A stretch of 64,000 bases of DNA from Bacteroidia bacterium (GTDB taxonomy: Bacteria; Bacteroidota; Bacteroidia; J057): NCBI GenBank assembly GCA_030430575.1, contig JAUIKF010000014.1, positions 1 to 64,000 of the forward strand. The letters are read 5' to 3'. Position 1 is the stretch's first letter. Each line of letters starts with the position of its first letter. Of the stretch, positions 1 through 64,000 are shown one piece after another. Made by a program: the position numbers and the translations under genes. Under the pieces are notes generated by a model. That model ran no database searches, was not told the origin of the DNA, and saw nothing but the letters and a program-made list of their open reading frames with translations.

Positions 1-129
1 CCGGAAGAAAATATGCTCAAGGATTTAAAGAAAATAATCAAATTGCCTTTGACTCATATTTGCCAAGGTGGAATTACACAGCAAAAGCTGTCCCCTGAAA
101 TTACGAGTTTATTTCGTACACGATCCTAA
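1..129 (+). CDS. 3' end of an unidentified gene (partial)
   Basis: Frame 1 is open from the first base of the window to a TAA at 127-129, giving a 42-residue tail rich in Lys, Ile and Leu with no stop. The start lies outside the window. I do not recognise the family. The frame could be chance, but it has a normal residue mix and ends cleanly before a non-coding stretch that separates it from the convergent T9SS gene. Confidence 0.35.
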   Translation, partial: PEENMLKDLKKIIKLPLTHICQGGITQQKLSPEITSLFRTRS

Positions 130-240
130 AGTGGGTTAATAGATGAAAAAAGGGTCTCTAAGGCTCGTTCCCATGCCAGCAAATCTATTATAGGCAAAAA
201 AAGTGGCCTCCCCAAATAGGGCGGATTTCATAACTCTCTG

Positions 241-636
241 CTAAAATAGGGCGATTAGCTTCTGTCCCCTCACTATCCCGTCTTTTTTTATCAATAATAA
301 GTATGTCGAACCAGGCCATCCAGTAGTAGAAATCGCCATTTTTGAGGTTAAGACTTCCCCTTGATAAAGCTTTTGCCCATGCATATTCCAGCACTCTACG
401 GTCATTTCTACATTTGCATAAGTATGAGGTACCTCTATCTGAATTTTTTCTCCAGCTTGCAGAGGTTGAGGATAAACCTGCCACTCAGCAGGAGTTACGC
501 TATCTACTCCTGTAGCAGGAGATCGCAAGGAAACACTCGCATACCCATCCCCTTTGCCGCCTGTGAAAGGCGCTTGGCCATATGTGAATAGGCAGGTAAA
601 TAGGCAACATAAGAGTAAAAATGCAGTTTTTTTCAT
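241..636 (-). CDS. Small secreted protein consisting of a signal peptide and a T9SS C-terminal sorting domain
   Basis: About 131 residues. It starts with a typical signal peptide (MKKTAFLLLCCLF..., cleavage after YGQ), then a GGKGDGYAS motif often seen just after the signal in small Bacteroidota secreted proteins, then a region matching the type IX secretion sorting domain (VYPQPLQAGEKIQIE, WNMHGQKLYQG, PGSTYLLLI, GQKLIAL). There is almost no cargo between signal and sorting domain, so it is either a mini-protein anchored by T9SS or the residue of a larger gene. The ATG at 636 is preferred to the adjacent GTG at 639. It lies just downstream of the atpDC terminator on the same strand, so it probably has its own promoter. 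Confidence 0.75.
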   Translation of the reverse strand: MKKTAFLLLCCLFTCLFTYGQAPFTGGKGDGYASVSLRSPATGVDSVTPAEWQVYPQPLQAGEKIQIEVPHTYANVEMTVECWNMHGQKLYQGEVLTSKMAISTTGWPGSTYLLLIKKDGIVRGQKLIALF

Positions 637-649
637 CACAGGGTTGTAT

Positions 650-680
650 AAAAAAAGGCCAGCTTTTTGGGCTGGCCTTG
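650..680 (-). terminator. Rho-independent terminator of atpD-atpC
   Basis: AAGGCCAGC and GCTGGCCTT (655-663 and 671-679) form a 9-bp stem with a 7-nt loop. On the minus strand this is followed by a run of T (the A tract at 651-656). It lies 20 bp beyond the atpC stop codon, the position expected for the operon terminator. Confidence 0.85.
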
Positions 681-700
681 TCTATCAGTTTTACATTATG

Positions 701-982
701 CTAATTTTCATCTTCCCCTTTGGAGTCAGAAAAGACTTTCTCTACTAGCAATATGACTTTGTTTTCCATGACTTCGACGACTCCACCTTCTACTCGAAAG
801 TTCAGTTCGCCTTTGTCAGAAGTTGCAATATCAATACTGCCTTTTCCTAGGGTAGAAATAATAGGGGCGTGATTTTTCAGGATCTGAAACCTGCCATTTG
901 AGCCAGGAACAGTCACACTTACAGCTGATCCTTCAAAAACCTGCGCCTCAGGCGTTGCGATTTCTATATTAATTGCATCCAT
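701..982 (-). CDS. atpC: F1Fo ATP synthase epsilon subunit
   Basis: 93 residues matching the N-terminal beta-sandwich of the epsilon subunit (EIATPEAQVFEG, GSNGRFQILKNHAPIIS, FRVEGGVVEVMENKVILLVE). The C-terminal helical hairpin present in the roughly 135-residue proteobacterial form is missing, which is usual for Bacteroidota. It forms part of the rotor's central stalk at the inner face of the cytoplasmic membrane. It is encoded 21 bp after atpD and ends at a clear terminator, so the two genes form a short operon separate from the other ATP synthase genes. Confidence 0.95.
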   Translation of the reverse strand: MDAINIEIATPEAQVFEGSAVSVTVPGSNGRFQILKNHAPIISTLGKGSIDIATSDKGELNFRVEGGVVEVMENKVILLVEKVFSDSKGEDEN

Positions 983-1003
983 GCCTTAATCCTTATTAAA
1001 TGA

Positions 1004-2548
<1,545 letters not shown>

Positions 2549-2802
2549 TCAAAAATATTTGGATTTTCTGTAAAGCGCCGCAAGTTACATCCACTTCGGA
2601 TAATAAGCAAGAAGGCGCCTAGGACTATTTTTCTTATTTCGCGCTCCTTTTCTATTATTCGTCCTCAAATCCCATTTATTTACCCCTACACATTTATTCA
2701 TCGAAACGCCACGCCCGTCAGATTGTTGACCACGATGCCCTTATTTGACCTAACGCTAGGTGCGAAGGCGCGTTTATCCAATTGTAACCGACGCCAACAT
2801 AA

Positions 2803-3276
2803 ATGAAAATGCCCATGAAACGCTTAGTAAAAAAAATCAGCCAATTAGCCTTAGCAGCAGGCCTCCTACTTTTTGCTGGTACCAGCACTTCCCTAGCCCA
2901 AGACTCTTATGAAAACATTGATCCAGTAGATGTCATAGAGGTAAAGATTGACAAGCTTGAGTTTGAATTAGAAGACTTGAAGACACTCTCTACTGCTAAC
3001 ATGACAAAAGCTGAGAAAAAGGCCCATAAACGGAAGAAACGCCTGCTTAAAAGACAACTAAATCATCAGTATGATTTACACACTAGACTGACAAGACCTC
3101 GGACATTTTCCCCATATACCTACGGTCGCTATAATTATTCCTATCGAGGATGCGCTCCCAATCCCTACAACTCCTTCAGACGAGCTTATTATACGCCGAG
3201 GCTAAGATATACCCGAGTAGTAAATACCTGTCCTTCAGGGACCTATCGCAACAACAGAAGGCCCATTAAGCCTTAA
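2803..3276 (+). CDS. Secreted basic protein of unknown function
   Basis: About 150 residues. A signal peptide (LAALAAGLLLFAG-like core, cleavage near SLAQ) is followed by an acidic segment with coiled-coil character (VIEVKIDKLEFELEDLK), a very basic stretch (KKAHKRKKRLLKRQL), and a Tyr/Arg/Asn-rich tail with two Cys. I do not recognise a family. Three in-frame ATG codons occur in the first 13 bases (M-K-M-P-M-K-R), so the start could be up to 12 bases later. It is divergent from atpD and followed by two strong hairpins. Confidence 0.7.
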   Translation: MKMPMKRLVKKISQLALAAGLLLFAGTSTSLAQDSYENIDPVDVIEVKIDKLEFELEDLKTLSTANMTKAEKKAHKRKKRLLKRQLNHQYDLHTRLTRPRTFSPYTYGRYNYSYRGCAPNPYNSFRRAYYTPRLRYTRVVNTCPSGTYRNNRRPIKP

Positions 3277-3320
3277 AACATAAAAAGACCTTTAGTTAGT
3301 GGATGAGGGTTTGGTTAGGC

Positions 3321-3359
3321 GGAAGCACTTACAATGTAGGTGCTTCCCCTACTTTTTTT
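3321..3359 (+). terminator. Rho-independent terminator after the basic secreted protein
   Basis: GGAAGCAC (3321-3328) and GTGCTTCC (3340-3347) form an 8-bp stem with an 11-nt loop, followed after CCTAC by seven T at 3353-3359. It lies 45 bp past the stop codon at 3276. Confidence 0.75.
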
Positions 3360-3404
3360 ACCCCTTGAGCAATTTTGAAAAAATTGCTCAAGGGGTAAAA
3401 AAAG
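3352..3404. repeat. Perfect 25-bp stem inverted repeat, bidirectional terminator-like
   Basis: The stem runs from 3352 to 3376 and pairs without mismatch with 3380-3404, leaving a 3-nt GAA loop. Its outer part is A7/T7, so either strand would give a strong hairpin followed by U residues. It overlaps the T tract of the preceding terminator, so two hairpins could compete for the same T run. Confidence 0.85.
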
Positions 3405-3446
3405 ATGATAGCTAGGGGGTAAGATCAAAGAAATAAGGTAAATTGA

Positions 3447-3557
3447 ATGGGAAAAGAGAGTAGAGAACAGAGAGCAGAGAATTTTCTGTCTCTATTCCCT
3501 TTTCCCTGAGCAAAGCGGTCCCTATTCCCTTTTCTCTGAGCAAAGCGGTCTCTATTC
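3447..3557. repeat. Inverted simple-unit array and duplicated GAGCAAAGCGGTC block
   Basis: Left arm 3447-3480 repeats AGAGAACAG-like words; right arm 3481-3500 holds the complementary words (TTCTGTCTCTATTCCC). Downstream, a block of about 30 bp containing CCCTTTTCYCTGAGCAAAGCGGTCYCTATTC occurs twice in tandem (around 3493-3557). The GAGCAAAGCGGTC word resembles pieces of the large GACCGCTCG family elsewhere in the window. No coding potential is visible. Confidence 0.6.
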
Positions 3558-3575
3558 ATCCTTCATATTTCCCTC

Positions 3576-4739
3576 ATGTTTCCTCCTCAAGCTACTACTT
3601 GGACAGATGATTTTTTGGATCAAAAAAGGCAAATGGCAGACCCCTTGGCTGATCGTGCGATTCAGCAGTTGGTAGAGGAAAATGGTCTCGAAGCTGCCAA
3701 GCAGCTTTTTGATCGCCTGATTCGACAACTAGAATTGCCCCTAGCTGATATGCCCGCTTCCGTGAGGGCCTTTCTCAATGATTCTTCCGTAATGCCAGAC
3801 TGGGCAGACGAAGAAAAACTAGCCCTTTCTGAACAAGTCTTTTTGGACCACGGGCCCTCCTTTCTCCTTTTCCTCTACTTCAAATCCCTCCCCACCCTCT
3901 ATGCTTGTGCCAATGGTGCCCAAGTCCTGACCATGACAGGCCGACTGGATGATGGCCGAACGGACAATTTTGAAAAATTTGGCAGGCGAATAGGCGAAAC
4001 GGCGCAGTTCCTGGTGGATGTCATGACACCCGGAGGAATGGCCGGTGATGCCCAGGGAATTCGCACCATTCTACGCGTCCGACTCATCCACGCAGCTATC
4101 CGTCAATTTCTTCCTCAAGCTCATTGGGATGATGCCTGGGGGCGGCCTATCAACCAAGAAGACATGGCTATCACGCTGATGACTTTTTGTATCAGTATGA
4201 TTGAAGGCTTGGAACGATTTAAGGTATCGATCACTGATGAAGAAGCAGAAGCTTATTTCCATCGGTGGAAAGTAGTTGGCCATATTTTGGGCATAGACGC
4301 AGACTTGGTTCCCGAAAATGTAGCCGCTGGCAAATGGCTTCTCCACAAGATACTGGCGCGGCAGGCAGCTTCTTCTGAAGCGGGAATTACCCTTACCCAA
4401 GCCTTGATCGACTTCTCTGCCGCTAGCATCCCCACCAAACTCCTCGACAATGCCCCGCGCATTTTTATTCGAAAACTGATTGGGCATGACCTAGCCAAGA
4501 TGCTTAACGTCAGGCGACGGATCGGTTGCCTGGGCATTTTCCTCCCTACTTTTTTCCAAAATACGCTCCAAGCAGTCCAATCGCTGGATGAAGAATCAGA
4601 AGAGTTGGACAATATGCTTGACGTCATTTCTATGAAATTAGTGCTTGGGGCCGTCGATTATTTTGATCGGTTCAAAGGGCGGAGATTTGAAATTCCTGCC
4701 CAGATGCTGGAGAAATGGGGTTTGATGAATGAAAGTTGA
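3576..4739 (+). CDS. DUF2236 / MpaB-Lcp-like oxygenase family protein
   Basis: 387 residues. The centre matches the family that includes latex-clearing protein and ER-bound oxygenase MpaB: a conserved RVRLIHAAIRQ with the His known in Lcp proteins to lie near the haem, then WGRPINQEDMAITLMTF..SMIEGLERF. Family members studied bind haem b and some cleave polyisoprene or prenyl chains; no substrate can be inferred here. There is no signal peptide, so it is probably cytoplasmic. Its 3' end overlaps the convergent lipoprotein gene by 68 bp, although its own C terminus looks complete. Confidence 0.8.
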   Translation: MFPPQATTWTDDFLDQKRQMADPLADRAIQQLVEENGLEAAKQLFDRLIRQLELPLADMPASVRAFLNDSSVMPDWADEEKLALSEQVFLDHGPSFLLFLYFKSLPTLYACANGAQVLTMTGRLDDGRTDNFEKFGRRIGETAQFLVDVMTPGGMAGDAQGIRTILRVRLIHAAIRQFLPQAHWDDAWGRPINQEDMAITLMTFCISMIEGLERFKVSITDEEAEAYFHRWKVVGHILGIDADLVPENVAAGKWLLHKILARQAASSEAGITLTQALIDFSAASIPTKLLDNAPRIFIRKLIGHDLAKMLNVRRRIGCLGIFLPTFFQNTLQAVQSLDEESEELDNMLDVISMKLVLGAVDYFDRFKGRRFEIPAQMLEKWGLMNES

Positions 4740-5100
4740 TCATATGGCCTGTCCCACAGATAATGGCTGTGCCATTGGGGAGTACTTCCAGGCGTTTTAT
4801 TTCATAATAAAACGAGTCGTGCTGTGTCGCATGTTCTTTGATCCACGCCAGTTCGTCCTGCTTGGTATACCAGCCACCGCTATCGTTGATCATCTGAAAG
4901 TCCTCGCCGAGAATCCTGTCTAGCAAGACGGTGTCCTGTTCGCGATAGGCCTTCGGCCATTCGACCTCTTTGAGGTAACGAAGCTTGGCTTCGTCGTCAG
5001 GGGAGAGGAGGGCGACAGTGTCATGGTTGTGTGGTTCATGAGGCTGCTGGCAGCCGAAGGCGACAAATATAAGGGAGAGAAGAAGGAGAATGGCTTTCAT
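4672..5100 (-). CDS. NTF2-like (DUF4440-type) lipoprotein, probably truncated at the C terminus
   Basis: 142 residues. A lipoprotein signal (FVAFGC, Cys at 17) precedes an NTF2-like fold: YLKEVEWPKAYREQDTVLLDRILGEDFQMINDSGGWYTKQDELAWI, ending in a strand GTAIICGTGHMI. The family normally continues with further beta strands ending in a Trp-containing motif. Here the last 22 codons instead run antisense through the end of the DUF2236 gene and show no family pattern. I infer loss of the original 3' end with a junction near 4740. The protein may be non-functional. Confidence 0.65.
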   Translation of the reverse strand: MKAILLLLSLIFVAFGCQQPHEPHNHDTVALLSPDDEAKLRYLKEVEWPKAYREQDTVLLDRILGEDFQMINDSGGWYTKQDELAWIKEHATQHDSFYYEIKRLEVLPNGTAIICGTGHMINFHSSNPISPASGQEFQISAL

Positions 5101-5138
5101 GTTTATTAAGATCTTCTGTGGAGGATATCAGTCATATT

Positions 5139-5222
5139 TTGAACCATATAAGGCATTTAAGTGCATATAAGGTCAAAAAAGACAACTTCCTTAAATGTTC
5201 TTATATTCCTTATATGCTTCAA
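5139..5222. repeat. Inverted array of CATATAAGG-type units
   Basis: The left arm holds CATATAAGGCATTTAAG and a second CATATAAGG; the right arm holds their complements (CCTTAAATG, CTTATATTCCTTATATG). About 20 bp separates the arms. It lies upstream of the truncated lipoprotein gene and has no coding content. The architecture matches the other inverted arrays in the window. Confidence 0.55.
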
Positions 5223-5312
5223 TTGACATAATTTTTTATCAAAAACAGGTAGGAAAAAATCCGTGTAATCTGTGGCTTCTTTTTTTACAAATATTTTCCA
5301 TTCGTCGACATG

Positions 5313-5807
5313 TTACTCCTTCCCCAAATAAGTTAAAACATCCTCAATAAAGGCAAACACCCCCTTTTCGATCTTAGCAGTCAACGCATCCAACTCGTCA
5401 AAATTGGGGGTTTCTACCACCGTATGCTCGATGATGGAGATAAAGTCTTTGGTATTGGCAGGCATGCGGTATTTGCTGCTTGGCTTCGTTTTGATCAGCT
5501 TCCAATATTTTGCCTGAACCTGTTTATTCACCCCTACCAGCCATACTTCAAATTGAAGCGGGTCGTGGTTGAGGATAATGGCAATTTTTAATTTTTTTTG
5601 CTTCAATACATCAGGGATAAAAGCAAAATAGCTAAAATCCATATAGCCTTGATAGACACTTCCCGACACAAAATGATCAGGGTATTTTTTGCTGAAATGG
5701 ACGCGTAAATCCATCATGTACTGCATCAGACCCCGATACGCCACCTGGATGTCGCCTTTGGCTATTTGTGCTTTGTATGTCTTGATAGATTCAGCGAGTG
5801 TTTTCAT
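5313..5807 (-). CDS. Conserved cytoplasmic protein (DUF7000-like)
   Basis: 164 residues with no signal peptide or membrane segment. It contains a helical N terminus (LAESIKTYKAQIAKGDIQVAYRG), a central DFSYFAFIPDVLKQKKLKIAIILNHD.QFEVWLVG segment and a helical C-terminal region. This resembles an uncharacterised family found in Bacteroidota and Firmicutes that I associate with the name DUF7000, with moderate certainty. No function is known. It is the last gene of the minus-strand cluster 8110-5313, 47 bp after the alcohol dehydrogenase gene. Confidence 0.7.
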   Translation of the reverse strand: MKTLAESIKTYKAQIAKGDIQVAYRGLMQYMMDLRVHFSKKYPDHFVSGSVYQGYMDFSYFAFIPDVLKQKKLKIAIILNHDPLQFEVWLVGVNKQVQAKYWKLIKTKPSSKYRMPANTKDFISIIEHTVVETPNFDELDALTAKIEKGVFAFIEDVLTYLGKE

Positions 5808-5854
5808 AATCGTATTCAGCTATGATTTTGGGAAAAATATAAGAAGAATTTGCC

Positions 5855-6895
5855 TTAAAACGCATTTACCACCATCACACCTACCGCCTTAAAATTCCCC
5901 ATCTCCATCAAAGCCTTTGCCCCTTCTTCCAGGTTCATGCGACGACCGATCATCTTCTCTAAGGGAATGTTTTTGGCAAAAATTAGCTCCATCATCTTGG
6001 GGTACTGGTGGGCCTGCATGCCATGGCTGCCGATGATCTCCAATTCATGGGAGAGGACAGGGCCCATTGGGATAGGGGGCATGGCATTTTCCCCCGCCAT
6101 CAGGCCGATTTGGATATGTTTACCACGCTTTCTGAGCGAAAGGATAGAGTTCTGGCACGTGACGACACTGCCCAGTGCATCCACAGATACAGAGACGCCG
6201 CCTTGAGTCAGTTCTTTGATGGCTAGCGGAATATCAGTCGTATGAGACGCATTCAGCGTGATGTCAGCGCCTAACGATTGCGCAAAAGCCAATTTCTCAT
6301 CAGAGATATCGACAGCGATGGTTCTTGCCCCAATCGCATGCGCGATCATCAGGGCAGAGAGCCCGACGCCTCCACAGCCATGGATTGCCACCCAATGGCC
6401 TGGTTGTAAATTGCCTTGCGCGACAAGGCCGCGATAAGCAGTGATAAAACGGCAGCCAAGTGTAGCGGCCGCTTCAAACGAAAGGGCTTCTGGAAGCCTT
6501 ACCAGGTTCACATCGGCATATTTGATATGCACATATTCAGCAAATGACCCCCAGGCTGTGAAGCCTGGCTGGAAATAGTTATCGCAGATCTGTTGATTAC
6601 CCGTAGCACATGGTGGGCAGTATCCACATCCACAGCAGAAGGGCACAGTCACGCGGTCCCCTTTTTGCCAGTTGCGCACATTTTTGCCTACTTCCACCAC
6701 CTCTCCCGCCAATTCATGACCCGGCACATGGGGCAACTGCACATCCCCATCATGTCCCATCCACCCATGCCAATCACTTCGACAGATACCTGTCGCCTTG
6801 ACAGCGATGATGACCCCATCCAGTGAAAGAGCAGGGTAGGGGAGGTTTTCGATGGTGATGGGTTGCTGGAAGGAAGGGTAATAGGCGGCTTTCAT
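5855..6895 (-). CDS. Zinc-dependent alcohol dehydrogenase (MDR family)
   Basis: About 346 residues. Catalytic-zinc ligands appear in GICRSDWHGW (Cys) and PGHELAG (GHE). The structural-zinc cluster is CGCGYCPPCATGNQQIC. The Rossmann motif is GCGGVGLSALMIAHAIG, followed by VDISDEKLAFAQSLGAD. It oxidises an alcohol or reduces an aldehyde with NAD(P)H; substrate unknown. The ATG at 6895 (MKAAYYPSF) is the family's usual start, so seven extra upstream residues are excluded. It follows the SMR gene by 43 bp and is probably co-transcribed with it. Confidence 0.88.
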   Translation of the reverse strand: MKAAYYPSFQQPITIENLPYPALSLDGVIIAVKATGICRSDWHGWMGHDGDVQLPHVPGHELAGEVVEVGKNVRNWQKGDRVTVPFCCGCGYCPPCATGNQQICDNYFQPGFTAWGSFAEYVHIKYADVNLVRLPEALSFEAAATLGCRFITAYRGLVAQGNLQPGHWVAIHGCGGVGLSALMIAHAIGARTIAVDISDEKLAFAQSLGADITLNASHTTDIPLAIKELTQGGVSVSVDALGSVVTCQNSILSLRKRGKHIQIGLMAGENAMPPIPMGPVLSHELEIIGSHGMQAHQYPKMMELIFAKNIPLEKMIGRRMNLEEGAKALMEMGNFKAVGVMVVNAF

Positions 6896-6937
6896 GCGAT
6901 AAAGATTATTAATCAATCAATTTATCATTAATAATCT

Positions 6938-7267
6938 CTAATGTGAAACACTCTTAGAAAAGGCATTAATAATGACGACTCCCGCAGCGATGAGCGTAAT
7001 GCCCAGCACTGCAGCTAAATCGAGTTTCTGATCAAATCGAAAATAGCCGATCATAGCGATCAAAAACATGCCTGCGCCTGCCCAGATGGCATAGGCGACG
7101 CCTATGGATACTTCTTTCAGTGTCAGAGAAAGGCAATAAAATGCAATGCTATAGCCAACGACAACGATGATAGAAGGGACTAGTTTCGTGAAGCCTTGGC
7201 TTTCTTTGAGCGCCGAGGTGGCGAGGACCTCGCCGATAATGGCGATGGCTAGGTAAATCCATTTCAT
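6938..7267 (-). CDS. SMR-family multidrug efflux transporter (EmrE/QacE type)
   Basis: About 109 residues with four predicted membrane helices. The start MKWIYLAIAIIGEVLATSALK carries the conserved membrane Glu (in GEV) that binds protons and cationic drugs. Other SMR signatures include YAIWAGAGMFLIAMIGYFRFDQKLD. It acts as a proton antiporter dimer in the inner membrane. The ATG at 7267 fits the family; the longer frame to 7345 only overlaps the neighbouring AHSA1 gene. It sits in the HxlR cluster, so induction by a small toxic compound is plausible but unproven. Confidence 0.9.
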   Translation of the reverse strand: MKWIYLAIAIIGEVLATSALKESQGFTKLVPSIIVVVGYSIAFYCLSLTLKEVSIGVAYAIWAGAGMFLIAMIGYFRFDQKLDLAAVLGITLIAAGVVIINAFSKSVSH

Positions 7268-7296
7268 AGTTTTTTGGGAAAAGTAGCCATTACCCG

Positions 7297-7686
7297 CTAA
7301 TTCCCAAAATATGCCTTCATTGGCGTGAAATAGTGGTTGATCCACCCTTGCTTATACTGTGTCTGACCTTCAGGAATGTGCCGGTGGATGAGCGTCAGCT
7401 CCGTCCCTCCTGCCACAGCAGCCAATCGGATGGTCAATTCCGAGTCCTCATCGGCTGGTTGAAACTCAGACGTACGCCAACTTTGAATGATCTCTTCATT
7501 CGGCTTGAGGGACTTATTGGTCCCCGTGATGTAGCCATCCCAGGCAGTGAATTCTCCGCCTATTTGGTCACTGCATATAGCGGTGCCGCCTGTCATCTCC
7601 GAATGGGCCTTACTATCTAGCCAGGCGGCGTAAATAGCGGCAGGCGATGCTTTAAAAGTTGCTGTCAATTCAATGGATTCTTTCAT
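7297..7686 (-). CDS. AHSA1-type SRPBCC domain protein
   Basis: 129 residues forming one START-like/AHSA1 domain: IELTATFKASPAAIYAAWLDSKAHSEMTGG, GGEFTAWDGYITGTN, IIQSWRTSEF, GTELTLIHRHIPEGQ, GWINHYFTPMKAYF. Such proteins bind hydrophobic ligands or act as co-chaperones in a helix-grip fold; the ligand here is unknown. It is encoded between the HxlR regulator and the SMR pump on the same strand, a combination common in Bacteroidota. Confidence 0.88.
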   Translation of the reverse strand: MKESIELTATFKASPAAIYAAWLDSKAHSEMTGGTAICSDQIGGEFTAWDGYITGTNKSLKPNEEIIQSWRTSEFQPADEDSELTIRLAAVAGGTELTLIHRHIPEGQTQYKQGWINHYFTPMKAYFGN

Positions 7687-7759
7687 TAAGGTTAATGTTG
7701 CAAATTGGTTGATGCAATAATAAGCCTTACAAAGATGAAATTAGGTTACCAAGTAGTAA

Positions 7760-8110
7760 CTACAAGTGTTCTTCGCCCCATTGGAACAGCGCCAATAATA
7801 GCGGAACAGCGGACTTTCCTTTCTCGGTCAGTTGATAAATAGACTGGTTTTCAGTCGTCTCTTTTTGAATCAGCTCAAAATCGATCAAGGCACTTAAATG
7901 GCCGCTAAGGACTTTATTGGACAAAAAATTGTCTGCATCATCATAATCGACGACGGCATTTTGCACGCGTTTTTTGAGTGCGTTGAACCGAAGCGGTCCA
8001 TCCTTCAATTGATACAAAATGGAGCCTCTCCATTTTCCACCCAGGACACGGAGCGCCAGCTCTACGGGGCAGACAACTTGTTTCTTTATTTTGGAGATAT
8101 CAGGCGTCAT
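7760..8110 (-). CDS. HxlR-family winged-helix transcriptional regulator
   Basis: About 116 residues. The HxlR pattern is clear: CPVELALRVLGGKWRGSILYQLKDGPLRFNALKKRV, then LSGHLSALIDFELIQKE and YQLTEKGKSAVPLLLALFQWGEEH. The early Cys is the one that senses electrophiles or redox change in some family members. The ATG at 8110 (MTPDISKIKKQ) fits the family, so the 19 upstream codons are excluded. It heads the minus-strand cluster and probably regulates itself and the genes after it. Confidence 0.88.
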   Translation of the reverse strand: MTPDISKIKKQVVCPVELALRVLGGKWRGSILYQLKDGPLRFNALKKRVQNAVVDYDDADNFLSNKVLSGHLSALIDFELIQKETTENQSIYQLTEKGKSAVPLLLALFQWGEEHL

Positions 8111-8167
8111 GAGGATTGAGAATAAAACTACAGATAAATAGCCGACTGGGCAAATAGGATCATTCAC

Positions 8168-8196
8168 AAAAAAACGCCCCCTTCCGAGAGCGTTTT
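8168..8196 (-). terminator. Terminator downstream of the DUF1501 gene
   Basis: On the minus strand AACGCTCTC pairs with GGGGGCGTT (with G-U pairs) around a GGAAG loop, followed by a run of seven T (the A tract at 8168-8174). It lies between the DUF1501 stop and the HxlR start and would isolate the two transcription units. Confidence 0.7.
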
Positions 8197-8238
8197 CATA
8201 TAGGAAAACCTAGATTTTCCCTTGCCTACATACATTGT

Positions 8239-8366
8239 CGAATGAAATGATAGAATGATAGAAGGAGAGAATGGAAGAAAATGAATAGATGAGTAAATGA
8301 TAAAATGAGTAAATGCGTAAAAATTACCTATTCAAAATTTTTCATTCAACATTCAAAATTCTCTCC
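8239..8366. repeat. Inverted array of GATAGAAT / GAGTAAAT and TTCAAAATT units
   Basis: Left part (8239-8320) contains tandem GATAGAAT, GAATGGAAG, GATGAGTAAATGATAAAATGAGTAAATG. The right part (8325-8362) contains TTCAAAATT and CATTCAACATTCAAAATTC. The left units also occur after nuoN and after the flippase gene. The array ends 5 bp from the DUF1501 stop codon. Confidence 0.7.
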
Positions 8367-8370
8367 CCAT

Positions 8371-10338
8371 CTACCGCCTGATCAACTGCTTGATACTCGC
8401 CAATTGCTTGGCATTGTAGGAGCCTTTCCGGCCTGTACTCAGGTCGATGTGATACAGTCCAGGGATCAGTTTTGATACATTGACTTCATGCTTATTGAGG
8501 CCCGTTTCTAGGGAAATAGGCTGTTTGAGCACCGTCTGACCTGTGATGTTCATGAAGGTGATTTCAGCCTTGACCGCTTCGCTGGCATTGAGTTGGAAAT
8601 AGACCTTGTCATCTGCGGGATTGGGGTAAGCTTGAATTTTTACTTCCGTCCCAAAATCATCACTGATCATCACCGAGACAATGTCAGATAGCGTACTGCT
8701 GCCATTGAAGTCAACCTGCTTGAGGCGGTAGTAGGAAATGCCTTTGTGAGGCTTGTGATCCAAGGTGGTATAGGTCCGTGGTACGGTACTGTTGCCAGCA
8801 CCAGCGATCTGCTCAAGGCGTTCAAATACCACGCCGTCAATAGAACGTTGCACCTCAAAGAAGTCGTTATTCGTTTCCGTTGCTGTCTGCCAATTGAGGC
8901 GGACAATGCTATTATTTTCCACAATCGCATCAAAATAGGTGAGCCCTACAGGGAAGGTAGATGCATAGCAGCTAACGGGCGCGATCTCCGCATTGTCAAT
9001 AATAGGTACCTTTTGATTGAGCCATGGATCAAACATGGTATTGGTAAGTGAAGTATCACTCGTCCCCAACCAGTCTTGTAGCAAAGTAGTGAATACCTGG
9101 CGGTAGTCGTATTGCTTGGTCGTGATGATGTTGTTGGAGACTGAGCTAAGGTTAGGGTTATTGCCTGTAATGCCCCCATTGACGGACGTTCCAAAAATCA
9201 TCATAGGAGCCATTGTTCCATGATCTGTCCCTTTACTTCCATTTTCACCGATTTGGCGTCCAAATTCGGAGAAGGTTGCAGCCATTACTTTGTCTGCATG
9301 TCCATTGGCGCGGAGGTCATCGATAAATGCTTTGATGGCGCCAGAGAGGTGATATAAGAGCACTGCATGGGTACCTTTGGCTGGATCACTAGCATCTACC
9401 TGATTGCTATGGGTGTCAAAGCCTTCCATTCGGACGAGGTACACCCGGGTCTGCAAGCCTCCGTCTATGAGACGAGCGATGGTCTTGAGCTGTGGTGTGA
9501 GGGGATTATCATAATAATAAGCGGCACTTGAGTGATACGTATCGGGATAGGTAACGCCAGCCGCATTTGACCCCAGGTTATACGCATCATTAAGGCGCTG
9601 TGCATATTCATTTCCACTTCGCTGGGTATCCAATAGATATTGGAGTTGCTCTCCATATTGGGTATTGGGGATATTGGTTGGCAAGGTGCCGCCTACACTG
9701 GTAATCAAATTATAGAAGTCCGTAGGGCTGTCGCCAATGGCCAAGCCCGTAGGAGCTCCTTGCAATCTGCTGAAACCCAAGGACAGTGCCCTGCTCCCAA
9801 ACTCTAATGCGAGCGGATCAGGCATGGTAGGATTCGGATAAGCAGCAGGAAAATTAGGAAAACGATCATCCAGGTAACGCCCGATCCAACCAGAACGAAT
9901 GGTCTGCCCAGCAGGGGTAGAATCTCCGCCTGTCAACCAAAGGTCTGATCCTTTGAAGTGGGAGCGGTCGACGTTGTCGTACCCTACGCCTTGGATGAAA
10001 TTGACAAAGCCATCATCATACAGGGACTTGATCCCTGCCATTTCAGGATGGACCGCATTGGTGGCATTGAGGGAAAGGTATGCACCTGCTCCCGTATCGC
10101 GAATGCCAACTGTAGGGCGGTAGTTACGGTATGTCGAGTATTGATCCAGTGGGATGAGGGTATTAAGCCCATCATTGCCGCCGTGGAGTTGTATAAGAAT
10201 CAAAATTCGTTGGTCTACCTCTGCACAGGTAAGGTGTGTGGAGAGGGAGTTGGCCATGGTCCGGATAGGGAGACCATTAAGCACCATCGGTGCCAAACCT
10301 ATAGGAGCTAAGCTCTTGAGAAAGTTACGTCTTTTCAT
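8371..10338 (-). CDS. DUF1501 protein with a T9SS sorting domain, secreted
   Basis: 655 residues. An N-terminal signal of twin-Arg type (MKRRNFLKSLAP) precedes a DUF1501 domain, a relative of the sulfatase/alkaline phosphatase fold: LILIQLHGGNDGLNTLIPL, DRSHFKGSDLWLTGG, GFDTHSNQ, TFSEFGRQIGENGSKGTDHGTMAPMMIFG. A fibronectin-like segment (NNSIVRLNWQTATETNNDFFEVQRS) leads to a C-terminal T9SS sorting domain (IQAYPNPADDKVYFQ...GLYHIDLS). It is probably exported and attached to the cell surface. Function unknown; it is encoded after its usual partner DUF1800, with a long inverted repeat between the two genes. Confidence 0.88.
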   Translation of the reverse strand: MKRRNFLKSLAPIGLAPMVLNGLPIRTMANSLSTHLTCAEVDQRILILIQLHGGNDGLNTLIPLDQYSTYRNYRPTVGIRDTGAGAYLSLNATNAVHPEMAGIKSLYDDGFVNFIQGVGYDNVDRSHFKGSDLWLTGGDSTPAGQTIRSGWIGRYLDDRFPNFPAAYPNPTMPDPLALEFGSRALSLGFSRLQGAPTGLAIGDSPTDFYNLITSVGGTLPTNIPNTQYGEQLQYLLDTQRSGNEYAQRLNDAYNLGSNAAGVTYPDTYHSSAAYYYDNPLTPQLKTIARLIDGGLQTRVYLVRMEGFDTHSNQVDASDPAKGTHAVLLYHLSGAIKAFIDDLRANGHADKVMAATFSEFGRQIGENGSKGTDHGTMAPMMIFGTSVNGGITGNNPNLSSVSNNIITTKQYDYRQVFTTLLQDWLGTSDTSLTNTMFDPWLNQKVPIIDNAEIAPVSCYASTFPVGLTYFDAIVENNSIVRLNWQTATETNNDFFEVQRSIDGVVFERLEQIAGAGNSTVPRTYTTLDHKPHKGISYYRLKQVDFNGSSTLSDIVSVMISDDFGTEVKIQAYPNPADDKVYFQLNASEAVKAEITFMNITGQTVLKQPISLETGLNKHEVNVSKLIPGLYHIDLSTGRKGSYNAKQLASIKQLIRR

Positions 10339-10386
10339 GAAGGAAGAAATAAAGGAGAATGAAAAATGGAGAATTAAAAATGAAGA

Positions 10387-10618
10387 GGGGCCGCTTCGCT
10401 GCGAGACCGTTCGTCCTGCGGACTCACTACGAGAGGCGAGACCGCTCGCCTTTCAGGCTCGCTACGAGACAAGAGACAAGAAAAGTGCCTTTAGTCTCGG
10501 AGCGAGGCGAGTCTTCGAGCCGAGCGGTCTCGCAGTGAGTGCCGAAGGCGCGAACGATCTCGCAGTGAGGGCTTCGCCCGAACGGTCTCGCAGCGAGCCC
10601 GAAGGGCGAGCGGTCTCA
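10387..10618. repeat. Large modular inverted repeat, GACCGCTCG family, copy 1
   Basis: The left arm has three units of the type GACCGYTCG-hairpin-CTCRCTACGA. The centre is AGACAAGAGACAAG...TTTAGTCTC. The right arm has four reverse-complement units ending GGTCTCA at 10612-10618. Here the unit junction word is TACGA/TGCGA (TCGCAG on the other strand) rather than the CTGTCA of copies 2-4, so units look homogenised within a copy. Internal hairpins include GCC-TTTCA-GGC at 10448-10458 and GGGCTTCGCCC in the right arm. Its last TCA is the reverse complement of the DUF1800 stop codon. Confidence 0.9.
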
Positions 10619-12277
10619 CCCCAGCTGAAACTCAGGCGATTGAACAATGCCACGGATGAGCTTCTCTATCTGAGGACGCACAGCATTGTCATTGCCCGTG
10701 AGGATATAATTGTCCCATTCCATAGACCAATTGGTCTGGGTGAGGTTGTCCAACAAGAGGTCATTCAGAAAGTAATTGAATCGAGTGGTGTCTAGCGGTT
10801 TTGGGAAAGCATAGTCTGTGATTTCTTTGACCAGGGTTACTGCGTTCCTAGGGTCAGAAACATTGGATGGGTCATCGACAAAATTCATGGGATTGAACGT
10901 CACATGAATGCTCCCCCAAGTCAGCAACTTTTGACCGGTATACAGCATATCGAGGAATTTATACCGGAAAGGAAGGGTATTGGCACTGATCCAAGACTTG
11001 CTGAAGGAAGGCGCCTGATGATAGGCTTTGTAGCCAGCTACAGACGGCGGACTCCACAAGTCCATATTCGCCTCTAATAAGACAAAACGCAATACCGTAT
11101 CGCGGTAAAATTCGTGGTAATGCTTGTACCGGTTGGTTGCTTCATCTGGGCGGTCGATTTTGAAAAAACGCATGGTTTTGATAAACCATTCCATCGGAGA
11201 CAAGATCTTTGCCCCGATAAACTCATCATTACTATTGCTATCATCCGCATCATAGAAATGCTTACTCTTCAGCAGCGGCTCTACGATCTTGAGCAACTCA
11301 TAGTTGTTGTTGTACAAGATGGTCGCTAGAGGAGAAATGATGTCATTTTCTACTTCTGTAGTGATTTCACTATGGACTAGCAAGCGATAGAGCTTGCGCA
11401 CATAGTTCTTGGCCGTCGCGATTTGGCTAAAGACCATATTGATAAAGGCATCAAATTCTGCATAGATGCCCGCATCATTGCTACCACCGGTGATAGTCGT
11501 ATTGTTAAATGCACTACTGAAAGTCTTATTGGTGGTGTCGTGGTGTCCGGCATGTAGATACCCTCTGGGAATGCCCGTATCGGGGTCCTTATTATTGGGG
11601 TCATCCCATACATTTCTTTGCTTGATACCCGTAAAAAGCCGTGCAGCCTCTTGGATATCATATTCTGTATAAGTGGTGTAGTCACCAGGACCTATCTGTT
11701 CGCCTTTACCGATAGTAAATAGCTCCAAGACTTCACGAGGGAAATTCTCATTGGGATACCACTTCGTGCTCGAACTAGAGTCGAGATACTCAATCATGGA
11801 GTTGTCCATGATGATCTTGCGCGCCAGCGTCTTGATGCTGCCGTTTATGTATTGGCGGAAAAGGTGCATCTGAGAGAACTGGTTCTCGGATCGCTTGGCG
11901 TGATGGTCTACGACAAAAATGGTGTGGTAGTAAAAAGTAAGCTTTTGGGCAATGTGTGGTGCATTGTTATTATGAAAAGCCTCGTCTAGCCACCAACCAG
12001 TAAGGTAGGTATGGCGCAAGTAGTCTCCACTGCCGCCAGTAGTACTATTTTTACTACTATCATTGCCATAAACCCAGGTTTTGCCATTGGCAGGGTCTAG
12101 GGGATCTGGCGGCATGGCAAAGCCCGAAGGCGCCAGTAATGCATTGACTGCCTGGGTGGCCGTCATAGCTGCAAATGTGTCAATCTCTGCGCGGGTCACT
12201 CCCATGGTAGTACGACGGAGCAGGTGAGCTGCGCGCTCTAGGCCTAAAGGACCTGTTAAGGGGTCAAGAGATGCCAT
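10616..12277 (-). CDS. DUF1800 family protein
   Basis: 553 residues. DUF1800 landmarks include AAHLLRRTTMGVTRAEIDTFAAMT near the start, the HNNNAPHIAQKLTFYYHTIFVVD region, PNENFPREVLELFTIGKGE, YTEYDIQEAARLFTG, and the C-terminal WSPPSVAGYKAYHQAP followed by SPEFQLG. No clear signal peptide is seen, as is common in the family. It is nearly always encoded before a DUF1501 protein, as here, and the two are thought to act together at the envelope; the activity is unknown. The TGA stop codon is the terminal TGA of the adjacent large inverted repeat. Confidence 0.9.
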   Translation of the reverse strand: MASLDPLTGPLGLERAAHLLRRTTMGVTRAEIDTFAAMTATQAVNALLAPSGFAMPPDPLDPANGKTWVYGNDSSKNSTTGGSGDYLRHTYLTGWWLDEAFHNNNAPHIAQKLTFYYHTIFVVDHHAKRSENQFSQMHLFRQYINGSIKTLARKIIMDNSMIEYLDSSSSTKWYPNENFPREVLELFTIGKGEQIGPGDYTTYTEYDIQEAARLFTGIKQRNVWDDPNNKDPDTGIPRGYLHAGHHDTTNKTFSSAFNNTTITGGSNDAGIYAEFDAFINMVFSQIATAKNYVRKLYRLLVHSEITTEVENDIISPLATILYNNNYELLKIVEPLLKSKHFYDADDSNSNDEFIGAKILSPMEWFIKTMRFFKIDRPDEATNRYKHYHEFYRDTVLRFVLLEANMDLWSPPSVAGYKAYHQAPSFSKSWISANTLPFRYKFLDMLYTGQKLLTWGSIHVTFNPMNFVDDPSNVSDPRNAVTLVKEITDYAFPKPLDTTRFNYFLNDLLLDNLTQTNWSMEWDNYILTGNDNAVRPQIEKLIRGIVQSPEFQLG

Positions 12278-13070
12278 AAGATATCGGATTCAGGTTTAGT
12301 ACAAGGAAAAACAAGATCAAGAAAGCGTAGGTGTCTAAAAAAAAGGACAAAGGATTCCCTCATCTGAAAAAAAAGTATTTTTCAAACTAAAACAGCCAGA
12401 ACGAAATAAATTTTTCTGCTTAGATTATTTAGTTTGTTGCATAATTAAGCCTAAATAATTCGCAGATGTCGATGAAGTTCCTGACCTTCTTACAACTTAG
12501 AATAGTCCCTACGACTTGGCGAGGCATGACAATCGTACATGCCAAGCGCTTACAAATAACTGAATATTGCAATTACAAGCTACGTCGGAATTTGTGTACC
12601 TGGTGGGAATAGAGGTTTGGGTACAACTCTTCTATTCCACAAAAAACAGGCCATAAACACATTTGTGCCAAATTTCCGATGATGCTTTCTTTACCTATGG
12701 GGATAAAACTAGGGATTTGAAGGAGGGGAATAAATCGAAAAGGAGGGTTAACCTAACATTTATTTTAATCACATAAGTCTTTAAATGAAATGCCTGGGTG
12801 GAATATTTACTCAAAAACACTTTTCCGTGGTTAAAACTATTGGTATCCAATAACTTTTTTTCATAAAATGAATTTTTTTTGTCAAAGTGGTAGATGTATT
12901 AATGGAGAAAGTTACCTTTTCCCAAAAGAGCTATTGCCGACCGACTGCGTATTTTTACAGACAACTGACTACTAAATGATACATTTTAATAGAATTCGTA
13001 GAAAAAGATACTTTTAAGGACATGAAGTGCAGAATGTCTCAAATATCTTACAGCTTCAAGGTTGTTTTTT
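12278..13070. other. Long non-coding gap upstream of DUF1800
   Basis: Nearly 800 bp with no credible reading frame on either strand. It is AT-rich and does not show the tandem-array pattern of other junctions. A small hairpin is possible at 12528-12546 (GGCATG...CATGCC). It must contain the DUF1800 promoter near 12300 and the 3' flank of pbpC near 13070. A small RNA or a decayed gene cannot be excluded. Confidence 0.5.
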
Positions 13071-15473
13071 TTACTTTTTTGCCAACACTTCAAATGCCCT
13101 TTGGAGTTTTTTCCCTTTGTCATCTACCAAACTGAGCGTGTGATGTCCTGCTGATGGATTGAGCGCCATCTCATGTATATGGGTTGTCTGCCCTAAATAA
13201 ATGTCATTCAAATGCCAGTAAATAATGGCTTCTGGGTCTCGGTGAGTCACCTCGAATACAGTCTTGCTGACCTCCCCATCCAAATCTATAGGCACATAGA
13301 TTCTCGAACTGAATTTGGGGTAGATCAACTCCATCTGGTTATCGGTGATAGCGTCAAGACAATCTGCTCGATAGGGAGGGAGAGAAGTATAGCTAGGGTG
13401 GCGACTCTTATAATAGGCTTCTTGGGTAGGAGGGAGGATAAAATAGGCTTTGTGTTGCATATCCTGTGGAGATTCACAGTCCGCGTGCACACGCCATGTA
13501 CCCGATTCATCAAGGTGTACCAGCTGGTGATAAGGGCAGGGAGGACTCTGGAGTCCATTGACGGCTCCCCAAATGGTATCAACATCTGTACAAAGTGAAG
13601 AGGCCAAATGACCACTATGGTGGCACGTAGGGATGGGGACGAAATCAGCATGTGGCACCTCAAACCATCCTTGCCCTCTGCCTACGGCATCAAATAGGTC
13701 AAACATAACCGGCGCTGCCGCCTGGAGTCCTGTCAGGCCAGGCCGCCCTTCCCCATCTGCGTTGCCGACCCAGACCGCTACCAAGTGAGAAGGGTTACAC
13801 CCGATCGCCCAGGCATCCCTGAAGCCATAGCTCGTACCTGTCTTCCAGGCAACCTTCTGGGCAGACGCGAAGCGCTGCCAGTGACGATCTACCTCCGGCC
13901 GATTCACTTCCAATAAAGCCTCAAAGGTCATAAATGTCGCTGCTGCACTGATCGCACTATGCGCCTTCAAGGGACTAGCCGCGCGGAGTTCATCCCGTTT
14001 CTTCACCTGTTTTTGTTCAAAAATGGGAGGAAGGAAATTGTGGGCAGGGTACTGCCCATTGAATTGGTGGTAGTCGATCAAGTTGCGCGCCATGCTGGCA
14101 TAAATGCCACTTAGGTCCCACAGGGTAGCTTCTGCACCCCCAAGCACCAGTGTCAGCCCGTAGTCATTGGGGGGACGGTTCAACGTGGTCATGCCCACTT
14201 CTGTCAAGAAAGAATGGAAACGAGCAGTGCCGTATTGGTTGAGCATGCGCACAGCAGGCACATTAAGGGACCGAGCCAGGGCTTGATGGGCGGGAACCGC
14301 TCCATCATAGTCACGAAAATAGTTTTTGGGATTATAACCGCCGTAGCGCGTAGGGATGTCCGGGACAAGGGTATTGGGCAATATGGCCCCATCGTCGAGC
14401 ATGGCAGCATATAATAAAGGCTTCAAAATACTGCCCGTACTGCGCCTGGCAGGAATCACATCCACGGCACTTCCGTGTTCTTTGCCTGCGTCGGTATTGC
14501 CGATGTAGGCACGGACTGCTCCTGTTTTTACGTCCAGGATCATAGCAGCGGCATTAAAAATGCCGTTTTGCTTCAGATGCAAGTGATGACGGTGCACAAT
14601 CTCATGGGCTTGTGCTTGCAACTGCTGGTCTATGGTAGAATGGATCACCGCATGGGTGCCTTTGTGTTGCGCTTGTACGCGATCCAGTAGGTGAGGAGCA
14701 AAGTTGGGTAAGGGTAAAGGTTTTTCAGGTAAAGGCTCCAGTTTGCCGAGTTGAGCAGTTAGCGAATCAATTTCCCCTACTTCCCAGAGCCTATCAAGCA
14801 ATTTATCCCGCTTCTCTCTCAGCAAATCCCTGTTTCTCCCTGGGTGAATCAAACTAGGCGCATTGGGCAAAACCGCCAACGTCGCGGCTTCCGACCAGGA
14901 GATCTGATGGGCACTACGACCGTAGTACTTCCAAGCGGCAGCGTCCAGCCCCACGACATTGCCCCCAAAAGGCGCATGAGAAGCATACAGGGCCAGGATT
15001 TCATCCTTAGAATACCGCAATTCTGCGCGAGTCGCCTGGATCATCTCGATGATCTTTTCGAGGAAGGTACGGCCCTTGCCTTTGCGGGACATGCGTATCA
15101 CCTGCATGCTGAGCGTGCTGCCCCCACTCACAATTTCGCCTTGGGAGATATTGAGGCGGAAGGCTCGGAGGATGGCCAGCGGATCGACGCCTGGATGATA
15201 GTAGAATCGCTTGTCTTCAAAAGTAATTATCGCCCGAGCAAATTTGTGAGGGACGCTGTCCGTTGGCGGGAAGCGCCATTGACCATCAGCGGCGATGCGT
15301 GCCCCTAGCAAACGACCAGAGCGGTCAAGCAGGACAGTTGAAGAAGGATCTTTAAAGAGGGGATTGGGCAGGCAAAAAAGGTACAGGATGCTGAGCAAAG
15401 CGATAGTGATCAGCTTCTTCTTGTGATTCAGGGCAAATCGGCGAAGGTGTTGTTTGGTGGGGAAGGGTTTCAT
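13071..15473 (-). CDS. pbpC: Penicillin-binding protein 1C (bifunctional peptidoglycan synthase)
   Basis: 800 residues. One N-terminal membrane helix (KKLITIALLSILYLFCL) is followed by a GT51 transglycosylase domain with the catalytic Glu in FEDKRFYYHPGVDP and the motif SGGSTLSMQVIRM. The transpeptidase domain has SILK (nucleophile Ser and Lys), SLN and KTGTS. The C-terminal part resembles the BiPBP_C domain. It builds and crosslinks peptidoglycan on the outer face of the inner membrane. PbpC is often encoded beside an alpha-2-macroglobulin gene; none is present here, and the upstream gene is an SRPBCC protein. Confidence 0.93.
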   Translation of the reverse strand: MKPFPTKQHLRRFALNHKKKLITIALLSILYLFCLPNPLFKDPSSTVLLDRSGRLLGARIAADGQWRFPPTDSVPHKFARAIITFEDKRFYYHPGVDPLAILRAFRLNISQGEIVSGGSTLSMQVIRMSRKGKGRTFLEKIIEMIQATRAELRYSKDEILALYASHAPFGGNVVGLDAAAWKYYGRSAHQISWSEAATLAVLPNAPSLIHPGRNRDLLREKRDKLLDRLWEVGEIDSLTAQLGKLEPLPEKPLPLPNFAPHLLDRVQAQHKGTHAVIHSTIDQQLQAQAHEIVHRHHLHLKQNGIFNAAAMILDVKTGAVRAYIGNTDAGKEHGSAVDVIPARRSTGSILKPLLYAAMLDDGAILPNTLVPDIPTRYGGYNPKNYFRDYDGAVPAHQALARSLNVPAVRMLNQYGTARFHSFLTEVGMTTLNRPPNDYGLTLVLGGAEATLWDLSGIYASMARNLIDYHQFNGQYPAHNFLPPIFEQKQVKKRDELRAASPLKAHSAISAAATFMTFEALLEVNRPEVDRHWQRFASAQKVAWKTGTSYGFRDAWAIGCNPSHLVAVWVGNADGEGRPGLTGLQAAAPVMFDLFDAVGRGQGWFEVPHADFVPIPTCHHSGHLASSLCTDVDTIWGAVNGLQSPPCPYHQLVHLDESGTWRVHADCESPQDMQHKAYFILPPTQEAYYKSRHPSYTSLPPYRADCLDAITDNQMELIYPKFSSRIYVPIDLDGEVSKTVFEVTHRDPEAIIYWHLNDIYLGQTTHIHEMALNPSAGHHTLSLVDDKGKKLQRAFEVLAKK

Positions 15474-15526
15474 GATTGATTATCCTTTTGGCTCGATGAT
15501 AAATAAGGGACAATCTAGATCGATTT

Positions 15527-15603
15527 CAGAACAAGGATTGCAGAACAAGGATTTTTGAAGGATAAAGACCCTTTTCACTTCATAAATCATCAATCCTTGT
15601 TCG
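15527..15603. repeat. Inverted pair of GAACAAGGATT words
   Basis: CAGAACAAGGATT occurs twice in tandem at 15527-15553 and its complement AATCCTTGTTCG lies at 15592-15603, separated by about 38 bp. It lies between the pbpC start and the upstream SRPBCC gene. It is another, smaller example of the inverted short-unit layout. Confidence 0.5.
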
Positions 15604-15656
15604 ATATTCATCAATCAAAACCAACCTTAAACAAGACAATTGTTTATCTCCCATTC

Positions 15657-16241
15657 CTAATCGCTTTCCCCCGCCTGCAACCGCTCCTCCTCTTGCAACT
15701 GCTTGGCAGCCACTCTTTGAAGGCTTACAGCCCGTAACCTATCCAGGCCTTCCTGCAAGGATTCCCCCACGTCCTTGCTTCCCCAATGCATGAGGTAGCG
15801 CAAGTAAGGCGTATGGCCAATCTCTGCATAGAACGTCCAGGTGACGACTGTCCCTTCGTCCGTCTCTTCAAATGTCCAAGTACCATGTCCAAAGCGTTCT
15901 TCTCCAAAATCGATAATGGTCCGAATCTCGCGATTGGGTTGAGCAGACTTGATGGTCAAGGTGCCAGCACCTGTTTTTTCTCCTTTCCACGAATAAGAGC
16001 CATTTACCCCTTCTGAAATGCTTCCATACTTCACTTTTATGGAAGGGTCACTGGCTTGCCAAGCCGACCATTCCTCCCATCGCTTGAGGTCATTGACCTC
16101 GTTGAAGACGGTGGTGATGGGTGCGTCTATTACCAAAGAGCGGGTCACCGAAAAATCATTGGGCAAGAAATAATTGCCGATCAGCAGGACAACTGCCAAG
16201 ACACCGAGCCATTTGATGATATTTAAGATCTTGCGGAACAA
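15657..16241 (-). CDS. Membrane-anchored SRPBCC (polyketide cyclase-like) protein
   Basis: 194 residues. An N-terminal membrane helix (IIKWLGVLAVVLLIGNYFL) is followed by an SRPBCC domain: FSVTRSLVIDAPITTVFNEVNDLKRWEEWSAWQASDPSIKV, GSYSWKGEKTGAGTLTI, GHGTWTFEETDEGTVVTWTF, LRYLMHWGSKDVGESLQEGLDRL. The family binds lipids or aromatic ligands; the ligand is unknown. The C-terminal tail is charged and Gln-rich. The inverted GAACAAGGATT array separates it from pbpC downstream. Confidence 0.8.
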   Translation of the reverse strand: MFRKILNIIKWLGVLAVVLLIGNYFLPNDFSVTRSLVIDAPITTVFNEVNDLKRWEEWSAWQASDPSIKVKYGSISEGVNGSYSWKGEKTGAGTLTIKSAQPNREIRTIIDFGEERFGHGTWTFEETDEGTVVTWTFYAEIGHTPYLRYLMHWGSKDVGESLQEGLDRLRAVSLQRVAAKQLQEEERLQAGESD

Positions 16242-16292
16242 TGGAGAAATTTATTCAAAATTAGGTATTCATTCATTCAAAATTAATTCCCC

Positions 16293-16973
16293 TCAATGTT
16301 CCACCACAAACAGCTCCCAATGCCGCTTCGCAAATTCCAACAGCGCAGGCGGTGCATCCTCAAAAGTGGGATCAACCTTAGATTCCCCTTCAGGTGGAAT
16401 CGCCTGATAGTCAGCCTTCCCAACATTAAAAGAATAGCCACGAATGGCATATTTTTCCCCTCCTTCCAGCATAATCAACTTAACAGTAGCTGGGCTAAGA
16501 TCACTCCGACACGCCAATCGATACATAAAGGTAAGCTCCCCTATCCCGTCCTGATCCCAGTCTGAGATGTACACGGAATGCTCGATAAACTCCACCAACA
16601 AATCAAATTGGCACCTTTTTTCAAAATCCTTCACCTCCCTGACCAGTTCACATTTACCATCCTCCAAGCACACATAGTGATATGCGTGCAGCCATGCTGT
16701 CGTAGCAGAGTCTCCAATCACGTCATCTTCTGGCTGATCTCCGAGAAAAGTTTCGTCCTTTGTCCTCGTAAAAATGGCAATATTTTCCCCCTTGGCATCC
16801 CGCCAGCGATAGCCAAACAAGATGTCACCCTCATATTTGGCCCCCACCAGATGCTCAAAGTGGGACGTCTGGAAGTCCAATACCTGGACAAGCGGTTTGT
16901 CTTGGGCAAAAACAACTTGGTAAGCCATTAGGAACCAGAGAACGCTGTGCGATAAATAAAAGAATCCTTTCAT
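16293..16973 (-). CDS. M949_RS01915-like secreted protein
   Basis: About 226 residues. A signal peptide ends near YQVVFAQ. The mature part has GAKYEGDILFGYRWRDAKGENIAIFTRT, a DWDQDGIGELTFMYRLACRSDLSP segment and KLIMLEGGEKYAIRGYSF. This pattern matches a Bacteroidota family named after a Riemerella locus linked to surface polysaccharide; I recall the family rather than having searched for it. The molecular activity is unknown. The ATG at 16973 is chosen because it starts the signal peptide. Confidence 0.65.
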   Translation of the reverse strand: MKGFFYLSHSVLWFLMAYQVVFAQDKPLVQVLDFQTSHFEHLVGAKYEGDILFGYRWRDAKGENIAIFTRTKDETFLGDQPEDDVIGDSATTAWLHAYHYVCLEDGKCELVREVKDFEKRCQFDLLVEFIEHSVYISDWDQDGIGELTFMYRLACRSDLSPATVKLIMLEGGEKYAIRGYSFNVGKADYQAIPPEGESKVDPTFEDAPPALLEFAKRHWELFVVEH

Positions 16974-17066
16974 ATCAATTAAGCTAAACAAAATCTGAGA
17001 ACATAAGACCAGGTGTTTTACTTCTCACTTCCTTGTTTCCTTCGACGAAGCTCAGGACCTGCCTTG

Positions 17067-17675
17067 TTAATTATTTTTACTTCTTTCCCCCCTCAACCCA
17101 TTCATCAACAAATTCAACAACTCTTCCTTGATCTGCTCGATTGTCAGGCGCCCCGTCGGTCGGTACCACCGTGCGATCCAATTGATGGCAGACAAAAGGC
17201 TCGTGGTCACAAAGCGGCCTTCCACGGCCCGAAAAACGCCTTTTTCGGTCCCTTGACGGATGACCTCCTGAAAGCGTTTGGCGTACTGCTTTTGCAAATT
17301 ACCATACTGTTCATTCCTGGGTTCTTTGAGGTGCTTCCATTCGTCGAAGAAGATGGTAGAAGCATCCTGATTCGCTAGCACCACTTCAATATGGGCTTCG
17401 AGCATGTGCGTGAGTTTGGTTTCAGGGGAGAGGGAGGTATCGGAAAAAATGGGCTCAATTCCCACAAAAAAATCCCGGGCACATCGCCGCGCGATCTCCC
17501 ACAAGATATCGTCTTTCGACTCAAAATTGCTGTACAAACTGGCCGCCTTGATGTCCAAATCTTTGGCGAGGTCGCGCATCGAAGCACTCGCGTAGCCTTT
17601 CTCGCTAAAGCGTTTTCTCGCAGCTAAGAGGATTTCTTCTTTACGGTCGCTAAGGGGTTGTATATCGTTGATCAT
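17067..17675 (-). CDS. TetR-family transcriptional regulator
   Basis: About 202 residues. The N-terminal helix-turn-helix is typical: RKEEILLAARKRFSEKGYASASMRDLAKDLDIKAASLYSNFESKDDILWEIARR. The ligand-binding C-terminal half resembles regulators of fatty-acid or phenylacetate degradation (LSAINWIARWYRPTGRLTIEQIKEELLNLLMNGLRG), but the ligand cannot be assigned. The ATG at 17675 (MINDIQPLSDRK) is preferred over the frame's first Met at 17726, which would add a hydrophobic stretch foreign to the family. It stands alone, so its targets are not apparent. Confidence 0.85.
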   Translation of the reverse strand: MINDIQPLSDRKEEILLAARKRFSEKGYASASMRDLAKDLDIKAASLYSNFESKDDILWEIARRCARDFFVGIEPIFSDTSLSPETKLTHMLEAHIEVVLANQDASTIFFDEWKHLKEPRNEQYGNLQKQYAKRFQEVIRQGTEKGVFRAVEGRFVTTSLLSAINWIARWYRPTGRLTIEQIKEELLNLLMNGLRGERSKNN

Positions 17676-17832
17676 GGAGAGGAATACGTATGGGAAAATC
17701 AAAATTAAAATGAAAGTAAAAATCAAAATATGACGTGAAGGTCAGTAAGTTATGGGATTAATGTTTTCTTTTATTTTGATGCTTTCCTTTTATCAATATT
17801 AGGGAAGAAATGGGGGAAAGGCAAGGGGGGAG

Positions 17833-17942
17833 ACGGTTTGAACGTCTAAAGTCTGAATGTCTGAATGTAAAAAGAATAAATGACTGAAAATTGATTTCCC
17901 AATCAGACGATCGGACACTCAGACAATCAGACGCTCAGACCT
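17833..17942. repeat. Inverted octamer array, CAGACNNT family, copy 1
   Basis: The left arm (17835-17868) contains GTCTGAAT-type octamers. The right arm (17899-17940) contains CAGACGAT, CGGACACT, CAGACAAT, CAGACGCT, CAGAC with an exact 8-bp period. The AT-rich spacer is about 30 bp. The array ends 3 bp from the glycosyltransferase stop codon (TCA at 17943-17945). Confidence 0.85.
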
Positions 17943-19064
17943 TCACATGATTCCCTCATACAACTCCTTCCACTGTCCCACAATCGCCTCTGGCTTAAAC
18001 TGCTCTGCCTGCAATAAGCCTTGCTGGGTCATCGCTGCACGTAGGTCGCTGTCTTCCAGGACGCGCTGGATGACGGCAGCGAGTTTCGCAGGAGCGTTGG
18101 GATCGACGTATTGTGCGGCGTCACCTCCCACTTCTGCGAAGCAGGAGCCGCGGCTGGTGATCACGGATGTACCGCTGTGCAGGGCTTCGAGGATGGGGAT
18201 GCCAAATCCTTCGAAGTGAGAAGGGTAGACAAGGGCAGCGGCTTGTTGATAGATGGCTGGCAAATCTGCCGAAGAGATAAGTGAAATAAAGTGCACCTGT
18301 TTCTCCAAATGGTGGGTTTGGATAAAGGTTTTTGCCTGGGCCAGGTAGTCTTTGCCTTGGCCTACCACGACAAGCGGCGGCTGAAGGGTAGGGGAGAGCT
18401 GATGTAAGGCTTGCAGCAAGGTGAGCAGGTTCTTGCGGGGCGTGATGGCGCCGACGTAGAGGAGATAATCTGTGGGGAGATGGTATTGTTGCTGGACAGC
18501 ATGGAGCGTCTGAGGAGATTTTTTATCGTAAAAAATCGGATCACAGGACTGGTAAATGACAGAAATGCGCTCCGCAGGCACGCCCATAAATTCCATCAAG
18601 TCTTGCTTTGTCTGTTCGCTGATCGCCACAATCTGGTCCGCCCGACGGCAGGCGTGGGCGACTTTTCGGGCGTAGATCACTCGGTCTAAGGGTTGGTAGA
18701 GATGGGGATAGCGTTTGAAAATGAGGTCGTGCATGGTCACGACGCTTTTGACACCTGCCTGGTGGATATGGGCTGGCAACTCATGGCTGAGGCCATGATA
18801 AAGGTCGATGCCATCCGCCTCAAACTGCTTATGTATGCGATAGGACCGCCAGTAGCTGTGAAGCTTTGTCCATGGCCATTGGGTGGGATAGGTGGTCGGG
18901 AGGTCTGTAGAAAAAAGGTCGCTTTTGCTGGGGGATTTGGGTGAATAAAGGTGGTAGGCATGTTCGGGCATCAGGGCTTGTAGGCTCCTGATGAGGGTGC
19001 GGCTGTAGTTGCCGAGGCCGCGGTGGTTGAAGAAGGCTCTTTTGGCGTCAAATCCTATTTTCAT
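17943..19064 (-). CDS. Glycosyltransferase family 4 (GT-B)
   Basis: 373 residues. The N terminus has a GT4 donor/acceptor layout (MKIGFDAKRAFFNHRGLGNYSRTLIRSL), and the C-terminal half carries LLYVGAITPRKNLLTLLQAL and the nucleotide-sugar motif PSHFEGFGIPILEALHSGTSVITS. It transfers a hexose, probably mannose-like, from a nucleotide sugar onto a cell-surface glycan at the cytoplasmic face of the membrane; the exact product is unknown. It is flanked on both sides by inverted repeats and is divergent from nuoN. Confidence 0.88.
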   Translation of the reverse strand: MKIGFDAKRAFFNHRGLGNYSRTLIRSLQALMPEHAYHLYSPKSPSKSDLFSTDLPTTYPTQWPWTKLHSYWRSYRIHKQFEADGIDLYHGLSHELPAHIHQAGVKSVVTMHDLIFKRYPHLYQPLDRVIYARKVAHACRRADQIVAISEQTKQDLMEFMGVPAERISVIYQSCDPIFYDKKSPQTLHAVQQQYHLPTDYLLYVGAITPRKNLLTLLQALHQLSPTLQPPLVVVGQGKDYLAQAKTFIQTHHLEKQVHFISLISSADLPAIYQQAAALVYPSHFEGFGIPILEALHSGTSVITSRGSCFAEVGGDAAQYVDPNAPAKLAAVIQRVLEDSDLRAAMTQQGLLQAEQFKPEAIVGQWKELYEGIM

Positions 19065-19077
19065 AAGTAAGAAGTAA

Positions 19078-19357
19078 GAGACCGCTCAGCCCGAAGACGG
19101 GCTTCGCTGTCAGATCGTTCGGCCTTGAAGGCCTCACTGTCAGACCGTTCGTCGCGTTGCTCCTCACTGTCAGATCGCTCGGGGCTATGAAGCCTCTCGC
19201 TGTCAGACAAGAGACGAAGAGAGACTGCCTTTGTCTGACAGCGAGGCGAGTCTTCGAGCCGAGCGATCTCGTAGCGAAGGCCGTCTTCGGCCAGAGCGGT
19301 CTGACAGTGAGTGCCGAAGGCGCGAACGATCTGACAGCGAGCGAAGCGAGCGGTCTC
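19078..19357. repeat. Large modular inverted repeat, GACCGCTCG family, copy 2
   Basis: 280 bp bounded by GAGACCGCTC and GAGCGGTCTC. The left arm has four units of about 30-33 bp, each GAYCGYTCR-hairpin-CTCRCTGTCA. The centre (AGACAAGAGACG...TTTGTCTGACAG) can itself pair. The right arm has four inverted units. Unit hairpins differ in sequence but keep pairing: AGCCCG-AAGA-CGGGCT (19088-19103), GGCCT-TGA-AGGCC-type (19121-19133), GGCCG-TCTT-CGGCC (19279-19292). It fills most of the divergent region between the glycosyltransferase and nuoN, so it lies in or near both promoters. Confidence 0.92.
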
Positions 19358-19426
19358 TTCAAAACTAATTAAAACTCCAAAGCCTTCCTCATTTTGCGCT
19401 ACAGTTTATTTTCTTAATTTCGCGAC

Positions 19427-20968
19427 ATGGAAATACTTGACGCGATTAAGCAATCTGCCGGCCTCAGCTTTCCGTTGCTGATCTTGTTGGTGACAGGCCT
19501 TGCGCTGATGATGTTGGACGCTTTTAAGCAAACCAAAACACTGCCCTGGGTGGCTGCCTTGGGACTGATTGGATCAGCTGGTTTGGCACTCCTAAGTCGG
19601 GAGCCAGGCGATATGGAGATCTATTTTGGGATGTTGGAAATTGGGGGAATGGCGCCAGTGATCCATGTCTTTTTGTGCTTGGCAGGCTTGTTTACCCTGT
19701 TTTTCCTGCGTGACTACCTGCACCGTCAAGAAAAGCCCCTACACGATGTATATGCACTGATCGTCTTCGCCGTACTAGGCATGATCCTCATGGCCAATGC
19801 ACGCAACCTGCTGATGACTTTCATCGGCCTGGAGACCATGTCCATGTGTCTTTACATTTTTGCCTCCTTGTTCAAAATGGACCCCCGCTCCAATGAGTCT
19901 GGGCTGAAATACTTCTTGCTAGGATCATTTGCTTCGGCATTCTTACTCTTCGGCATCGCGCTCATTTATGGCGCTTCGGGCTTTTATTATATGACGCCGG
20001 AAGGCGAAGCGATCACCCGAAGCGGCTCGCTACATTTTGATACCATCGCAGCTAACTTGCGCGATATTCGAGACATTTATGGTCAAGGTATCGCCCTCCA
20101 TATAACAGAAGGCGAACGCAATCTGATTATGCTGACAGCTATGGGCTTGATGCTCGTAGGGTTTCTGTTCAAAGTAGCTGCCTTTCCTTTCCACAACTGG
20201 ACACCAGATGTGTATGAAGGTGCCCCGACACCCTTGGCAGGATTCATGGCCACAGGCAGCAAAATGGCTGCCTTTGTAGCGCTAGGCATCATCATGATGA
20301 AGCTGGGCTTTCTGGACCAACCCAAAGTCAAGACTTTGCTGGCGAGTATTGCCTTGGTCACAATGATCTATGGTAATATCGTCGCTGCGCGTCAGCAGAA
20401 TATCAAACGGATGCTGGCTTATTCGAGCATCGCTCACTCGGGCTATGTGTTGCTGGGCTTGTGCGCTGGGCTAGTAGGATTTCAGGCCGCCGTTTTTTAC
20501 ATGTTTATTTATACCCTGATGAATATTGGCGCTTTTGGCTTGGTGGGCATGGCAGAGAAGGATCATCCAGATACGAATCTGGATAGCTGGAAAGGCATCG
20601 GCAGCAAGTCGCCGTACTTTGCGGGGGCGTTAGCGGTCTTTATGCTCTCCCTGGCTGGGATTCCGCCTTTGGCGGGCTTCATGGCCAAATACCTTGTATT
20701 TGCAGCAGCTATCCAAACGGGCCTCGTCGTCCTCGCTATCATCGGTATCCTGAGCACTATCGTAGGCGCTTATTATTATCTGCGGGTAGTTGGGGTCATG
20801 TTTTTTAGCAAAGAAACGTCTCCTCTTAAACTCGAATTTAGCAGCATCCCTGCTGTCGGTACGGCTTTACTCGTGGTGCTGATTATCTTATATGGACTGT
20901 TTCCCTCTATGTTGTTGGATACCTTGGGCATTGAGAGCTTAGGGGTGATGAGTTCAATGATAGAATGA
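19427..20968 (+). CDS. nuoN: NADH-quinone oxidoreductase subunit N
   Basis: 513 residues with about 14 membrane helices. Family signatures include ETMSMCLYIFASLFKMD, GLKYFLLGSFASAFLLFGIALIYGASG, FPFHNWTPDVYEGAPTPLAGFMATGSKMAAF, RMLAYSSIAHSGYVLLGL and LAGIPPLAGFMAKYLVF. These contain the conserved Lys and Glu residues of the proton channel. It is an antiporter-like membrane subunit of respiratory complex I. Unusually, nuoM and the rest of the operon are not adjacent: the upstream gene is divergent and prfB follows. The last codons (SSMIE-stop) lie in a GATAGAAT repeat array. Confidence 0.95.
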   Translation: MEILDAIKQSAGLSFPLLILLVTGLALMMLDAFKQTKTLPWVAALGLIGSAGLALLSREPGDMEIYFGMLEIGGMAPVIHVFLCLAGLFTLFFLRDYLHRQEKPLHDVYALIVFAVLGMILMANARNLLMTFIGLETMSMCLYIFASLFKMDPRSNESGLKYFLLGSFASAFLLFGIALIYGASGFYYMTPEGEAITRSGSLHFDTIAANLRDIRDIYGQGIALHITEGERNLIMLTAMGLMLVGFLFKVAAFPFHNWTPDVYEGAPTPLAGFMATGSKMAAFVALGIIMMKLGFLDQPKVKTLLASIALVTMIYGNIVAARQQNIKRMLAYSSIAHSGYVLLGLCAGLVGFQAAVFYMFIYTLMNIGAFGLVGMAEKDHPDTNLDSWKGIGSKSPYFAGALAVFMLSLAGIPPLAGFMAKYLVFAAAIQTGLVVLAIIGILSTIVGAYYYLRVVGVMFFSKETSPLKLEFSSIPAVGTALLVVLIILYGLFPSMLLDTLGIESLGVMSSMIE

Positions 20969-21036
20969 TAGAATGATAGAATGATAGAATGGAAGAAAAT
21001 GATTAGATGAGTAGATGATAAAATGAGTAAATGGTT
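20955..21036. repeat. Tandem GATAGAAT / GAGTAAAT array overlapping the nuoN stop codon
   Basis: Four direct copies of the octamer ATGATAGA (20956-20990) are followed by GGAAGAAAATGATTAGATGAGTAGATG-type words. The nuoN stop TGA is within the second octamer. A loosely complementary set (CATTAACCATTAACCATTTAC) lies at 21079-21110, before prfB. Confidence 0.8.
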
Positions 21037-21125
21037 TTATTATTCTGGCTACAATCTCTGTTCTCTTCTGCCTCTTTCATTAACCATTAACCATTTACAA
21101 TTTTCCATTTATTTAACCCTTCATC

Positions 21126-22203
21126 ATGACACATGACCAACTGAAGGATCTTCAAACGCGGAAGGATGCGTTGAGGGGGTACCTTTGACGTGGCTGAGAA
21201 GCTACATTTAATCGAAGAAAAAGAAGCCATCACCCAGCAACCCGATTTTTGGGGCAACCCTGCGGAGGCGCAGAAGGTGATGAAAGAAATCAAATCCCTG
21301 AAGCTGTGGACAGACGCTTACGCCAAGGTGGAGGAGGCTATCGGCGAGATCGAAGTACTGTTCGAATTTTATAAAGAGGGCGACGTATCCGAAGACGAAA
21401 TCACGGCCGAACGCGCCAAAGCGCTCAAAGCCGTCGAGGATCTCGAGTTTAAAAATATGCTCTCAGGCGAGGAAGATCGCCTCGATTGCATCCTGGCCAT
21501 CAATTCTGGCGCAGGTGGTACGGAAGCCCAGGACTGGGCCGAGATGATCAAACGCATGTATGTGCGCTATGCGGAGAAGTCAGGCCTCAAGTGGAACCTC
21601 TTGGAAGAGACCGAAGGCGAAGCTGCAGGGATCAAAAGCTGTGAAATCGAGATTTCAGGTGACTTTGCTTATGGCTATCTCAAGGGAGAGTCAGGCGTGC
21701 ACCGCCTCGTGCGCGTGAGTCCCTTTGACTCCAGTGGCAGACGCCATACGTCTTTTGCCTCAGTACATGTCTATCCCAAGATCGATGAATCGATCCAGAT
21801 AGAGCTCAACGAGAGCGAGATTGACCGTCAGACGTATCACTCTAGTGGAAAGGGGGGGCAGAATGTGAACAAGGTCGAAACGGCGGTTCGATTGACACAT
21901 AAGCCCACAGGCGTGGTCGTGACCTGCCAGATAGAGCGGAGCCAGCTCCGCAACTACGAGCGGGCGCTCGATATGCTGAAGAGTAGGCTCTACCAGATAG
22001 AGCTAGAAAAGCAACAAGCTGCCAAAGACCAAGTAGAAGGCACCAAGCGCGCCATCGATTTTGGCTCTCAGATCCGTAACTACGTGCTTTTTCCCTACAA
22101 ACTGGTGAAAGACCTCCGCACCAACCACGAAAGCTCCAATCCCGACGCTGTCTTGGATGGAGGGTTGGATGATTTTATCAAGACGTACTTGATGCAGTAC
22201 TAA
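21126..22203 (+). CDS. prfB: Peptide chain release factor 2, expressed by programmed +1 frameshift
   Basis: The reading frame is 21126-21185 joined to 21187-22203. Frame 0 starts at ATG 21126 and encodes 20 residues to CTT, then meets an in-frame TGA at 21186-21188. After a +1 slip, translation continues as D-V-A-E-K-L-H. RF2 landmarks are all present: the SPF motif for UGA reading (RVSPFDSSGRRHTSF) and the GGQ motif (HSSGKGGQNVNKVETAVRLTH) that triggers peptide release. The total of about 358 residues is normal. Low RF2 activity slows termination at the TGA and favours the shift, an autoregulatory loop. Confidence 0.95.
21174..21189 (+). promoter_or_regulatory. prfB: prfB programmed +1 frameshift site
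   Basis: The sequence AGG GGG TAC CTT TGA C contains the Shine-Dalgarno-like AGGGGG three bases before the slippery CTT and the UGA C stop context. It matches the classic E. coli site except TAC for TAT. The spacing is exactly conserved, which supports function even though Bacteroidota rarely use Shine-Dalgarno pairing for initiation. Confidence 0.93.
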
Positions 22204-22205
22204 AG

Positions 22206-22278
22206 AAGGTTTTAGGTTTTAAGTTTTGGGTTTTAGGTTTAGCTCGAAACGTTAAACTCAAAACTCAAAACCTTCCTA
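22206..22278. repeat. Inverted heptamer array, GTTTTAG family, copy 1
   Basis: The left arm 22207-22241 is GGTTTTA/GGTTTTAAG/TTTTGGG words with a 7-bp period. A spacer of about 10 bp (GCTCGAAACG) follows, then the complementary arm TTAAACTCAAAACTCAAAACC. The right edge supplies the TAG stop (CTA at 22276-22278) and last two codons of the secreted protein encoded on the minus strand. The left edge starts 3 bp after the prfB stop. Confidence 0.85.
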
Positions 22279-22860
22279 AAACTTCACCTTCACATACTCA
22301 CGTTTTAGCTCCCCTTTGTCATTTTGCATCATGAAGACGAGGAAAAGTTTTCCTTTGGGGACTTCACGGACCATAAAGGGAGCGTAGGCCGTTCCGTCAT
22401 TCATATAGAAGTACTTGATGGTGCGGTGGGCACGCACGACGGTATTGCTGACCACTTCGACAGAGTCGAAGCGATGGAGTTCTGCATTGGAGTAAAACCA
22501 GAAATTCTTGAGGGTATCTGCGACGAAGAGGTGACGGGCTTCGTTGAAGGGGCTTTCGGCCATGCCATGGCCTTTGCGAAAACAGATGAAGTCATTCAAA
22601 GGCGCGCCTTCTTCTGCTAGCTTGAAGTAGGCACTTTTGAAGGAAGCATTGACGCTGACTTTCCACGGGTTATTCATGGTCAGTACAATGACAAAGTCAT
22701 CTTTCTTCAACTTGACCTCGTGGTCTTCATCGGGAGAGATTTGCTTGCCCTTTTGTAAAAAGGAGACTTCAAAATAAGCTACGCTGTCAGTCGCTGTTTG
22801 GGCCTGCAACAAGCCAGCCCATAATAATAGGATTACACTAAGAAGATAGGTCGATTTCAT
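22276..22860 (-). CDS. Secreted protein of unknown function
   Basis: About 194 residues. A signal peptide (MKSTYLLSVILLLWAGLLQAQ) begins at the ATG at 22860, which is preferred over the frame's first Met at 22884. The mature region is beta-rich with no motif I recognise (ISPDEDHEVKLKKDDFVIVLTM, ICFRKGHGMAESPFNEARHLFV, YFYMNDGTAYAPFMVREVP). It is probably periplasmic. Its stop codon lies in the heptamer array shared with the prfB end. Confidence 0.75.
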   Translation of the reverse strand: MKSTYLLSVILLLWAGLLQAQTATDSVAYFEVSFLQKGKQISPDEDHEVKLKKDDFVIVLTMNNPWKVSVNASFKSAYFKLAEEGAPLNDFICFRKGHGMAESPFNEARHLFVADTLKNFWFYSNAELHRFDSVEVVSNTVVRAHRTIKYFYMNDGTAYAPFMVREVPKGKLFLVFMMQNDKGELKREYVKVKF

Positions 22861-22931
22861 GGGGTAAAGGTAGTAAACTATCAAAAAATAGCCCAGACAA
22901 ATTGCCTGGGCTGGATAAAGTTGTTATGACC

Positions 22932-23075
22932 CTTACAGTTTGGCTGTCATTTCGACGACTGAAAGGAGGAGAAATCTAAAACTCCCTTATGTACTGGCTT
23001 CACGCGCTTCGACTAAGTTTATAGACCAGCAGTTAGATTTCTCCCTTCGGTCGAAATGACAGCTAAGCTGTAAAG
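22932..23075. repeat. MITE-like element with TGTCATTTCGAC termini, copy 1
   Basis: The outer inverted repeats pair CTTACAGTTTGGCTGTC with GACAGCTAAGCTGTAAAG. Inside are TGTCATTTCGAC (22945-22956) and GTCGAAATGACA (23050-23061), then GGAGAAATCTAAAAC paired with GTTAGATTTCTCC. No reading frame is present. TCATTTCGAC-N-GGAGAAATCT elements are widespread intergenic repeats in Bacteroidota. It ends 3 bp from the stop codon of the thioredoxin-like gene. A second copy is nested in another element near 58.7 kb. Confidence 0.88.
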
Positions 23076-23078
23076 AAA

Positions 23079-23684
23079 TTACTTTTTCCACTTAATGCTA
23101 CATCCTACAGCCTTGGTGTAGTTCAGTGCGACTTCCTGTCCACTCTCTAGCGCTGCAATCGCCATTTCTACATACTTGTGCTGGATGTCTTCGCCATTAT
23201 AGCTGTCATCGATCGCACCGATATACTCGACGATCAGTTTTCCCTCAACCCTGCGGACGAGGTAGGTATGGGGTGTACGCGTCGCACCAAACGCCTTGGC
23301 GATGGCCTGTGTTTCGTCGTGAAGGTAAGGGAAGGTAAAGCCTTTCTCCTGGGCGCGGACTATCATGGCGTCATATGAGTCAGATGGATACGCCTCGGCA
23401 TCATTGGGGTTGATGGCGATCACTGGATAGCCTTGACTCTCAAATTCTTCATGAAGTGCCTGGATGCGGTCTTCGTATTTGATGGCATAAGGACAGTGAT
23501 TGCAGGTAAATACAATGATAAAGCCTTTGGCTTCGGGGAAGTCGTCTGGAGAGACCATTTCTCCATTTACATTGAGGAGGTTGAAGATGGTTGCTTCATC
23601 TCCTACCTGATATCCGTCTTGTGCAAACATGTGTCCGAGGGTTAAAAATAAACTAAGTGTAAGGGTTAACAGAATCGATTTCAT
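23079..23684 (-). CDS. Secreted thioredoxin-like (AhpC/TSA-type) protein
   Basis: 201 residues. A signal peptide ends at HMFAQ, and the domain runs YQVGDEATIFNLLNVNGEMVSPDDFPEAKGFIIVFTCNHCPYAIKYEDRIQALHEEF, with CNHC in place of the classical CxxC. FGATRTPHTYLV supplies the cis-Pro region. This is the thioredoxin-family group with a CxxC next to Pro, probably a periplasmic thiol-disulfide protein. The substrate is unknown. The neighbouring gene 23791-24294 is a second, TlpA-type thioredoxin on the same strand. Confidence 0.85.
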   Translation of the reverse strand: MKSILLTLTLSLFLTLGHMFAQDGYQVGDEATIFNLLNVNGEMVSPDDFPEAKGFIIVFTCNHCPYAIKYEDRIQALHEEFESQGYPVIAINPNDAEAYPSDSYDAMIVRAQEKGFTFPYLHDETQAIAKAFGATRTPHTYLVRRVEGKLIVEYIGAIDDSYNGEDIQHKYVEMAIAALESGQEVALNYTKAVGCSIKWKK

Positions 23685-23790
23685 TTCAAATGTATTTAGT
23701 TGGGTTAGTGTTTAAGGGAATAATTTTGAATGAATGAATGGTGAATTTTGAATAAGATGCTGGCCATCATTTATTTACAAAATCAAAAGG

Positions 23791-24294
23791 CTAATTATGC
23801 TCAATTTTTCCTAAAACAGCATCCAGCCAATCGGCTAGCTCTTCATATTCAAAGCTCTGTTCGCGAAATTCAAGAATATCGTGGGAAGGCATGGCGATCA
23901 GGGTGGCAGGGATCGCACCGGACCACTTCTCGTGAACTCTTTCAATCCACCCTTGATTTCTAAGGGCGTCTGTTAGGAAAATGACGTCGGCGGTTAGCTT
24001 GCGTTCCTCCACAAATTTCAATAAGCGTGTCTCATATTGTTCGGGGAAATCCAGGCTCACCAGGACTACTTTGACCTTTTTGGCTTTGTATTTTTCGTTA
24101 ACCTCCAAAAAATAAGGCAACTCCGCCACACATGGTTTACACCAGGTCGCCCAGAAATTGTAGACATACAAGGTATCAGAAGACTGCTCAGTCTGAGCGA
24201 AAAACTCGTCCACGGACATGCGTTGGACTTGTTGGGCGGAAACAGTATGCATCATGCAGCATACAATACCGGCGATCAGGATAAGCTTTTTCAT
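23791..24294 (-). CDS. TlpA/ResA-type thiol-disulfide oxidoreductase
   Basis: 167 residues with a signal peptide (cleavage after TVSAQ). The active site is WATWCKPC in a TlpA-like context (LYVYNFWATWCKPCVAELPYFLEVN), with cis-Pro in GAIPATLI. It is a periplasmic reductase of disulfides, typical of cytochrome c maturation or envelope redox homeostasis; no cytochrome gene is nearby. It is upstream of and co-directional with 23079-23684, separated by about 105 bp that includes TTGAATGAATGAATGG simple repeats. Confidence 0.88.
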   Translation of the reverse strand: MKKLILIAGIVCCMMHTVSAQQVQRMSVDEFFAQTEQSSDTLYVYNFWATWCKPCVAELPYFLEVNEKYKAKKVKVVLVSLDFPEQYETRLLKFVEERKLTADVIFLTDALRNQGWIERVHEKWSGAIPATLIAMPSHDILEFREQSFEYEELADWLDAVLGKIEHN

Positions 24295-24531
24295 TAGCGG
24301 AAAAACGGACTGCTTTTGGATTAGTTTTATGAGAACCCCTACATGAAAGAATGGTTTTTAGGAATTGGAAGAATTGGCTTGAAAATAAAGGGAAAACGCC
24401 ATAATTACCCCAAGTCTTGAAACCCGATTTATTTTTGATACCCAAATTAGCAAGAATTCTCTACATAAAAGGGTGAAGTTGCAGTTCACTCATGCATATA
24501 ATGTTCTTTTTCTGCATTTTGATTTTCAAAA

Positions 24532-25434
24532 ATGTATATGCAAACATGCTATGTGTTCCTTCTGCTATTTCTGCTTAACGCCTCGATTGGTCTTCATGCC
24601 CAGTCCTCCGAACGCTGCCTCACCCAAAACGAAGCAGAGGACCGCTACGGAAGGTATTCCCCTGATGGCCAGTGGATTGTCTTTGAATCAGATCGAGATG
24701 GAAATTGGGAAATCTACCTGATGAAGGTGGATGGAACAGAGCAGCAACGGCTCACAAGCCATGACAGCGCGGATCGAAGGCCTACGTGGCATCCTTCGGG
24801 GAAGATGATTTTGTTTGAGTCTACCCGCGAAGGGAAAAATGGGCTATTTATCTATTCCCTCATCAAAGAATGGGTAAAGCCGATTCCATTACCTGAAATC
24901 GAAGGCGAAGTGATCTTTGCCCATTTTGCGCCAGATGGAAAGCAGATTGCTTTTTCTGTGCAAGAAGGGGAGCGCGTATTTAACCTCTATACCATTCGAA
25001 AAAATGGCAAAAAACTGCGCGCACTGACTACTGGGCAGCAGCGTAGCCTCTTTCCAGCATGGTCGCCTTCAGGCGCAGAAATCGCTTTCTTTTCGCGGAG
25101 AGATACAGACAATAAGGATGACGAAATTTATTCTCTTAACTTGAAAACCCTGGAAGCAAGGCGTCGTACCTTTTGGCCCAAACACAATTTCTGCCCTTCC
25201 TGGTCCCCCGATGGTACCCAAATCGCCTATGCTCAGTCGATGGAAGGCTCGCGACCGGAAATCTATGTGATGGATAAAAATGGTGAGAACGCCCGTCGAA
25301 TTACTTTCAATGAGGACGGAGATACCTTACCTGCCTGGTCGCCTGATGGCACCCGGTTGTTAATTACTGCCTATAGGAATGGGAATTATGAAATTTGTGA
25401 AGTAGCATTGGGAAACAAAATGAAGCGCAACTAG
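24532..25434 (+). CDS. TolB-like WD40/PD40 beta-propeller protein, secreted
   Basis: 300 residues. A signal peptide (LLLFLLNASIGLHAQ) is followed by six PD40 repeats of the type GRYSPDGQWIVFESDRDGNWEIYLM, PTWHPSGKMILFES, AHFAPDGKQIAFS, PAWSPSGAEIAFFS, PSWSPDGTQIAYAQS, PAWSPDGTRLLITAYRNGNYEI. The repeats form a propeller like the C-terminal part of TolB. It is probably a periplasmic interaction module; there is no TolB N-terminal domain and no other tol gene nearby, so it should not be called TolB. Confidence 0.85.
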   Translation: MYMQTCYVFLLLFLLNASIGLHAQSSERCLTQNEAEDRYGRYSPDGQWIVFESDRDGNWEIYLMKVDGTEQQRLTSHDSADRRPTWHPSGKMILFESTREGKNGLFIYSLIKEWVKPIPLPEIEGEVIFAHFAPDGKQIAFSVQEGERVFNLYTIRKNGKKLRALTTGQQRSLFPAWSPSGAEIAFFSRRDTDNKDDEIYSLNLKTLEARRRTFWPKHNFCPSWSPDGTQIAYAQSMEGSRPEIYVMDKNGENARRITFNEDGDTLPAWSPDGTRLLITAYRNGNYEICEVALGNKMKRN

Positions 25435-25507
25435 TCATAAAGGAGGAATGAAAATGAAAATTGAAATGAAAATTAAAGTATAAGGTTTTTCTCTAAAATA
25501 TAGTATC

Positions 25508-26185
25508 ATGAGTCAAGAACCCATTTCTCCCAGTGAACAGCAAGAAGTTCAAGAGTTATTTGGTCAGGAGCTAAACCAGCTAAAGTTGGAAGACTTTGAG
25601 CGACTGCATAAAGCGCTCCGCCAGAAGTACCATCCCGACAAATTTGAGCAATATGAAGACGAAGTCGTTCGGGAGATGGCCAATGAGAAATTCAAGCGCA
25701 TCGAGCTATTGGCGGAGAAGGTGAAAAAGCACCTTTCTACCGATCCCAGTCAGCGGCCCAAAGACCCTAAGAAGGACTCCGTTTATGATGAGTTTGCGGA
25801 GTTTGCGTTTGAGAAAATGAAGATCGAGATGATCACGCGGGAAAAGGATTTTAAATACTTGTTATTTGGGAGCAAATGGCGCTGGCTGGAACGGGGGGAT
25901 ACATACAAGGTGCCTGACACTCAGGCTTCTATCATCATGGATCAGAACCATCAAGGTCGGAGCATTGGCTTTACGGAGACGATTCGGATTTACCTGACGT
26001 TTGACAAATCAGACTCCCTCGACGTCATAGTCACCTGGCTCTACAGTCGTATTCAAGGTCAGACCAGTGCCCTCATCATCGAAGGCGAACGCATTCCTGT
26101 CGAGCTAGATCGCATGCTGGCTGCGATGCGACGCAAGTCGTTTCTAGGAATAGCTGGAGAAACGTCTGAAAGTCCGAACGTCTGA
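25508..26185 (+). CDS. J-domain protein with unknown C-terminal region
   Basis: 225 residues. The N-terminal 80 residues look like a J domain: LEDFERLHKALRQKYHPDKFEQYEDEVVREMANEKFKRIELLAEKV, with the HPD triad that stimulates Hsp70 (DnaK) ATPase. There is no Gly/Phe region or zinc finger. The C-terminal part (FKYLLFGSKWRWLERGDTYKVPD...) is not one I recognise. It is cytoplasmic. The final residues (ETSESPNV) are encoded by a GTCTGAA octamer array, so the natural C terminus may have been replaced. Confidence 0.8.
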   Translation: MSQEPISPSEQQEVQELFGQELNQLKLEDFERLHKALRQKYHPDKFEQYEDEVVREMANEKFKRIELLAEKVKKHLSTDPSQRPKDPKKDSVYDEFAEFAFEKMKIEMITREKDFKYLLFGSKWRWLERGDTYKVPDTQASIIMDQNHQGRSIGFTETIRIYLTFDKSDSLDVIVTWLYSRIQGQTSALIIEGERIPVELDRMLAAMRRKSFLGIAGETSESPNV

Positions 26186-26301
26186 TAGTCTGACCGAAAG
26201 TTGGTGCTGATTTAAACCAAACTATATTTTACCTTCGGAAATTAATTCATCAGATTCCTATTGCCAATTTACGCTCAGACAATCGGACACTCAGACCCTC
26301 A
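26163..26301. repeat. Inverted octamer array, CAGACNNT family, copy 2
   Basis: The left arm 26163-26195 consists of GTCTGAAA/GTCCGAAC/GTCTGATA/GTCTGACC octamers and codes for the last residues of the J-domain protein. The right arm 26274-26300 is CTCAGACAATCGGACACTCAGACC. The spacer is about 78 bp and AT-rich. The cupin gene begins 12 bp after the array. Confidence 0.82.
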
Positions 26302-26312
26302 AACTTTCTTTT

Positions 26313-26675
26313 ATGCTTCCTATCAACCTCACTGAAAAATTTACCCAATTCACTGACCACTGGAGTCCCCATATCATTGGCGAACTGAATGGGCAATATG
26401 TGAAGATCGCCAAGGTACAAGGCGAATTCATCTGGCATCAGCATGAGCACGAAGATGAACTCTTTTATGTGGTCAAAGGCCAATTACACATAGACTTTCG
26501 CGATAAGTCAGTGACCCTGAATCCAGGGGAAATGCTGATTGTGTCTATGGGCGTGGAGCATAAGCCTTGGGCAGCAGAAGAAACGCATATCATGCTATTT
26601 GAGCCTAAGGCGACCCTGAATACAGGTGAGCATGAGGAGAGTGAATTGACAAAGAAGGAGTTGGGGAAATTGTAG
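26313..26675 (+). CDS. Cupin-domain protein
   Basis: 120 residues with a single cupin barrel. Metal-binding motif 1 is HQHEHEDELFYVVKGQLHI (His, His, Glu) and motif 2 is PGEMLIVSMGVEHKPWA (His). Single-domain cupins of this size are often small enzymes or sugar-binding proteins; no substrate can be assigned. It is cytoplasmic, with no partner gene nearby, and is preceded by an octamer array that must lie within or close to its promoter. Confidence 0.88.
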   Translation: MLPINLTEKFTQFTDHWSPHIIGELNGQYVKIAKVQGEFIWHQHEHEDELFYVVKGQLHIDFRDKSVTLNPGEMLIVSMGVEHKPWAAEETHIMLFEPKATLNTGEHEESELTKKELGKL

Positions 26676-26779
26676 CGTTTTGGGATATGATAGGCATTTT
26701 TCTTGGGATAGTTGGCGGAATCTAGTATTTTTGAGATACATTCCGCCAATTATCGGCATGTTTTTCACGATGAATCCTT

Positions 26780-28216
26780 ATGATGGCTATCACAAAATTA
26801 GTTGGGCGTTCGAAGGAAAAGGAGATATTGAATGATGCCTTAGCTTCCAATCAGGCGGAGTTAGTAGCTGTCTTAGGGAGGCGTCGTGTAGGGAAAACAT
26901 TTCTTGTAAATGCAGTCTATGAAGACCAAATTATCTTTGAAATTACTGGCATCCAGCATGCTCCGCTTCAAAGACAATTGAAGAATTTTGCCTATGCGCT
27001 TTCAGAAGCAAGCGAAAAGAAGGTTAAAAAACCGGTTGATTGGTTTGATGCATTTGTAGAATTGATTGCATTTTTAAAAACAAAAAAAGACAATGGCAAG
27101 CAGGTGGTTTTTTTTGATGAGTTGCCTTGGTTGGCTTCTGCAAAATCTGGTTTTTTGCAGGGGTTAAGTTTCTTTTGGAATAGCTGGGCTGTTAAACAAC
27201 ATATTGTGGTCGTAATATGCGGTTCAGCAGCGTCTTGGATGATCCAGAAAGTGGTAAATCACAAGGGGGGGCTGCATAATAGGATTACAAAGCGAATGTT
27301 CTTATCGCCATTTAACCTCTCTGAAACGGAGGCCTATTTAAAAAGCAAGCAACTAAAACTAACCCGTTATCAGATCATACAGCTATATATGGCGATGGGC
27401 GGAATTCCCCATTATCTCAATGAAATAAAACCGGGCAAAAGCGCAGCTCAGAATATTGATGAGATTTGCTTTGCAAAAGACGGTCTTCTTCAAAAGGAGT
27501 TTTTTAGGTTATATCCAGCCCTTTTTCAAAACGCAGATCGTCATATAGAAGTAATCAGAGCTTTAGCAGGGAAAAGACGAGGATTGACCCGAAGTGAGAT
27601 TATTGCCCAAACTAACCTTCCTGAAGGAGGAAGTACAAAAAGGATTTTGGAAGAGCTAACGCATTCTGGTTTTATCGCTGTCTATTCTCCATTTAAGAAA
27701 AAAAAGAAAGAAAAACTATATCGTCTAATTGACGAGTATTCTCTTTTTTATTTGCATTTTATTGAAGAGAAAACTTACGAAGAAACAGAAATTTGGCAAA
27801 AGCTAAGCCAAACCCAGGCCTACATAAGCTGGAGTGGATACGCCTTTGAAAGCATTTGTCTAAAGCATGTACAGCAGATAAAACAGGCACTTAGCATAGC
27901 CGGCATGTATTCGGAGTCGTCTTCTTTTTACCATAGAGGAACCAAAGAAGCTAAAGGGCTACAGGTAGATTTGTTAATAGATCGTAAAGATCATGTAATC
28001 AATCTATTTGAAATTAAGTTTTACAATACAAAGTTTGTCATGACAAAGGAATATGCCAGTCAATTGAGGGATAAAATGGCTTTGTTTCAACATCTTTCCA
28101 AAACCGAGAAACAAATATTCATGAGCATGATCACTACCTTTGGAATATTACCAAATGAATATAGTAATGACTTAATTGATCACTCCTTGACAGCTGACGA
28201 TTTATTTGATAATTAA
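26780..28216 (+). CDS. AAA/STAND-type ATPase with C-terminal DUF234 nuclease-like domain
   Basis: 478 residues. Walker A GRRRVGKT is at about 33-40 and Walker B VVFFDELPWL at about 109-118, with SAASWM as a sensor-like segment. A winged-helix region (LTRSEIIAQTNLPEGGSTKRILEELTHSGFI) follows. The C-terminal domain has a PD-(D/E)xK pattern with Asp 397, Glu 411 and Lys 413 (LQVDLLI...LFEIKF). The family is common in archaea and anaerobes, and its role is unsettled. The gene is more AT-rich than its neighbours, suggesting transfer. It could be a defence or toxin-like module, but no partner is visible. Confidence 0.83.
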   Translation: MMAITKLVGRSKEKEILNDALASNQAELVAVLGRRRVGKTFLVNAVYEDQIIFEITGIQHAPLQRQLKNFAYALSEASEKKVKKPVDWFDAFVELIAFLKTKKDNGKQVVFFDELPWLASAKSGFLQGLSFFWNSWAVKQHIVVVICGSAASWMIQKVVNHKGGLHNRITKRMFLSPFNLSETEAYLKSKQLKLTRYQIIQLYMAMGGIPHYLNEIKPGKSAAQNIDEICFAKDGLLQKEFFRLYPALFQNADRHIEVIRALAGKRRGLTRSEIIAQTNLPEGGSTKRILEELTHSGFIAVYSPFKKKKKEKLYRLIDEYSLFYLHFIEEKTYEETEIWQKLSQTQAYISWSGYAFESICLKHVQQIKQALSIAGMYSESSSFYHRGTKEAKGLQVDLLIDRKDHVINLFEIKFYNTKFVMTKEYASQLRDKMALFQHLSKTEKQIFMSMITTFGILPNEYSNDLIDHSLTADDLFDN

Positions 28217-28224
28217 TCCCTTCC

Positions 28225-28932
28225 ATGCCCCAACATGACCCATTAGGTGCTGCCCTTACGGCCTACCTCGGCGGCGATAAAAAGGCCTCCATCAGTGTGC
28301 AATCGACCATTACGATCGGTGAAGCGATGGACGCCTCCTACCTATTTAGGTCCTTCCAACAAATGCCCAGTTGGGAGAAATTGGCACTCAACGCTTGTCG
28401 GGGAAAGGTACTTGACATAGGGGCAGGGGCAGGGGTGCATAGCAAGCATTTGCAAGAAAAAGGGCTGACCGTGACGGCCATTGACACTTCCGCGACTGCG
28501 GTAGCGGTGATGAAAGCCGAAGGCGTCGTCGATGCCCGTGTGGCAGACCTGATGACTTGGAAAGAAGGACCCTATGACACCATTCTCCTGTTGATGAACG
28601 GCATCGGCCTCGTCGGCAACCTGAAAGGCTTACAACAATTCTTGGCGCGCGCCTACCAGATGTTGTCGTCTGGAGGGCAGATTTTGTTAGAATCCACTGA
28701 TATCCTCTATATGTATGAGGAAAAAGATGGCTCCTTTCTATTGGAACTTACGGGGGACTATTATGGAGAAATTCAGTACCAAATGAGCTTTCAGGGCATG
28801 GAAGGGCCATGGTTTGACTGGCTCTATATCGACTTCCCTTTATTGGCGCAGTACGCTGAACAAGCAGGCTTCCAGGCAGAATGCCTTCACATGGGGGCTG
28901 AACATAATTATTTGGCAAGGCTGCGGAAGTAG
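28225..28932 (+). CDS. Class I SAM-dependent methyltransferase
   Basis: 235 residues with the SAM-binding motifs VLDIGAGAGVHSKHL, TAIDTSATAVAVMKAEGV and the acidic ARVADLMTW, then DTILLLMNGIGLVG and LLSSGGQILLESTD. The acceptor is unknown. It begins 8 bp after the ATPase gene, so the two may be co-transcribed although their base composition differs. Its TAG stop codon merges with the left edge of large inverted repeat copy 3 (GTAGACCGCTCG). Confidence 0.83.
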   Translation: MPQHDPLGAALTAYLGGDKKASISVQSTITIGEAMDASYLFRSFQQMPSWEKLALNACRGKVLDIGAGAGVHSKHLQEKGLTVTAIDTSATAVAVMKAEGVVDARVADLMTWKEGPYDTILLLMNGIGLVGNLKGLQQFLARAYQMLSSGGQILLESTDILYMYEEKDGSFLLELTGDYYGEIQYQMSFQGMEGPWFDWLYIDFPLLAQYAEQAGFQAECLHMGAEHNYLARLRK

Positions 28933-29192
28933 ACCGCTCGGTCCAAAGACGGACCTCGCTGTCAGATCACTCGCCTTTCAGGCTCGCTGTCAGATCGTTC
29001 GGCCTAAAGGCCTCACTGTCAGATCGCTCAGCTCGAAGACTCGCTTCGCTGTCAGACTAAAGGCAATCCTTCTTGTCTGACAGCGAGTCTTCGAGCGGTC
29101 CGACAGTGAGGAGTGAAACGACGAACGGTCTAGTAGCGAAGGCAGAGCCTGAGCGGTCTGACAGTGAGGAGCGATAGCGACGAACGGTCTCA
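28931..29192. repeat. Large modular inverted repeat, GACCGCTCG family, copy 3
   Basis: 262 bp between two convergent genes. The left arm has four GAYCRYTCG-hairpin-CTCRCTGTCA units, with hairpins GGTCC-AAAGAC-GGACC (28940-28955), GCC-TTTCA-GGC (28973-28983) and GGCCT-AA-AGGCC (29001-29012). The centre is AGACTAAAGGC...CTTGTCTGACAG. The right arm has four inverted units. Each edge merges with a stop codon: TAG of the methyltransferase on the left, and TGA of the M42 peptidase on the right (GGTCTCA at 29186-29192). Confidence 0.92.
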
Positions 29193-30281
29193 AGAAAAAT
29201 ACCTGAAATCGTGCCCATTCTCAATCTTTTTGAGGGTCTCAAAGATGAGGCGAATCACATTCGTGACGTCGTCTTTGTGGGTCATCTCCACGGTGGTGTG
29301 CATATAGCGGAGGGGAAGGGAGATCAATGCCGAAGCGACGCCTTCATTGGAATAGGCGAATGCGTCGGTGTCTGTGCCTGTAGCTCGGCTGGCAGCTTCT
29401 CGCTGAAAGGGGATTTCGTTTGCGTTGGCGGTGTCGATGATCAACTGGAGCAGGTTGTTTTGGACGGCTGGGGCGTAGGTCAGGGAAGGCCCGTCTCCTG
29501 CGACAACATGGCCATGCTCGATCTTATCGATCATCGGCGTAGTCGTATCGTGGGTCACATCGGTGACGATAGCCACATCGGGCTTGATACGGTGAGCGAT
29601 CATGTGTGCTCCACGGAGTCCTATTTCCTCTTGGACGGCATTGACGATATATAGGCCAAATGGAAGCTTTACATTCCCTTCTTTGAGCAGGCGTGCAACC
29701 TGCGCGATCATATACCCACCGATGCGGTTGTCCAAGGCACGGCCGACAAAGTAGCGGTCGTTCAGAACCATGAACTCATCTTCATAGGTCACAACACAGC
29801 CCACATGGATGCCTGTTTCTAGGACTTCCTTTTTATTTTTACACCCTACATCTAGGAAAATATTGGTGGCCAAAGGGCCGGGATTTTTTTCTTTTCCACG
29901 GCGTGTGTGGATGGCTGGCCATCCAAAAACACCTTTTACAATGCCCTTGGGCGTGTGGATATTGACACGTTTGGAAGGGGCGATCTGGTGGTCGGAGCCG
30001 CCATTGCGGACCAGGTAGATCAAACCGTCGTCTGTGATGTAATGGACAAACCAGGAGATTTCGTCGGCATGTGCTTCGATCACAACTTTGAAAGGGGCAT
30101 CGGGATTGATGATGCCAGCCACACTGCCATACGTATCTACTTCGTAGGTGTCAATATAGGGCTTGATATGTTCAAGCCAGAGTTTCTGACCACTGGACTC
30201 AAAGCCAGTAGGGGAAGCATTATTGATATAGGTTTCAAGAAACTGTAGCGATTCGGGCGTCAGAATCTGGTCAGCAGTCAT
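29190..30281 (-). CDS. M42-family metallo-aminopeptidase
   Basis: 363 residues. The dinuclear metal ligands and catalytic residues fit the M42 pattern: VIEAHADEISWFVH (His, Asp), LDNRIGGYMIAQ (bridging Asp), VNAVQEEIGLRGAHM (catalytic Glu pair), VTDVTHDT, and a late His in LRYMHTTVEM. It removes N-terminal residues from peptides in the cytoplasm, usually as a dodecamer shell. It is often annotated as glutamyl aminopeptidase or endoglucanase; the former class is more credible. The stop codon TGA is contributed by large inverted repeat copy 3. Confidence 0.93.
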   Translation of the reverse strand: MTADQILTPESLQFLETYINNASPTGFESSGQKLWLEHIKPYIDTYEVDTYGSVAGIINPDAPFKVVIEAHADEISWFVHYITDDGLIYLVRNGGSDHQIAPSKRVNIHTPKGIVKGVFGWPAIHTRRGKEKNPGPLATNIFLDVGCKNKKEVLETGIHVGCVVTYEDEFMVLNDRYFVGRALDNRIGGYMIAQVARLLKEGNVKLPFGLYIVNAVQEEIGLRGAHMIAHRIKPDVAIVTDVTHDTTTPMIDKIEHGHVVAGDGPSLTYAPAVQNNLLQLIIDTANANEIPFQREAASRATGTDTDAFAYSNEGVASALISLPLRYMHTTVEMTHKDDVTNVIRLIFETLKKIENGHDFRYFS

Positions 30282-30328
30282 TTAGGTAGTATTAATTCTG
30301 TTTTAAGAAGCCGTAAAGTTATGAAAAA

Positions 30329-30793
30329 TTATGACTCATAAACGCCGAATAATTCTGTGAGCTTACTTCTGCGATACGCGAATATCTGCTTTACGCGATT
30401 TCCAACAAAAAATGCATTTACCCATTTGCCCAAAATCCCCAAAGGTAAGCGATAATCGACAATATCATGCATTTCCACACCGCCGGGGATTTCTTTGAAA
30501 AAATGCTGGTGGTGCCAAATTTGATAAGGGCCCAGCCGCTGTTCATCTACAAAAAATTCTTTTTCTCTGATATGTGTGATCTCTGTCACCCATTTCATCG
30601 GAATGCCCATCAACGGCTTCACAATGTAGGCGATGAAAATACCTGGATACATCTTTTCGGGCAGGTTGGGCGTGAGGACTTTAAAGCCCATTTCATCAGG
30701 GGTGATTTCACGTAAGTTTTTGGGGGAAGAAAAATAATCCCAGGCTTTTTCGAGCGAAATGGGAAGTTTTTGGACTGCTTCTAACCTGTGCAT
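30329..30793 (-). CDS. SRPBCC-family ligand-binding protein
   Basis: 154 residues covering one SRPBCC domain: HRLEAVQKLPISLEKAWDYFSSPKNLREITPDEMGF, PGIFIAYIVKPLMGIPMKWVTEITHI, EQRLGPYQIWHHQHFFKEIPGGVEMHDIVDYRLPLG. This pattern fits the group once annotated as cell-division inhibitor SulA-like, a label without direct support. No signal peptide is present. It is 48 bp upstream of the M42 peptidase on the same strand and may be co-transcribed with it. Confidence 0.82.
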   Translation of the reverse strand: MHRLEAVQKLPISLEKAWDYFSSPKNLREITPDEMGFKVLTPNLPEKMYPGIFIAYIVKPLMGIPMKWVTEITHIREKEFFVDEQRLGPYQIWHHQHFFKEIPGGVEMHDIVDYRLPLGILGKWVNAFFVGNRVKQIFAYRRSKLTELFGVYES

Positions 30794-31157
30794 GGGGGAA
30801 CGTTTTAAGTTTTAGGTTCTATGTTTTAAGTTCAATTAACCCATTGAAATGGAAATTGAATGAAAGGAACCATCAAATAGCGCAAATGGTTATTTTTTGC
30901 CACCCTTTGACGACACGAAGGGCATTCTGTTCAAAATGCTTGCACTGACTGAAATCGAAGGCGTGATGATATTGGTACCGCTTTGCCCGGCCCCGAATCC
31001 GTGTAGAGTCTAGGGCCGAGATGTGCGATGGAAAAGGGCTGCTCCTGAGCGGCGAACGCCTTGCTTCCTGTTTCTTGAATGAGATGCTGGGCCACTTGAT
31101 TAGCTAATTGGGGAGATTGGGGCTTTCCCATCTAGGTTAATATGAGGCACATTGACA
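30794..31157. other. Repeat-rich gap with no confident gene
   Basis: The first 45 bp hold a GTTTTAAG/GTTTTAGG heptamer arm. Around 30905-30965 are degenerate TGCACTGA...TCGAAGG and CGAAGGGCA words of the CTGAGC-N-GTCGAAGGG family. A short minus-strand frame (30931-31131, 66 codons) and an overlapping second frame both look protein-like only in part, and I cannot assign either. Most likely this is decayed mobile or repeat DNA next to the RHS remnant. Confidence 0.5.
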
Positions 31158-31481
31158 CTAATAAAGTTTCTCAAACAAAACCTCCAAGGCTAATCTAAAC
31201 TTATTTAAATATTCATTATAATCTTCATTAAGATCCTCTATGAAAAATAGATCATTTGGATCAAAATGAGCTATGAGAAAATCGGATAGTTTACAGTAAA
31301 TAAAAAAAAGCTTCTTAAAAACTAAATGAACATCTAAATCATTTAATTCTGTCTTTTTATTTAACTCTTCGATCTCTTCAATTAGCCGATCTAATTTTTT
31401 GGCATCAAATCGGGAATATTCATGTAATTCAACAATGAAACTGCCTTCATTCAGACTTATATTTTCTAAAATAAAGATCAT
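31158..31481 (-). CDS. Small acidic AT-rich protein, possible orphan immunity protein
   Basis: 107 residues, acidic, rich in Leu, Phe, Asp and Glu, with no signal peptide. SFIVELHEYSRFDAKKLDRLIEEIEELNKK vaguely resembles the start of Imm41-type immunity proteins, but this rests on memory. The gene is clearly more AT-rich than its surroundings and lies directly downstream of a degraded RHS core fragment on the same strand, where toxin-immunity cassettes normally sit. Function as an immunity protein is inferred from this context. Confidence 0.5.
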   Translation of the reverse strand: MIFILENISLNEGSFIVELHEYSRFDAKKLDRLIEEIEELNKKTELNDLDVHLVFKKLFFIYCKLSDFLIAHFDPNDLFFIEDLNEDYNEYLNKFRLALEVLFEKLY

Positions 31482-31547
31482 TTGATTAAAAATTAGGTGT
31501 CATTCTAATGTATCAGAATGCCAGGCAGGCCTATTTCTCATTGAAAC

Positions 31548-31706
31548 TTATGGAGATTCTGATGAAATAGCTTTTGGATCGTAACAAAACCATCTTCCTC
31601 TGCAGGGATCAATTTGTTTCAAGAAGGTTGTGTAGCTATTTCTTTCACCCTTGACTTCATCATCTTTTTCTTTTCCATTGAATGCGGAATGATACTCGTT
31701 AGAAGC
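31548..31706 (-). pseudogene. Remnant of an RHS repeat-associated core domain
   Basis: The minus-strand frame read from 31706 down to a TAA at 31548 gives EYHSAFNGKEKDDEVKGE, then RNSYTTF, then GRWFCYDPKAISSESP. This matches the hallmark end of Bacteroidota RHS proteins (FNGKEKD(N/D)EVKG, NSY, a YDPRLGRWLS-type segment, DPKA), with the middle partly corrupted. There is no start codon, and the frame begins directly after the stop codon of the gene upstream. It is therefore the 3' scrap of a polymorphic-toxin gene, with any toxin domain lost. Confidence 0.75.
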
Positions 31707-32513
31707 CTAAAACTTGATTTCCTCCGCATACACCACATACCAATCGTCATAGCGCTCTACGCGGCCCTGAATGGTTACTTTTTCCCCCACATAGTCAAGG
31801 ACCTGTTGGTTGATGGCTTGGCCATTTTTACCACGGATGAGGTAATAGGCGCGTTGACCTTGGGCGTCTTCGCTGAAGAGGACTGGGGGAATCCCTCCAG
31901 CAATGCAAAGGACAGCACATGAGCGGTGTGGCTTGCCCTGGCCAGGCTTCATAGCACCGAAGTAGCATTTGGGGTCTATGATCTCGCCTGTGAGCGTAGC
32001 TTTTCCAAGGACTTGGATAGCAGGGAGAAGATCGTCTACTGCGAGGTCGCCCAAGTCATCATTCATGCCCAGAAGGGCTTCTTTGAGTCGGGTGAGTTCC
32101 AAAACAGCTTTGCCGTCATTATAGGCCAGAGTGCCTTCCAGGCGACATTTCACTTCACTGAGCGGTTTGCCCAGCTTTTCCAAAGCCAACTGCCCAAATT
32201 CAAATACCAGGTGATCCGCTCCGTGTTTCCCATAAGCTACCAAAAGCACTGTTTGGTAGACAGGCCGCCCAAATAAGTCTTTTCCTCCAATCACCTTGAT
32301 CGTAGGTACAGGGTCAGCGGAGATCACGCCTTCGACGGTAGTCAAGGTCCCAAATTCGTAGGCACTGGTGCTGAATTCTCTTTGGGAAAAGGCGAGTAGG
32401 CAAGCTACGCCCACTAAGAGGACGATCAGCCCTACCACAATCCACCGAAGGGGTTTGTGAAATTTTGACGGAGCTTTGTCCAGATAGCCTATGTATAAAT
32501 CGTCGTTTTGCAT
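31707..32513 (-). CDS. Membrane-anchored protein of the Rieske/ferric-reductase operon
   Basis: 268 residues. One membrane helix near the N terminus (RWIVVGLIVLLVGVACLLAF) is followed by a beta-rich periplasmic part. The best conserved stretch is LTGEIIDPKCYFGAMKPGQG and HRSCAVLCIAGGIPPVL, whose Cys and His residues could bind a metal, and the C terminus (GEKVTIQGRVERYDDWYVVYAEEI) looks like an OB-fold. Function unknown. It is the last gene of an operon with the Rieske protein and two small membrane proteins, so a role in that electron-transfer complex is likely. Confidence 0.75.
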   Translation of the reverse strand: MQNDDLYIGYLDKAPSKFHKPLRWIVVGLIVLLVGVACLLAFSQREFSTSAYEFGTLTTVEGVISADPVPTIKVIGGKDLFGRPVYQTVLLVAYGKHGADHLVFEFGQLALEKLGKPLSEVKCRLEGTLAYNDGKAVLELTRLKEALLGMNDDLGDLAVDDLLPAIQVLGKATLTGEIIDPKCYFGAMKPGQGKPHRSCAVLCIAGGIPPVLFSEDAQGQRAYYLIRGKNGQAINQQVLDYVGEKVTIQGRVERYDDWYVVYAEEIKF

Positions 32514-32527
32514 GAGAGGAAGAATAA

Positions 32528-32656
32528 GAGACCGCTCGAAGACTCGCTGTCAGATCATTCGGCCTTTGGGGCCTCATTGTCAGACCGCTGCGCTATCAGA
32601 CCGCTCGAAGACTCGCTGTCAGACTTGCCTTGAGCTTGTCGAAAGGTAAGAGGTCT
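32528..32656. repeat. Large inverted repeat, GACCGCTCG family, copy 4 (truncated)
   Basis: The left arm is complete, with units GACCGCTCGAAGACTCGCTGTCA (twice), one with hairpin GGCC-TTTGG-GGCC (32561-32573), and a shortened unit. The right arm is almost absent: after the centre the sequence becomes CTTGCCTTGAGCTTGTCGAAAGG, a word of the separate CTGAGC-N-GTCGAAGGG repeat, and only AGGTCT marks the end. It is a deletion product or a hybrid. It lies between two genes of the Rieske operon. Confidence 0.85.
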
Positions 32657-32685
32657 ATATTTTTGAACTTGTCTTATCATAGAAC

Positions 32686-33732
32686 CTAAAACCCAGAACT
32701 TAGAACTTCCACAGGTTCTACATACGTCCCTTCGGCATTCGCCTTAGGATTGACATAGACCGTCCCGTCAATAAGCTTCAATGCGTAAGTACTGACCTTT
32801 TCGGTGAAGGGCGGTGGGGAACAACCGTCGGCAGGCTGGTATTCATAGCCATGCCAGGGGCATACGATACACGAGTCCACAATTTTTCCCTCACCCAGCG
32901 GACCGTTTTGGTGCTTGCAGACATTATTGACAGCACTGAGTTTATCTCCATAGCGAAAGACCGCGATATTTTCTCCTTCTATGATCGCCACCTTGGCCCT
33001 GCGATCAGGGATTTCGTCCAGTTTGCAGAGCGGAAAATAGCCGTCTAACGCACCAGTTTTGAGTGGTTGATCTTTTTTCCCCTGACGCATACCTGCCACC
33101 ACATGAAGTCCTATTACACTTACCATCCCAATCCCCATTATCACCACATTCACAATTGAATACTCCAACTGAACCACCCCTAGCATGACGTGCATCAAAA
33201 TCAGTCCATAAGCCACATACACCAGCATGTGAAGCCCTTTCCAGACCTTGGGGCTCAGGTTATGCAGCCAAAAGTCGTGGCTTGTAGCGGCCATCAAGAA
33301 GAGGATGATCAGGGCAAAAAAGCCTAGCGATTGGAAGGGGAATCGAGTGAGGGAATCGTAGTGGGTATTGTTGATGAAAATGGAAAGAATCGGGTTTAAA
33401 TCCCCCAAGGTGTGAAACTGGATGACGTTCACAACGCCATGAATCAGCGCAATCAGGAACATGCTTACGCCTAGATGCCTTCGGTTGTAGAGTAGTGGGA
33501 TAAAGGCCTCATGGATGCGTGCCAGAGGCCCTATCATCAAGATGACATGCAGCATGATGAAAGCAAGGCTTCCCGTAGCTCGAATTATGAGCGTCTGGGG
33601 CGTGACTTCAGGGAAAAAAAGGGCATTGATCAGCGCAAATCCCAATAAGTACAAAGCCATCAGCCCCACCATGATGCGGTCATAGCGACGTTTTTGACGG
33701 TTCCAGAGGATAGCTTTGTAGGATACACCCAT
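32686..33732 (-). CDS. Ferric-reductase-like membrane domain fused to a Rieske [2Fe-2S] domain
   Basis: 348 residues. The N-terminal two thirds hold about six membrane helices with His residues spaced as in YedZ/MsrQ-type ferric reductases (LHVILMIGPLARI, RRHLGVSMFLIALIHG, WKGLHMLVYVAYGLILMHVMLG), suitable for two b haems. The C-terminal 110 residues form a Rieske domain with CKHQNGPLG and CPWHGYEY. This pairs transmembrane haem and iron-sulfur electron transfer in one chain; donor and acceptor are unknown. The last residues (VLSSGF) and the TAG stop are encoded by a GTTTTAG heptamer arm. Confidence 0.88.
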   Translation of the reverse strand: MGVSYKAILWNRQKRRYDRIMVGLMALYLLGFALINALFFPEVTPQTLIIRATGSLAFIMLHVILMIGPLARIHEAFIPLLYNRRHLGVSMFLIALIHGVVNVIQFHTLGDLNPILSIFINNTHYDSLTRFPFQSLGFFALIILFLMAATSHDFWLHNLSPKVWKGLHMLVYVAYGLILMHVMLGVVQLEYSIVNVVIMGIGMVSVIGLHVVAGMRQGKKDQPLKTGALDGYFPLCKLDEIPDRRAKVAIIEGENIAVFRYGDKLSAVNNVCKHQNGPLGEGKIVDSCIVCPWHGYEYQPADGCSPPPFTEKVSTYALKLIDGTVYVNPKANAEGTYVEPVEVLSSGF

Positions 33733-33743
33733 GGGGAGGAACG

Positions 33744-33778
33744 TTTTGAGTTTGTGGTTTGAAGTTTTGGGTTTTGAG
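33744..33778. repeat. Heptamer arm, GTTTTAG family
   Basis: GTTTTGAGTTTGTGGTTTGAAGTTTTGGGTTTTGAG follows a roughly 7-bp period and lies between the small membrane protein and the Rieske gene. A complementary arm (AGAACCTAAAACCCAGAACTTAGAACTT) occurs at 32681-32709, so the two arms flank the Rieske gene as a pair about 1 kb apart. Confidence 0.65.
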
Positions 33779-33781
33779 CAA

Positions 33782-34237
33782 CTATAACCTTATTGTTGGA
33801 AAGATATCTGCTTCCATCTTTATGGGGTCGGAGAAATGCAGTTCGCACGTAGCTTTTTCTGCCCATTCGGCAGTTAATTCAAAGCTATAGACACCTTTTT
33901 CGTGCAATGCCCCTAGTAATGGGCCTGTTTCCCCATCTCCCAATCTGACCCATACAGCAGGGCGGGGCAAGGGCTTCAAGACGGTCAATTCGATACTGGC
34001 TGGGCGCAAAGAATCGGTGCTATTGAGGTACTGGGCTGAGAACCAGTCATTGGTGGCTGTCCTGCCTTCGACGGGCTGAAAGTCCGTCATGTGTGCAGAT
34101 ACGATCTGCGGGGCGGTCACCAGAGAATCGGGAATGGGCGCAGGAATAGCCATATAGGCTAGTACAAAGCCCACAGGCAGTAATACTGCCAACATTAGCC
34201 AAATACTTCGATGTCTTTTTCTGAGAGAAGGGTTCAT
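33782..34237 (-). CDS. Membrane-anchored protein of the Rieske operon
   Basis: 151 residues. One N-terminal helix (IWLMLAVLLPVGFVLAYMAI) is followed by a periplasmic beta-rich domain (ASIELTVLKPLPRPAVWVRLGDG, GPLLGALHEKGVYSFELTAEW). I recognise no domain. It is encoded directly before the Rieske/ferric-reductase gene with 49 bp between them, so it is probably an accessory subunit. The upstream boundary is large inverted repeat copy 5. Confidence 0.72.
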   Translation of the reverse strand: MNPSLRKRHRSIWLMLAVLLPVGFVLAYMAIPAPIPDSLVTAPQIVSAHMTDFQPVEGRTATNDWFSAQYLNSTDSLRPASIELTVLKPLPRPAVWVRLGDGETGPLLGALHEKGVYSFELTAEWAEKATCELHFSDPIKMEADIFPTIRL

Positions 34238-34249
34238 GGTATTGAGATG

Positions 34250-34499
34250 TGAGATCGCTCAGGCCGAAGACGGCCTTCGCTGTCAGATCGTTCGTCGCTT
34301 TGCTCCTCACTGTCAGACCGCTTCACTAAGAGATCGCTCGACTCAAAGACTCGTCTCGCTGTCAGATAAGAGGACGAAAACTTCTTTAGTCTGATAGCGA
34401 GTCCTCGAGCGGTCTGACAGTGAGGCCTTCAGGCCGAACAATCTCGCAGTGAGGGCGCTAGCCCGAACGGTCTCGCAGCGAGCGAAGCGAGCGGTCTCA
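34250..34499. repeat. Large modular inverted repeat, GACCGCTCG family, copy 5
   Basis: 250 bp starting TGAGATCGCTC and ending GAGCGGTCTCA. Hairpin modules include AGGCCG-AAGA-CGGCCT (34261-34276) and GGGC-GCTA-GCCC (34453-34464). The left arm and the first part of the right arm use the CTGTCA/TGACAG junction, while the last right-arm units use TCGCAG, so both subtypes occur in one copy. The right edge TCA (34497-34499) is the stop codon of the small membrane protein. Confidence 0.92.
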
Positions 34500-34721
34500 C
34501 AGCAGCCATTTCCGAAGGAGAAGCAGCCAAAAAGCGATGCTTCCAGGAATGATCATTAGCTTAAATGCCCAACTTGTGCCTTCCGCCCCACTATCGACTT
34601 TGGTCACTCCTTTTACCACAAATACAAGCGCAAATAGCACCCCTATCAGCAAATAGATGCCCAAAGTGAAAAGAAATATTTCAATAAATGATGAAAGGTG
34701 CATGGTATTCAGACGAAGCAT
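34497..34721 (-). CDS. Small two-helix membrane protein of the Rieske operon
   Basis: 74 residues, or 68 if translation starts at the second Met (MHLSSF, 34703). Two membrane helices (IFLFTLGIYLLIGVLFALVFVV and KLMIIPGSIAFWLLLLRKW) flank a short loop with VDSGAEGTSW. It resembles small proteins encoded next to ferric-reductase/Rieske genes in other Bacteroidota, as I recall. It is probably the first gene of the operon that continues to 31707, although copy 5 of the inverted repeat sits between it and the next gene. The stop codon comes from that repeat. Confidence 0.7.
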   Translation of the reverse strand: MLRLNTMHLSSFIEIFLFTLGIYLLIGVLFALVFVVKGVTKVDSGAEGTSWAFKLMIIPGSIAFWLLLLRKWLL

Positions 34722-34732
34722 TCAACATTATC

Positions 34733-35083
34733 CTAATTCAGCACATCCGCCAAGATACGCAAAAGTGCTATTCCTCCAAAAATTCCGCCCCAAAGCAGCA
34801 GGTTGTCCCGACGGCGTGTCTCTCGGCCAGGATTTTCATAAAAATCATTGATGTCGTTATAATGGATAGGTTCCAGGTCCAGGATGTCAGCTGCCTCGTC
34901 AAAGTCTGCTTCTAAGACTTCCAGGTAAATCCAAGGGTGTCTGTCTTCCCCTAAGGTAAATGCCTTTTCAGGTTCTCCAAAAATGATATGACAATCGATG
35001 CCTTCCTCTTTGAGGATGTCTGCACACTCATTGGCTTCTGGGAGTTTGGTGAATTTGGCTAAAATGATCCAGTCTTCATACAT
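34733..35083 (-). CDS. DUF2007-type signal-transducing-like protein with C-terminal helix
   Basis: 116 residues. The N-terminal 70 residues match the PII-like DUF2007 fold (WIILAKFTKLPEANECADILKEEGIDCHIIFG, IYLEVLEADFDEAADILD). A charged linker and one membrane helix (LLLWGGIFGGIALLRILADVL) follow. It probably sits at the inner membrane; the ligand is unknown. It is co-directional with the small membrane protein 12 bp downstream, so it may belong to the same transcription unit. Confidence 0.8.
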   Translation of the reverse strand: MYEDWIILAKFTKLPEANECADILKEEGIDCHIIFGEPEKAFTLGEDRHPWIYLEVLEADFDEAADILDLEPIHYNDINDFYENPGRETRRRDNLLLWGGIFGGIALLRILADVLN

Positions 35084-35152
35084 GGCCTATTAATTTTGAA
35101 TGTTGAATGAGAGGAGGTTGAATGAAAGGAACACTACCCATTCTTCATTTTA

Positions 35153-35740
35153 TTAAAAATCGTCTATAATCTTTTTGCGCATTTTGTCGAATTCTTCTTG
35201 GGTGATCACCTCTGCGTCTAGCAAGCCTTTTAGCTCCTTGAGGCGGGCCATTTTGGCCTCTTGACTCTCTTCCGGCGCAGCCTGTTTCTCTGATTTTTCT
35301 TCAGATTGCCAGGATTTGGTTTTCTCTTTGCCTTCTTCAAAATGAGTGTTGTAGGCTGATTTATAGGCCAATGGGTTGAAATTGGCGAGGGTGCCTCCCT
35401 CTTCGAAATGGGCGAGAAATACCTGCCCTACCGCATAGGTAGCGGCGCCCGATAGGATGGCATTGGAAACGCCCCCTATGAGACTTCCAATCCCTGGGAT
35501 GATCTTAATGGCAGAGGCACCTACCCGTGCAAGCGTGCTGCTCGACAAGGCCGTAATGAGCGGGCGGCTATTGGTCCGGTCAAAATTGACGTCATAGATC
35601 ACACATAGGCGATGGACCATGTCCAACTGGACAGCAGTCACCGCTGCAATATCTAAGAAGGGAATAGGGATCAATCCTCCCCCTGCTGCGGCGAGGACAT
35701 GATTACGGATGGTTTGTTCGGCTTGCGCGAAGTTTGACAT
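35153..35740 (-). CDS. DUF697 (YcjF-like) protein with C-terminal SHOCT motif
   Basis: 195 residues. The N-terminal part (AEQTIRNHVLAAAGGGLIPIPFLDIAAVTAVQLDMVHRLCVIYDV) and IIPGIGSLIGGVSNAILSGAATYAVGQVFLAHF are typical of DUF697, which forms membrane-associated helices. A charged linker leads to a SHOCT-like end (MARLKELKGLLDAEVITQEEFDKMRKKI). The role is unknown; relatives associate with GTPases or membranes. It is divergent from the NTPase pair starting at 35859. Confidence 0.85.
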   Translation of the reverse strand: MSNFAQAEQTIRNHVLAAAGGGLIPIPFLDIAAVTAVQLDMVHRLCVIYDVNFDRTNSRPLITALSSSTLARVGASAIKIIPGIGSLIGGVSNAILSGAATYAVGQVFLAHFEEGGTLANFNPLAYKSAYNTHFEEGKEKTKSWQSEEKSEKQAAPEESQEAKMARLKELKGLLDAEVITQEEFDKMRKKIIDDF

Positions 35741-35794
35741 GGTTGTGAGGGTTAGTTAGGATAAAAGATGCTAATTATTTTTAACAAAAAAATC

Positions 35795-35859
35795 ATTGTT
35801 AAGTTTTGGCAATAAAAATATTGTTAACTAAATTTGTGTTGACAAAAAAAATATTGTTA
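35795..35859 (+). promoter_or_regulatory. Three ATTGTTA direct repeats upstream of the NTPase pair
   Basis: ATTGTTAA occurs at 35795-35802 and 35820-35827, and ATTGTTA at 35853-35859, the last overlapping the start codon. Each is preceded by an A-rich run. The region is very AT-rich and lies between divergent genes, so it is likely to hold the promoter and binding sites for a regulator. No known motif is recognised. Confidence 0.45.
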
Positions 35860-37031
35860 TGAAAATTACTGTAGGACACCCAGCCCGAAAAGGTGCCTTT
35901 TTTCCAAGAGATCTGATTATCAACAAAATTTACCGACGACTCGACTCTGGTGCAAATATATTCCTTTCTGCGCCAAGACGCGTTGGAAAAACGTCGATAA
36001 TGGAATATTTGGCAGATAATCCAAGGGAAGGGTATCACTTTATCTATGTGATTACGGAATCTGTCGATCATATTGAAGATTATTACAAAAAGCTCTTAGA
36101 AGAACTGTTGAGCAGTGATGTGATAGAAAAGCTATCAACTCAATCAGAAAAGACCCAAAAAGCAATTATTGGCGTTTTTGACCGAATAAAAACAATCGGC
36201 ATTCCAGGCATCAAATTAGAACTGAATGAGCGAGAAGAGGCGACTTATCAGAAGGAATTTGAGCGATTACTTCCAAAACTAGAAACTCAAGGAAGCCAAA
36301 TAGTGATTATGGTGGACGAGTATCCCCAAACGATCAAAAATATTTTTGATAAAGATGGACAATCAGCCGCCAATCATTTTTTGAAACTGCACCGAGAGCA
36401 GCGTCATCAAACGAGTGGAAATGTGCAGTTTATTTACACCGGTTCTATTGGATTGCCTATCGTTGTGGAAAAGGTTGGCTCTGAAGAAGTGATCAATGAC
36501 CTCAATGTTGTAGAAGTACCGCCTTTATCAATTGATGATGCAAAAAAAATGGCGATTCTATTGCTTGAGCATCAAAAAGTACCTTATGACCCTGCCGCTA
36601 TAGATTTTTTGCTTCAAAAAATACAATGGCTAATCCCCTTCCACATTCAGCTCGCCATTCAAGAAATGGTCGATGTCTATGAAACGCGAGACGGAGAAAT
36701 AGACATAAAAGCAGTAGAACAGGCATTTGAGCAAATGTGTCATCGAAGAAATGACATCTACTTTAAAAGCTATTATAAGCGCCTTAGGGCTGCTTTTGAA
36801 GGCGCAGAATATGATTTTGTTATTGATCTCCTTAACAAATTGTCTGTTCTGAATACCCTCTCTAAAAAGGAAGTAAGGGAAATTTCCATCAATCAACAAC
36901 TCGAAAATCCTCGTCAGCAATTGTCCTCCCTCATATTTGATGGCTATATTTTCTGGGAAGAATCTTCTGAGAGCTACCGCTTTACCTCTCCCGTCCTGCA
37001 ACTTTGGTGGAAGAAATATATCGCATCCTAA
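35859..37031 (+). CDS. P-loop NTPase (STAND-like), first gene of the pair
   Basis: 390 residues. Walker A APRRVGKTS is at about 38-46 and Walker B IVIMVDEYP at about 148-156. VQFIYTGSIGLP provides a sensor-like segment, and a helical lid and winged-helix region follow (EFVIDLLNKLSVLNTLSKKEVREI, YIFWEESSESYRFTSPVLQLWWKKYI). This is the layout of ATPases of the AAA-16/DUF4062-like group often found in defence or signalling loci. It is AT-rich compared with neighbours. It ends 10 bp before the second NTPase gene, so the two form an operon. Confidence 0.83.
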   Translation: MKITVGHPARKGAFFPRDLIINKIYRRLDSGANIFLSAPRRVGKTSIMEYLADNPREGYHFIYVITESVDHIEDYYKKLLEELLSSDVIEKLSTQSEKTQKAIIGVFDRIKTIGIPGIKLELNEREEATYQKEFERLLPKLETQGSQIVIMVDEYPQTIKNIFDKDGQSAANHFLKLHREQRHQTSGNVQFIYTGSIGLPIVVEKVGSEEVINDLNVVEVPPLSIDDAKKMAILLLEHQKVPYDPAAIDFLLQKIQWLIPFHIQLAIQEMVDVYETRDGEIDIKAVEQAFEQMCHRRNDIYFKSYYKRLRAAFEGAEYDFVIDLLNKLSVLNTLSKKEVREISINQQLENPRQQLSSLIFDGYIFWEESSESYRFTSPVLQLWWKKYIAS

Positions 37032-37041
37032 GACATCAAAT

Positions 37042-39864
37042 ATGGCAAAACGACAAGAGTTGGTGGCGAATCTCTACAACCCCCACCACCAAAATAAACA
37101 ACAACTCATAGATCGCTTTGTGGTTCGCCAAAAGCGATTCAAGTCCCTGTTCAAAGATATTCGGGAAGCTTCTATGGAGGTTCCTGAGCAGCATATGGTC
37201 ATTGTGGGACAGCGCGGGATGGGGAAAACCTCTTTGCTGCTGCGCCTGAGTTATGCCATTGAAGATGAGCCTTCCTTGAAGGATTGGCTAGTACCGATTG
37301 TGTTTAATGAGGAGCAATATAGCATTGGCGGCCTTTTTGGCTTGTGGGAGGAAACCGCAAAGCATCTGGAGGATAAACTGGCTGCTTTTGAAGGATTATT
37401 TGACAAAATGGATGCTTTGTACCAAGATGATCTGGATCGGTATGGAGATACCTGTTTTGCGCTCTTGACAGAAGCATTGCATGCTGAGGGCAAAAAACTG
37501 GTGCTATTTATTGACAATTTGGGTGAATTGTTCCAAAAATTTTCCAAAAAGGAAAGCCAACGACTACGCGAAATTTTGACGACCTCAGCAGACATCCGCA
37601 TCATTGGCGCTTCTTCGACAATGATTGAAAGCTTTTTCCAATATGATAAGCCGTTTTATGAGTTTTTTAAGGAAATAAGGCTGGAAGGATTGAATAAGGA
37701 GGAAGCTCAGAAGCTATTATTGGAACTGGGAGAATACTATCAAAAAGCGGTCATTAAGGAGATCATCGAACATGATCCTGGGCGTGTGGAGGCACTTAGG
37801 CGCCTGACAGGTGGGGTCATCCGAACGATGATTTTGCTATTTGAGATTTTTGTGGATGATAAGGATGGCGAGGCATTTGGAGATTTGGAGAAAATATTGG
37901 ATGTCATCACTCCGCTTTATAAACATCGAATGGATGACCTTTCTCGTCAGCAACAGCAGATTGTACATGCCATCGCTATCCACTGGGACGGCATTAGCAC
38001 AAAAGAAATAGTTCGAAAAACCCGCCTCGAAAGTAAAAAAATCTCTGCACAACTTAGCCAACTTTGCGACAACGATATCATTGTCAAAATCCCAACAGGG
38101 ACCAAAAATCACCTCTACCAACTCAAAGAGCGCTTTTTCAACGTCTGGTACCTCATGCGCAATGGCCGCAAATACGATAAGCAGCGAGTGGTCTGGCTGA
38201 CGCGATTTTTTGAGACGTGGTGTAAAGAGGAAGACTTTCAACGGGTGGTTCACCAGTATATTTCCACCTTAAAAATTGGCAAATATGCGTCGGATGATTC
38301 TGCTTTTTTGATGAGTACAGCCTTGGCCAATTCTAATTTGATTAGTCAGGAATTGCAGGAAAAGTTGCTTAACACAACAAAAAACTATCTACAAAATAAC
38401 GAATCTGATTTAGCGGAAAAATTGTCTAAGTCTGATAAGGCTTTGTATGAGGAAGCAGTTGGCATATTAGAGGAAGATTCCTCTAAAGCATTAAGTCTTT
38501 TGGAGCAGATAAATGATAAGGACGAGAAGACTTATGTGTTGATGGGATTGATTTGGGAGTGTGTGAAGGAGGATGAAGAGATGGCTGAGGAGTATTACAA
38601 ATTAGCGGAGAAGCAAGGGGATGAATTAATAAACCAGATAAAACATTTAGCAGAAGAGAAAAAAGAAGGGTTTAATCCTTTGAATTTAATTTTTCAAGAA
38701 GATTTGAAATATAAAAACAGTTCAATTCTCTGTCGCCTAGGATTAATCTGTGAGCAATTATTTTTGGAAGGTAAAAGCATGCTATTTTTCTTAGAAGTTG
38801 CTAGTCTTGAACTTTTTGACTCAGAGATTCGCGAAGCTTTAGAAATTAGTTCATTTAAGATTCTTCAAAAGCTTATTTTAGATAAAAGATATGCCTTTCT
38901 TGTTAATGAGGTGACACAACATATTGAATTAGATAAATTTCTTAAAGCAATATTAACAATTCCTCACTCCCCAGAATTTGTTGATAAATTATCTCCAGAT
39001 CAGCTTGAAAATTTTGAGGCTGGGATTAATATGTTTCTTGCTACAAATTACGCAGTTAAGAAAGATTATGATAGTGCAAAGCAACATTTTGAATTGGCTT
39101 CCCAAAAAGGAATTAGAGATGCGGATATAGATTTGGCTCAAATATATGTTATTAATAATAAATTAGATAAAGCGAAAGAATTATTGCGAAAGGTGTCGGA
39201 GGCGGATTTTCCCAATGCTTCTTATAAACTAGCATTACTACTAGAAAAAAGCCCAGACGAAAATGAGCGGATTGAAGCTAAGAGGTATTTTGAAAAAGCA
39301 TTGAAAGGCGGAATTATTGAAGCAGGAGTAAGGTTGGGGAATATATATTTAGCCAATAATGAGTTAGGGCAAGCAAAAAAGTATTTTGTTGAATATAAGG
39401 ACACTAATCTAATAGCGAAATTGGGCTTAGCAATAGTGCTTATGTATAAAGGGGAAAATAAAGAGGAAAGCCTGCAATTAATAGAGCAATTTATTTCAGG
39501 CCTAAACCAATTGGATCTCTTTCCTAAATTATATAAATTTTATGCCCATATTTTTCTTTGGAATGAGAAGTACCCCAAAGCATTCACAATAGCTGATAAA
39601 TTCATTTATAATGGAGAAAAAATAAAACCCTTCCTCCTCCTCCTCCTCGCCAAACGCCAATTCTCCTACCTACACAATTTCTTCACAGGCCCAAAAGGCC
39701 AAGCCCACCACACCAAAGACCGCTATAAGCCGATCTGGTATGCGCTGATGCATTATATGCGGGAAGAACACCCAATGGAGTATCTCAAGATGGGACCTGA
39801 GTTGAAGGAGACGGTAGAGGAAGTCATTGCGCAGGTGGAGGAGATGGCGGTGAAATATGCCTAA
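37042..39864 (+). CDS. Large P-loop NTPase with winged helix and Sel1/TPR-like repeat tail
   Basis: About 940 residues. Walker A GQRGMGKTS is at about 56-64 and Walker B LVLFIDN at about 153-159. A MarR-like winged helix is visible at about 330-390 (IHWDGISTKEIVRKTRLESKKISAQLSQLCDNDII). From about 500 onward the protein is a helical solenoid with Sel1/TPR signatures (KDEKTYVLMGLIWECVKEDEEMAEEYYKLAEKQGD, ASYKLALLLEKS, IEAGVRLGNIYLANNELGQAKKYF). The ATG at 37042 is chosen because the longer frame overlaps the first NTPase. The tail is the most AT-rich coding DNA here. It is a sensor-like architecture of unknown function. Confidence 0.85.
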   Translation: MAKRQELVANLYNPHHQNKQQLIDRFVVRQKRFKSLFKDIREASMEVPEQHMVIVGQRGMGKTSLLLRLSYAIEDEPSLKDWLVPIVFNEEQYSIGGLFGLWEETAKHLEDKLAAFEGLFDKMDALYQDDLDRYGDTCFALLTEALHAEGKKLVLFIDNLGELFQKFSKKESQRLREILTTSADIRIIGASSTMIESFFQYDKPFYEFFKEIRLEGLNKEEAQKLLLELGEYYQKAVIKEIIEHDPGRVEALRRLTGGVIRTMILLFEIFVDDKDGEAFGDLEKILDVITPLYKHRMDDLSRQQQQIVHAIAIHWDGISTKEIVRKTRLESKKISAQLSQLCDNDIIVKIPTGTKNHLYQLKERFFNVWYLMRNGRKYDKQRVVWLTRFFETWCKEEDFQRVVHQYISTLKIGKYASDDSAFLMSTALANSNLISQELQEKLLNTTKNYLQNNESDLAEKLSKSDKALYEEAVGILEEDSSKALSLLEQINDKDEKTYVLMGLIWECVKEDEEMAEEYYKLAEKQGDELINQIKHLAEEKKEGFNPLNLIFQEDLKYKNSSILCRLGLICEQLFLEGKSMLFFLEVASLELFDSEIREALEISSFKILQKLILDKRYAFLVNEVTQHIELDKFLKAILTIPHSPEFVDKLSPDQLENFEAGINMFLATNYAVKKDYDSAKQHFELASQKGIRDADIDLAQIYVINNKLDKAKELLRKVSEADFPNASYKLALLLEKSPDENERIEAKRYFEKALKGGIIEAGVRLGNIYLANNELGQAKKYFVEYKDTNLIAKLGLAIVLMYKGENKEESLQLIEQFISGLNQLDLFPKLYKFYAHIFLWNEKYPKAFTIADKFIYNGEKIKPFLLLLLAKRQFSYLHNFFTGPKGQAHHTKDRYKPIWYALMHYMREEHPMEYLKMGPELKETVEEVIAQVEEMAVKYA

Positions 39865-39869
39865 GAGAA

Positions 39870-39941
39870 GTTCAAACTCAAATTCAAACTCAAGCGCAAT
39901 CTGCTTTCTTTTTGAACTTGAACTTGAGTTTGCATTTGAAC
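39870..39941. repeat. Inverted array of TTCAAACTCAAA units between convergent genes
   Basis: The left arm 39870-39894 (GTTCAAACTCAAATTCAAACTCAAG) and right arm 39914-39941 (its near complement) are separated by 19 bp. Unit length is about 6 bp. It could act as a bidirectional terminator between the NTPase operon and the response regulator, but there is no clean T tract. Confidence 0.75.
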
Positions 39942-39953
39942 TTTCCCCCCCCA

Positions 39954-40715
39954 TCAGCTGTCCGCCGCCAATCTCCGCAAAAAATCCGCCTTCTTCCTCG
40001 CCGAAACGTCCAGGACGCTGCCGTCGGTTAGTTCGACATAGCCGCCGCGGCCGCGGGTGTAGTTTTTGAGGAAGGCGAGGTTGATGAGGTGGGACTGGTG
40101 GATGCGGAAAAAATTAAAGTCTACGAGCATCTCTTCGTAGTCTTTGATGGTGCGCGAAACGAGAATTTTGCGTTTGTCTTTGAGGAAGATGAAGGTATAG
40201 TTGCGGTCGGCTTCGCAGCGGACGATGTCCTTGGGGTCTACGACGGTGAAGCCGTTGGAGGTAGGAAGGACGATGCGTTTGAAGGGCTGCTGGATGTTGC
40301 GAATATTGTTGATAAGGGCTTGAAGCTGCTCATTGGCGGGGTCTTCGTCGGGATTTTGGCGCTTTTCGACAATGCGTTTAACGGCTTCTTGCAGTTCTTC
40401 GATGTCTACGGGTTTGAGGATATAATCGGTGGCTGCGAATTTGAAAGCCTTGATGGCATACTGGTCGTATGCGGTAGTGAAAATGACGTCAAAATCCATG
40501 TCTTCTACCTGTTCCAATACCTGGAAGCCGTCCCCATCGCTGAGTTCGATGTCAAGGAGCAAAAGCTGTGGTTTGTGTTCTTTGATTTTTTCTAAGGCTT
40601 CTGCTACGCCTTGGGCCGTGGCGACGACCTTGACGCCTTCGCAGTATGATTCGATGATTTCTTTGAGCAGCTCCTGGCTATTCAGTTCGTCTTCTACAAT
40701 AAGTGCATGTAGCAT
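39954..40715 (-). CDS. LytTR-family response regulator
   Basis: 253 residues. The receiver domain has the acidic pair in LIVEDE, the phosphoacceptor Asp in LLLLDIELSDGDG, the Thr in FTTAYDQYAIKAF and Lys in ILKP. The C-terminal LytTR DNA-binding domain has VRCEADRNYTFIFL and FFRIHQSHLINLAFLKNYTRGRGGYVELTDG. The cognate histidine kinase is not adjacent, which is unusual for this class. A heptamer repeat arm lies immediately upstream of the start codon. Confidence 0.93.
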   Translation of the reverse strand: MLHALIVEDELNSQELLKEIIESYCEGVKVVATAQGVAEALEKIKEHKPQLLLLDIELSDGDGFQVLEQVEDMDFDVIFTTAYDQYAIKAFKFAATDYILKPVDIEELQEAVKRIVEKRQNPDEDPANEQLQALINNIRNIQQPFKRIVLPTSNGFTVVDPKDIVRCEADRNYTFIFLKDKRKILVSRTIKDYEEMLVDFNFFRIHQSHLINLAFLKNYTRGRGGYVELTDGSVLDVSARKKADFLRRLAADS

Positions 40716-40718
40716 AAA

Positions 40719-40750
40719 AGTTCTAGGTTTTAAGTTCTAGGTTCTTGGTT
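40719..40750. repeat. Heptamer arm, GTTCTAG family, upstream of the response regulator
   Basis: AAGTTCTAGGTTTTAAGTTCTAGGTTCTTGG follows the 7-bp GTTYTAR pattern and starts 4 bp outside the start codon. It must be transcribed in the 5' leader or overlap the promoter of the response regulator gene. Confidence 0.7.
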
Positions 40751-40776
40751 TTTTTGTGGGCACTTCGCTTATAAGA

Positions 40777-40887
40777 AATTATTGATTATTATATTGACTG
40801 ATTATTAATTAAAAACCAAAGCACTACCTTGTGACTATCAGGAGTTTGCCGTGAATTAATTAATCTATAATCTATCAATTAATAATT
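40777..40887. repeat. MITE-like repeat with AATTATTGATTATT termini, copy 1
   Basis: 111 bp with terminal inverted arrays of ATTGATTATT/AATAATCAAT units. The conserved core contains TTGACTGATTATT, CACTACCT and GTGACTATCAG. It is homologous along its length to 52092-52192. No reading frame is present. It lies in the divergent region between the response regulator and the OmpA gene. Confidence 0.82.
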
Positions 40888-41005
40888 TCATCATTCCTAA
40901 GATGGGGTAAGTTAAGGAGAAGTGAAAAAATAACAAACGACCGAAGGCGCATTCCTTTCGTTAATTTGGTATATTCGCTGCACACTTCAACCTGACAGAC
41001 CTCGC

Positions 41006-43399
41006 ATGAATTCAAACAACTACCTGCGACTTTCCTTTTTTATTATCCTAATTCTCCCCTCTTTTTACGCACAGAGCCAAAATTTCTTGGGCCTGCAATC
41101 GAGCAATTATGCGGGGGTAAATGGGATAGACCTGCAGCCTGCATCCCTTGCAGATAACCGACTTCGGTTTGACCTGCTTCTGACAGGAATTAATGTCAGT
41201 TCCTATAATACCTACACGCAAGTCCGTTCTGACCTCTTTTTGGGAAAAAATTGGGACATGGTCACGGATGATAATGCGCGGGAATATTTTCCAGAAGAGA
41301 TCAATGGAGAAAACAAATCTCTTTACTTCAATACGGACTATCACCTGCCCTCTTTCATGATTGGGTTAAGCGAAAAACACGGAATCGGGTTCACGGCAAA
41401 ATTTCGTACGATACTCAATGTTGACAATGTCATTGAGCCTCTGGCCAGGCAGTTGTATCACGAATTATTGCTGGAAGAGGACTGGAATGTGCGCCATCGG
41501 GGAGATGGTCTCAATATCTCTGCGATGAGCTATTTCGAGCTGGGCCTTTCTTATGCGCGAGTCTTGTACGAAGACAATCGTCGAATGCTTAAGGTAGGCG
41601 GGCGCCTCAAGCGCTTGGTAGGAGGAACCAGTATGTATTTGACAGCCAATAATTTGGATTATGAGATTCACAATGATACCCTGCTGACCGTTCACGGGAC
41701 TGATGTGAGTTATGGACACTCCATTTACCTGAATGATCCTTTTACGGCCATTTCGACCAATACCGACTTAAGTGAAATTATTGAAGAGGCGAGGAATTTG
41801 TTGAGGGAAAATAGTTCGGGCTGGGGGGCAGATATAGGCTTTGTCTATGAGCATCGCCCCAATTTGGATCGCTACCGCTATGGCGTAGGGAAATATCGCA
41901 AGCCACGCCGAGATAAAAACAAATATAAGTACAAGGTGGGGGTTTCTTTGTTGGATCTTGGAAGTATCAATTTTATTCAGGCGACTTTCGGACAGAACTT
42001 TATGGGCGCAGAGGATAGCATCAATTTGAATAATTATGAGCCGACAGATGTCCCAGAATTAGATGAGATATTTAATCAATTATTTAACTTAAATGCTAAT
42101 GAAAATGCCACTTACCGCATGAGTCTGCCGACTGCATTTAGCGCTCAATTTGACTATCGTTTTACGGAACATTTTGCCCTCAATATCAGCCCCTACCTTG
42201 CCCTCAGACGGACAGACAATCCGCAGCGGGTACATGGCCTCAACAATGTGAGTGTCGTTCCGCGATATGAAAGCAAATGGCTGGATGTAGCCATTCCCTT
42301 CTCCGTCGGTGGGGGGAAAGCGCCCGCCTTAGGGGCCATGATGCGCCTCGGCCCTGTGATCGTCGGTTCCGACAATATCTTCAACCTCCAGTTTGGCGAA
42401 TTTGTCAAAGGTGCCAATGTCTATGCCGCAGTGAAGCTCTACATGCCTACAGGGAAGCCGCGTGACAAGGATTGGGATGGCGTGCCTGACAAGAAAGATG
42501 AATGTCCAGAAATTGCGGGACTAGAATCGCTCAAAGGCTGCCGCGAGGTGCCCATCGATACCACGTTTACGCCACCTGCGATTGTCATCGAAACGCCTGA
42601 AATCCCATTTGAATACGTATTTGAAGAGCCTGTACCTGAGAAGCTCAGCGAAATGCCCAAACGGGAAGTGCCGCCTGTGGAGGTAAACCAGGATGATTCG
42701 GTCATAACGGTCACACCGCCAACACCTGTGGAGGTGGTTACCCCTCCTCCACCGCCTAAACCCAAGCGAGTATTTGTAGCGGTAGCGCCTACAGAAGTCG
42801 TCACAGACCCGCCTACCATCTCCCCTCCGGGAGATGACATCCCCCGCCTGCGTGTCCGCCGTACCAACTGGACGGCTTATCAGCGCATCAAGTGGCCGAT
42901 AGAGCCGGTGGACCAGTATGGAACAGGCCCATTGAAAGTCTACATGCCGTATGCAGACCTCGATGACGATGGTGTCCCCAATGTCGAAGATGACTGCCCG
43001 GACATTCCTGGCATTCAAGCGAATGGCGGATGCCCAGAGGTGGAAAAAGGCTTTTTCAAAGAAGATGTCTTCCGCAGCCTCTATTTCGATACAGACAAGT
43101 ATGCCTTACGTACTAAGTCTAAGCTGATCTTGGCAGAGGTCGTTACCTTCCTCAAAGAAAATCCAGACGTCATCGTGATCCTCAACGGGCATACCGACGA
43201 TTCGGGAACTGAAATCTACAATGTAGACCTGTCCGAAAACCGCGCCATGACCGCCAAAGCATTCTTGCTTTCGCAAGGCGTCGAAGATTGGCGCATTTAC
43301 ACCTATTATTTCAGCGAACTGATCCCTGCGGCTTCCAATAAAACGGCTGCTGGCAAGCAGTTGAATCGGCGGGTGGACATTCAGTTTCAGGTGAAATGA
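41006..43399 (+). CDS. OmpA-family outer membrane protein with DUF5723-like barrel and TSP3 repeats
   Basis: 797 residues with a signal peptide (cleavage near YAQSQ). The first 480 residues resemble a large beta-barrel (NFLGLQSSNYAGVNGIDLQPASLADNRLRFDLLL), followed by a calcium-binding type 3 repeat (DKDWDGVPDKKDECPEI), a Pro-rich linker (VVTPPPPPKPKRVF), a second such repeat (ADLDDDGVPNVEDDCPD) and a C-terminal OmpA domain (LYFDTDKYALRTKSKLIL...NGHTDDSGTEIYNVDLSENRAMTAKAFL). The OmpA part binds peptidoglycan, so the protein links the outer membrane to the cell wall. Confidence 0.9.
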   Translation: MNSNNYLRLSFFIILILPSFYAQSQNFLGLQSSNYAGVNGIDLQPASLADNRLRFDLLLTGINVSSYNTYTQVRSDLFLGKNWDMVTDDNAREYFPEEINGENKSLYFNTDYHLPSFMIGLSEKHGIGFTAKFRTILNVDNVIEPLARQLYHELLLEEDWNVRHRGDGLNISAMSYFELGLSYARVLYEDNRRMLKVGGRLKRLVGGTSMYLTANNLDYEIHNDTLLTVHGTDVSYGHSIYLNDPFTAISTNTDLSEIIEEARNLLRENSSGWGADIGFVYEHRPNLDRYRYGVGKYRKPRRDKNKYKYKVGVSLLDLGSINFIQATFGQNFMGAEDSINLNNYEPTDVPELDEIFNQLFNLNANENATYRMSLPTAFSAQFDYRFTEHFALNISPYLALRRTDNPQRVHGLNNVSVVPRYESKWLDVAIPFSVGGGKAPALGAMMRLGPVIVGSDNIFNLQFGEFVKGANVYAAVKLYMPTGKPRDKDWDGVPDKKDECPEIAGLESLKGCREVPIDTTFTPPAIVIETPEIPFEYVFEEPVPEKLSEMPKREVPPVEVNQDDSVITVTPPTPVEVVTPPPPPKPKRVFVAVAPTEVVTDPPTISPPGDDIPRLRVRRTNWTAYQRIKWPIEPVDQYGTGPLKVYMPYADLDDDGVPNVEDDCPDIPGIQANGGCPEVEKGFFKEDVFRSLYFDTDKYALRTKSKLILAEVVTFLKENPDVIVILNGHTDDSGTEIYNVDLSENRAMTAKAFLLSQGVEDWRIYTYYFSELIPAASNKTAAGKQLNRRVDIQFQVK

Positions 43400-43467
43400 T
43401 GATGGGTTGGAAATGGTGATAATTGAGAGGTGGTAAGCGTCTTATGGAAAAAGACTAATTCCCCAGC

Positions 43468-45618
43468 ATGAAAATCCGCAGACACATCTTTTGGTTCCCA
43501 TTTATTATCTATGTCTTTTTCAGCCTTCTATTGGTGTCCCTCTCTGCACAAGTCGGCACCGTGACCTACTGCCCCGCGCCAGCATGGGTGAAGGAATATC
43601 CGCTGGAAAAAGAACCCGATGTGGGACACTACAGCGGCTCAATGGAGTTGTTGGTAGATGTGCAAATTCATGTAGAGAAAAAAGCCAGATACCAGCGAGA
43701 AGTAACCAAAATTACAGACGGTGGGGGGGTGTTTTCCTATTACAACATTCATTATGACCCTTCCTTTCAGGCAGTTCAGGTCCATAAAGTCACCATTTAC
43801 AGGGGGGAAGATACCCTCTCCCTGATGGATAAAATGCGCACAGAACATCTATTGTCGCATAAGATGGCTGGAGATAAAATCTACAAAAAGGAATCGACCA
43901 TCAAGATTTGGATAGAAGGATTACGAATAGGGGATATTTTTGAGGTGAGCTACACCGAGATAGGCAATCAACCAGATTTGAAAGATCATTTTATTCTTTC
44001 CATCGGAAAAGAAGCGGAAACGTATGTCTATCATAAGGTCATACGCCTGCTATTTGATCCCCAAAGGCGGATGAAATACAAAGCCACCAATGACATCCAA
44101 AAACCTGCCGTTTCTCAGGTGGCGGGATTGAAAGAGTGGATTTGGGATTGGCGAGAGATAGAGAGGGTCTCATCGTTTCATAAATGCCCTGACTGGTATG
44201 ACATGACCTCCGAAATATTGATCGCGGACTTTGAAAACCTCCACGATGTCGTCGAGCTGCAATTGCCTGCTTTTGAAATGAAACGGCCACCTTCTGAGGC
44301 TGTAAAGCAGAAAGTGTCAGAGCTAATAGACCCTGACGAGCCGATAGAGACACAGATCAATGCGGTATTGGATTTTACACAAAACCATATTCACTACCTT
44401 TCCAATAGCTATTATGAGCCGATCCGCCCTGACTCTGTCCTGTATTATGGTTATGGAGATTGTAAAGCGAAGTCTCTACTGACCTGCAAAATGCTTGCTT
44501 GTTTAGGAATAGAAGGATGGCCCCTTTTGGTAAATTATCATGGTTTTCCTATCGCCTTTGAGGACTTCCCCTCTCCCCAGATTTTTGATCACATGATTGT
44601 AGAATTTAAGCATAAGGGGAAAAACCATTATTTTGATGGAACCATGGACACTCAGGGAGGAAAGTATGATGAGAAGTATTATCATGCTTTTCGAAAGGGA
44701 TTAAGGGTAACAAAGGGGAGCCGTTCGCTAGTGACGATTCCAGTTGCTCAGGGCTATGAGCAGCGGATATATGATGCGGTGGAGTTGCCCCAAAGGAATG
44801 GGCTAGGGAAAATCCAGCGAAAAGTCCATTTTCTCGGTGGAGAAGCAGATCATTACAGACAGATTTACGAGATTAAAGGCGTTGCGGGCATTCAAGGCTA
44901 TCTCGATCAAAAATTTGACTGGGCACCTGGTCGTTATGGATCAATGGATACCGAATGGGCCTATGAAGATTTGGATAAAACAGGAGTCAATGAGGTGATT
45001 TTATCTAATCTCGCTTATAAAGAAGTCGCCAGTCGAGATATGGAAGATACTGGGTATAAGTATTTTCGATACGAGGCAGATCCCATCTATTCTTTTTTGC
45101 CAGAACGGCATAGATCGGCAAGACAAGCCTATTACAGCCTCCCTTTTCCCAAACATTTGGTCCTAGAAATAAGGATACCTGACCCCACAAAATCCTCCTT
45201 CTTAGAAGAAACTCATGATATAAAGACGCCTCATTTTTTATTCAAAAAAGTGGTGTCTTATGAAGACTCTGCTTTTGTGGTATTGCTGGAATTGGAAATG
45301 CTTAAGGATCATCTGAAAAAGGATGAAATGGATGGATACCTTGAAAAGCGAAGGGAGGTAATAGAAGAGTCTACCCTTCGATTTGGAGTCAGGGTGGCTG
45401 ATATGGAGGGGCCCGGTTATACTTTGGGTGACGCTGCCCAAATGGACTTTATGCCAAGTGAGGAGGATAGTACAGGAACGGAGGGAGGACAGGAAAACAC
45501 GTCTCCTGAAGATCAATCTCCCTTTTTCACATGGAAGGCTAGCCTATTTGTGAAAATTGGGTTGATATTGCTGATAGTGCTTGGGGCGGGGTTCCTTTAT
45601 TGGCGAGGTAGAAGGTAA
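43468..45618 (+). CDS. DUF3857 and transglutaminase-like domain protein
   Basis: 716 residues. A signal peptide, then DUF3857 (VHKVTIYRGEDTLSLMDK, TIKIWIEGLRIGDIFEVSYTEIG) and a transglutaminase core with Cys in YGYGDCKAKSLLTCKML, His in FDHMIVEF and Asp in YFDGT, the papain-like triad. One membrane helix and a basic end (LILLIVLGAGFLYWRGRR) close the protein, so it is probably anchored in the inner membrane with the domain outside. Substrates are unknown. It follows the OmpA gene by 68 bp and may be co-transcribed. Confidence 0.87.
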   Translation: MKIRRHIFWFPFIIYVFFSLLLVSLSAQVGTVTYCPAPAWVKEYPLEKEPDVGHYSGSMELLVDVQIHVEKKARYQREVTKITDGGGVFSYYNIHYDPSFQAVQVHKVTIYRGEDTLSLMDKMRTEHLLSHKMAGDKIYKKESTIKIWIEGLRIGDIFEVSYTEIGNQPDLKDHFILSIGKEAETYVYHKVIRLLFDPQRRMKYKATNDIQKPAVSQVAGLKEWIWDWREIERVSSFHKCPDWYDMTSEILIADFENLHDVVELQLPAFEMKRPPSEAVKQKVSELIDPDEPIETQINAVLDFTQNHIHYLSNSYYEPIRPDSVLYYGYGDCKAKSLLTCKMLACLGIEGWPLLVNYHGFPIAFEDFPSPQIFDHMIVEFKHKGKNHYFDGTMDTQGGKYDEKYYHAFRKGLRVTKGSRSLVTIPVAQGYEQRIYDAVELPQRNGLGKIQRKVHFLGGEADHYRQIYEIKGVAGIQGYLDQKFDWAPGRYGSMDTEWAYEDLDKTGVNEVILSNLAYKEVASRDMEDTGYKYFRYEADPIYSFLPERHRSARQAYYSLPFPKHLVLEIRIPDPTKSSFLEETHDIKTPHFLFKKVVSYEDSAFVVLLELEMLKDHLKKDEMDGYLEKRREVIEESTLRFGVRVADMEGPGYTLGDAAQMDFMPSEEDSTGTEGGQENTSPEDQSPFFTWKASLFVKIGLILLIVLGAGFLYWRGRR

Positions 45619-45658
45619 TGAAATCGATGAAGTTATTCTTGCTGGTTAGTATTCCCCC

Positions 45659-46972
45659 TCAATACACCTCCATATCGCGCTGAAGCGCGATATCCCCCAT
45701 CTCCATGACTGGATTGACATGGGCGCCTCGCTTCGCCAACTGCTGCGCCTTGCGCTCCAGCCGCTGGCGCTTCATCTTCTTTTTGATCCAATCAAAAACG
45801 ATGCGAGAGCCTTCCAGGTGAGTCGTCGTGGGCTTCTCTCCCAAGGCTTTGAGCACTGCGCCGATGGCCACATTGTACTTCGCCTCGATCTCCACAAAAT
45901 CCGCCAGCAATGGGGCATACTTCTCGATCATGGTGCCTACGCCTCCTCGCACTTGCTGCCACCCCACAAAGTACAGCCCTTGATAGTCCTCATAGCTGGC
46001 GTAGCCATAGACATGAAGATGGTTTTGCTCGCCGCGGATGAGGGATTGGGGCAAAAAGGGAAAGCTCAGGTGATAACCCGTTGCCGTGACGATCAGGTCA
46101 TAATCTTCTTGAGCACCGTCTGTGAAATGGACCGTTTTGCCCTCAAATCGCTCTACGTCAGGCTTTAGCATCACTTTGCCATGCCGCAAATAATAGGGTA
46201 ACTCCTCGCTCACGGTCGGATGCCGCTCAAAGAATTCATAGTCAGGATCAGGGAGGTTGTAGAGGGAATGGGAGCCGAAGGTGAGGCGGATGAGGATGCG
46301 GAGCAATGTGGATTCGATGAATCGAGGCAATTTGGGCAAGTGCATCTGGCCTAGCGGTTTTCCCATAAAGGTCTTGGGGAATATCCAAATGCTGCGCCGC
46401 ATGCTCAGGTGGGCGAGCGTGCCTACCCGCGCCGACTCACAGACGATGTCGCTGCCAGAATTCCCTGCGCCTATGACAAGAACTCGTTTGCCCTGAAGCT
46501 GAGTCGGTTCTTTGTAGTCTTTGGCGTGGAAGTATTCGCCTGTAAAGGTGCCAGGATAGGAGGGAAATCGGCGCGCCCAGTGGTGCCCATTGCAGATCAA
46601 AACGCCCTGGTACTTTTTCTCCGAACCATCCGCAAAGTGCACCTGCCATTGATTGCCCTCCACTGGCAGCACCATGATGACCTTTTTCCCAAATTGAATG
46701 TGTTCACGAAGGTTAAATTGATGAGAATAATCGATGAAATAATCGCTCAACTGCTGTTGGGAAGGGAAATCGGGATAAGCTTCGGGCATGGGATATGCGG
46801 GATATTCCATTACTTGTTTGCACGCCACGATATGTGCGGTGCGATAGACCCCGTGGTACCAGTTGCCGCCCACTTCGTCGTCCGCCTCGACCTGCTCATA
46901 GGGAATCTTTCTTTCGAGAAATGTCTTGGCTACGCCAAGGCCTACTGGACCCGCACCGATGATGAGATACAT
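45659..46972 (-). CDS. Flavin-containing monooxygenase-like protein
   Basis: 437 residues. The FAD-binding GAGPVGLG is at the N terminus, the FMO signature FTGEYFHAKDY (FxGxxxHxxxY) follows, and the NADPH-binding GAGNSGSDI is central, with ATGYH near the end of the core. It would oxygenate a nucleophilic N or S or act as a Baeyer-Villiger enzyme; no substrate can be assigned. The basic C-terminal tail (KKKMKRQRLERKAQQLAKRG) is longer than usual. It is followed upstream by a heptamer array and a glycosyltransferase gene. Confidence 0.88.
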   Translation of the reverse strand: MYLIIGAGPVGLGVAKTFLERKIPYEQVEADDEVGGNWYHGVYRTAHIVACKQVMEYPAYPMPEAYPDFPSQQQLSDYFIDYSHQFNLREHIQFGKKVIMVLPVEGNQWQVHFADGSEKKYQGVLICNGHHWARRFPSYPGTFTGEYFHAKDYKEPTQLQGKRVLVIGAGNSGSDIVCESARVGTLAHLSMRRSIWIFPKTFMGKPLGQMHLPKLPRFIESTLLRILIRLTFGSHSLYNLPDPDYEFFERHPTVSEELPYYLRHGKVMLKPDVERFEGKTVHFTDGAQEDYDLIVTATGYHLSFPFLPQSLIRGEQNHLHVYGYASYEDYQGLYFVGWQQVRGGVGTMIEKYAPLLADFVEIEAKYNVAIGAVLKALGEKPTTTHLEGSRIVFDWIKKKMKRQRLERKAQQLAKRGAHVNPVMEMGDIALQRDMEVY

Positions 46973-46982
46973 AACAGAAGAG

Positions 46983-47031
46983 AGTTTTATGTTTTAGGTT
47001 TTATGTTCTACGTTTTGTTCGCTAGAACCTA
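46983..47031. repeat. Inverted heptamer array, GTTTTAG family, overlapping a stop codon
   Basis: GAGTTTTATGTTTTAGGTTTTATGTTCTAC is the left arm; after GTTTTGTTCG the right arm is CTAGAACCTA. The CTA at 47029-47031 is the reverse complement of the TAG stop of the upstream glycosyltransferase. Confidence 0.8.
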
Positions 47032-48114
47032 TATTCCCTCCTCCTCAAAAACTGCCAAAAACCGCTCCGTATTGGCTTGTACAGAATAATTGGATAAGAC
47101 GGTCTCTTGACCCGCAGCCCCTATTCGTTGTCGTAACATAGCGGATTCAATGAGGCTAGAGAGATGGGCCATCCATTCCTCATCTGTTTCACACAGAAAC
47201 CCATTTTCCCCTTGCTGAACCAACTGGCGATTGACACCTACGGCGGACATGACGGCTGGGATGCCCAAGGCCATATATTGTAGGCCCTTGCACGCGCATT
47301 TGCCGCGGGTCCAGGCATTGTCTGGCATAGGCATGATGCCGATATCGAGTTCACATAGTTCTTCGACTTCCGTCTCACTGGTCCAGGACACACTTTTGTT
47401 GTTCAGGAGTGGCGAAACGTAGCCCATTCCTCCAATTACTTTGACATACACCCGTTCGCCATATTTGTCTAAAACCTGCTTCAAAACAGGTTCAAATGCC
47501 CGAAAATGGGGGAGGGTAGTGGGGCTTCCCGTCCAGCCGATACAGATGCGTTTGTCTGGAGTTTTTGAGGCAGGGGGCACACATTGATAACGTTCTGTGG
47601 CAATGGTGGTAGGGATAATGCGGACGTTGGGGTTAAATGGCTTTGCATAATCCGCCAGGTACTGGTTGCCCGCAATCACGAGGTGAGCGGCCTTAAGGAT
47701 ACGTTGGGTCTTTTGGGGGCGCTTGAGCCAGGCTACTGGCTTATTGCCTGAAGAGACATTGGGCAGCCAGATGGCGTCGTCAAAGTCAAAGATGAGTTTA
47801 CTCTTTTTACTCAATCTCCGCTCAAAAAACGCACTCCCCAGCATAATGGCTTCACGCTGCACAAAAACAAAATCATAGGCTGATGCCTTCCGCACGTCGC
47901 GCCAACGTTTCCATAAGCTTTTAGCAAGGATGCCTAGCTTGGCGAGGTATCTGCCTTTTTGATAAAAAATCTTGTCATCTTTTTCGCTCAGCAAATAGGA
48001 ATGATCACACTGATAGCCTTTCTCTGCCAGAAAGTCGAGGTATTCCTCATAGCGAAACCGCTGGGAGGGATTCCTGTCTGGCCGATGCTGGGCGATAAAG
48101 AGGATTTTTTTCAT
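47029..48114 (-). CDS. Glycosyltransferase (GT4-like)
   Basis: 361 residues. The N terminus FIAQHRPDRNPSQRFRYEEYLDFL and the nucleotide-sugar half (ICIGWTGSPTTLPHF...ELCELDIGIMPMPDNAWTRGKCACKGLQYMALGIPAVMS) fit GT-B glycosyltransferases of family 4. It is probably involved in surface polysaccharide assembly together with the divergent flippase gene. The divergent region to the flippase holds an inverted octamer array. Confidence 0.85.
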   Translation of the reverse strand: MKKILFIAQHRPDRNPSQRFRYEEYLDFLAEKGYQCDHSYLLSEKDDKIFYQKGRYLAKLGILAKSLWKRWRDVRKASAYDFVFVQREAIMLGSAFFERRLSKKSKLIFDFDDAIWLPNVSSGNKPVAWLKRPQKTQRILKAAHLVIAGNQYLADYAKPFNPNVRIIPTTIATERYQCVPPASKTPDKRICIGWTGSPTTLPHFRAFEPVLKQVLDKYGERVYVKVIGGMGYVSPLLNNKSVSWTSETEVEELCELDIGIMPMPDNAWTRGKCACKGLQYMALGIPAVMSAVGVNRQLVQQGENGFLCETDEEWMAHLSSLIESAMLRQRIGAAGQETVLSNYSVQANTERFLAVFEEEGI

Positions 48115-48162
48115 TCAGAGGGCAAAGTTAAGTCTCCGACGGCAAGTAGCAAATGGAGAAGA

Positions 48163-48300
48163 AAGTTTGAAAGTCTGAGAGTCCGATTGTCTGAGCGATC
48201 TCTCCTTTTTTATCCTTCCCCCAAAATTCGCTTCTTTGCCTCTAAAATAATTTTTCAAGTCAACTAACACTCAGACAATCAGACGTTCAGACAATCAGAC
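48163..48300. repeat. Inverted octamer array, CAGACNNT family, copy 3
   Basis: The left arm 48164-48203 is TTTGAAAGTCTGAGAGTCCGATTGTCTGAGCGATC. The right arm 48268-48300 has CAGACAAT, CAGACGTT, CAGACAAT, CAGAC with strict 8-bp period. The spacer is about 65 bp. It lies between the divergent glycosyltransferase and flippase genes, and the right arm is in frame with the flippase. Confidence 0.85.
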
Positions 48301-48331
48301 TTCCTCTTTAAGAGGAGCTATCAGCATCTTC

Positions 48332-49705
48332 ATGTTGCTGACCTTCCTTCAGCCTGCGCTGAATGTCATCTTATTGCCTATTTACCTGAAGTTTCTCTCC
48401 CCGGCCGATTACGGCGTATACGGCCTGATGACCAAGGTGACAGCACTTGTCGTCGTGGTGGCGGCCTTTCGTCTGGGCAATGCTATCTTTCCCCTTTACT
48501 ACAAACTACAGCACAATCGCCGTCGCCTGGATCACCTGCTCGGCAATTTGGTGACCATCACGTTGCTCCTGAACCTGGCCTTTTTGTTAGGGAGTCTGCT
48601 GATTGGCCCTTGGCTATTCAAATGGGCGTTTAAGAGCGAAATAGGGTTTTATCCCTTGGGAATGCTCGCGGTGAGTGCAGGGCTGCTGAGTGCAACGGTA
48701 GCGCCTTACCTGATCTTTTTGCGGAATGAAAAAGCGCTGAAGCGCTTCGCTGGCCTGCGCATTCTGCTGGTTGTTCTGACAGTCGTCTTGCAATACCTGT
48801 TCATCGTGAGATGGAAGGCGGGGGTTGAAGGCGCTTTGTGGGCCTTGCTCATCGCCAATGGCGCTGTGTTTCTGCTGAGCATGTACCAACTAAGGCATCA
48901 TGTGGGATTGCGCTTCAATACGTATGTGCTGCGTCGCGCCTGGCAGATCGGTTTGCCGCTGATGCCGTTTGTGCTTGCCTCGTGGGTGATGGGAGCGGGG
49001 GACCGCTGGTTGGTAGAGCGATTTCTCTCACTCCATGAATTGGGAGCTTACACGCTGCTGATCAGCATAGCTTCCCTGGCTTATATGGGCGCAGAAGCCC
49101 TGATTGGAGCCTTTCAGCCTTTTCTCTTTTCCCTATATGCTAAAGGGCCCCTCCAGTCCAAGACCGAAATACAACGACTTTACACCCAATTTATCCTCCT
49201 TACCCTTCTCGGTATTTCAGCCCTCATTTTCCTCGGAAATCAACTCCATTTCCTTACCGATAACCCCCATTACCTCAATATTTGCCCCTTAATCACCTGG
49301 GCTACGCTTCCTTTCTTCTTTCAGGCTTATGCAGGCCTTTTCAGAAACAACCTCCTCTTTGCGGCACATAGCAAGGACATAAGTTGGATTTCGGTAATGG
49401 GAGGTGGGGTGCTTATTGGGACGGGCTGGGTGCTGATCCCGCAAATGGGATTATGGGGCGCTATTTGGGCGAATATGGCGAGCAGCGTTTTTCTCGCCGT
49501 GGCTTTCACCCTGGTCAGTCAACGTCGTTTTCCGGTCACTTTCCCGCCAAAAACGATGATTATCTGGCCATTGGCCCTTTTGATGGTGATGATCGCTGGC
49601 GATCTGAGTGTGAGGATGGGATTTCTGTCTTTGGGGTGGGCCAGTTTTGGTCAATTGGTGATCGTAGCGGGAGGGGTTTGGAGGTGGGGAAAAATGATAA
49701 AATGA
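48332..49705 (+). CDS. Oligosaccharide flippase (Wzx/MATE-like)
   Basis: 457 residues with about 12 membrane helices, resembling the PST polysaccharide exporters (LLPIYLKFLSPADYGVYGLM, FLRNEKALKRFAGLRI, GAGDRWLVERFLSLHELGAYTLL). It moves lipid-linked glycans across the inner membrane. The start is uncertain: the first helix seems to begin upstream (in-frame SLRGAISIF precedes the ATG at 48332), but the frame runs back into a CAGACNNT array with no ATG. The last codons (KMIK-stop) lie in a GATAAAATGAG array. Confidence 0.85.
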   Translation: MLLTFLQPALNVILLPIYLKFLSPADYGVYGLMTKVTALVVVVAAFRLGNAIFPLYYKLQHNRRRLDHLLGNLVTITLLLNLAFLLGSLLIGPWLFKWAFKSEIGFYPLGMLAVSAGLLSATVAPYLIFLRNEKALKRFAGLRILLVVLTVVLQYLFIVRWKAGVEGALWALLIANGAVFLLSMYQLRHHVGLRFNTYVLRRAWQIGLPLMPFVLASWVMGAGDRWLVERFLSLHELGAYTLLISIASLAYMGAEALIGAFQPFLFSLYAKGPLQSKTEIQRLYTQFILLTLLGISALIFLGNQLHFLTDNPHYLNICPLITWATLPFFFQAYAGLFRNNLLFAAHSKDISWISVMGGGVLIGTGWVLIPQMGLWGAIWANMASSVFLAVAFTLVSQRRFPVTFPPKTMIIWPLALLMVMIAGDLSVRMGFLSLGWASFGQLVIVAGGVWRWGKMIK

Positions 49706-49798
49706 GAAGAGGAGAAAATGAGTAAATGAAGTATCTTAATCAAATCTTGCTACATTTTATCATTTACTCATCTAATCATATACTCATTTCTTCCTCCT
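49690..49798. repeat. Inverted array of GATAAAAT / GAGTAAAT units overlapping the flippase stop
   Basis: The left arm 49692-49728 (AAAATGATAAAATGAGAAGAGG and AAAATGAGTAAATGA) encodes the last residues and the TGA stop of the flippase. The right arm 49750-49798 (CATTTTATCATTTACTCATCTAATC) is complementary. The spacer is about 20 bp. It is the same unit family as 8239-8366 and 20955-21036. Confidence 0.82.
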
Positions 49799-49802
49799 CC
49801 CC

Positions 49803-50552
49803 CTACCACCGATTCCCAAATACCATCCCTAGCGAGACGGCGACAAAGGTTTGGCGGTTTTCTACGAAGGCAAGTATGGGAGGGGTATTGAGAAAATAAT
49901 CCAAATTAACGCCTAATTCCATGCCGCTGATATAGCTGTCGGATCGTGAGAAATTGATGAGTGCGGCTGTGCGTATGCTCACTCCTGGCTGAATGGACAG
50001 GTCACTCCAACTAGAATTGAGGAAGCTAGACACCCCTACAATATCGCTATAGGAATGTAAGTCAGGATTAAACTGTTGAGGGACAGGCTCTCCAAAGTTG
50101 GGGAAGTTCTGTGACGGCTCAAATATGTCCACATAATACGGCCGTACCAGACCGATAATGGGACCTGCCTGTAAGGAGATGGCCATACTCACAAAGTTGC
50201 CTTGGTTGCCAGGGATAAATTCGTGATAAACCCCTGCATAGGGCGTCAGGGCCATGACACGGTGCATTTTGCCATAGACATATCTGCTTCCCCGATCCCG
50301 AAATTGGGACTCTATTTTCGCTTCGCGATGGTCTTTGAGGCCAAAAGCACGAATCCCAAATATGGGTTTCAAAGAAGCCAATGGCGCCGCCCGCAGATAT
50401 TCTACATTGACCCCTAAGCCACGGGTACTCATGTGAAAGCCCAAATTGAGGCCACGCGTATAGCCGTCCTTGGCGTCTCCGTTAAGGTCTTGCGCCATCA
50501 GGCTAGGACCGAGAGAGAGGAAGAAAAATAGGGTAGCAAGGATACGTGCCAT
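49803..50552 (-). CDS. Outer-membrane beta-barrel-like secreted protein
   Basis: About 249 residues starting MARILATLFFFLSLGPSLMAQ (ATG at 50552), a signal peptide; the frame's first Met at 50588 would place a second hydrophobic stretch in front. The mature part has alternating aromatic strands (GLNLGFHMSTRGLGVNVEYL, GPIIGLVRPYYVDIFEP, FVAVSLGMVFGNRW) and ends in Trp, typical of outer-membrane barrels. No specific family is recognised. Confidence 0.75.
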   Translation of the reverse strand: MARILATLFFFLSLGPSLMAQDLNGDAKDGYTRGLNLGFHMSTRGLGVNVEYLRAAPLASLKPIFGIRAFGLKDHREAKIESQFRDRGSRYVYGKMHRVMALTPYAGVYHEFIPGNQGNFVSMAISLQAGPIIGLVRPYYVDIFEPSQNFPNFGEPVPQQFNPDLHSYSDIVGVSSFLNSSWSDLSIQPGVSIRTAALINFSRSDSYISGMELGVNLDYFLNTPPILAFVENRQTFVAVSLGMVFGNRW

Positions 50553-50619
50553 GAGGATGATTAATTGATAAAATACCTGGTTATTCAAAATTTGTCATTC
50601 ATTCATTCAAAATTACTTC

Positions 50620-51114
50620 CTAATAGGTACTGATCAGGTCAACGTCAAAGATAAGCGTAGCGTTGGGCGGGATGCTAGGGCGGCCGTTGGCACCATACCC
50701 CATCTCTGGAGGGATGATCAGCTTGACCTTGCTCCCACAGCGCACCTGAGACAGGCTGATCGTCCAGCCTTTGATCACCCCATTCAGCGAGAAACTAGAG
50801 GTCTCTCCCCGATCAAAAGAACTGTCAAAGACCGTCCCATCTGTCAACATGCCGTGGTAGTGTGCGATGACCTTGCTGGTAGGCGTAGGAATGGCTCCTT
50901 GCCCTTCTTCCACGATATACATTTGTACGCCGCCTTCCAAGACCTGAATCTTAGAGGAATCCGCAATCACATACGGCTCATGATCAATGGGAGCAGGGAC
51001 AGGAGGCGTCGAAACGGCCTTAGTCGTGGCGCGAATGCTGTCTTGCTTTTTATCGCCTTCACAGGCTACTAGAATTAAGAGTAGGCTGAATACAAATACA
51101 ATCTGGTATCTCAT
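50620..51114 (-). CDS. FKBP-type peptidyl-prolyl isomerase lipoprotein
   Basis: 164 residues. The lipobox LVAC (Cys 18) is followed by a low-complexity linker and an FKBP domain: VIAHYHGMLTDGTVFDSSFDRGETSSFSLNGVIKGWTISLSQVRCGSKVKLIIPPEMGYGANGRPSIPPNATLIFDVDLI. Catalytic-pocket residues (Tyr, Phe, Asp, Ile, Trp, Tyr) are conserved. It speeds proline isomerisation in exported proteins, anchored to the inner or outer membrane. It lies between two genes for secreted proteins on the same strand, about 67 bp from the barrel gene. Confidence 0.93.
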   Translation of the reverse strand: MRYQIVFVFSLLLILVACEGDKKQDSIRATTKAVSTPPVPAPIDHEPYVIADSSKIQVLEGGVQMYIVEEGQGAIPTPTSKVIAHYHGMLTDGTVFDSSFDRGETSSFSLNGVIKGWTISLSQVRCGSKVKLIIPPEMGYGANGRPSIPPNATLIFDVDLISTY

Positions 51115-51126
51115 TTTTTCAAATTT

Positions 51127-51924
51127 CTAATGGGAGGCTTTTATCTGTTCGACAATTTCACTGATAGGTTGGTTCCAATGGTTACATCCAGAACAAGTAT
51201 AAGCAGTGCCTTGTTTTTTTCCTATTGTCTCAATCAATCCAAGAACCCAAGGCTCAACATATACACCCTGTTCTTTCAGGGTTAAGATGCCGTCTATAGC
51301 GTACAATTGAATTTCGACTTGGGGGGATTTTAGCCATTGAATCAATGCCTGGAGGTCCTGAGTGCTGATCAACTGGTTTACTTTTTGCCTATACAAGGGT
51401 TCAGATCCTGCATATCCGCAACGGGTTCCATAAACGATTTCCCTTTCAAATAGCGCCTCCATATCCAAGTCTATTCGGTAGGTATAGATATAAGTGATTT
51501 TCAGTTTGTCGAATTCTTGAAGATCGGCGTCATGAGCGAGATATTGATCAAATGGAACCCACCTCCCGTCCTCCTTGACAGCTTGCTGTTCGGTTATTTG
51601 GAAATAAATGATGGAAGTATCTTTTGACACAAGCTTTACCTTATTGAAATAAAGCGTAGAGGTTCCCTCCTTTTCTGGGTGTTTCACTGATTTGGTCAAT
51701 TCAAATACCTGCTCGAAATACCCATCAACAATTTCGCGATTTACGGTACAAAGCCACTTATACTTAACTTCTTCAGTTGACTGTTCTTGGAGCTCGTTGA
51801 GTCCTTTTTCCAGTTCCTGAAGGCTAAAATTTTTGCATAGTTCAGTGAGCCTTGCCCCTTCATCTTGGGCGAAGGTAGTTGTGGCTACAGAGAAAAGAAG
51901 CAGAAAGAGGCTTAGGATTTTCAT
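51127..51924 (-). CDS. Secreted protein of unknown function
   Basis: 265 residues with a signal peptide (FLLLFSVATTTFAQ). The mature part has an alpha/beta mix with paired Cys (LTELCKNF, KWLCTV, YGTRCGY and CSGCN near the C terminus), but no motif I recognise. The final CSGCNHW could bind a metal. It is 12 bp upstream of the FKBP gene on the same strand and likely co-transcribed. Confidence 0.75.
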   Translation of the reverse strand: MKILSLFLLLFSVATTTFAQDEGARLTELCKNFSLQELEKGLNELQEQSTEEVKYKWLCTVNREIVDGYFEQVFELTKSVKHPEKEGTSTLYFNKVKLVSKDTSIIYFQITEQQAVKEDGRWVPFDQYLAHDADLQEFDKLKITYIYTYRIDLDMEALFEREIVYGTRCGYAGSEPLYRQKVNQLISTQDLQALIQWLKSPQVEIQLYAIDGILTLKEQGVYVEPWVLGLIETIGKKQGTAYTCSGCNHWNQPISEIVEQIKASH

Positions 51925-52024
51925 GTGTTAAATTATTTTTAGGCTTTTTTAGATAGGTTATGAAAACATAATCAACCAATACAGAATGTACAACCAAAAG
52001 ACTCGAATAGAGTTACTTTTTTAT

Positions 52025-52051
52025 TTTCCATGGAAACTATTTCCTTGGAAA
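52025..52051. promoter_or_regulatory. Paired operators upstream of marR
   Basis: Two palindromes, TTTCCATGGAAA (52025-52036, perfect) and TTTCCTTGGAAA (52040-52051), have centres 15 bp apart. They match a second pair at 52668-52695 upstream of the DoxX gene. The second palindrome contains the TTG that could serve as the -33 element, so a bound repressor would block the promoter. I infer these are binding sites of the MarR protein. Confidence 0.7.
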
Positions 52052-52075
52052 ACAAAAAAGATATCTATACCTTTG
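52045..52075 (+). promoter_or_regulatory. Bacteroidota-type promoter of marR
   Basis: TACCTTTG at 52068-52075 fits the -7 consensus TANNTTTG, and TTG at 52045-52047 lies 20 bp upstream as a -33 element. A 101-bp MITE-like repeat lies between this promoter and the marR start codon, so it would be part of the leader RNA. Confidence 0.55.
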
Positions 52076-52091
52076 TTCAACTAAGGTAAGG

Positions 52092-52192
52092 AATTATTAA
52101 GTATTAAATTGACTGATTATTTATGAAAAACAAATGCTACCTGTTGACTATCAGTTGTTTATAATGAATTAATCAATAATCAATCAATAATT
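52092..52192. repeat. MITE-like repeat with AATTATTGATTATT termini, copy 2
   Basis: 101 bp, homologous to 40777-40887, with TTGACTGATTATT and TGACTATCAG in common and inverted terminal arrays of AATTATT/AATAATT units. It lies inside the marR 5' leader. Short arms of the same type occur at 58588-58622 and 60187-60233. Confidence 0.82.
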
Positions 52193-52200
52193 GCTAAGAC

Positions 52201-52650
52201 ATGGCATCCATTGATCAAGAAGTAAAAACGAAATTCATGAATGATAAGCATAGGCTTGTCACGAATATCATTTATACCGCAGGATGGATATATAACCTAT
52301 CTGCTGAGTTGCTAAAGCCGTATGGGCTGTCCAATCAGCAATATAATATTCTGAGGATTTTGAGGGGGGCAAAAGATTGGGTGGCGATGAGTAAAGTCAA
52401 GGAACTAATGATTGAAAAATCGCCGAATGCCACCAGACTTGCCAATAAAATGTTGGATAAAGGGCTTATTGAAAGGCAAAGGTCTGATTCTGACAGGCGA
52501 GTAGTCTATGTACAAATCACTGCTAAGGGACTGGCCTTATTAAAAGAGATTGGCGAGCTGGACGATGGAGGGATGTCTGAGGTCGTGGATCGAGTTACGG
52601 ATGCAGAAGCCCGACAAATGAGTGAAATGTTGGATAGAATGCGTGGATAA
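52201..52650 (+). CDS. MarR-family transcriptional regulator
   Basis: 149 residues. The winged helix-turn-helix is clear: LSNQQYNILRILRGAKDWVAMSKVKELMIEKSPNATRLANKMLDKGLIERQRSDSDRRVVYVQITAKGLALLKEI. It would act as a dimer whose DNA affinity is changed by a small phenolic or oxidant ligand. It is followed at 84 bp by the DoxX-like gene. Both genes have twin palindromes of the same sequence and spacing, so it very likely represses itself and doxX. Confidence 0.93.
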   Translation: MASIDQEVKTKFMNDKHRLVTNIIYTAGWIYNLSAELLKPYGLSNQQYNILRILRGAKDWVAMSKVKELMIEKSPNATRLANKMLDKGLIERQRSDSDRRVVYVQITAKGLALLKEIGELDDGGMSEVVDRVTDAEARQMSEMLDRMRG

Positions 52651-52667
52651 AAAAATTTACCTATATA

Positions 52668-52695
52668 TTTTCCTGGGAAAATATTTCCGTGGTAA
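52668..52695. promoter_or_regulatory. Paired operators upstream of the DoxX-like gene
   Basis: TTTTCCTGGGAAAA (52668-52681) and the weaker TTTCCGTGGTAAA (52684-52695) have centres 15 bp apart, the same spacing as the pair before marR. The region lies between the marR stop and the doxX start and presumably contains the doxX promoter. Confidence 0.7.
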
Positions 52696-52734
52696 ATAAA
52701 TACTTGAAACATAAACACTTTTAACAATTACACG

Positions 52735-53106
52735 ATGAACAAAAGAGATCTAATGATTTACAGAATAGTCACAGGGCTATTCACGCTGATGACCCTTTTG
52801 GGGGTTTCTCTCTACATCTTTCAGCATGAGATGGCAGTGGAAATGTTTACCAAATTGACCTATCCTACTTACTTGATTTACTTCTTGATTGTGGCGAAAC
52901 TGCTGGGATTGGTAGCTATCTGGACGCGGAAATCAGAGATGCTGAAAGAGTGGGCCTATGCGGGATTCGTCTTTGAATTGATCCTGGCCATTTCTGCCCA
53001 CCTCAATGTAGGGGATGGGGAATTTGCAGGCGCGGCGATGGTGCTGGTGCTGGCTGTGGCTTCTTATGTGTATGAGCGGAAGGTGTATGGAGGGGCAAAA
53101 GGGTAG
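52735..53106 (+). CDS. DoxX-like membrane protein
   Basis: 123 residues with four membrane helices. The pattern IVTGLFTLMTLLGVSLYIFQHEMAVEMFTKLTYPTYLIYFLIVAKLLGLVAIW and WAYAGFVFELILAISAHLNVGD fits DoxX-like (DoxD-like) proteins, linked in some bacteria to thiol redox or quinone chemistry in the inner membrane. It is under the shared MarR operators, so it is probably induced by the ligand of that regulator. Confidence 0.87.
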   Translation: MNKRDLMIYRIVTGLFTLMTLLGVSLYIFQHEMAVEMFTKLTYPTYLIYFLIVAKLLGLVAIWTRKSEMLKEWAYAGFVFELILAISAHLNVGDGEFAGAAMVLVLAVASYVYERKVYGGAKG

Positions 53107-53148
53107 GGGAGGGAAGCATTGGATAAAATTTTCCTTTGGCCGATCGAG

Positions 53149-54096
53149 CTATTGATCATTCGTCCGCTCCTCCTCCTCCCGAATCACAAATCCGGGCCGC
53201 CCCTTCACCTCTTCATATATCCGCCAGATATACTCGGCGATGATGCCCAGGCTGAAGAGAATCAGCCCACTGAACAGGGCGATGAAGCTCACCGTAGACG
53301 CCCATCCAGGGATGGAGAAGCCAAAAATCAATTCCTCTTCCGTGAAGAGCTTCACATAGATGGTGAGGCTGATTAGCAGCAGGGAAAAGAGGAATGAACC
53401 GATTCCAAGGTAAAAGATAAGCTTAATAGGAAAAGCAGATGAGGAAAAAAATGTGTCTTTAGCGAGGCGCATTTTTTTCTTGAACGTCCATCGGGACTTG
53501 TGCTTGACCTTGGGACGGTCATAGGGGAGCAAATAGGGATCAAACCCCAGCCGTAGGACCTCGACCATAGGCGTGGTATTGATGGGGTGAATGCGCTCGT
53601 TGAGCAGGTTGATGACTTCGCGGTCGGCAAGGAAGCCGTCGGCTCCGCCTGGGGGAAAGCGCACTTCACTCAGGCGATTCATCACCTTATAGTACAGATT
53701 GGAGAAGCGATCGTTGAGCCAGCCGTCGGAGCGGCTCTGGCGGTAGGGGATGACAAGTTTATGGCCTTGCTGCCAGAGTTGATACGCCTGCAATACCACC
53801 TCCAGCGGTCGCTGGAGGTCATCTGGCACAAAGACGGCGCAGTCGCCTTTACACACCGATAGCCCAGCAAATTGGGCATAGGGCGTCGTATAATTGCGAC
53901 TCAATCGATAGGCGCGGATGCGCTTATCACCATCTGCAAGTCCCTGAGCGATCTGGAAAGAATTATCTTTGGAGCCATCATCGATGATGATCAGCTCAAA
54001 AGGAACCTCCGCCTCCTCAAAAAAAGCAATCACCTGGGCGGTGCTATCCGCCAGGCGACTTTCACTGAAATAGGAAAATAGGAGGATGGAGAGCAT
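53149..54096 (-). CDS. Glycosyltransferase family 2, polyprenyl-phosphate type
   Basis: 315 residues. The GT2 domain starts MLSILLFSYFSESRLADSTAQVIAFFEEAEVPFELIIIDDGSKDNS, with DDLQRP as the acidic metal site and a QxxRW-like DGFLADREV region, followed by two membrane helices (KLIFYLGIGSFLFSLLLISLTIYV, FIALFSGLILFSLGIIAEYIWRIYEEV). This is the dolichyl-phosphate-mannose-synthase/GtrB-like layout, which loads a sugar onto undecaprenyl phosphate for glycan modification. It faces away from the neighbouring DoxX gene. Confidence 0.88.
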   Translation of the reverse strand: MLSILLFSYFSESRLADSTAQVIAFFEEAEVPFELIIIDDGSKDNSFQIAQGLADGDKRIRAYRLSRNYTTPYAQFAGLSVCKGDCAVFVPDDLQRPLEVVLQAYQLWQQGHKLVIPYRQSRSDGWLNDRFSNLYYKVMNRLSEVRFPPGGADGFLADREVINLLNERIHPINTTPMVEVLRLGFDPYLLPYDRPKVKHKSRWTFKKKMRLAKDTFFSSSAFPIKLIFYLGIGSFLFSLLLISLTIYVKLFTEEELIFGFSIPGWASTVSFIALFSGLILFSLGIIAEYIWRIYEEVKGRPGFVIREEEERTNDQ

Positions 54097-54102
54097 GGGG
54101 AA

Positions 54103-54187
54103 TTAAAATGAAAATTAAAATGAAAATTAAAATTGGCGATTCTTGATCATATTTTCATTTTAATTTTTATTTCTATTTTAATTTTCA
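54103..54187. repeat. Inverted array of AAAATTAAAATG units overlapping the rsfS stop
   Basis: The left arm 54103-54133 (TTAAAATGAAAATTAAAATG) and right arm 54151-54187 (CATTTTAATTTTTATTTC and so on) are complementary with a spacer of about 17 bp. The TTA at 54178-54180 is the reverse complement of the rsfS stop. Related single arms lie at 17701-17720, 25449-25480 and 58852-58880. Confidence 0.78.
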
Positions 54188-54546
54188 CCGACCTTCTCCA
54201 CCTCCGCATCGCCCCAAAGGGACTCTAGACGATAGAAATCGCGTTTATCACGCTGAAATATATGGACGACGACGGAGCCATAATCGATCAGGACCCATTC
54301 GCCGGTTTGCATGCCTTCTTTGCTGATGGGAATTTCTTCGGCCTCCTTTTTCATCATCATCAATACTGAATCCGCAAGAGAGGTCACGTGGCGATCCGAG
54401 GTGCCGGTGGCGATCACAAAATAATCTGTCACCGCTGCATCTAGTTCTCGGAGGTCCATAAGGACGATGTCTTGGCCTTTGAGTTCTTGCAAGCCTTGGA
54501 TCGCGATGGCTGAGAGTTGCTCAGCTTCCAATAGTTGTTTTGTCAT
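54178..54546 (-). CDS. rsfS: Ribosomal silencing factor RsfS
   Basis: 122 residues matching the RsfS/DUF143 fold: LQELKGQDIVLMDLRELDAAVTDYFVIATGTSDRHVTSLADSVLMMMKKEAEEIPISKEGMQTGEWVLIDYGSVVVHIFQRDKRDFYRLESLWGDA. It binds ribosomal protein L14 and blocks subunit joining during starvation. It is divergent from birA. The stop codon lies in an AAAATTAAAAT array. Confidence 0.95.
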   Translation of the reverse strand: MTKQLLEAEQLSAIAIQGLQELKGQDIVLMDLRELDAAVTDYFVIATGTSDRHVTSLADSVLMMMKKEAEEIPISKEGMQTGEWVLIDYGSVVVHIFQRDKRDFYRLESLWGDAEVEKVGEN

Positions 54547-54573
54547 TCGAAAGGATTAGAATAAAGCCATTTT

Positions 54574-55428
54574 TTGGCTGTACGATTTGATTTATTAAGT
54601 GATTGGAGAAGATTTAGATTAAATTTACAGCTTTCGCTTCAGTTTCAAAATTTAATTGATAATTCCCCTCATACTTTGTCTGCTTCATTTCCCCAATTCC
54701 AAATTAGAGAACGCCAGGTCGCAGCTTCTACTAACCTAGATGCCTTTCAATGGCTAACCGAGAAACCCCCTGAAGGTTCTGTGGTTTGGGCCCATCACCA
54801 GACACAAGGTCGTGGCCAGACAGGCAACACCTGGCAAGCCATGCCTGGCCAAAACCTGACCTTTAGCCTGATCCTTTATCCCACATTCTTGGCCAATGAT
54901 CAGTTGTTTTATTTGAGTAAGCTGACCAGTACGGTATTGAGAAATGTGTTACGCACCCATCTGCCAACGCATGATATTGAGATCAAGTGGCCGAATGATA
55001 TGTTGGTAAATCGCCAGAAAATCGCGGGCATCCTGATAGAAAATCAGTTTGAAGGGGCTCGCCTCAAAGGGACGGTTATTGGAATCGGATTAAATGTCAA
55101 CCAGCAAGTGTTTCCAGGGGAATTAGAGTCGAAAGCGACATCGATGGCGCTGAATTCAGGCTGGAGTTACGAGCTTCGTACCCTACTCATGGAAATCCTT
55201 CATGAATTTGGAAAAGCTTATGACGCCTTGAAAAATCAGCGATTTGCTTCCTTGGACAGGGCCTATTTTGATGGGCTTTATGGCTATCAGGAAAAGGTGC
55301 CGCTCGTTATAGATGGAAAATTAGGGGACTATATGGTTATCGGCGTCAACAAGGCTGGACAGCTTGCTGTGGAGGTGGAGGGAAAGATTCGGTATGTTAA
55401 TATGAAGGAGGTAGCGTGGAAATTATGA
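54574..55428 (+). CDS. birA: Biotin--[acetyl-CoA-carboxylase] ligase
   Basis: The catalytic core is clear: STNLDAF, HHQTQGRGQTGNTWQAMPGQNLTFSLIL (biotin-binding GRG loop), IKWPNDMLVNRQKIAGILIE and VIGIGLNVNQ. It activates biotin with ATP and attaches it to the biotin carrier protein of acetyl-CoA carboxylase. No HTH domain is seen, so it is not a regulator. No ATG precedes the core. The first in-frame start is TTG at 54574, and another TTG at 54676 would give a shorter, more conventional N terminus. Which is used cannot be decided from sequence. Confidence 0.88.
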   Translation: MAVRFDLLSDWRRFRLNLQLSLQFQNLIDNSPHTLSASFPQFQIRERQVAASTNLDAFQWLTEKPPEGSVVWAHHQTQGRGQTGNTWQAMPGQNLTFSLILYPTFLANDQLFYLSKLTSTVLRNVLRTHLPTHDIEIKWPNDMLVNRQKIAGILIENQFEGARLKGTVIGIGLNVNQQVFPGELESKATSMALNSGWSYELRTLLMEILHEFGKAYDALKNQRFASLDRAYFDGLYGYQEKVPLVIDGKLGDYMVIGVNKAGQLAVEVEGKIRYVNMKEVAWKL

Positions 55429-55449
55429 ATGAATCAAGAAGCATAATCT

Positions 55450-56307
55450 ATGGAAAATAAACCAGCGGACCATCTAAAGCCGAATTTGTCCCCTTCGTTC
55501 AGACACTCAGACGCTCAGACGTTCAGACACCTCTGCCTGGCCATAGACATCGGCAATACGCAGACGAAAGTCGCGCTATACGGCGAAGACATGACAATGG
55601 GCGGCTTCTGGCGTCTTCCTTCAGATGAATTGAATCAGCTTTTAGGAAAGGTTCTCAAAGAACTTCCAGCCGATGCGCGTTTAGCCGTAGGGTGGATCAG
55701 TACCAATATGAGGATTGCGCTCGATGAATTGGAATGTTGGAGAAATGCCCTGCAAGCGCCATTTTTTTACCCCATCACGCCCCTTTCAGACTTGCCCATT
55801 CAGAGTTTGTACCAAACGCCTGAGACCTTGGGAGCAGATCGGATTGTGGGGGTAATCGCTGCGTGCAGCTTTTGCCAGGGCAAGCCCGTCTTGGTTATCG
55901 ATGCGGGGACAGCGATCACTTATGATGCGGCCAACAGGAAGGGAGTGTACCTCGGTGGTGGCATTTCGCCAGGGATGAATATGCGCTTTCGGGCATTGGA
56001 AGCGTTTACTGCACGGCTTCCGCTCATAGCGTCCCAAAAAGACGCTGCTTTGGTAGGAACAAGTACAGAAACAAGCATACGTTCTGGGGTTCAGAACGGT
56101 GTGTTGGCGGAGCTGGAAGGCATCATAACTCAGTATCAAGCCCTGCTAGGAAAGGAGCTTCAAGTATTTCTGACGGGTGGAGATGCTTCTTTCTTTGAAA
56201 ATCGTCTAAAAAACGTCAATTTTGCCAGCCCAAATCTACTCTTGGAAGGCATTTATACATTATTGCAATACAAATCTTCTTTATGGCACGTATCCTCTTC
56301 GTCCTAA
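55450..56307 (+). CDS. coaX: Type III pantothenate kinase
   Basis: About 285 residues. Core motifs are LCLAIDIGNTQTKVALY (phosphate loop with Asp), TLGADRIVG, LVIDAGTAITYDA, GGGISPGMNMRFRAL and LTGGDA. It phosphorylates pantothenate in the first step of CoA synthesis. The usual N terminus begins just before LAIDIGNT; here about 27 extra residues precede it, including FRHSDAQTFRH, which is encoded by a CAGACNNT array. The ATG at 55450 is the only ATG in reach. The gene overlaps the start of the barrel gene by 25 bp. Confidence 0.92.
   Translation: MENKPADHLKPNLSPSFRHSDAQTFRHLCLAIDIGNTQTKVALYGEDMTMGGFWRLPSDELNQLLGKVLKELPADARLAVGWISTNMRIALDELECWRNALQAPFFYPITPLSDLPIQSLYQTPETLGADRIVGVIAACSFCQGKPVLVIDAGTAITYDAANRKGVYLGGGISPGMNMRFRALEAFTARLPLIASQKDAALVGTSTETSIRSGVQNGVLAELEGIITQYQALLGKELQVFLTGGDASFFENRLKNVNFASPNLLLEGIYTLLQYKSSLWHVSSSS
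55500..55530 (+). repeat. CAGACNNT octamer arm inside the coaX coding region
   Basis: CAGACACT, CAGACGCT, CAGACGTT and CAGACAC follow each other with an exact 8-bp period. The arm is translated into SDAQTFRH and neighbouring residues of the N-terminal extension of CoaX. No complementary arm is seen nearby, so this is a solo arm. Confidence 0.85.
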
Positions 56308-57608
56308 GTCTCCTCTTATCCCTCGGTACGAGCATGCTTCAGGCGCAAAATCTCACGCTGAATCCTTACTCTCGATTTGGCATCGGTGAGATCTTTCCCA
56401 ACACTACCGCTCGTAACATGGCCATGGGCGAGGTCAGCCAAGCTACTTATAACTATGCCTCTGTCAACCGCCTCAATCCTGCTGCCTATGCAGACCTGTT
56501 GTATACCGTCGTGGACTTTTCTGGCTTCAGCAAGCAGAGCTGGCTCCGTACACGCAACGATGAGGAGAAGCAGTTCTCCGCAGGCTTCCAAAACCTCATG
56601 TTTGGGTTTCCCACCAATAAGTCGTTGGTACTGACTTTTGGGTTTGCGCCTTTCAGCTCTGTGGGCTACGACATTTCGACCCAGTATACCATTCGTATCG
56701 ATGACACCACCCAGACGGGCTTGGCCAATTATACGGCCGAAGGTGGCCTTAACCAAGGCTTCATCGGGCTGGCTACCACCTTGTTTCAGCGGAAACTCCG
56801 CCTGGGCGTGAATGGCTACTTCACCTTCGGTAACCTGCGCTATCGCTGGCAGAGCGCAGTGCTCAACCAGTCCTTGTCGGACTATTCCGATGTTCAAATC
56901 GAAGAAGCGACTTATGTCAGTGGCGGTGGCCTACACGGTGGATTTATCTTTTCCGATACCTTGAGTGGAAAGATTCCTCCAGGGAAAAAACAGCCCCAAG
57001 GGCCTGTGACGATTCTCCGCCTTGGCGGGAGTGTGGACTATAGCTTCGACCTCAATGGCGACCGCCTCATTACCTATGATAACCGCCAAGTGCTTGACAC
57101 CTTGAGTGATGGCCTAGAGCTAGGCGCTGTGGTGATTCCCGCCAAATTGGGGTTTGGTGCCTCAATTGTCCGCCCGGGCCATTGGGAACTATCCGCAGAA
57201 GCCACGATGCGTGACTGGACGCAGTTTCAGTACTTTTCGGATAGCATCAACCTGAGTCGCGGCCTTCGGGTTGCGGTGGGCGGGGAATGGATTCCCAAGA
57301 TTTCGGGTGATAGCTACTTCCAACGGATCGCTTATCGTGCAGGATTCTACCGTGACCAGACGTATCTGACTGTAGCGGGCAATCCCATCATCGATATGGG
57401 ATTCAGTATTGGATTTGGTCTGCCCTCGTCCCGCCGTGGGACCAATATCTTCAACCGCGAACGAGCCTACTCCCAGCTCAGCCTAGGCTTTGCCTTCGGC
57501 AAGCGAGGCAGCCTCAAAGATGGCCATGCCCTCGAAGAGACCTACTTCAAAGCACGTGTAGGCATCACTATCAACGAACGTTGGTTTAGGAAGGTGCAGA
57601 TAGACTAA
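56283..57608 (+). CDS. Outer-membrane barrel protein (FadL/PorV-like)
   Basis: 441 residues with a signal peptide (cleavage after MLQAQ). NPYSRFGIGEIFPNTTARNMAMGEVSQA and SVNRLNPAAYADL are typical of FadL/PorV/PorQ-like barrels of Bacteroidota, followed by alternating amphipathic strands to the C terminus. It is probably an outer-membrane transport or T9SS-associated protein; the ligand is unknown. Its start overlaps the coaX end, and coupling of these two genes is frequent in the phylum, as I recall. Confidence 0.83.
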   Translation: MARILFVLSLLLSLGTSMLQAQNLTLNPYSRFGIGEIFPNTTARNMAMGEVSQATYNYASVNRLNPAAYADLLYTVVDFSGFSKQSWLRTRNDEEKQFSAGFQNLMFGFPTNKSLVLTFGFAPFSSVGYDISTQYTIRIDDTTQTGLANYTAEGGLNQGFIGLATTLFQRKLRLGVNGYFTFGNLRYRWQSAVLNQSLSDYSDVQIEEATYVSGGGLHGGFIFSDTLSGKIPPGKKQPQGPVTILRLGGSVDYSFDLNGDRLITYDNRQVLDTLSDGLELGAVVIPAKLGFGASIVRPGHWELSAEATMRDWTQFQYFSDSINLSRGLRVAVGGEWIPKISGDSYFQRIAYRAGFYRDQTYLTVAGNPIIDMGFSIGFGLPSSRRGTNIFNRERAYSQLSLGFAFGKRGSLKDGHALEETYFKARVGITINERWFRKVQID

Positions 57609-57611
57609 GAA

Positions 57612-57664
57612 AGTTTTAGGTTTTAGGTTCTGAGTTTTAGGTTAAGGATACTCCTAGAACCTAG
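57612..57664. repeat. Inverted heptamer array, GTTTTAG family
   Basis: The left arm AAGTTTTAGGTTTTAGGTTCTGAGTTTTAGG is followed by about 12 bp and the right arm CCTAGAACCTAG. It starts 4 bp after the stop codon of the barrel gene. A further arm CTAGAACCTAGAACCC at 57908-57923 encodes the end of the next gene. Confidence 0.82.
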
Positions 57665-57730
57665 TGTTCTTTCAATTCTGAAAGGTGGAGGTGAAAGTCA
57701 TTTACTATGCTTAACCGAGATAAGTACAAA

Positions 57731-57868
57731 TAAGGCTTGCCCTGAGCAGAGTCGAAGGGAACAAGGAATAAAAAAGTGAAAAGGGAAGAGGAAAGTAGCT
57801 TCCCGTGACAGAGAATTACTTTTTACTTCCCTTCGGCGGACTCAGGACAGGCCTTGTTTCTTGTTTTT
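57731..57868. repeat. Inverted element with CCCTGAGC-N-GTCGAAGGG ends
   Basis: The left segment GGCTTGCCCTGAGCAGAGTC followed by GAAGGGAACAAGG is paired at a distance with CTTCCCTTCGGCGGACTCAGG followed by ACAGGCCTTG. The interior includes complementary AAAGTGAAAAGGG and ACTTTTTACTTCCC. Similar words occur at 17038-17070, 30905-30965 and at the end of inverted repeat copy 4. This type of intergenic repeat is common in Bacteroidota. Confidence 0.7.
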
Positions 57869-57907
57869 TATTTTTACTTAACCCGACAATTCAATCTTGA
57901 ATAAACA

Positions 57908-58585
57908 CTAGAACCTAGAACCCATTCCCCAAACGCCTAAACTTTTATCCGCATACGTCCCTTCCCCTTCCGTGCAGCCTTCATTCAGCAGGTAAAGCGG
58001 AGGAGGGAGGTTAAATGGGGCCATTTCTAAGTTGAGGATGTGCCAATCCCCTGTCGTAATGTCTTCATTGTGAAGGCAATCGGTGAAGGTGGTTGTCATC
58101 AGGTAGGGAATCTTTGCCCGTTTGAGGTTCTCAAAAGCGCGCTGGATATCTGCAAAGGAGAGATGTACCAAACAGTCTCTACAAAAAACCATATCGGCTG
58201 CTGGGAGGTCATCTGTCAGGAGGTTGATATGGTGGAAGCTGCGGGTTTCATGTGTAAAATGTTGTTGGTTGTGTTGCACCAAAGCTTCCACAATATCGCC
58301 GCCGATATATTGTTCCACGCCTAGGTCTATTTCCTTCATCCAGTTAAAATCTCCACATGGCAAGTCGAGAAACACCTTTACCCCTAAATCTTTGACGATT
58401 TGAGGTAGGTGTTGCTGAATAGCTTTGACCTGTGCTTTGGCGGCTCCATCTCCTGAGCGCGAATCTCCCCCCCAATGATTGGTTGCATGAATTTCGGTGA
58501 AGACAGCCTTGGTAGAGTTGTCTGAGCGAGTTTTTGTAGTTTTGGCAAAATGTTGGGGATCGAAAGGGACGGGTGCGCGGTTCAT
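57908..58585 (-). CDS. Class I SAM-dependent methyltransferase
   Basis: 225 residues. SAM motif I is VFLDLPCGDFNWMKEID, motif II IGGDIV, motif III DMVFCRDCLVHLSFADI. The N terminus holds HATNHWGG-SRSGDG, as in a small family of uncharacterised methyltransferases. The acceptor is unknown. The last four residues (GSRF) and the TAG stop are encoded by a GGTTCTAGGTTCTAG heptamer arm, so the C-terminal end may have been replaced. Confidence 0.85.
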   Translation of the reverse strand: MNRAPVPFDPQHFAKTTKTRSDNSTKAVFTEIHATNHWGGDSRSGDGAAKAQVKAIQQHLPQIVKDLGVKVFLDLPCGDFNWMKEIDLGVEQYIGGDIVEALVQHNQQHFTHETRSFHHINLLTDDLPAADMVFCRDCLVHLSFADIQRAFENLKRAKIPYLMTTTFTDCLHNEDITTGDWHILNLEMAPFNLPPPLYLLNEGCTEGEGTYADKSLGVWGMGSRF

Positions 58586-58632
58586 CGAGGAATTATTGAT
58601 TGATAGATTATTGATTATTGATTAGCATCGCA

Positions 58633-58830
58633 GATACTAGTATCGTGTGCAAAATGTCTATGCACATTTCATAACAACAGAGTTGTCATTTCGACCAACG
58701 GGAGAAATCTAAAACGCCCTTTTGAGTGGTTATTTCCAGGCTTCTAGACCACACTGTTAGATTTCTCCTCGAAGACTCGTCGAAATGACCTTATAAAATA
58801 TGCGCAAATTTTTTTTACACACGATACTAG
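58633..58830. repeat. Nested repeat: CTAGTATCGTGTG element containing a TGTCATTTCGAC element
   Basis: An outer perfect 13-bp inverted repeat, CTAGTATCGTGTG (58637-58649) and CACACGATACTAG (58818-58830), surrounds a second copy of the TGTCATTTCGAC...GTCGAAATGAC element (58684-58790) with its GGAGAAATCTAAAAC/GTTAGATTTCTCC inner arms. GATACTAGTATC at 58633-58644 is a perfect palindrome at the left border. No reading frame is seen. It indicates insertion of one element type into another, or a composite. Confidence 0.82.
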
Positions 58831-58953
58831 CTATTTAGGAATGAATAAAAATTAAAATGAAAGTTAAAATCAAAGTATGAACTGATTTTCAGTAAGTTAT
58901 AGATGAATAACTGAAAAGTTATTTTTTCTTCATTCCTTAATAAAAAAAGAAAA

Positions 58954-59913
58954 ATGATGCTAAGCTCCCAAATCAAGATTTATCGTCTATTGTTATTATC
59001 CTTGATGATAGGATGTGCTGGAAGCCCCGATTCTACTGCGCCTTCTAGCTTATCTCATGATTCCCTGGCAGCGGCTCATGATACGATTCTCCCGCCTTTA
59101 GTTGAGGAAAAGGGAAGCAAAATGATTGACACCCTTCCTACCACTACCTTGTCCTACATAGGCGTTATCGAAGATTTCTACTTTGTTGATAATAAGGAGG
59201 TGTATGTAGTACTTTATTTCAAAAAGGATAGCCTCACCTATGAAGACTGGAAGGAAGCAAAAAACTGGGGTGACTCGCTGATTTATGGAGACGATGAAAA
59301 TGAGCGAACGCGGATTCCACTGACGGTAGCAAATGCTAATTTTGACATGCGAGGGTTGGATTCTCTGTCTATATTTGATGAAGACAACGCCTTTATATGT
59401 CAGGCAGATTTTGTTCGGGTTGAGTATTTAAACCAAAATATCTCTTCATACTTTATCGCAGTATTTGAAACGGAGAAACGACTTTCTTCAGGCCCACATT
59501 ATGGAATTGGGAATATGCTAAAAAGTCCTGAGCCAGGCGATTTTAAGGTATTCAAAAACTCAACATTAACCCAAAAGCTTACGGAAGAATTTGAGATTTC
59601 GCAAGAATATATAGGATCTGCTTTTAAAGGATTGCACATTCTCCTCCCTCAAACAGGAGATACCTTATCGGTCATTAATTCCGATATGTATGCCTATATC
59701 CTCCATGCCACAGCGGATACAACCAACCTTTGTTTTAAAAGTAATGAACCAGAGAATTTTGGCGCATTTATAGTAATCCCCATTTACAAAAATCAATTGC
59801 CCCTCATCCTGACAGTATCCTACCTGCCTGAATCCGATATGATGTGGAATAAGCTATTGGCTTTTGATGGCGCTCATTATCAGATGAAAGAACATCAGCG
59901 GGTTACTTGGTGA
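58954..59913 (+). CDS. Lipoprotein of unknown function
   Basis: 319 residues. The lipobox SLMIGCAGS (Cys about 21) is followed by a Ser/Asp-rich linker and a mixed alpha/beta domain with no motif I recognise (LSYIGVIEDFYFVDNKEVYVVLYFKKDSLTYEDWKEAKNWGDS, PHYGIGNMLKSPEPGDFKVF, GLHILLPQTGDTLSVINSDMYAYILHA). It is likely anchored to the periplasmic or outer face of a membrane. No operon partner is apparent. Confidence 0.75.
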   Translation: MMLSSQIKIYRLLLLSLMIGCAGSPDSTAPSSLSHDSLAAAHDTILPPLVEEKGSKMIDTLPTTTLSYIGVIEDFYFVDNKEVYVVLYFKKDSLTYEDWKEAKNWGDSLIYGDDENERTRIPLTVANANFDMRGLDSLSIFDEDNAFICQADFVRVEYLNQNISSYFIAVFETEKRLSSGPHYGIGNMLKSPEPGDFKVFKNSTLTQKLTEEFEISQEYIGSAFKGLHILLPQTGDTLSVINSDMYAYILHATADTTNLCFKSNEPENFGAFIVIPIYKNQLPLILTVSYLPESDMMWNKLLAFDGAHYQMKEHQRVTW

Positions 59914-59946
59914 GGGGAAGAATGTTCAAGGGTTGAGCTCACTTGA

Positions 59947-60082
59947 GAAAGTCAAATTTGACTTTCTTCCTCCTTGCGACGGACTAAAGTCGCGTCGCAA
60001 TAGTATTTTGTCTGTCATTTTTTACTATTGCGACTGGGTTTCAACCCGTCGCAATTGGGCAAATTCCTTTAAAAAGGAATTT
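59947..60082. repeat. Cluster of four short hairpins
   Basis: In order: a perfect 20-bp palindrome GAAAGTCAAATTTGACTTTC (59947-59966); TTGCGACG...CGTCGCAA (59974-60000); TTGCGAC-T-GGGTTTCAACCC-GTCGCAA (60028-60054); and AAATTCCTTT-AA-AAAGGAATTT (60061-60082). The second and third also pair with each other across TAGTA/TACTA. There is no coding content. The sequence lies between two plus-strand lipoprotein genes. Confidence 0.85.
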
Positions 60083-60240
60083 TCGGAGCAGACTCAGGGT
60101 TCAAAGAATTACATTTGAACGATTCTTCCTCACTTGGATGCTGAAAATCCCTATCTTTGAGCCTGAAACGATTGATTGTCTTACCATTAATCATCAATCA
60201 ATCAATAATCAATCATTCAATAACCAATAATTCCTCATTG

Positions 60241-63200
60241 ATGATTCGACCTTTTTTTACGCTAAATCCTTCCCTTGCTTCTGCGTGCTTGATCGTGATG
60301 ATGATGTTTACGGTGAGCTGTGATTCAGGGGAAAAGGAAAAAACACCTCCTCCTCCCAAACCTACCGCTAAAGCGCCTAATGCGCTGTTTCAATCATTGC
60401 CTGCCAGCGCTACAGGCGTCAACTTCATCAACGAAGTCCCCGAGAGCGAGCAGCTCAATTACTTCACCTACCCCTATATCTATGGGGGCGGAGGCGTAGC
60501 AGCAGGCGACCTGGACCAAGACGGATTGGAAGACCTGTATTTCACTGCCAATTTTGGGCAAAACAGGCTCTATCATAATAAAGGAAACCTGAAATTTGAA
60601 GACATTACGACAGCTTCTGGCGCCATAGGGACGAGCGGCTGGACCACTGGTGTGAGCATGATCGACATCAACCAGGATGGCCTGCTGGATATCTACATCT
60701 GTAAATCGGGGCCCATGGCTGATGAGAAATTACGGGCAAATCTGCTTTATGTGAATCAAGGCAATATGAAGTTCAAGGAGGCTACAGCCGAATATGGCCT
60801 GGATGACGCTGGCTTTAGCATACAGGCCTACTTTTTTGACTATGACAAAGACGGCGACCTCGATTGTTATCTGGTCAATCATCGGATGGATTTCTCTAAT
60901 TCGCGGAGTGCCAAAGTCGTCAGCAAACGGGAACCCGATGCGCCAGACTCTGACCACCTCCTCAGAAATGACAATGGCAAATTCACCAATGTGACCAGAA
61001 ATGCTGGCGTAGCTAGTTTTGCCTGGGGACTCAGTGCCTCTATCGGCGATTTTAACGGGGATGGATGGGACGATATCTATGTGGCAAATGACTTTTTGGA
61101 GGCTGATTTTTTGTATATCAATAACCGCAATGGCACCTTTTCCGATGGGGTGAAAAAGCACCTTCAGCACATCCCTATGTACGCCATGGGGTCTGACCTG
61201 GCAGACATCAACAATGACGGATTGGAGGATCTGTATGTCCTGGACATGATGCCCGAAGACCATGTCCGTTCCAAGATGCTCATGGCCCCCATGAGTACTT
61301 CTGATTTCTGGGCCTTGGTGGACGCAGGCCTTCAGTATCAGTACATGACCAATACCCTCCAACTCAACCGTGGAAATGGCCATTTCAGTGAAATAGGCCA
61401 AATGGCAGGCGTTGCCAAGACGGATTGGAGCTGGGCACCACTTTTTGCAGATTTTGACAATGATGGCTTCAAGGACCTCTTTGTGACCAATGGGATCAAG
61501 CGAGATGTGACAGACAATGATTATAAATCGCGGGCGCAGAAAATGATTCAGGAGAAAGGACGCAAACTCACGCTCGACGAACTGAAAGGCATCATGCCTG
61601 GGACCAAACTGCCCAACCACTATTACCGCAATCGCGGGGATCTGCGCTTCGAAAAGCTCAGCATCGGCGTCTCCGACAATGTCAACTCCAACGGCGTAGC
61701 CTATGTCGACCTCGACAATGACGGTGACCTAGAATTGGTCCTCAACAATGTCGATGACCCAGCAAGGATTTATAAAAACCTCTCCAATTCGGCAGAAAAC
61801 CATTTCCTGAATGTAAATCTGCAAGGCAAAGCGCCTAATGCTCAAGGAATTGGTGCAAGGGTTTACCTGTATCATGATGGCCAAACCCAACTGCAAGTGC
61901 AATACCCTGTGAGGGGCTATTTGTCAGGGGTCACATCAGTGATTCACTTTGGGATGGGCGCATCTACCCGTTACGACAGTGTCGTCGTTCAATGGCCCGA
62001 TGGCCAGAAAACACATCTTGGCACAGGCCAGGCCAACCAGACAATTCAAGTTTCCATTGATCAAGCAAAACCAGGCAACCGCATTCCGCGCTCCAACCCC
62101 AATAGCCTCTTTGCGGATGCCACACGTGCCTTGGGCATCAATCACCAGCACGAAGAGAACGACTACGACGATTTTATCAAAGAGATTCTGCTCCCTCATA
62201 AGCAGTCTGCCCATGGCCCCTTCACGGCCGTGGCCGATGTGAATGGCGATGGCCATGAGGACTTCTTTGTGGGTGGTGCCGCCGGACATGCAGGCAGGCT
62301 CTATCAGCAAATGGCTGATGGGCGATTTGCGGAGATGCCATCTCAGCCATGGCGCGCAGATCAGGCCTGTGAGGATCTGGGAGCCCACTTTTTTGATGCT
62401 GATGGAGATGGGGACCAGGATTTATATGTAGTGAGTGGGGGAAATGAATTCGAAGAAAATGCGCCAGAATTGCAGGATCGTTTGTACCTCAATGACGGTA
62501 GCGGTCGCTTCACCAAATCACTTGATGCCCTACCACAGATGTTGACCTCTGGTCAGCAAGTGGCGATCGGTGACATCGATGGAGATCAGGATCTCGACCT
62601 CTTTGTGGGCGGACGCCTGATGCCAGGAAAGTATCCTTTCCCAGCCAAGTCTTATTTGCTTCAAAATAATGGGGGCAAATTCACAGATATAACAGCAAGT
62701 GCTGCGGCGGATTTGGTGGCACCTGGCCTGGTCACAGACGCTGTTTTCAGCGATTATGATGGGGACAAGGACTTAGACCTTGTGGTGGTAGGCGAATGGC
62801 TGCCTATTCGCGTTTTTCAAAATAATGGTGGAAAATTTGCCCCCATCGAAACGCCCAATCTGCCCGATACCCGTGGCTGGTGGTTTAGCATAGAAGCAGC
62901 TGACCTGGATGGAGATGGAGATGATGACTATGTGGTGGGAAATATTGGGGAAAACAACAAATTCCACGCTTCTCAGAAGAAACCGCTTCACGTCTATTGC
63001 CATGATTTTGATCAAAATGGTACGTATGACATCGTCCTGGCCAAGGATGCCAAAAACATCCAACTGCCGGTTCGCGGCCGTCAGTGTTCTTCTGAGCAGA
63101 TGCCCTTTATCAAGGAAAAGTACCCTACGTTTGAAGCATTTGCCACCGCGACGCTCAGCGATATTTATTCACCTAAGGAGCTTGAATCAGCCCTTCATTA

Positions 63201-63609
63201 TGAAGCACGATACTTCAGCAGTGCCCTGCTTATGAACCAAGGCGGTGGTCAGTTTACCCTGAATCCATTGCCAACTCAAGCCCAAGCTTCGCCTATCAAT
63301 GGCATCCTGGCTACCGATCTCAACGAAGACGGTCGCCTCGACCTAGTCTTGGCGGGCAATATGTATGACTCGGAAGTAGAGACCGTGCGTTATGATGCGG
63401 GGATAGGCGTATGCCTCCTCGGCGATGGAAACGGCGGTTTTTCGCCTATGAGTGTGCTCGAAAGTGGCTTCTTTGCCCCAGGCAATGTCAAGAGCCTTTC
63501 CATACTCAAGACTGGGCCTGAAGGCCGTCTGACAGTGCTGGTCGGCAATAATGATGGAATGCTGCAAGCATTTCGGATGCGGAGCGGAAATCCGCTGACG
63601 AGGCAGTGA
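60241..63609 (+). CDS. Large VCBS/FG-GAP and ASPIC/UnbV lipoprotein
   Basis: About 1122 residues. Lipobox FTVSC (Cys 27) is preceded by a signal region starting at ATG 60241; an upstream ATG at 60157 would add a non-signal stretch. Many FG-GAP/VCBS repeats with Ca-binding loops are visible (GDLDQDGLEDLYFTANFG, DINQDGLLDIYICKSG, DYDKDGDLDCYLVNH, DFNGDGWDDIYVAND, DLDGDGDDDYVVGN). An ASPIC/UnbV segment is central (GARVYLYHDGQTQLQVQYPVRGYLSGVTSVIHFGMG, VVQWPDGQ). It is an exposed outer-membrane lipoprotein; this group is often encoded with SusCD or vanadium-dependent systems, not seen here. Confidence 0.9.
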   Translation: MIRPFFTLNPSLASACLIVMMMFTVSCDSGEKEKTPPPPKPTAKAPNALFQSLPASATGVNFINEVPESEQLNYFTYPYIYGGGGVAAGDLDQDGLEDLYFTANFGQNRLYHNKGNLKFEDITTASGAIGTSGWTTGVSMIDINQDGLLDIYICKSGPMADEKLRANLLYVNQGNMKFKEATAEYGLDDAGFSIQAYFFDYDKDGDLDCYLVNHRMDFSNSRSAKVVSKREPDAPDSDHLLRNDNGKFTNVTRNAGVASFAWGLSASIGDFNGDGWDDIYVANDFLEADFLYINNRNGTFSDGVKKHLQHIPMYAMGSDLADINNDGLEDLYVLDMMPEDHVRSKMLMAPMSTSDFWALVDAGLQYQYMTNTLQLNRGNGHFSEIGQMAGVAKTDWSWAPLFADFDNDGFKDLFVTNGIKRDVTDNDYKSRAQKMIQEKGRKLTLDELKGIMPGTKLPNHYYRNRGDLRFEKLSIGVSDNVNSNGVAYVDLDNDGDLELVLNNVDDPARIYKNLSNSAENHFLNVNLQGKAPNAQGIGARVYLYHDGQTQLQVQYPVRGYLSGVTSVIHFGMGASTRYDSVVVQWPDGQKTHLGTGQANQTIQVSIDQAKPGNRIPRSNPNSLFADATRALGINHQHEENDYDDFIKEILLPHKQSAHGPFTAVADVNGDGHEDFFVGGAAGHAGRLYQQMADGRFAEMPSQPWRADQACEDLGAHFFDADGDGDQDLYVVSGGNEFEENAPELQDRLYLNDGSGRFTKSLDALPQMLTSGQQVAIGDIDGDQDLDLFVGGRLMPGKYPFPAKSYLLQNNGGKFTDITASAAADLVAPGLVTDAVFSDYDGDKDLDLVVVGEWLPIRVFQNNGGKFAPIETPNLPDTRGWWFSIEAADLDGDGDDDYVVGNIGENNKFHASQKKPLHVYCHDFDQNGTYDIVLAKDAKNIQLPVRGRQCSSEQMPFIKEKYPTFEAFATATLSDIYSPKELESALHYEARYFSSALLMNQGGGQFTLNPLPTQAQASPINGILATDLNEDGRLDLVLAGNMYDSEVETVRYDAGIGVCLLGDGNGGFSPMSVLESGFFAPGNVKSLSILKTGPEGRLTVLVGNNDGMLQAFRMRSGNPLTRQ

Positions 63610-63611
63610 GA

Positions 63612-63699
63612 CCATTTCCCGTAGGGTCACGATATATCGTGACCCTACGGGAAATGGCGAGGCCGTCCGGGGCTACAGCCCCTCACTACGAAACAAAAC
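63612..63699. repeat. Perfect 46-bp palindrome next to a remnant of the GACCGCTCG family
   Basis: 63612-63657 is a perfect palindrome, CCATTTCCCGTAGGGTCACG and its complement around ATATAT. It follows TGAGACC, the usual edge of the large modular inverted repeats, which here overlaps the VCBS gene stop (TGA 63607-63609). Downstream, GAGGCCGTCCGGGGCTACAG with CCCCTCACTACGA (to about 63690) looks like one unit of that family with a GGGGCT-ACA-GCCCC hairpin. The region therefore seems to be a large element invaded or replaced by a long palindrome. Confidence 0.85.
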
Positions 63700-63765
63700 G
63701 GCGTTTATTTTTGAACTTGAATTTTCTTAATTCTTCATTTTTAATTATCCATTCTTAATTCTCCT

Positions 63766-64000
63766 ATGGCCCGCATCATCCAAGGAATACTCGTCATCTG
63801 GGGGATCGTCACCCTCCTGTTCACGATATTCTATGTGATGGGCGATCCCGTGGAGGAACTGGTCGAAGAAGGCGCAGATGAAGCAACCAAAGCCGCGATT
63901 CGGGCTAAATACGGCTTGGACAAGCCTGTCTTTGTGCAGTACTTGGTATACCTACATGACTTATCTCCAATAGGTGTCTTGGATTCCGCTGGGCAAGCAG
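63766..64000 (+). CDS. ABC transporter permease, oligopeptide/dipeptide type (partial)
   Basis: 78 residues to the window end. It starts MARIIQGILVIWGIVTLLFTIFYVMGDPVEEL, then AIRAKYGLDKPVFVQYLVYLHDLSPIGVLD. The pattern of one N-terminal helix, a GDP motif and YGLDKP..VQYL..L.DL is typical of DppB/OppB-like permeases that import peptides or nickel with an extracellular binding protein. The rest of the gene and any partner subunits lie beyond the window. Confidence 0.85.
   Translation, partial: MARIIQGILVIWGIVTLLFTIFYVMGDPVEELVEEGADEATKAAIRAKYGLDKPVFVQYLVYLHDLSPIGVLDSAGQA

Follow-up and report, generated by a model that had tools for sequence, protein, structure and literature searches.

Two adjacent genes of a Bacteroidia bacterium encode a co-evolving pair of predicted NOD-type ATPases that may act as a self-repressing sensor switch

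Two neighbouring genes in a 64,000-nucleotide stretch of DNA from a Bacteroidia bacterium (contig JAUIKF010000014.1; hereafter the window) encode an obligate, co-evolving pair of ATPases, here denoted A and B. According to structure models, each of the two proteins has an NBD-helical-winged-helix core of the kind found in STAND/NLR and ORC ATPases. We propose, with a confidence that falls somewhat short of even, that A and B make up a mobile two-protein signalling module of two such NOD-type ATPases, which operates as a self-repressing sensor switch. No description of an A-B module was found in the family libraries and the literature that were searched.

Gene A (35859..37031, forward strand) encodes an ATPase_2/SSO1545-like NBD-HD-WH protein of 390 amino acids, and gene B (37042..39864, forward strand) encodes a STAND-like NTPase of 940 amino acids, counted from its ATG, with a winged helix, TPR/Sel1 repeats and a conserved C-terminal tail. 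The distance from the stop codon of A to the ATG of B is 10 nt. The GC content of the pair (41% and 38%) is below that of its surroundings (mostly 45-50%), and the flanking genes, which encode a DUF697-SHOCT protein upstream and a LytTR response regulator downstream, are both unrelated to it and located on the opposite strand. An initial annotation of this DNA had described a 390-residue P-loop NTPase, followed after 10 bp by a 940-residue P-loop NTPase, in an AT-rich pair standing alone between unrelated genes, and this description agrees in all parts with the reading frames, the P-loop NTPase family matches, the base composition and the neighbours.

Protein A matches ATPase_2 (PF01637; E value 1.9e-8) with 34.8 bits, to be compared with the Pfam gathering cut-off of 33.2 bits. 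Its AlphaFold model has a whole-length fold in common with the archaeal ATPase_2/SSO1545 and PAB2304 ATPases at Z 25-27 (26.6 for 2QEN and 25.1 for 2FNA), from which A differs by having a STAND-TPR partner and palindrome arrays upstream of its gene. The model also aligns over the whole core with the NODs of NLR proteins or CED-4 (Z 17-19), and in it the ATPase core is followed by a winged helix. This NOD core and winged helix, which the initial annotation had overlooked, make up the whole architecture of A, where no repeat sensor was found; a PDB sequence search with A gave no useful match. The Walker A motif is APRRVGKTS (35970..35996, forward strand), the Walker B motif contains Asp-Glu (36315..36320, forward strand), and FxGR-type motifs, checked with respect to the STAND motif hhGRExE, are present in many A proteins. 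Single A-like ATPases are common in Bacteroidia.

Protein B matches AAA_16 (5e-7), TPR_19 (4e-7) and, weakly, Sel1, while a PDB sequence search with B returned mainly TPR/Sel1 proteins. The winged helix and helical repeats that had been read from its sequence reappear in the AlphaFold model, with the winged helix after the ATPase core and the repeats in the C-terminal half. The best Foldseek match of B is the STAND-TPR protein 6MFV (E 3.8e-9), and the whole core of the model aligns with the NODs of NRC4 and CED-4 (Z 19-20). Together with the Z values of 17-20 obtained for A and B against NLR/CED-4 NODs, this supports the earlier suggestion of a sensor NTPase of STAND type to which a tail of repeats is attached; the NOD fold is present in both proteins and the C-terminal repeat sensor in B. 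The NOD core of B (37042..38166, forward strand; about residues 1-375) comprises NBD, helical domain and a basic winged helix (pI 9.6-9.7), its last motif being RFFNVWYLMR, and it carries the Walker A motif GQRGMGKTS (37207..37233, forward strand) and a Walker B Asp-Asn (37513..37518, forward strand). With respect to hhGRExE, most B proteins have F(V/I)xR, without Gly; with respect to the GxP-like motif of STANDs, GGxPR-like motifs occur in many of them, the B protein of the window having GGVIRT. The helical-repeat (TPR/Sel1) sensor region (38347..39681, forward strand; about residues 436-880) varies in repeat number among relatives, of which the full-length members have 537-1144 amino acids, and 3' of the repeats follows the conserved C-terminal tail (39712..39861, forward strand) with the motif ..PELKETVEEVIAQVEEM...

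In general, but not universally, STAND ATPases carry an effector domain at one end, and they switch from an ADP-closed to an ATP-open form with multimerisation. No effector domain was matched in A or B by Pfam, NCBIfam or PADLOC, just as none had been visible to the initial annotation, and neither protein could be assigned convincingly to a family of PADLOC or NCBIfam, the matches to PDC-S01, mad and Csa3 being weak. With the STAND ATPases of PH0952/MalT type that have a TPR sensor (6MFV, PMC6468293), B has in common the order of NOD (NBD-HD-WHD), helical arm and TPR sensor, but outside its NOD B lacks an effector or HTH domain at either terminus, and it nearly always has a second NOD ATPase at its side.

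This association is seen in all 34 loci where both genes were found: they are always adjacent, in the order A then B, and in 32 of these loci they lie within 160 nt of each other, often with overlap. The trees of A and B match closely (mirror-tree r = 0.96 for 30 pairs, Mantel p 1e-4), and a split in the Walker B motif, not noticed before, is kept, with DE in 34 of 34 A proteins and [D/E]N in 33 of 34 B proteins. In bacterial STANDs it may be nothing unusual for Asn to follow the Walker B Asp, and this need not mean inactivity. The adjacency and the matching trees bear out the supposition that A and B belong together, and no third gene common to the A-B loci was found.

The promoter region of A contains ATTGTTA at positions 35795, 35820 and 35853, the last copy overlapping the ATG at 35859, as had been pointed out earlier. 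The window as a whole has 9 copies, which is the number expected. Three copies did not arise once when the local AT-rich stretch was shuffled 5000 times, and from this follows that their clustering is not due to chance. What had escaped attention is that each copy is the right half-site of a 22-bp palindrome. Of these operator-like palindromes, all given on the forward strand, S1 (35781..35802) reads TTAACAA-N8-TTGTTAA, S2 (35806..35827) reads TTGGCAA-N8-TTGTTAA, and S3 (35839..35860), which extends over the start codon of A, reads TTGACAA-N8-TTGTTAT. A match to a Bacteroidetes-type promoter (35805..35836, forward strand; TTTG-N20-TAAATTTG) puts S2 between the -33 and -7 boxes; this pattern, with three matches in the window where 1.4 are expected, is weak when taken alone but is supported by the same box arrangement in relatives, at least four of which also have S2 between the boxes. 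In the 8.16-Mb genome the palindrome pattern of the window has five matches, three in the promoter of A and the other two inside open reading frames.

Arrays with clade-specific half-sites lie upstream of most relatives, with a mean z of 3.44 compared with 0.15 for 120 control upstream regions (p 4e-14), for an operator score that was designed after the sequences had been seen but applied identically to the controls, and for related loci that are not independent. Of two A-B subfamilies that share their host genera, each has an operator type of its own, an indication that the module brings its own binding factor. Such arrays also precede 38% of the A-only relatives and one of two B-only genes, and those upstream of A-only relatives weaken the idea that the winged helix of B is their only cause.

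Rather than wide vertical conservation at one syntenic place, which the initial annotation had named as contrary to its reading, the pair has a sporadic distribution over many sites, in 27 of 395 Bacteroidota genomes and on Moraxella plasmids. The pair is mobile between unrelated bacteria and plasmids: its neighbours differ at most sites, although four Chlorobi-like loci have a common site adjoining gatB, and the B core is 43% identical to its relatives on the Moraxella plasmids. There the pair adjoins or precedes defence genes and has Qat, PD-Lambda-4_A/Avs4-like, CARF, PRTase-CE, Pycsar and AbiE genes near it. On one of these plasmids, pSKB0120-2, the start of the PD-Lambda-4_A/Avs4-like gene falls within the last part of B, and co-transcription of the two is therefore likely. 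The suggested association with accessory and defence DNA holds in so far as the surroundings are accessory and, on plasmids, include defence genes, but not for Bacteroidota chromosomes, which usually have no defence island at these loci: the pair is there usually alone between housekeeping genes, and a scan of 116 neighbours gave mostly housekeeping genes with a few restriction or defence-like matches. No relatives were found in phage genomes or viral contigs. In one pair of Moraxella plasmids the two B proteins have the NOD in common (dS 0.25) but not the sensor, for which dS is saturated; the sequences indicate sensor exchange by recombination, and positive selection on the sensor was rejected in favour of it, the synonymous sites being saturated. 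A TerD-TerY-PP2C-kinase gene row reminiscent of the TerY-P/Ter stress modules has a relative of the pair at its end in G001, a genome of the same genus, but this is a single locus, and elsewhere the A-B pair is independent of Ter genes.

To put the proposed switch in mechanistic terms, consider B as the sensor, whose TPR/Sel1 array would receive the trigger and whose nucleotide pocket would serve as a slow switch, and A as its partner with a catalytically complete Walker B motif. At rest, A and/or B would be bound to the palindrome array via the winged helix, and their own promoter would be held down. Nucleotide state and assembly would change in response to the trigger, for which the product of a phage or mobile element, or else some other cellular stress, is most plausible, so that repression would be relieved and an output set off. 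The A-B complex, the binding of the array by A or B, the trigger and the output are all parts of this model, in which autoregulation is probable and an anti-phage role possible. That the pair represents an undescribed mobile immune-type family, in which a sensor NOD and a partner NOD ATPase without fused effector would also be sequence-specific self-repressors, acting on palindrome arrays that belong to the module alone and diverge along with it, is a doubtful but serious extension of it; the logic would be comparable to that of paired plant NLRs.

The operator-like arrays at the pair's own promoter, and the likely co-transcription of B with a gene behind it on pSKB0120-2, could also be expected of a plain pair of STAND-type transcription regulators like MalT or PH0952, which would sense a metabolite or stress and control their own operon and any genes behind it, with no role in defence. 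We regard this as rather unlikely, since the extra N-terminal HTH effector of PH0952 is missing from B, most chromosomal loci have no obvious target gene behind B, the genome of the window contains no further good sites, and a sporadic, plasmid-borne spread is unusual for a metabolic regulator. A different role for the array, as the DNA substrate on which A-B assembles for remodelling or initiation like ORC/Cdc6 or TnsC and not for the regulation of transcription, is brought to mind by repeated palindromes arrayed beside the gene and by the match of both cores to archaeal Orc1/Cdc6, and of A also to TnsC (Z 15-16). The archaeal Orc1/Cdc6 pair likewise consists of two related AAA+ winged-helix proteins, traits present in A and B, and the structure match includes the DNA-bound heterodimer 2QBY. 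B differs from it by its long repeat sensor, the A-B palindromes sit in the promoter of the operon, and the Orc1/Cdc6 model TIGR02928 gives B 17 bits against a cut-off of 181 and A no match. When it is further considered that the pair is accompanied by neither a transposase nor an element end nor an origin gene, that several relatives have one palindrome between the promoter boxes, and that solo chromosomal copies need no origin, an initiator becomes improbable.

The palindromes might also be RNA hairpins (attenuators), into which their AT-rich sequences could fold, or sites of a host regulator, with the pair as an ordinary accessory ATPase without any special role, in a class where single A-like ATPases are common. 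The predicted leader fold is no better than those of shuffled sequences (z -0.07), S1 and S2 are both located 5' of the point where transcription is predicted to start, and site sequences go with the A-B clade rather than with the host genus, all of which leaves this account with little probability. Least of all do we expect a single-polypeptide anti-phage STAND with an effector domain that goes unrecognised in A or B. The STAND-like NTPase with TPR-like sensor is indeed common to B and the Avs (AVAST) proteins, which have an N-terminal effector fused to a STAND NTPase and a large sensor, and the pair stands beside defence systems on plasmids, but A-B are two proteins, no effector domain is found in them, and neither matches the PADLOC Avs models at E<=1. 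About 20 residues of B precede its NTPase core, and A consists of nothing but NBD-HD-WH, which leaves an effector little space and makes such a reading very improbable.

If the proposed sensor switch is true, two-protein NOD/STAND sensing would be widespread in bacteria and missing from current defence libraries, one protein being the sensor and the other the catalytically complete ATPase. The winged helices of STAND proteins are usually seen as regulatory, and the question is raised whether in the A-B proteins they bind DNA. The clade-specific palindromes predict the DNA that each variant of the module would bind, and a search for additional members of the family can start from them.

The gene pair in the window consists of A (35859-37031), encoding an NTPase of 390 aa, and B (37042-39864), encoding an NTPase of 940 aa with a tail of TPR/Sel1 repeats; the ATG of B follows the stop codon of A after 10 nt. 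This placement agrees with the initial annotation, as do the AT-richness of the pair (GC 41% for A and 38% for B, below the surroundings) and the unrelated character of the flanking genes, which lie on the opposite strand and encode a DUF697-SHOCT protein upstream and a LytTR regulator downstream. The contig belongs to an 8.16-Mb genome, and the closest named relatives are Saprospiraceae metagenome-assembled genomes.

From the matches of their structural models to ATPase and NOD structures follows that A and B have a predicted core in common, with a nucleotide-binding domain, a helical domain and a winged helix, while the repeat tail is found in B only. In the profile searches A matches ATPase_2 (1.9e-8), and B matches AAA_16 (5e-7) and TPR_19 (4e-7). 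With a mean pLDDT of 89, the AlphaFold model for A aligns over its whole length with the archaeal ATPases 2QEN (Z 26.6) and 2FNA (Z 25.1), followed by ORC2 and the NODs of a plant NLR and CED-4 (Z 17-20); for TnsC, Z is 15-16. The model of B has a mean pLDDT of 75, about 85 in the core and lower in the repeats. Its VIA matches are 2QEN (21.0) and NRC4 and CED-4 (19-20), and its top Foldseek match is the STAND-TPR protein 6MFV (E 3.8e-9). The latter is the protein PH0952, predicted to act as a transcription factor and equipped with an additional N-terminal DNA-binding domain (PMC6468293), which B lacks. As had been noticed from the sequence, neither protein has a visible effector domain, here according to Pfam, PADLOC and NCBIfam. 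STAND and ATPase_2 folds and TPR sensors are already known; for the paired, effector-less, array-bearing module there was no matching family in the libraries used, and no description was found in open-access papers.

Loci were gathered by searching relatives, class, phylum and plasmids, plus one genome-contig scan. The neighbourhood comparison proposed in the initial annotation gave a uniform result: in all 34 loci that contain both genes, B is the next module gene after A, on the same strand. The spacing is at most 160 nt in 32 of them, with frequent overlap; the exceptions are L095, where 584 nt separate the genes, and L113, where an IS3-type transposase sits between them. A occurs without B in three further loci (two at contig ends or with gaps, one with a degenerate B), and B without A in two plasmid loci. 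The two genes co-evolve as a pair, the tree for A agreeing with that for the B core (r 0.96, Mantel p 1e-4, 30 pairs). Their Walker B motifs are asymmetric: DE in 34/34 A proteins and [D/E]N in 33/34 B proteins, the exception being a short B on a Segatella plasmid. Full-length B spans 537-1144 aa, varying by repeat number, and many members retain its C-terminal tail.

In four relatives A is disrupted while B remains a long ORF (L113:6734-9030, L116:6933-8969, L027:9400-10573 and L064:7139-8301); the lesions are an IS3-type transposase behind a shortened A, an IS5 insertion, an in-frame TAG and a frameshift. The reverse, a short or degenerate B, is seen in L119 and L120. Such cases could reflect loss, a cost of A or assembly errors. 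The tandem Sel1/TPR units of the B protein in L026:7800-10148 are almost identical, a sign of recent repeat expansion. A gene of ~440 aa with a weak match to the A model adjoins the pair in four Chlorobi-like loci (L098:5963-7288, L102:11303-12628, L103:7338-8663 and L106:8616-9935), and the four Clp_N/AAA_lid_9 proteins of the neighbour scan are probably its products.

The three ATTGTTA promoter repeats reported earlier are present; they are the right halves of three operator-like 22-bp palindromes (35781-35802, 35806-35827 and 35839-35860). The second is nested between the boxes of a Bacteroidetes-type promoter pattern match, TTTG-N20-TAAATTTG (35805-35836), and the same nesting recurs in L026, L061, L062 and L095. 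Two or three similar palindromes, often spaced by 27-28 bp, lie upstream in the relatives. Their half-sites differ from clade to clade: Bacteroidia have TTGnCAA, two Chlorobi-like groups have CCAACA or GAAT-ATTC, and Moraxella plasmids have AACTAT. An operator score combining palindromy and repetition has a mean z of 3.44 for 30 A-B promoters; in the 120 upstream regions taken as controls the mean is 0.15 (p 4e-14). The window pattern occurs at five places in its own genome, three at the A-B promoter and two within ORFs, and across the fetched loci such sites are almost confined to the A-B promoter. Examination of leader RNA folding revealed no special fold. Since two Chlorobi-like subfamilies have host genera in common and different operator types, the putative array-binding factor most likely moves together with the module. 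The winged helix of B is basic, with a median pI of 9.6 versus 5.7 for A.

Among relatives that have A alone, 38% are preceded by arrays too, as is one of the two genes found as B only. In Bacteroidota, solitary ATPase_2-like genes of ~390 aa carry promoter palindromes with a spacing of about 30 bp, and z exceeds 2 for 10/26 of them (L040-L058, e.g., L051, L046 and L047, some loci overlapping one another); this suggests that self-regulating ATPases form a wider family. In L105, operator-like arrays lie on both sides of the pair (6420-6456 and 10477-10528), and the B-only plasmid genes L118 and L117 of Alphaproteobacteria have upstream TTGCCAACA...TGTTGGCAA-like sites, resembling the operator of Chlorobi-like group 1.

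The distribution of the module is sporadic, A being present (E<=1e-20) in 27/395 Bacteroidota genomes. A same-genus genome has a distant relative at another place (identity 21% for A, 32% for the B core), where it closes a TerD-TerY-PP2C-kinase gene row. The association with defence islands considered in the initial annotation is supported for the plasmid copies, which have defence-type genes nearby, but most chromosomal loci are surrounded by housekeeping genes; gatB is a common neighbour in four Chlorobi-like loci. Behind the pair in L109:481-6027, from a Chlorobi-like genome, are contractile-tail or injection-type genes, with a tail-sheath-like protein judged by eye.

The module is mobile, and the B core on Moraxella osloensis plasmids is 43% identical to that of the window, across phyla. 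There the pair lies near Qat and kinase genes, with dUTPase, PRTase-CE, ORC-CDC6-like, CARF and methylase genes behind it. On another Moraxella plasmid a PD-Lambda-4_A/Avs4-like gene starts within the end of B and is followed by a NACHT-like gene. The B-only relatives have Pycsar, AbiE and TIR/JAMM genes (Sphingobium) or cyclase and ThiF genes (Agrobacterium) nearby. When two Moraxella plasmids are compared, A and the B core are almost identical, the synonymous divergence of the B sensor is saturated and the genes behind B differ; this shows recombination near the core/sensor boundary of B.

We propose that A and B would form a complex in which B senses through its repeats, and that either or both proteins would keep their own promoter repressed by binding to the array, until a trigger switches the nucleotide state. 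Given its surroundings on plasmids and its distribution, a role of the pair in defence is plausible.
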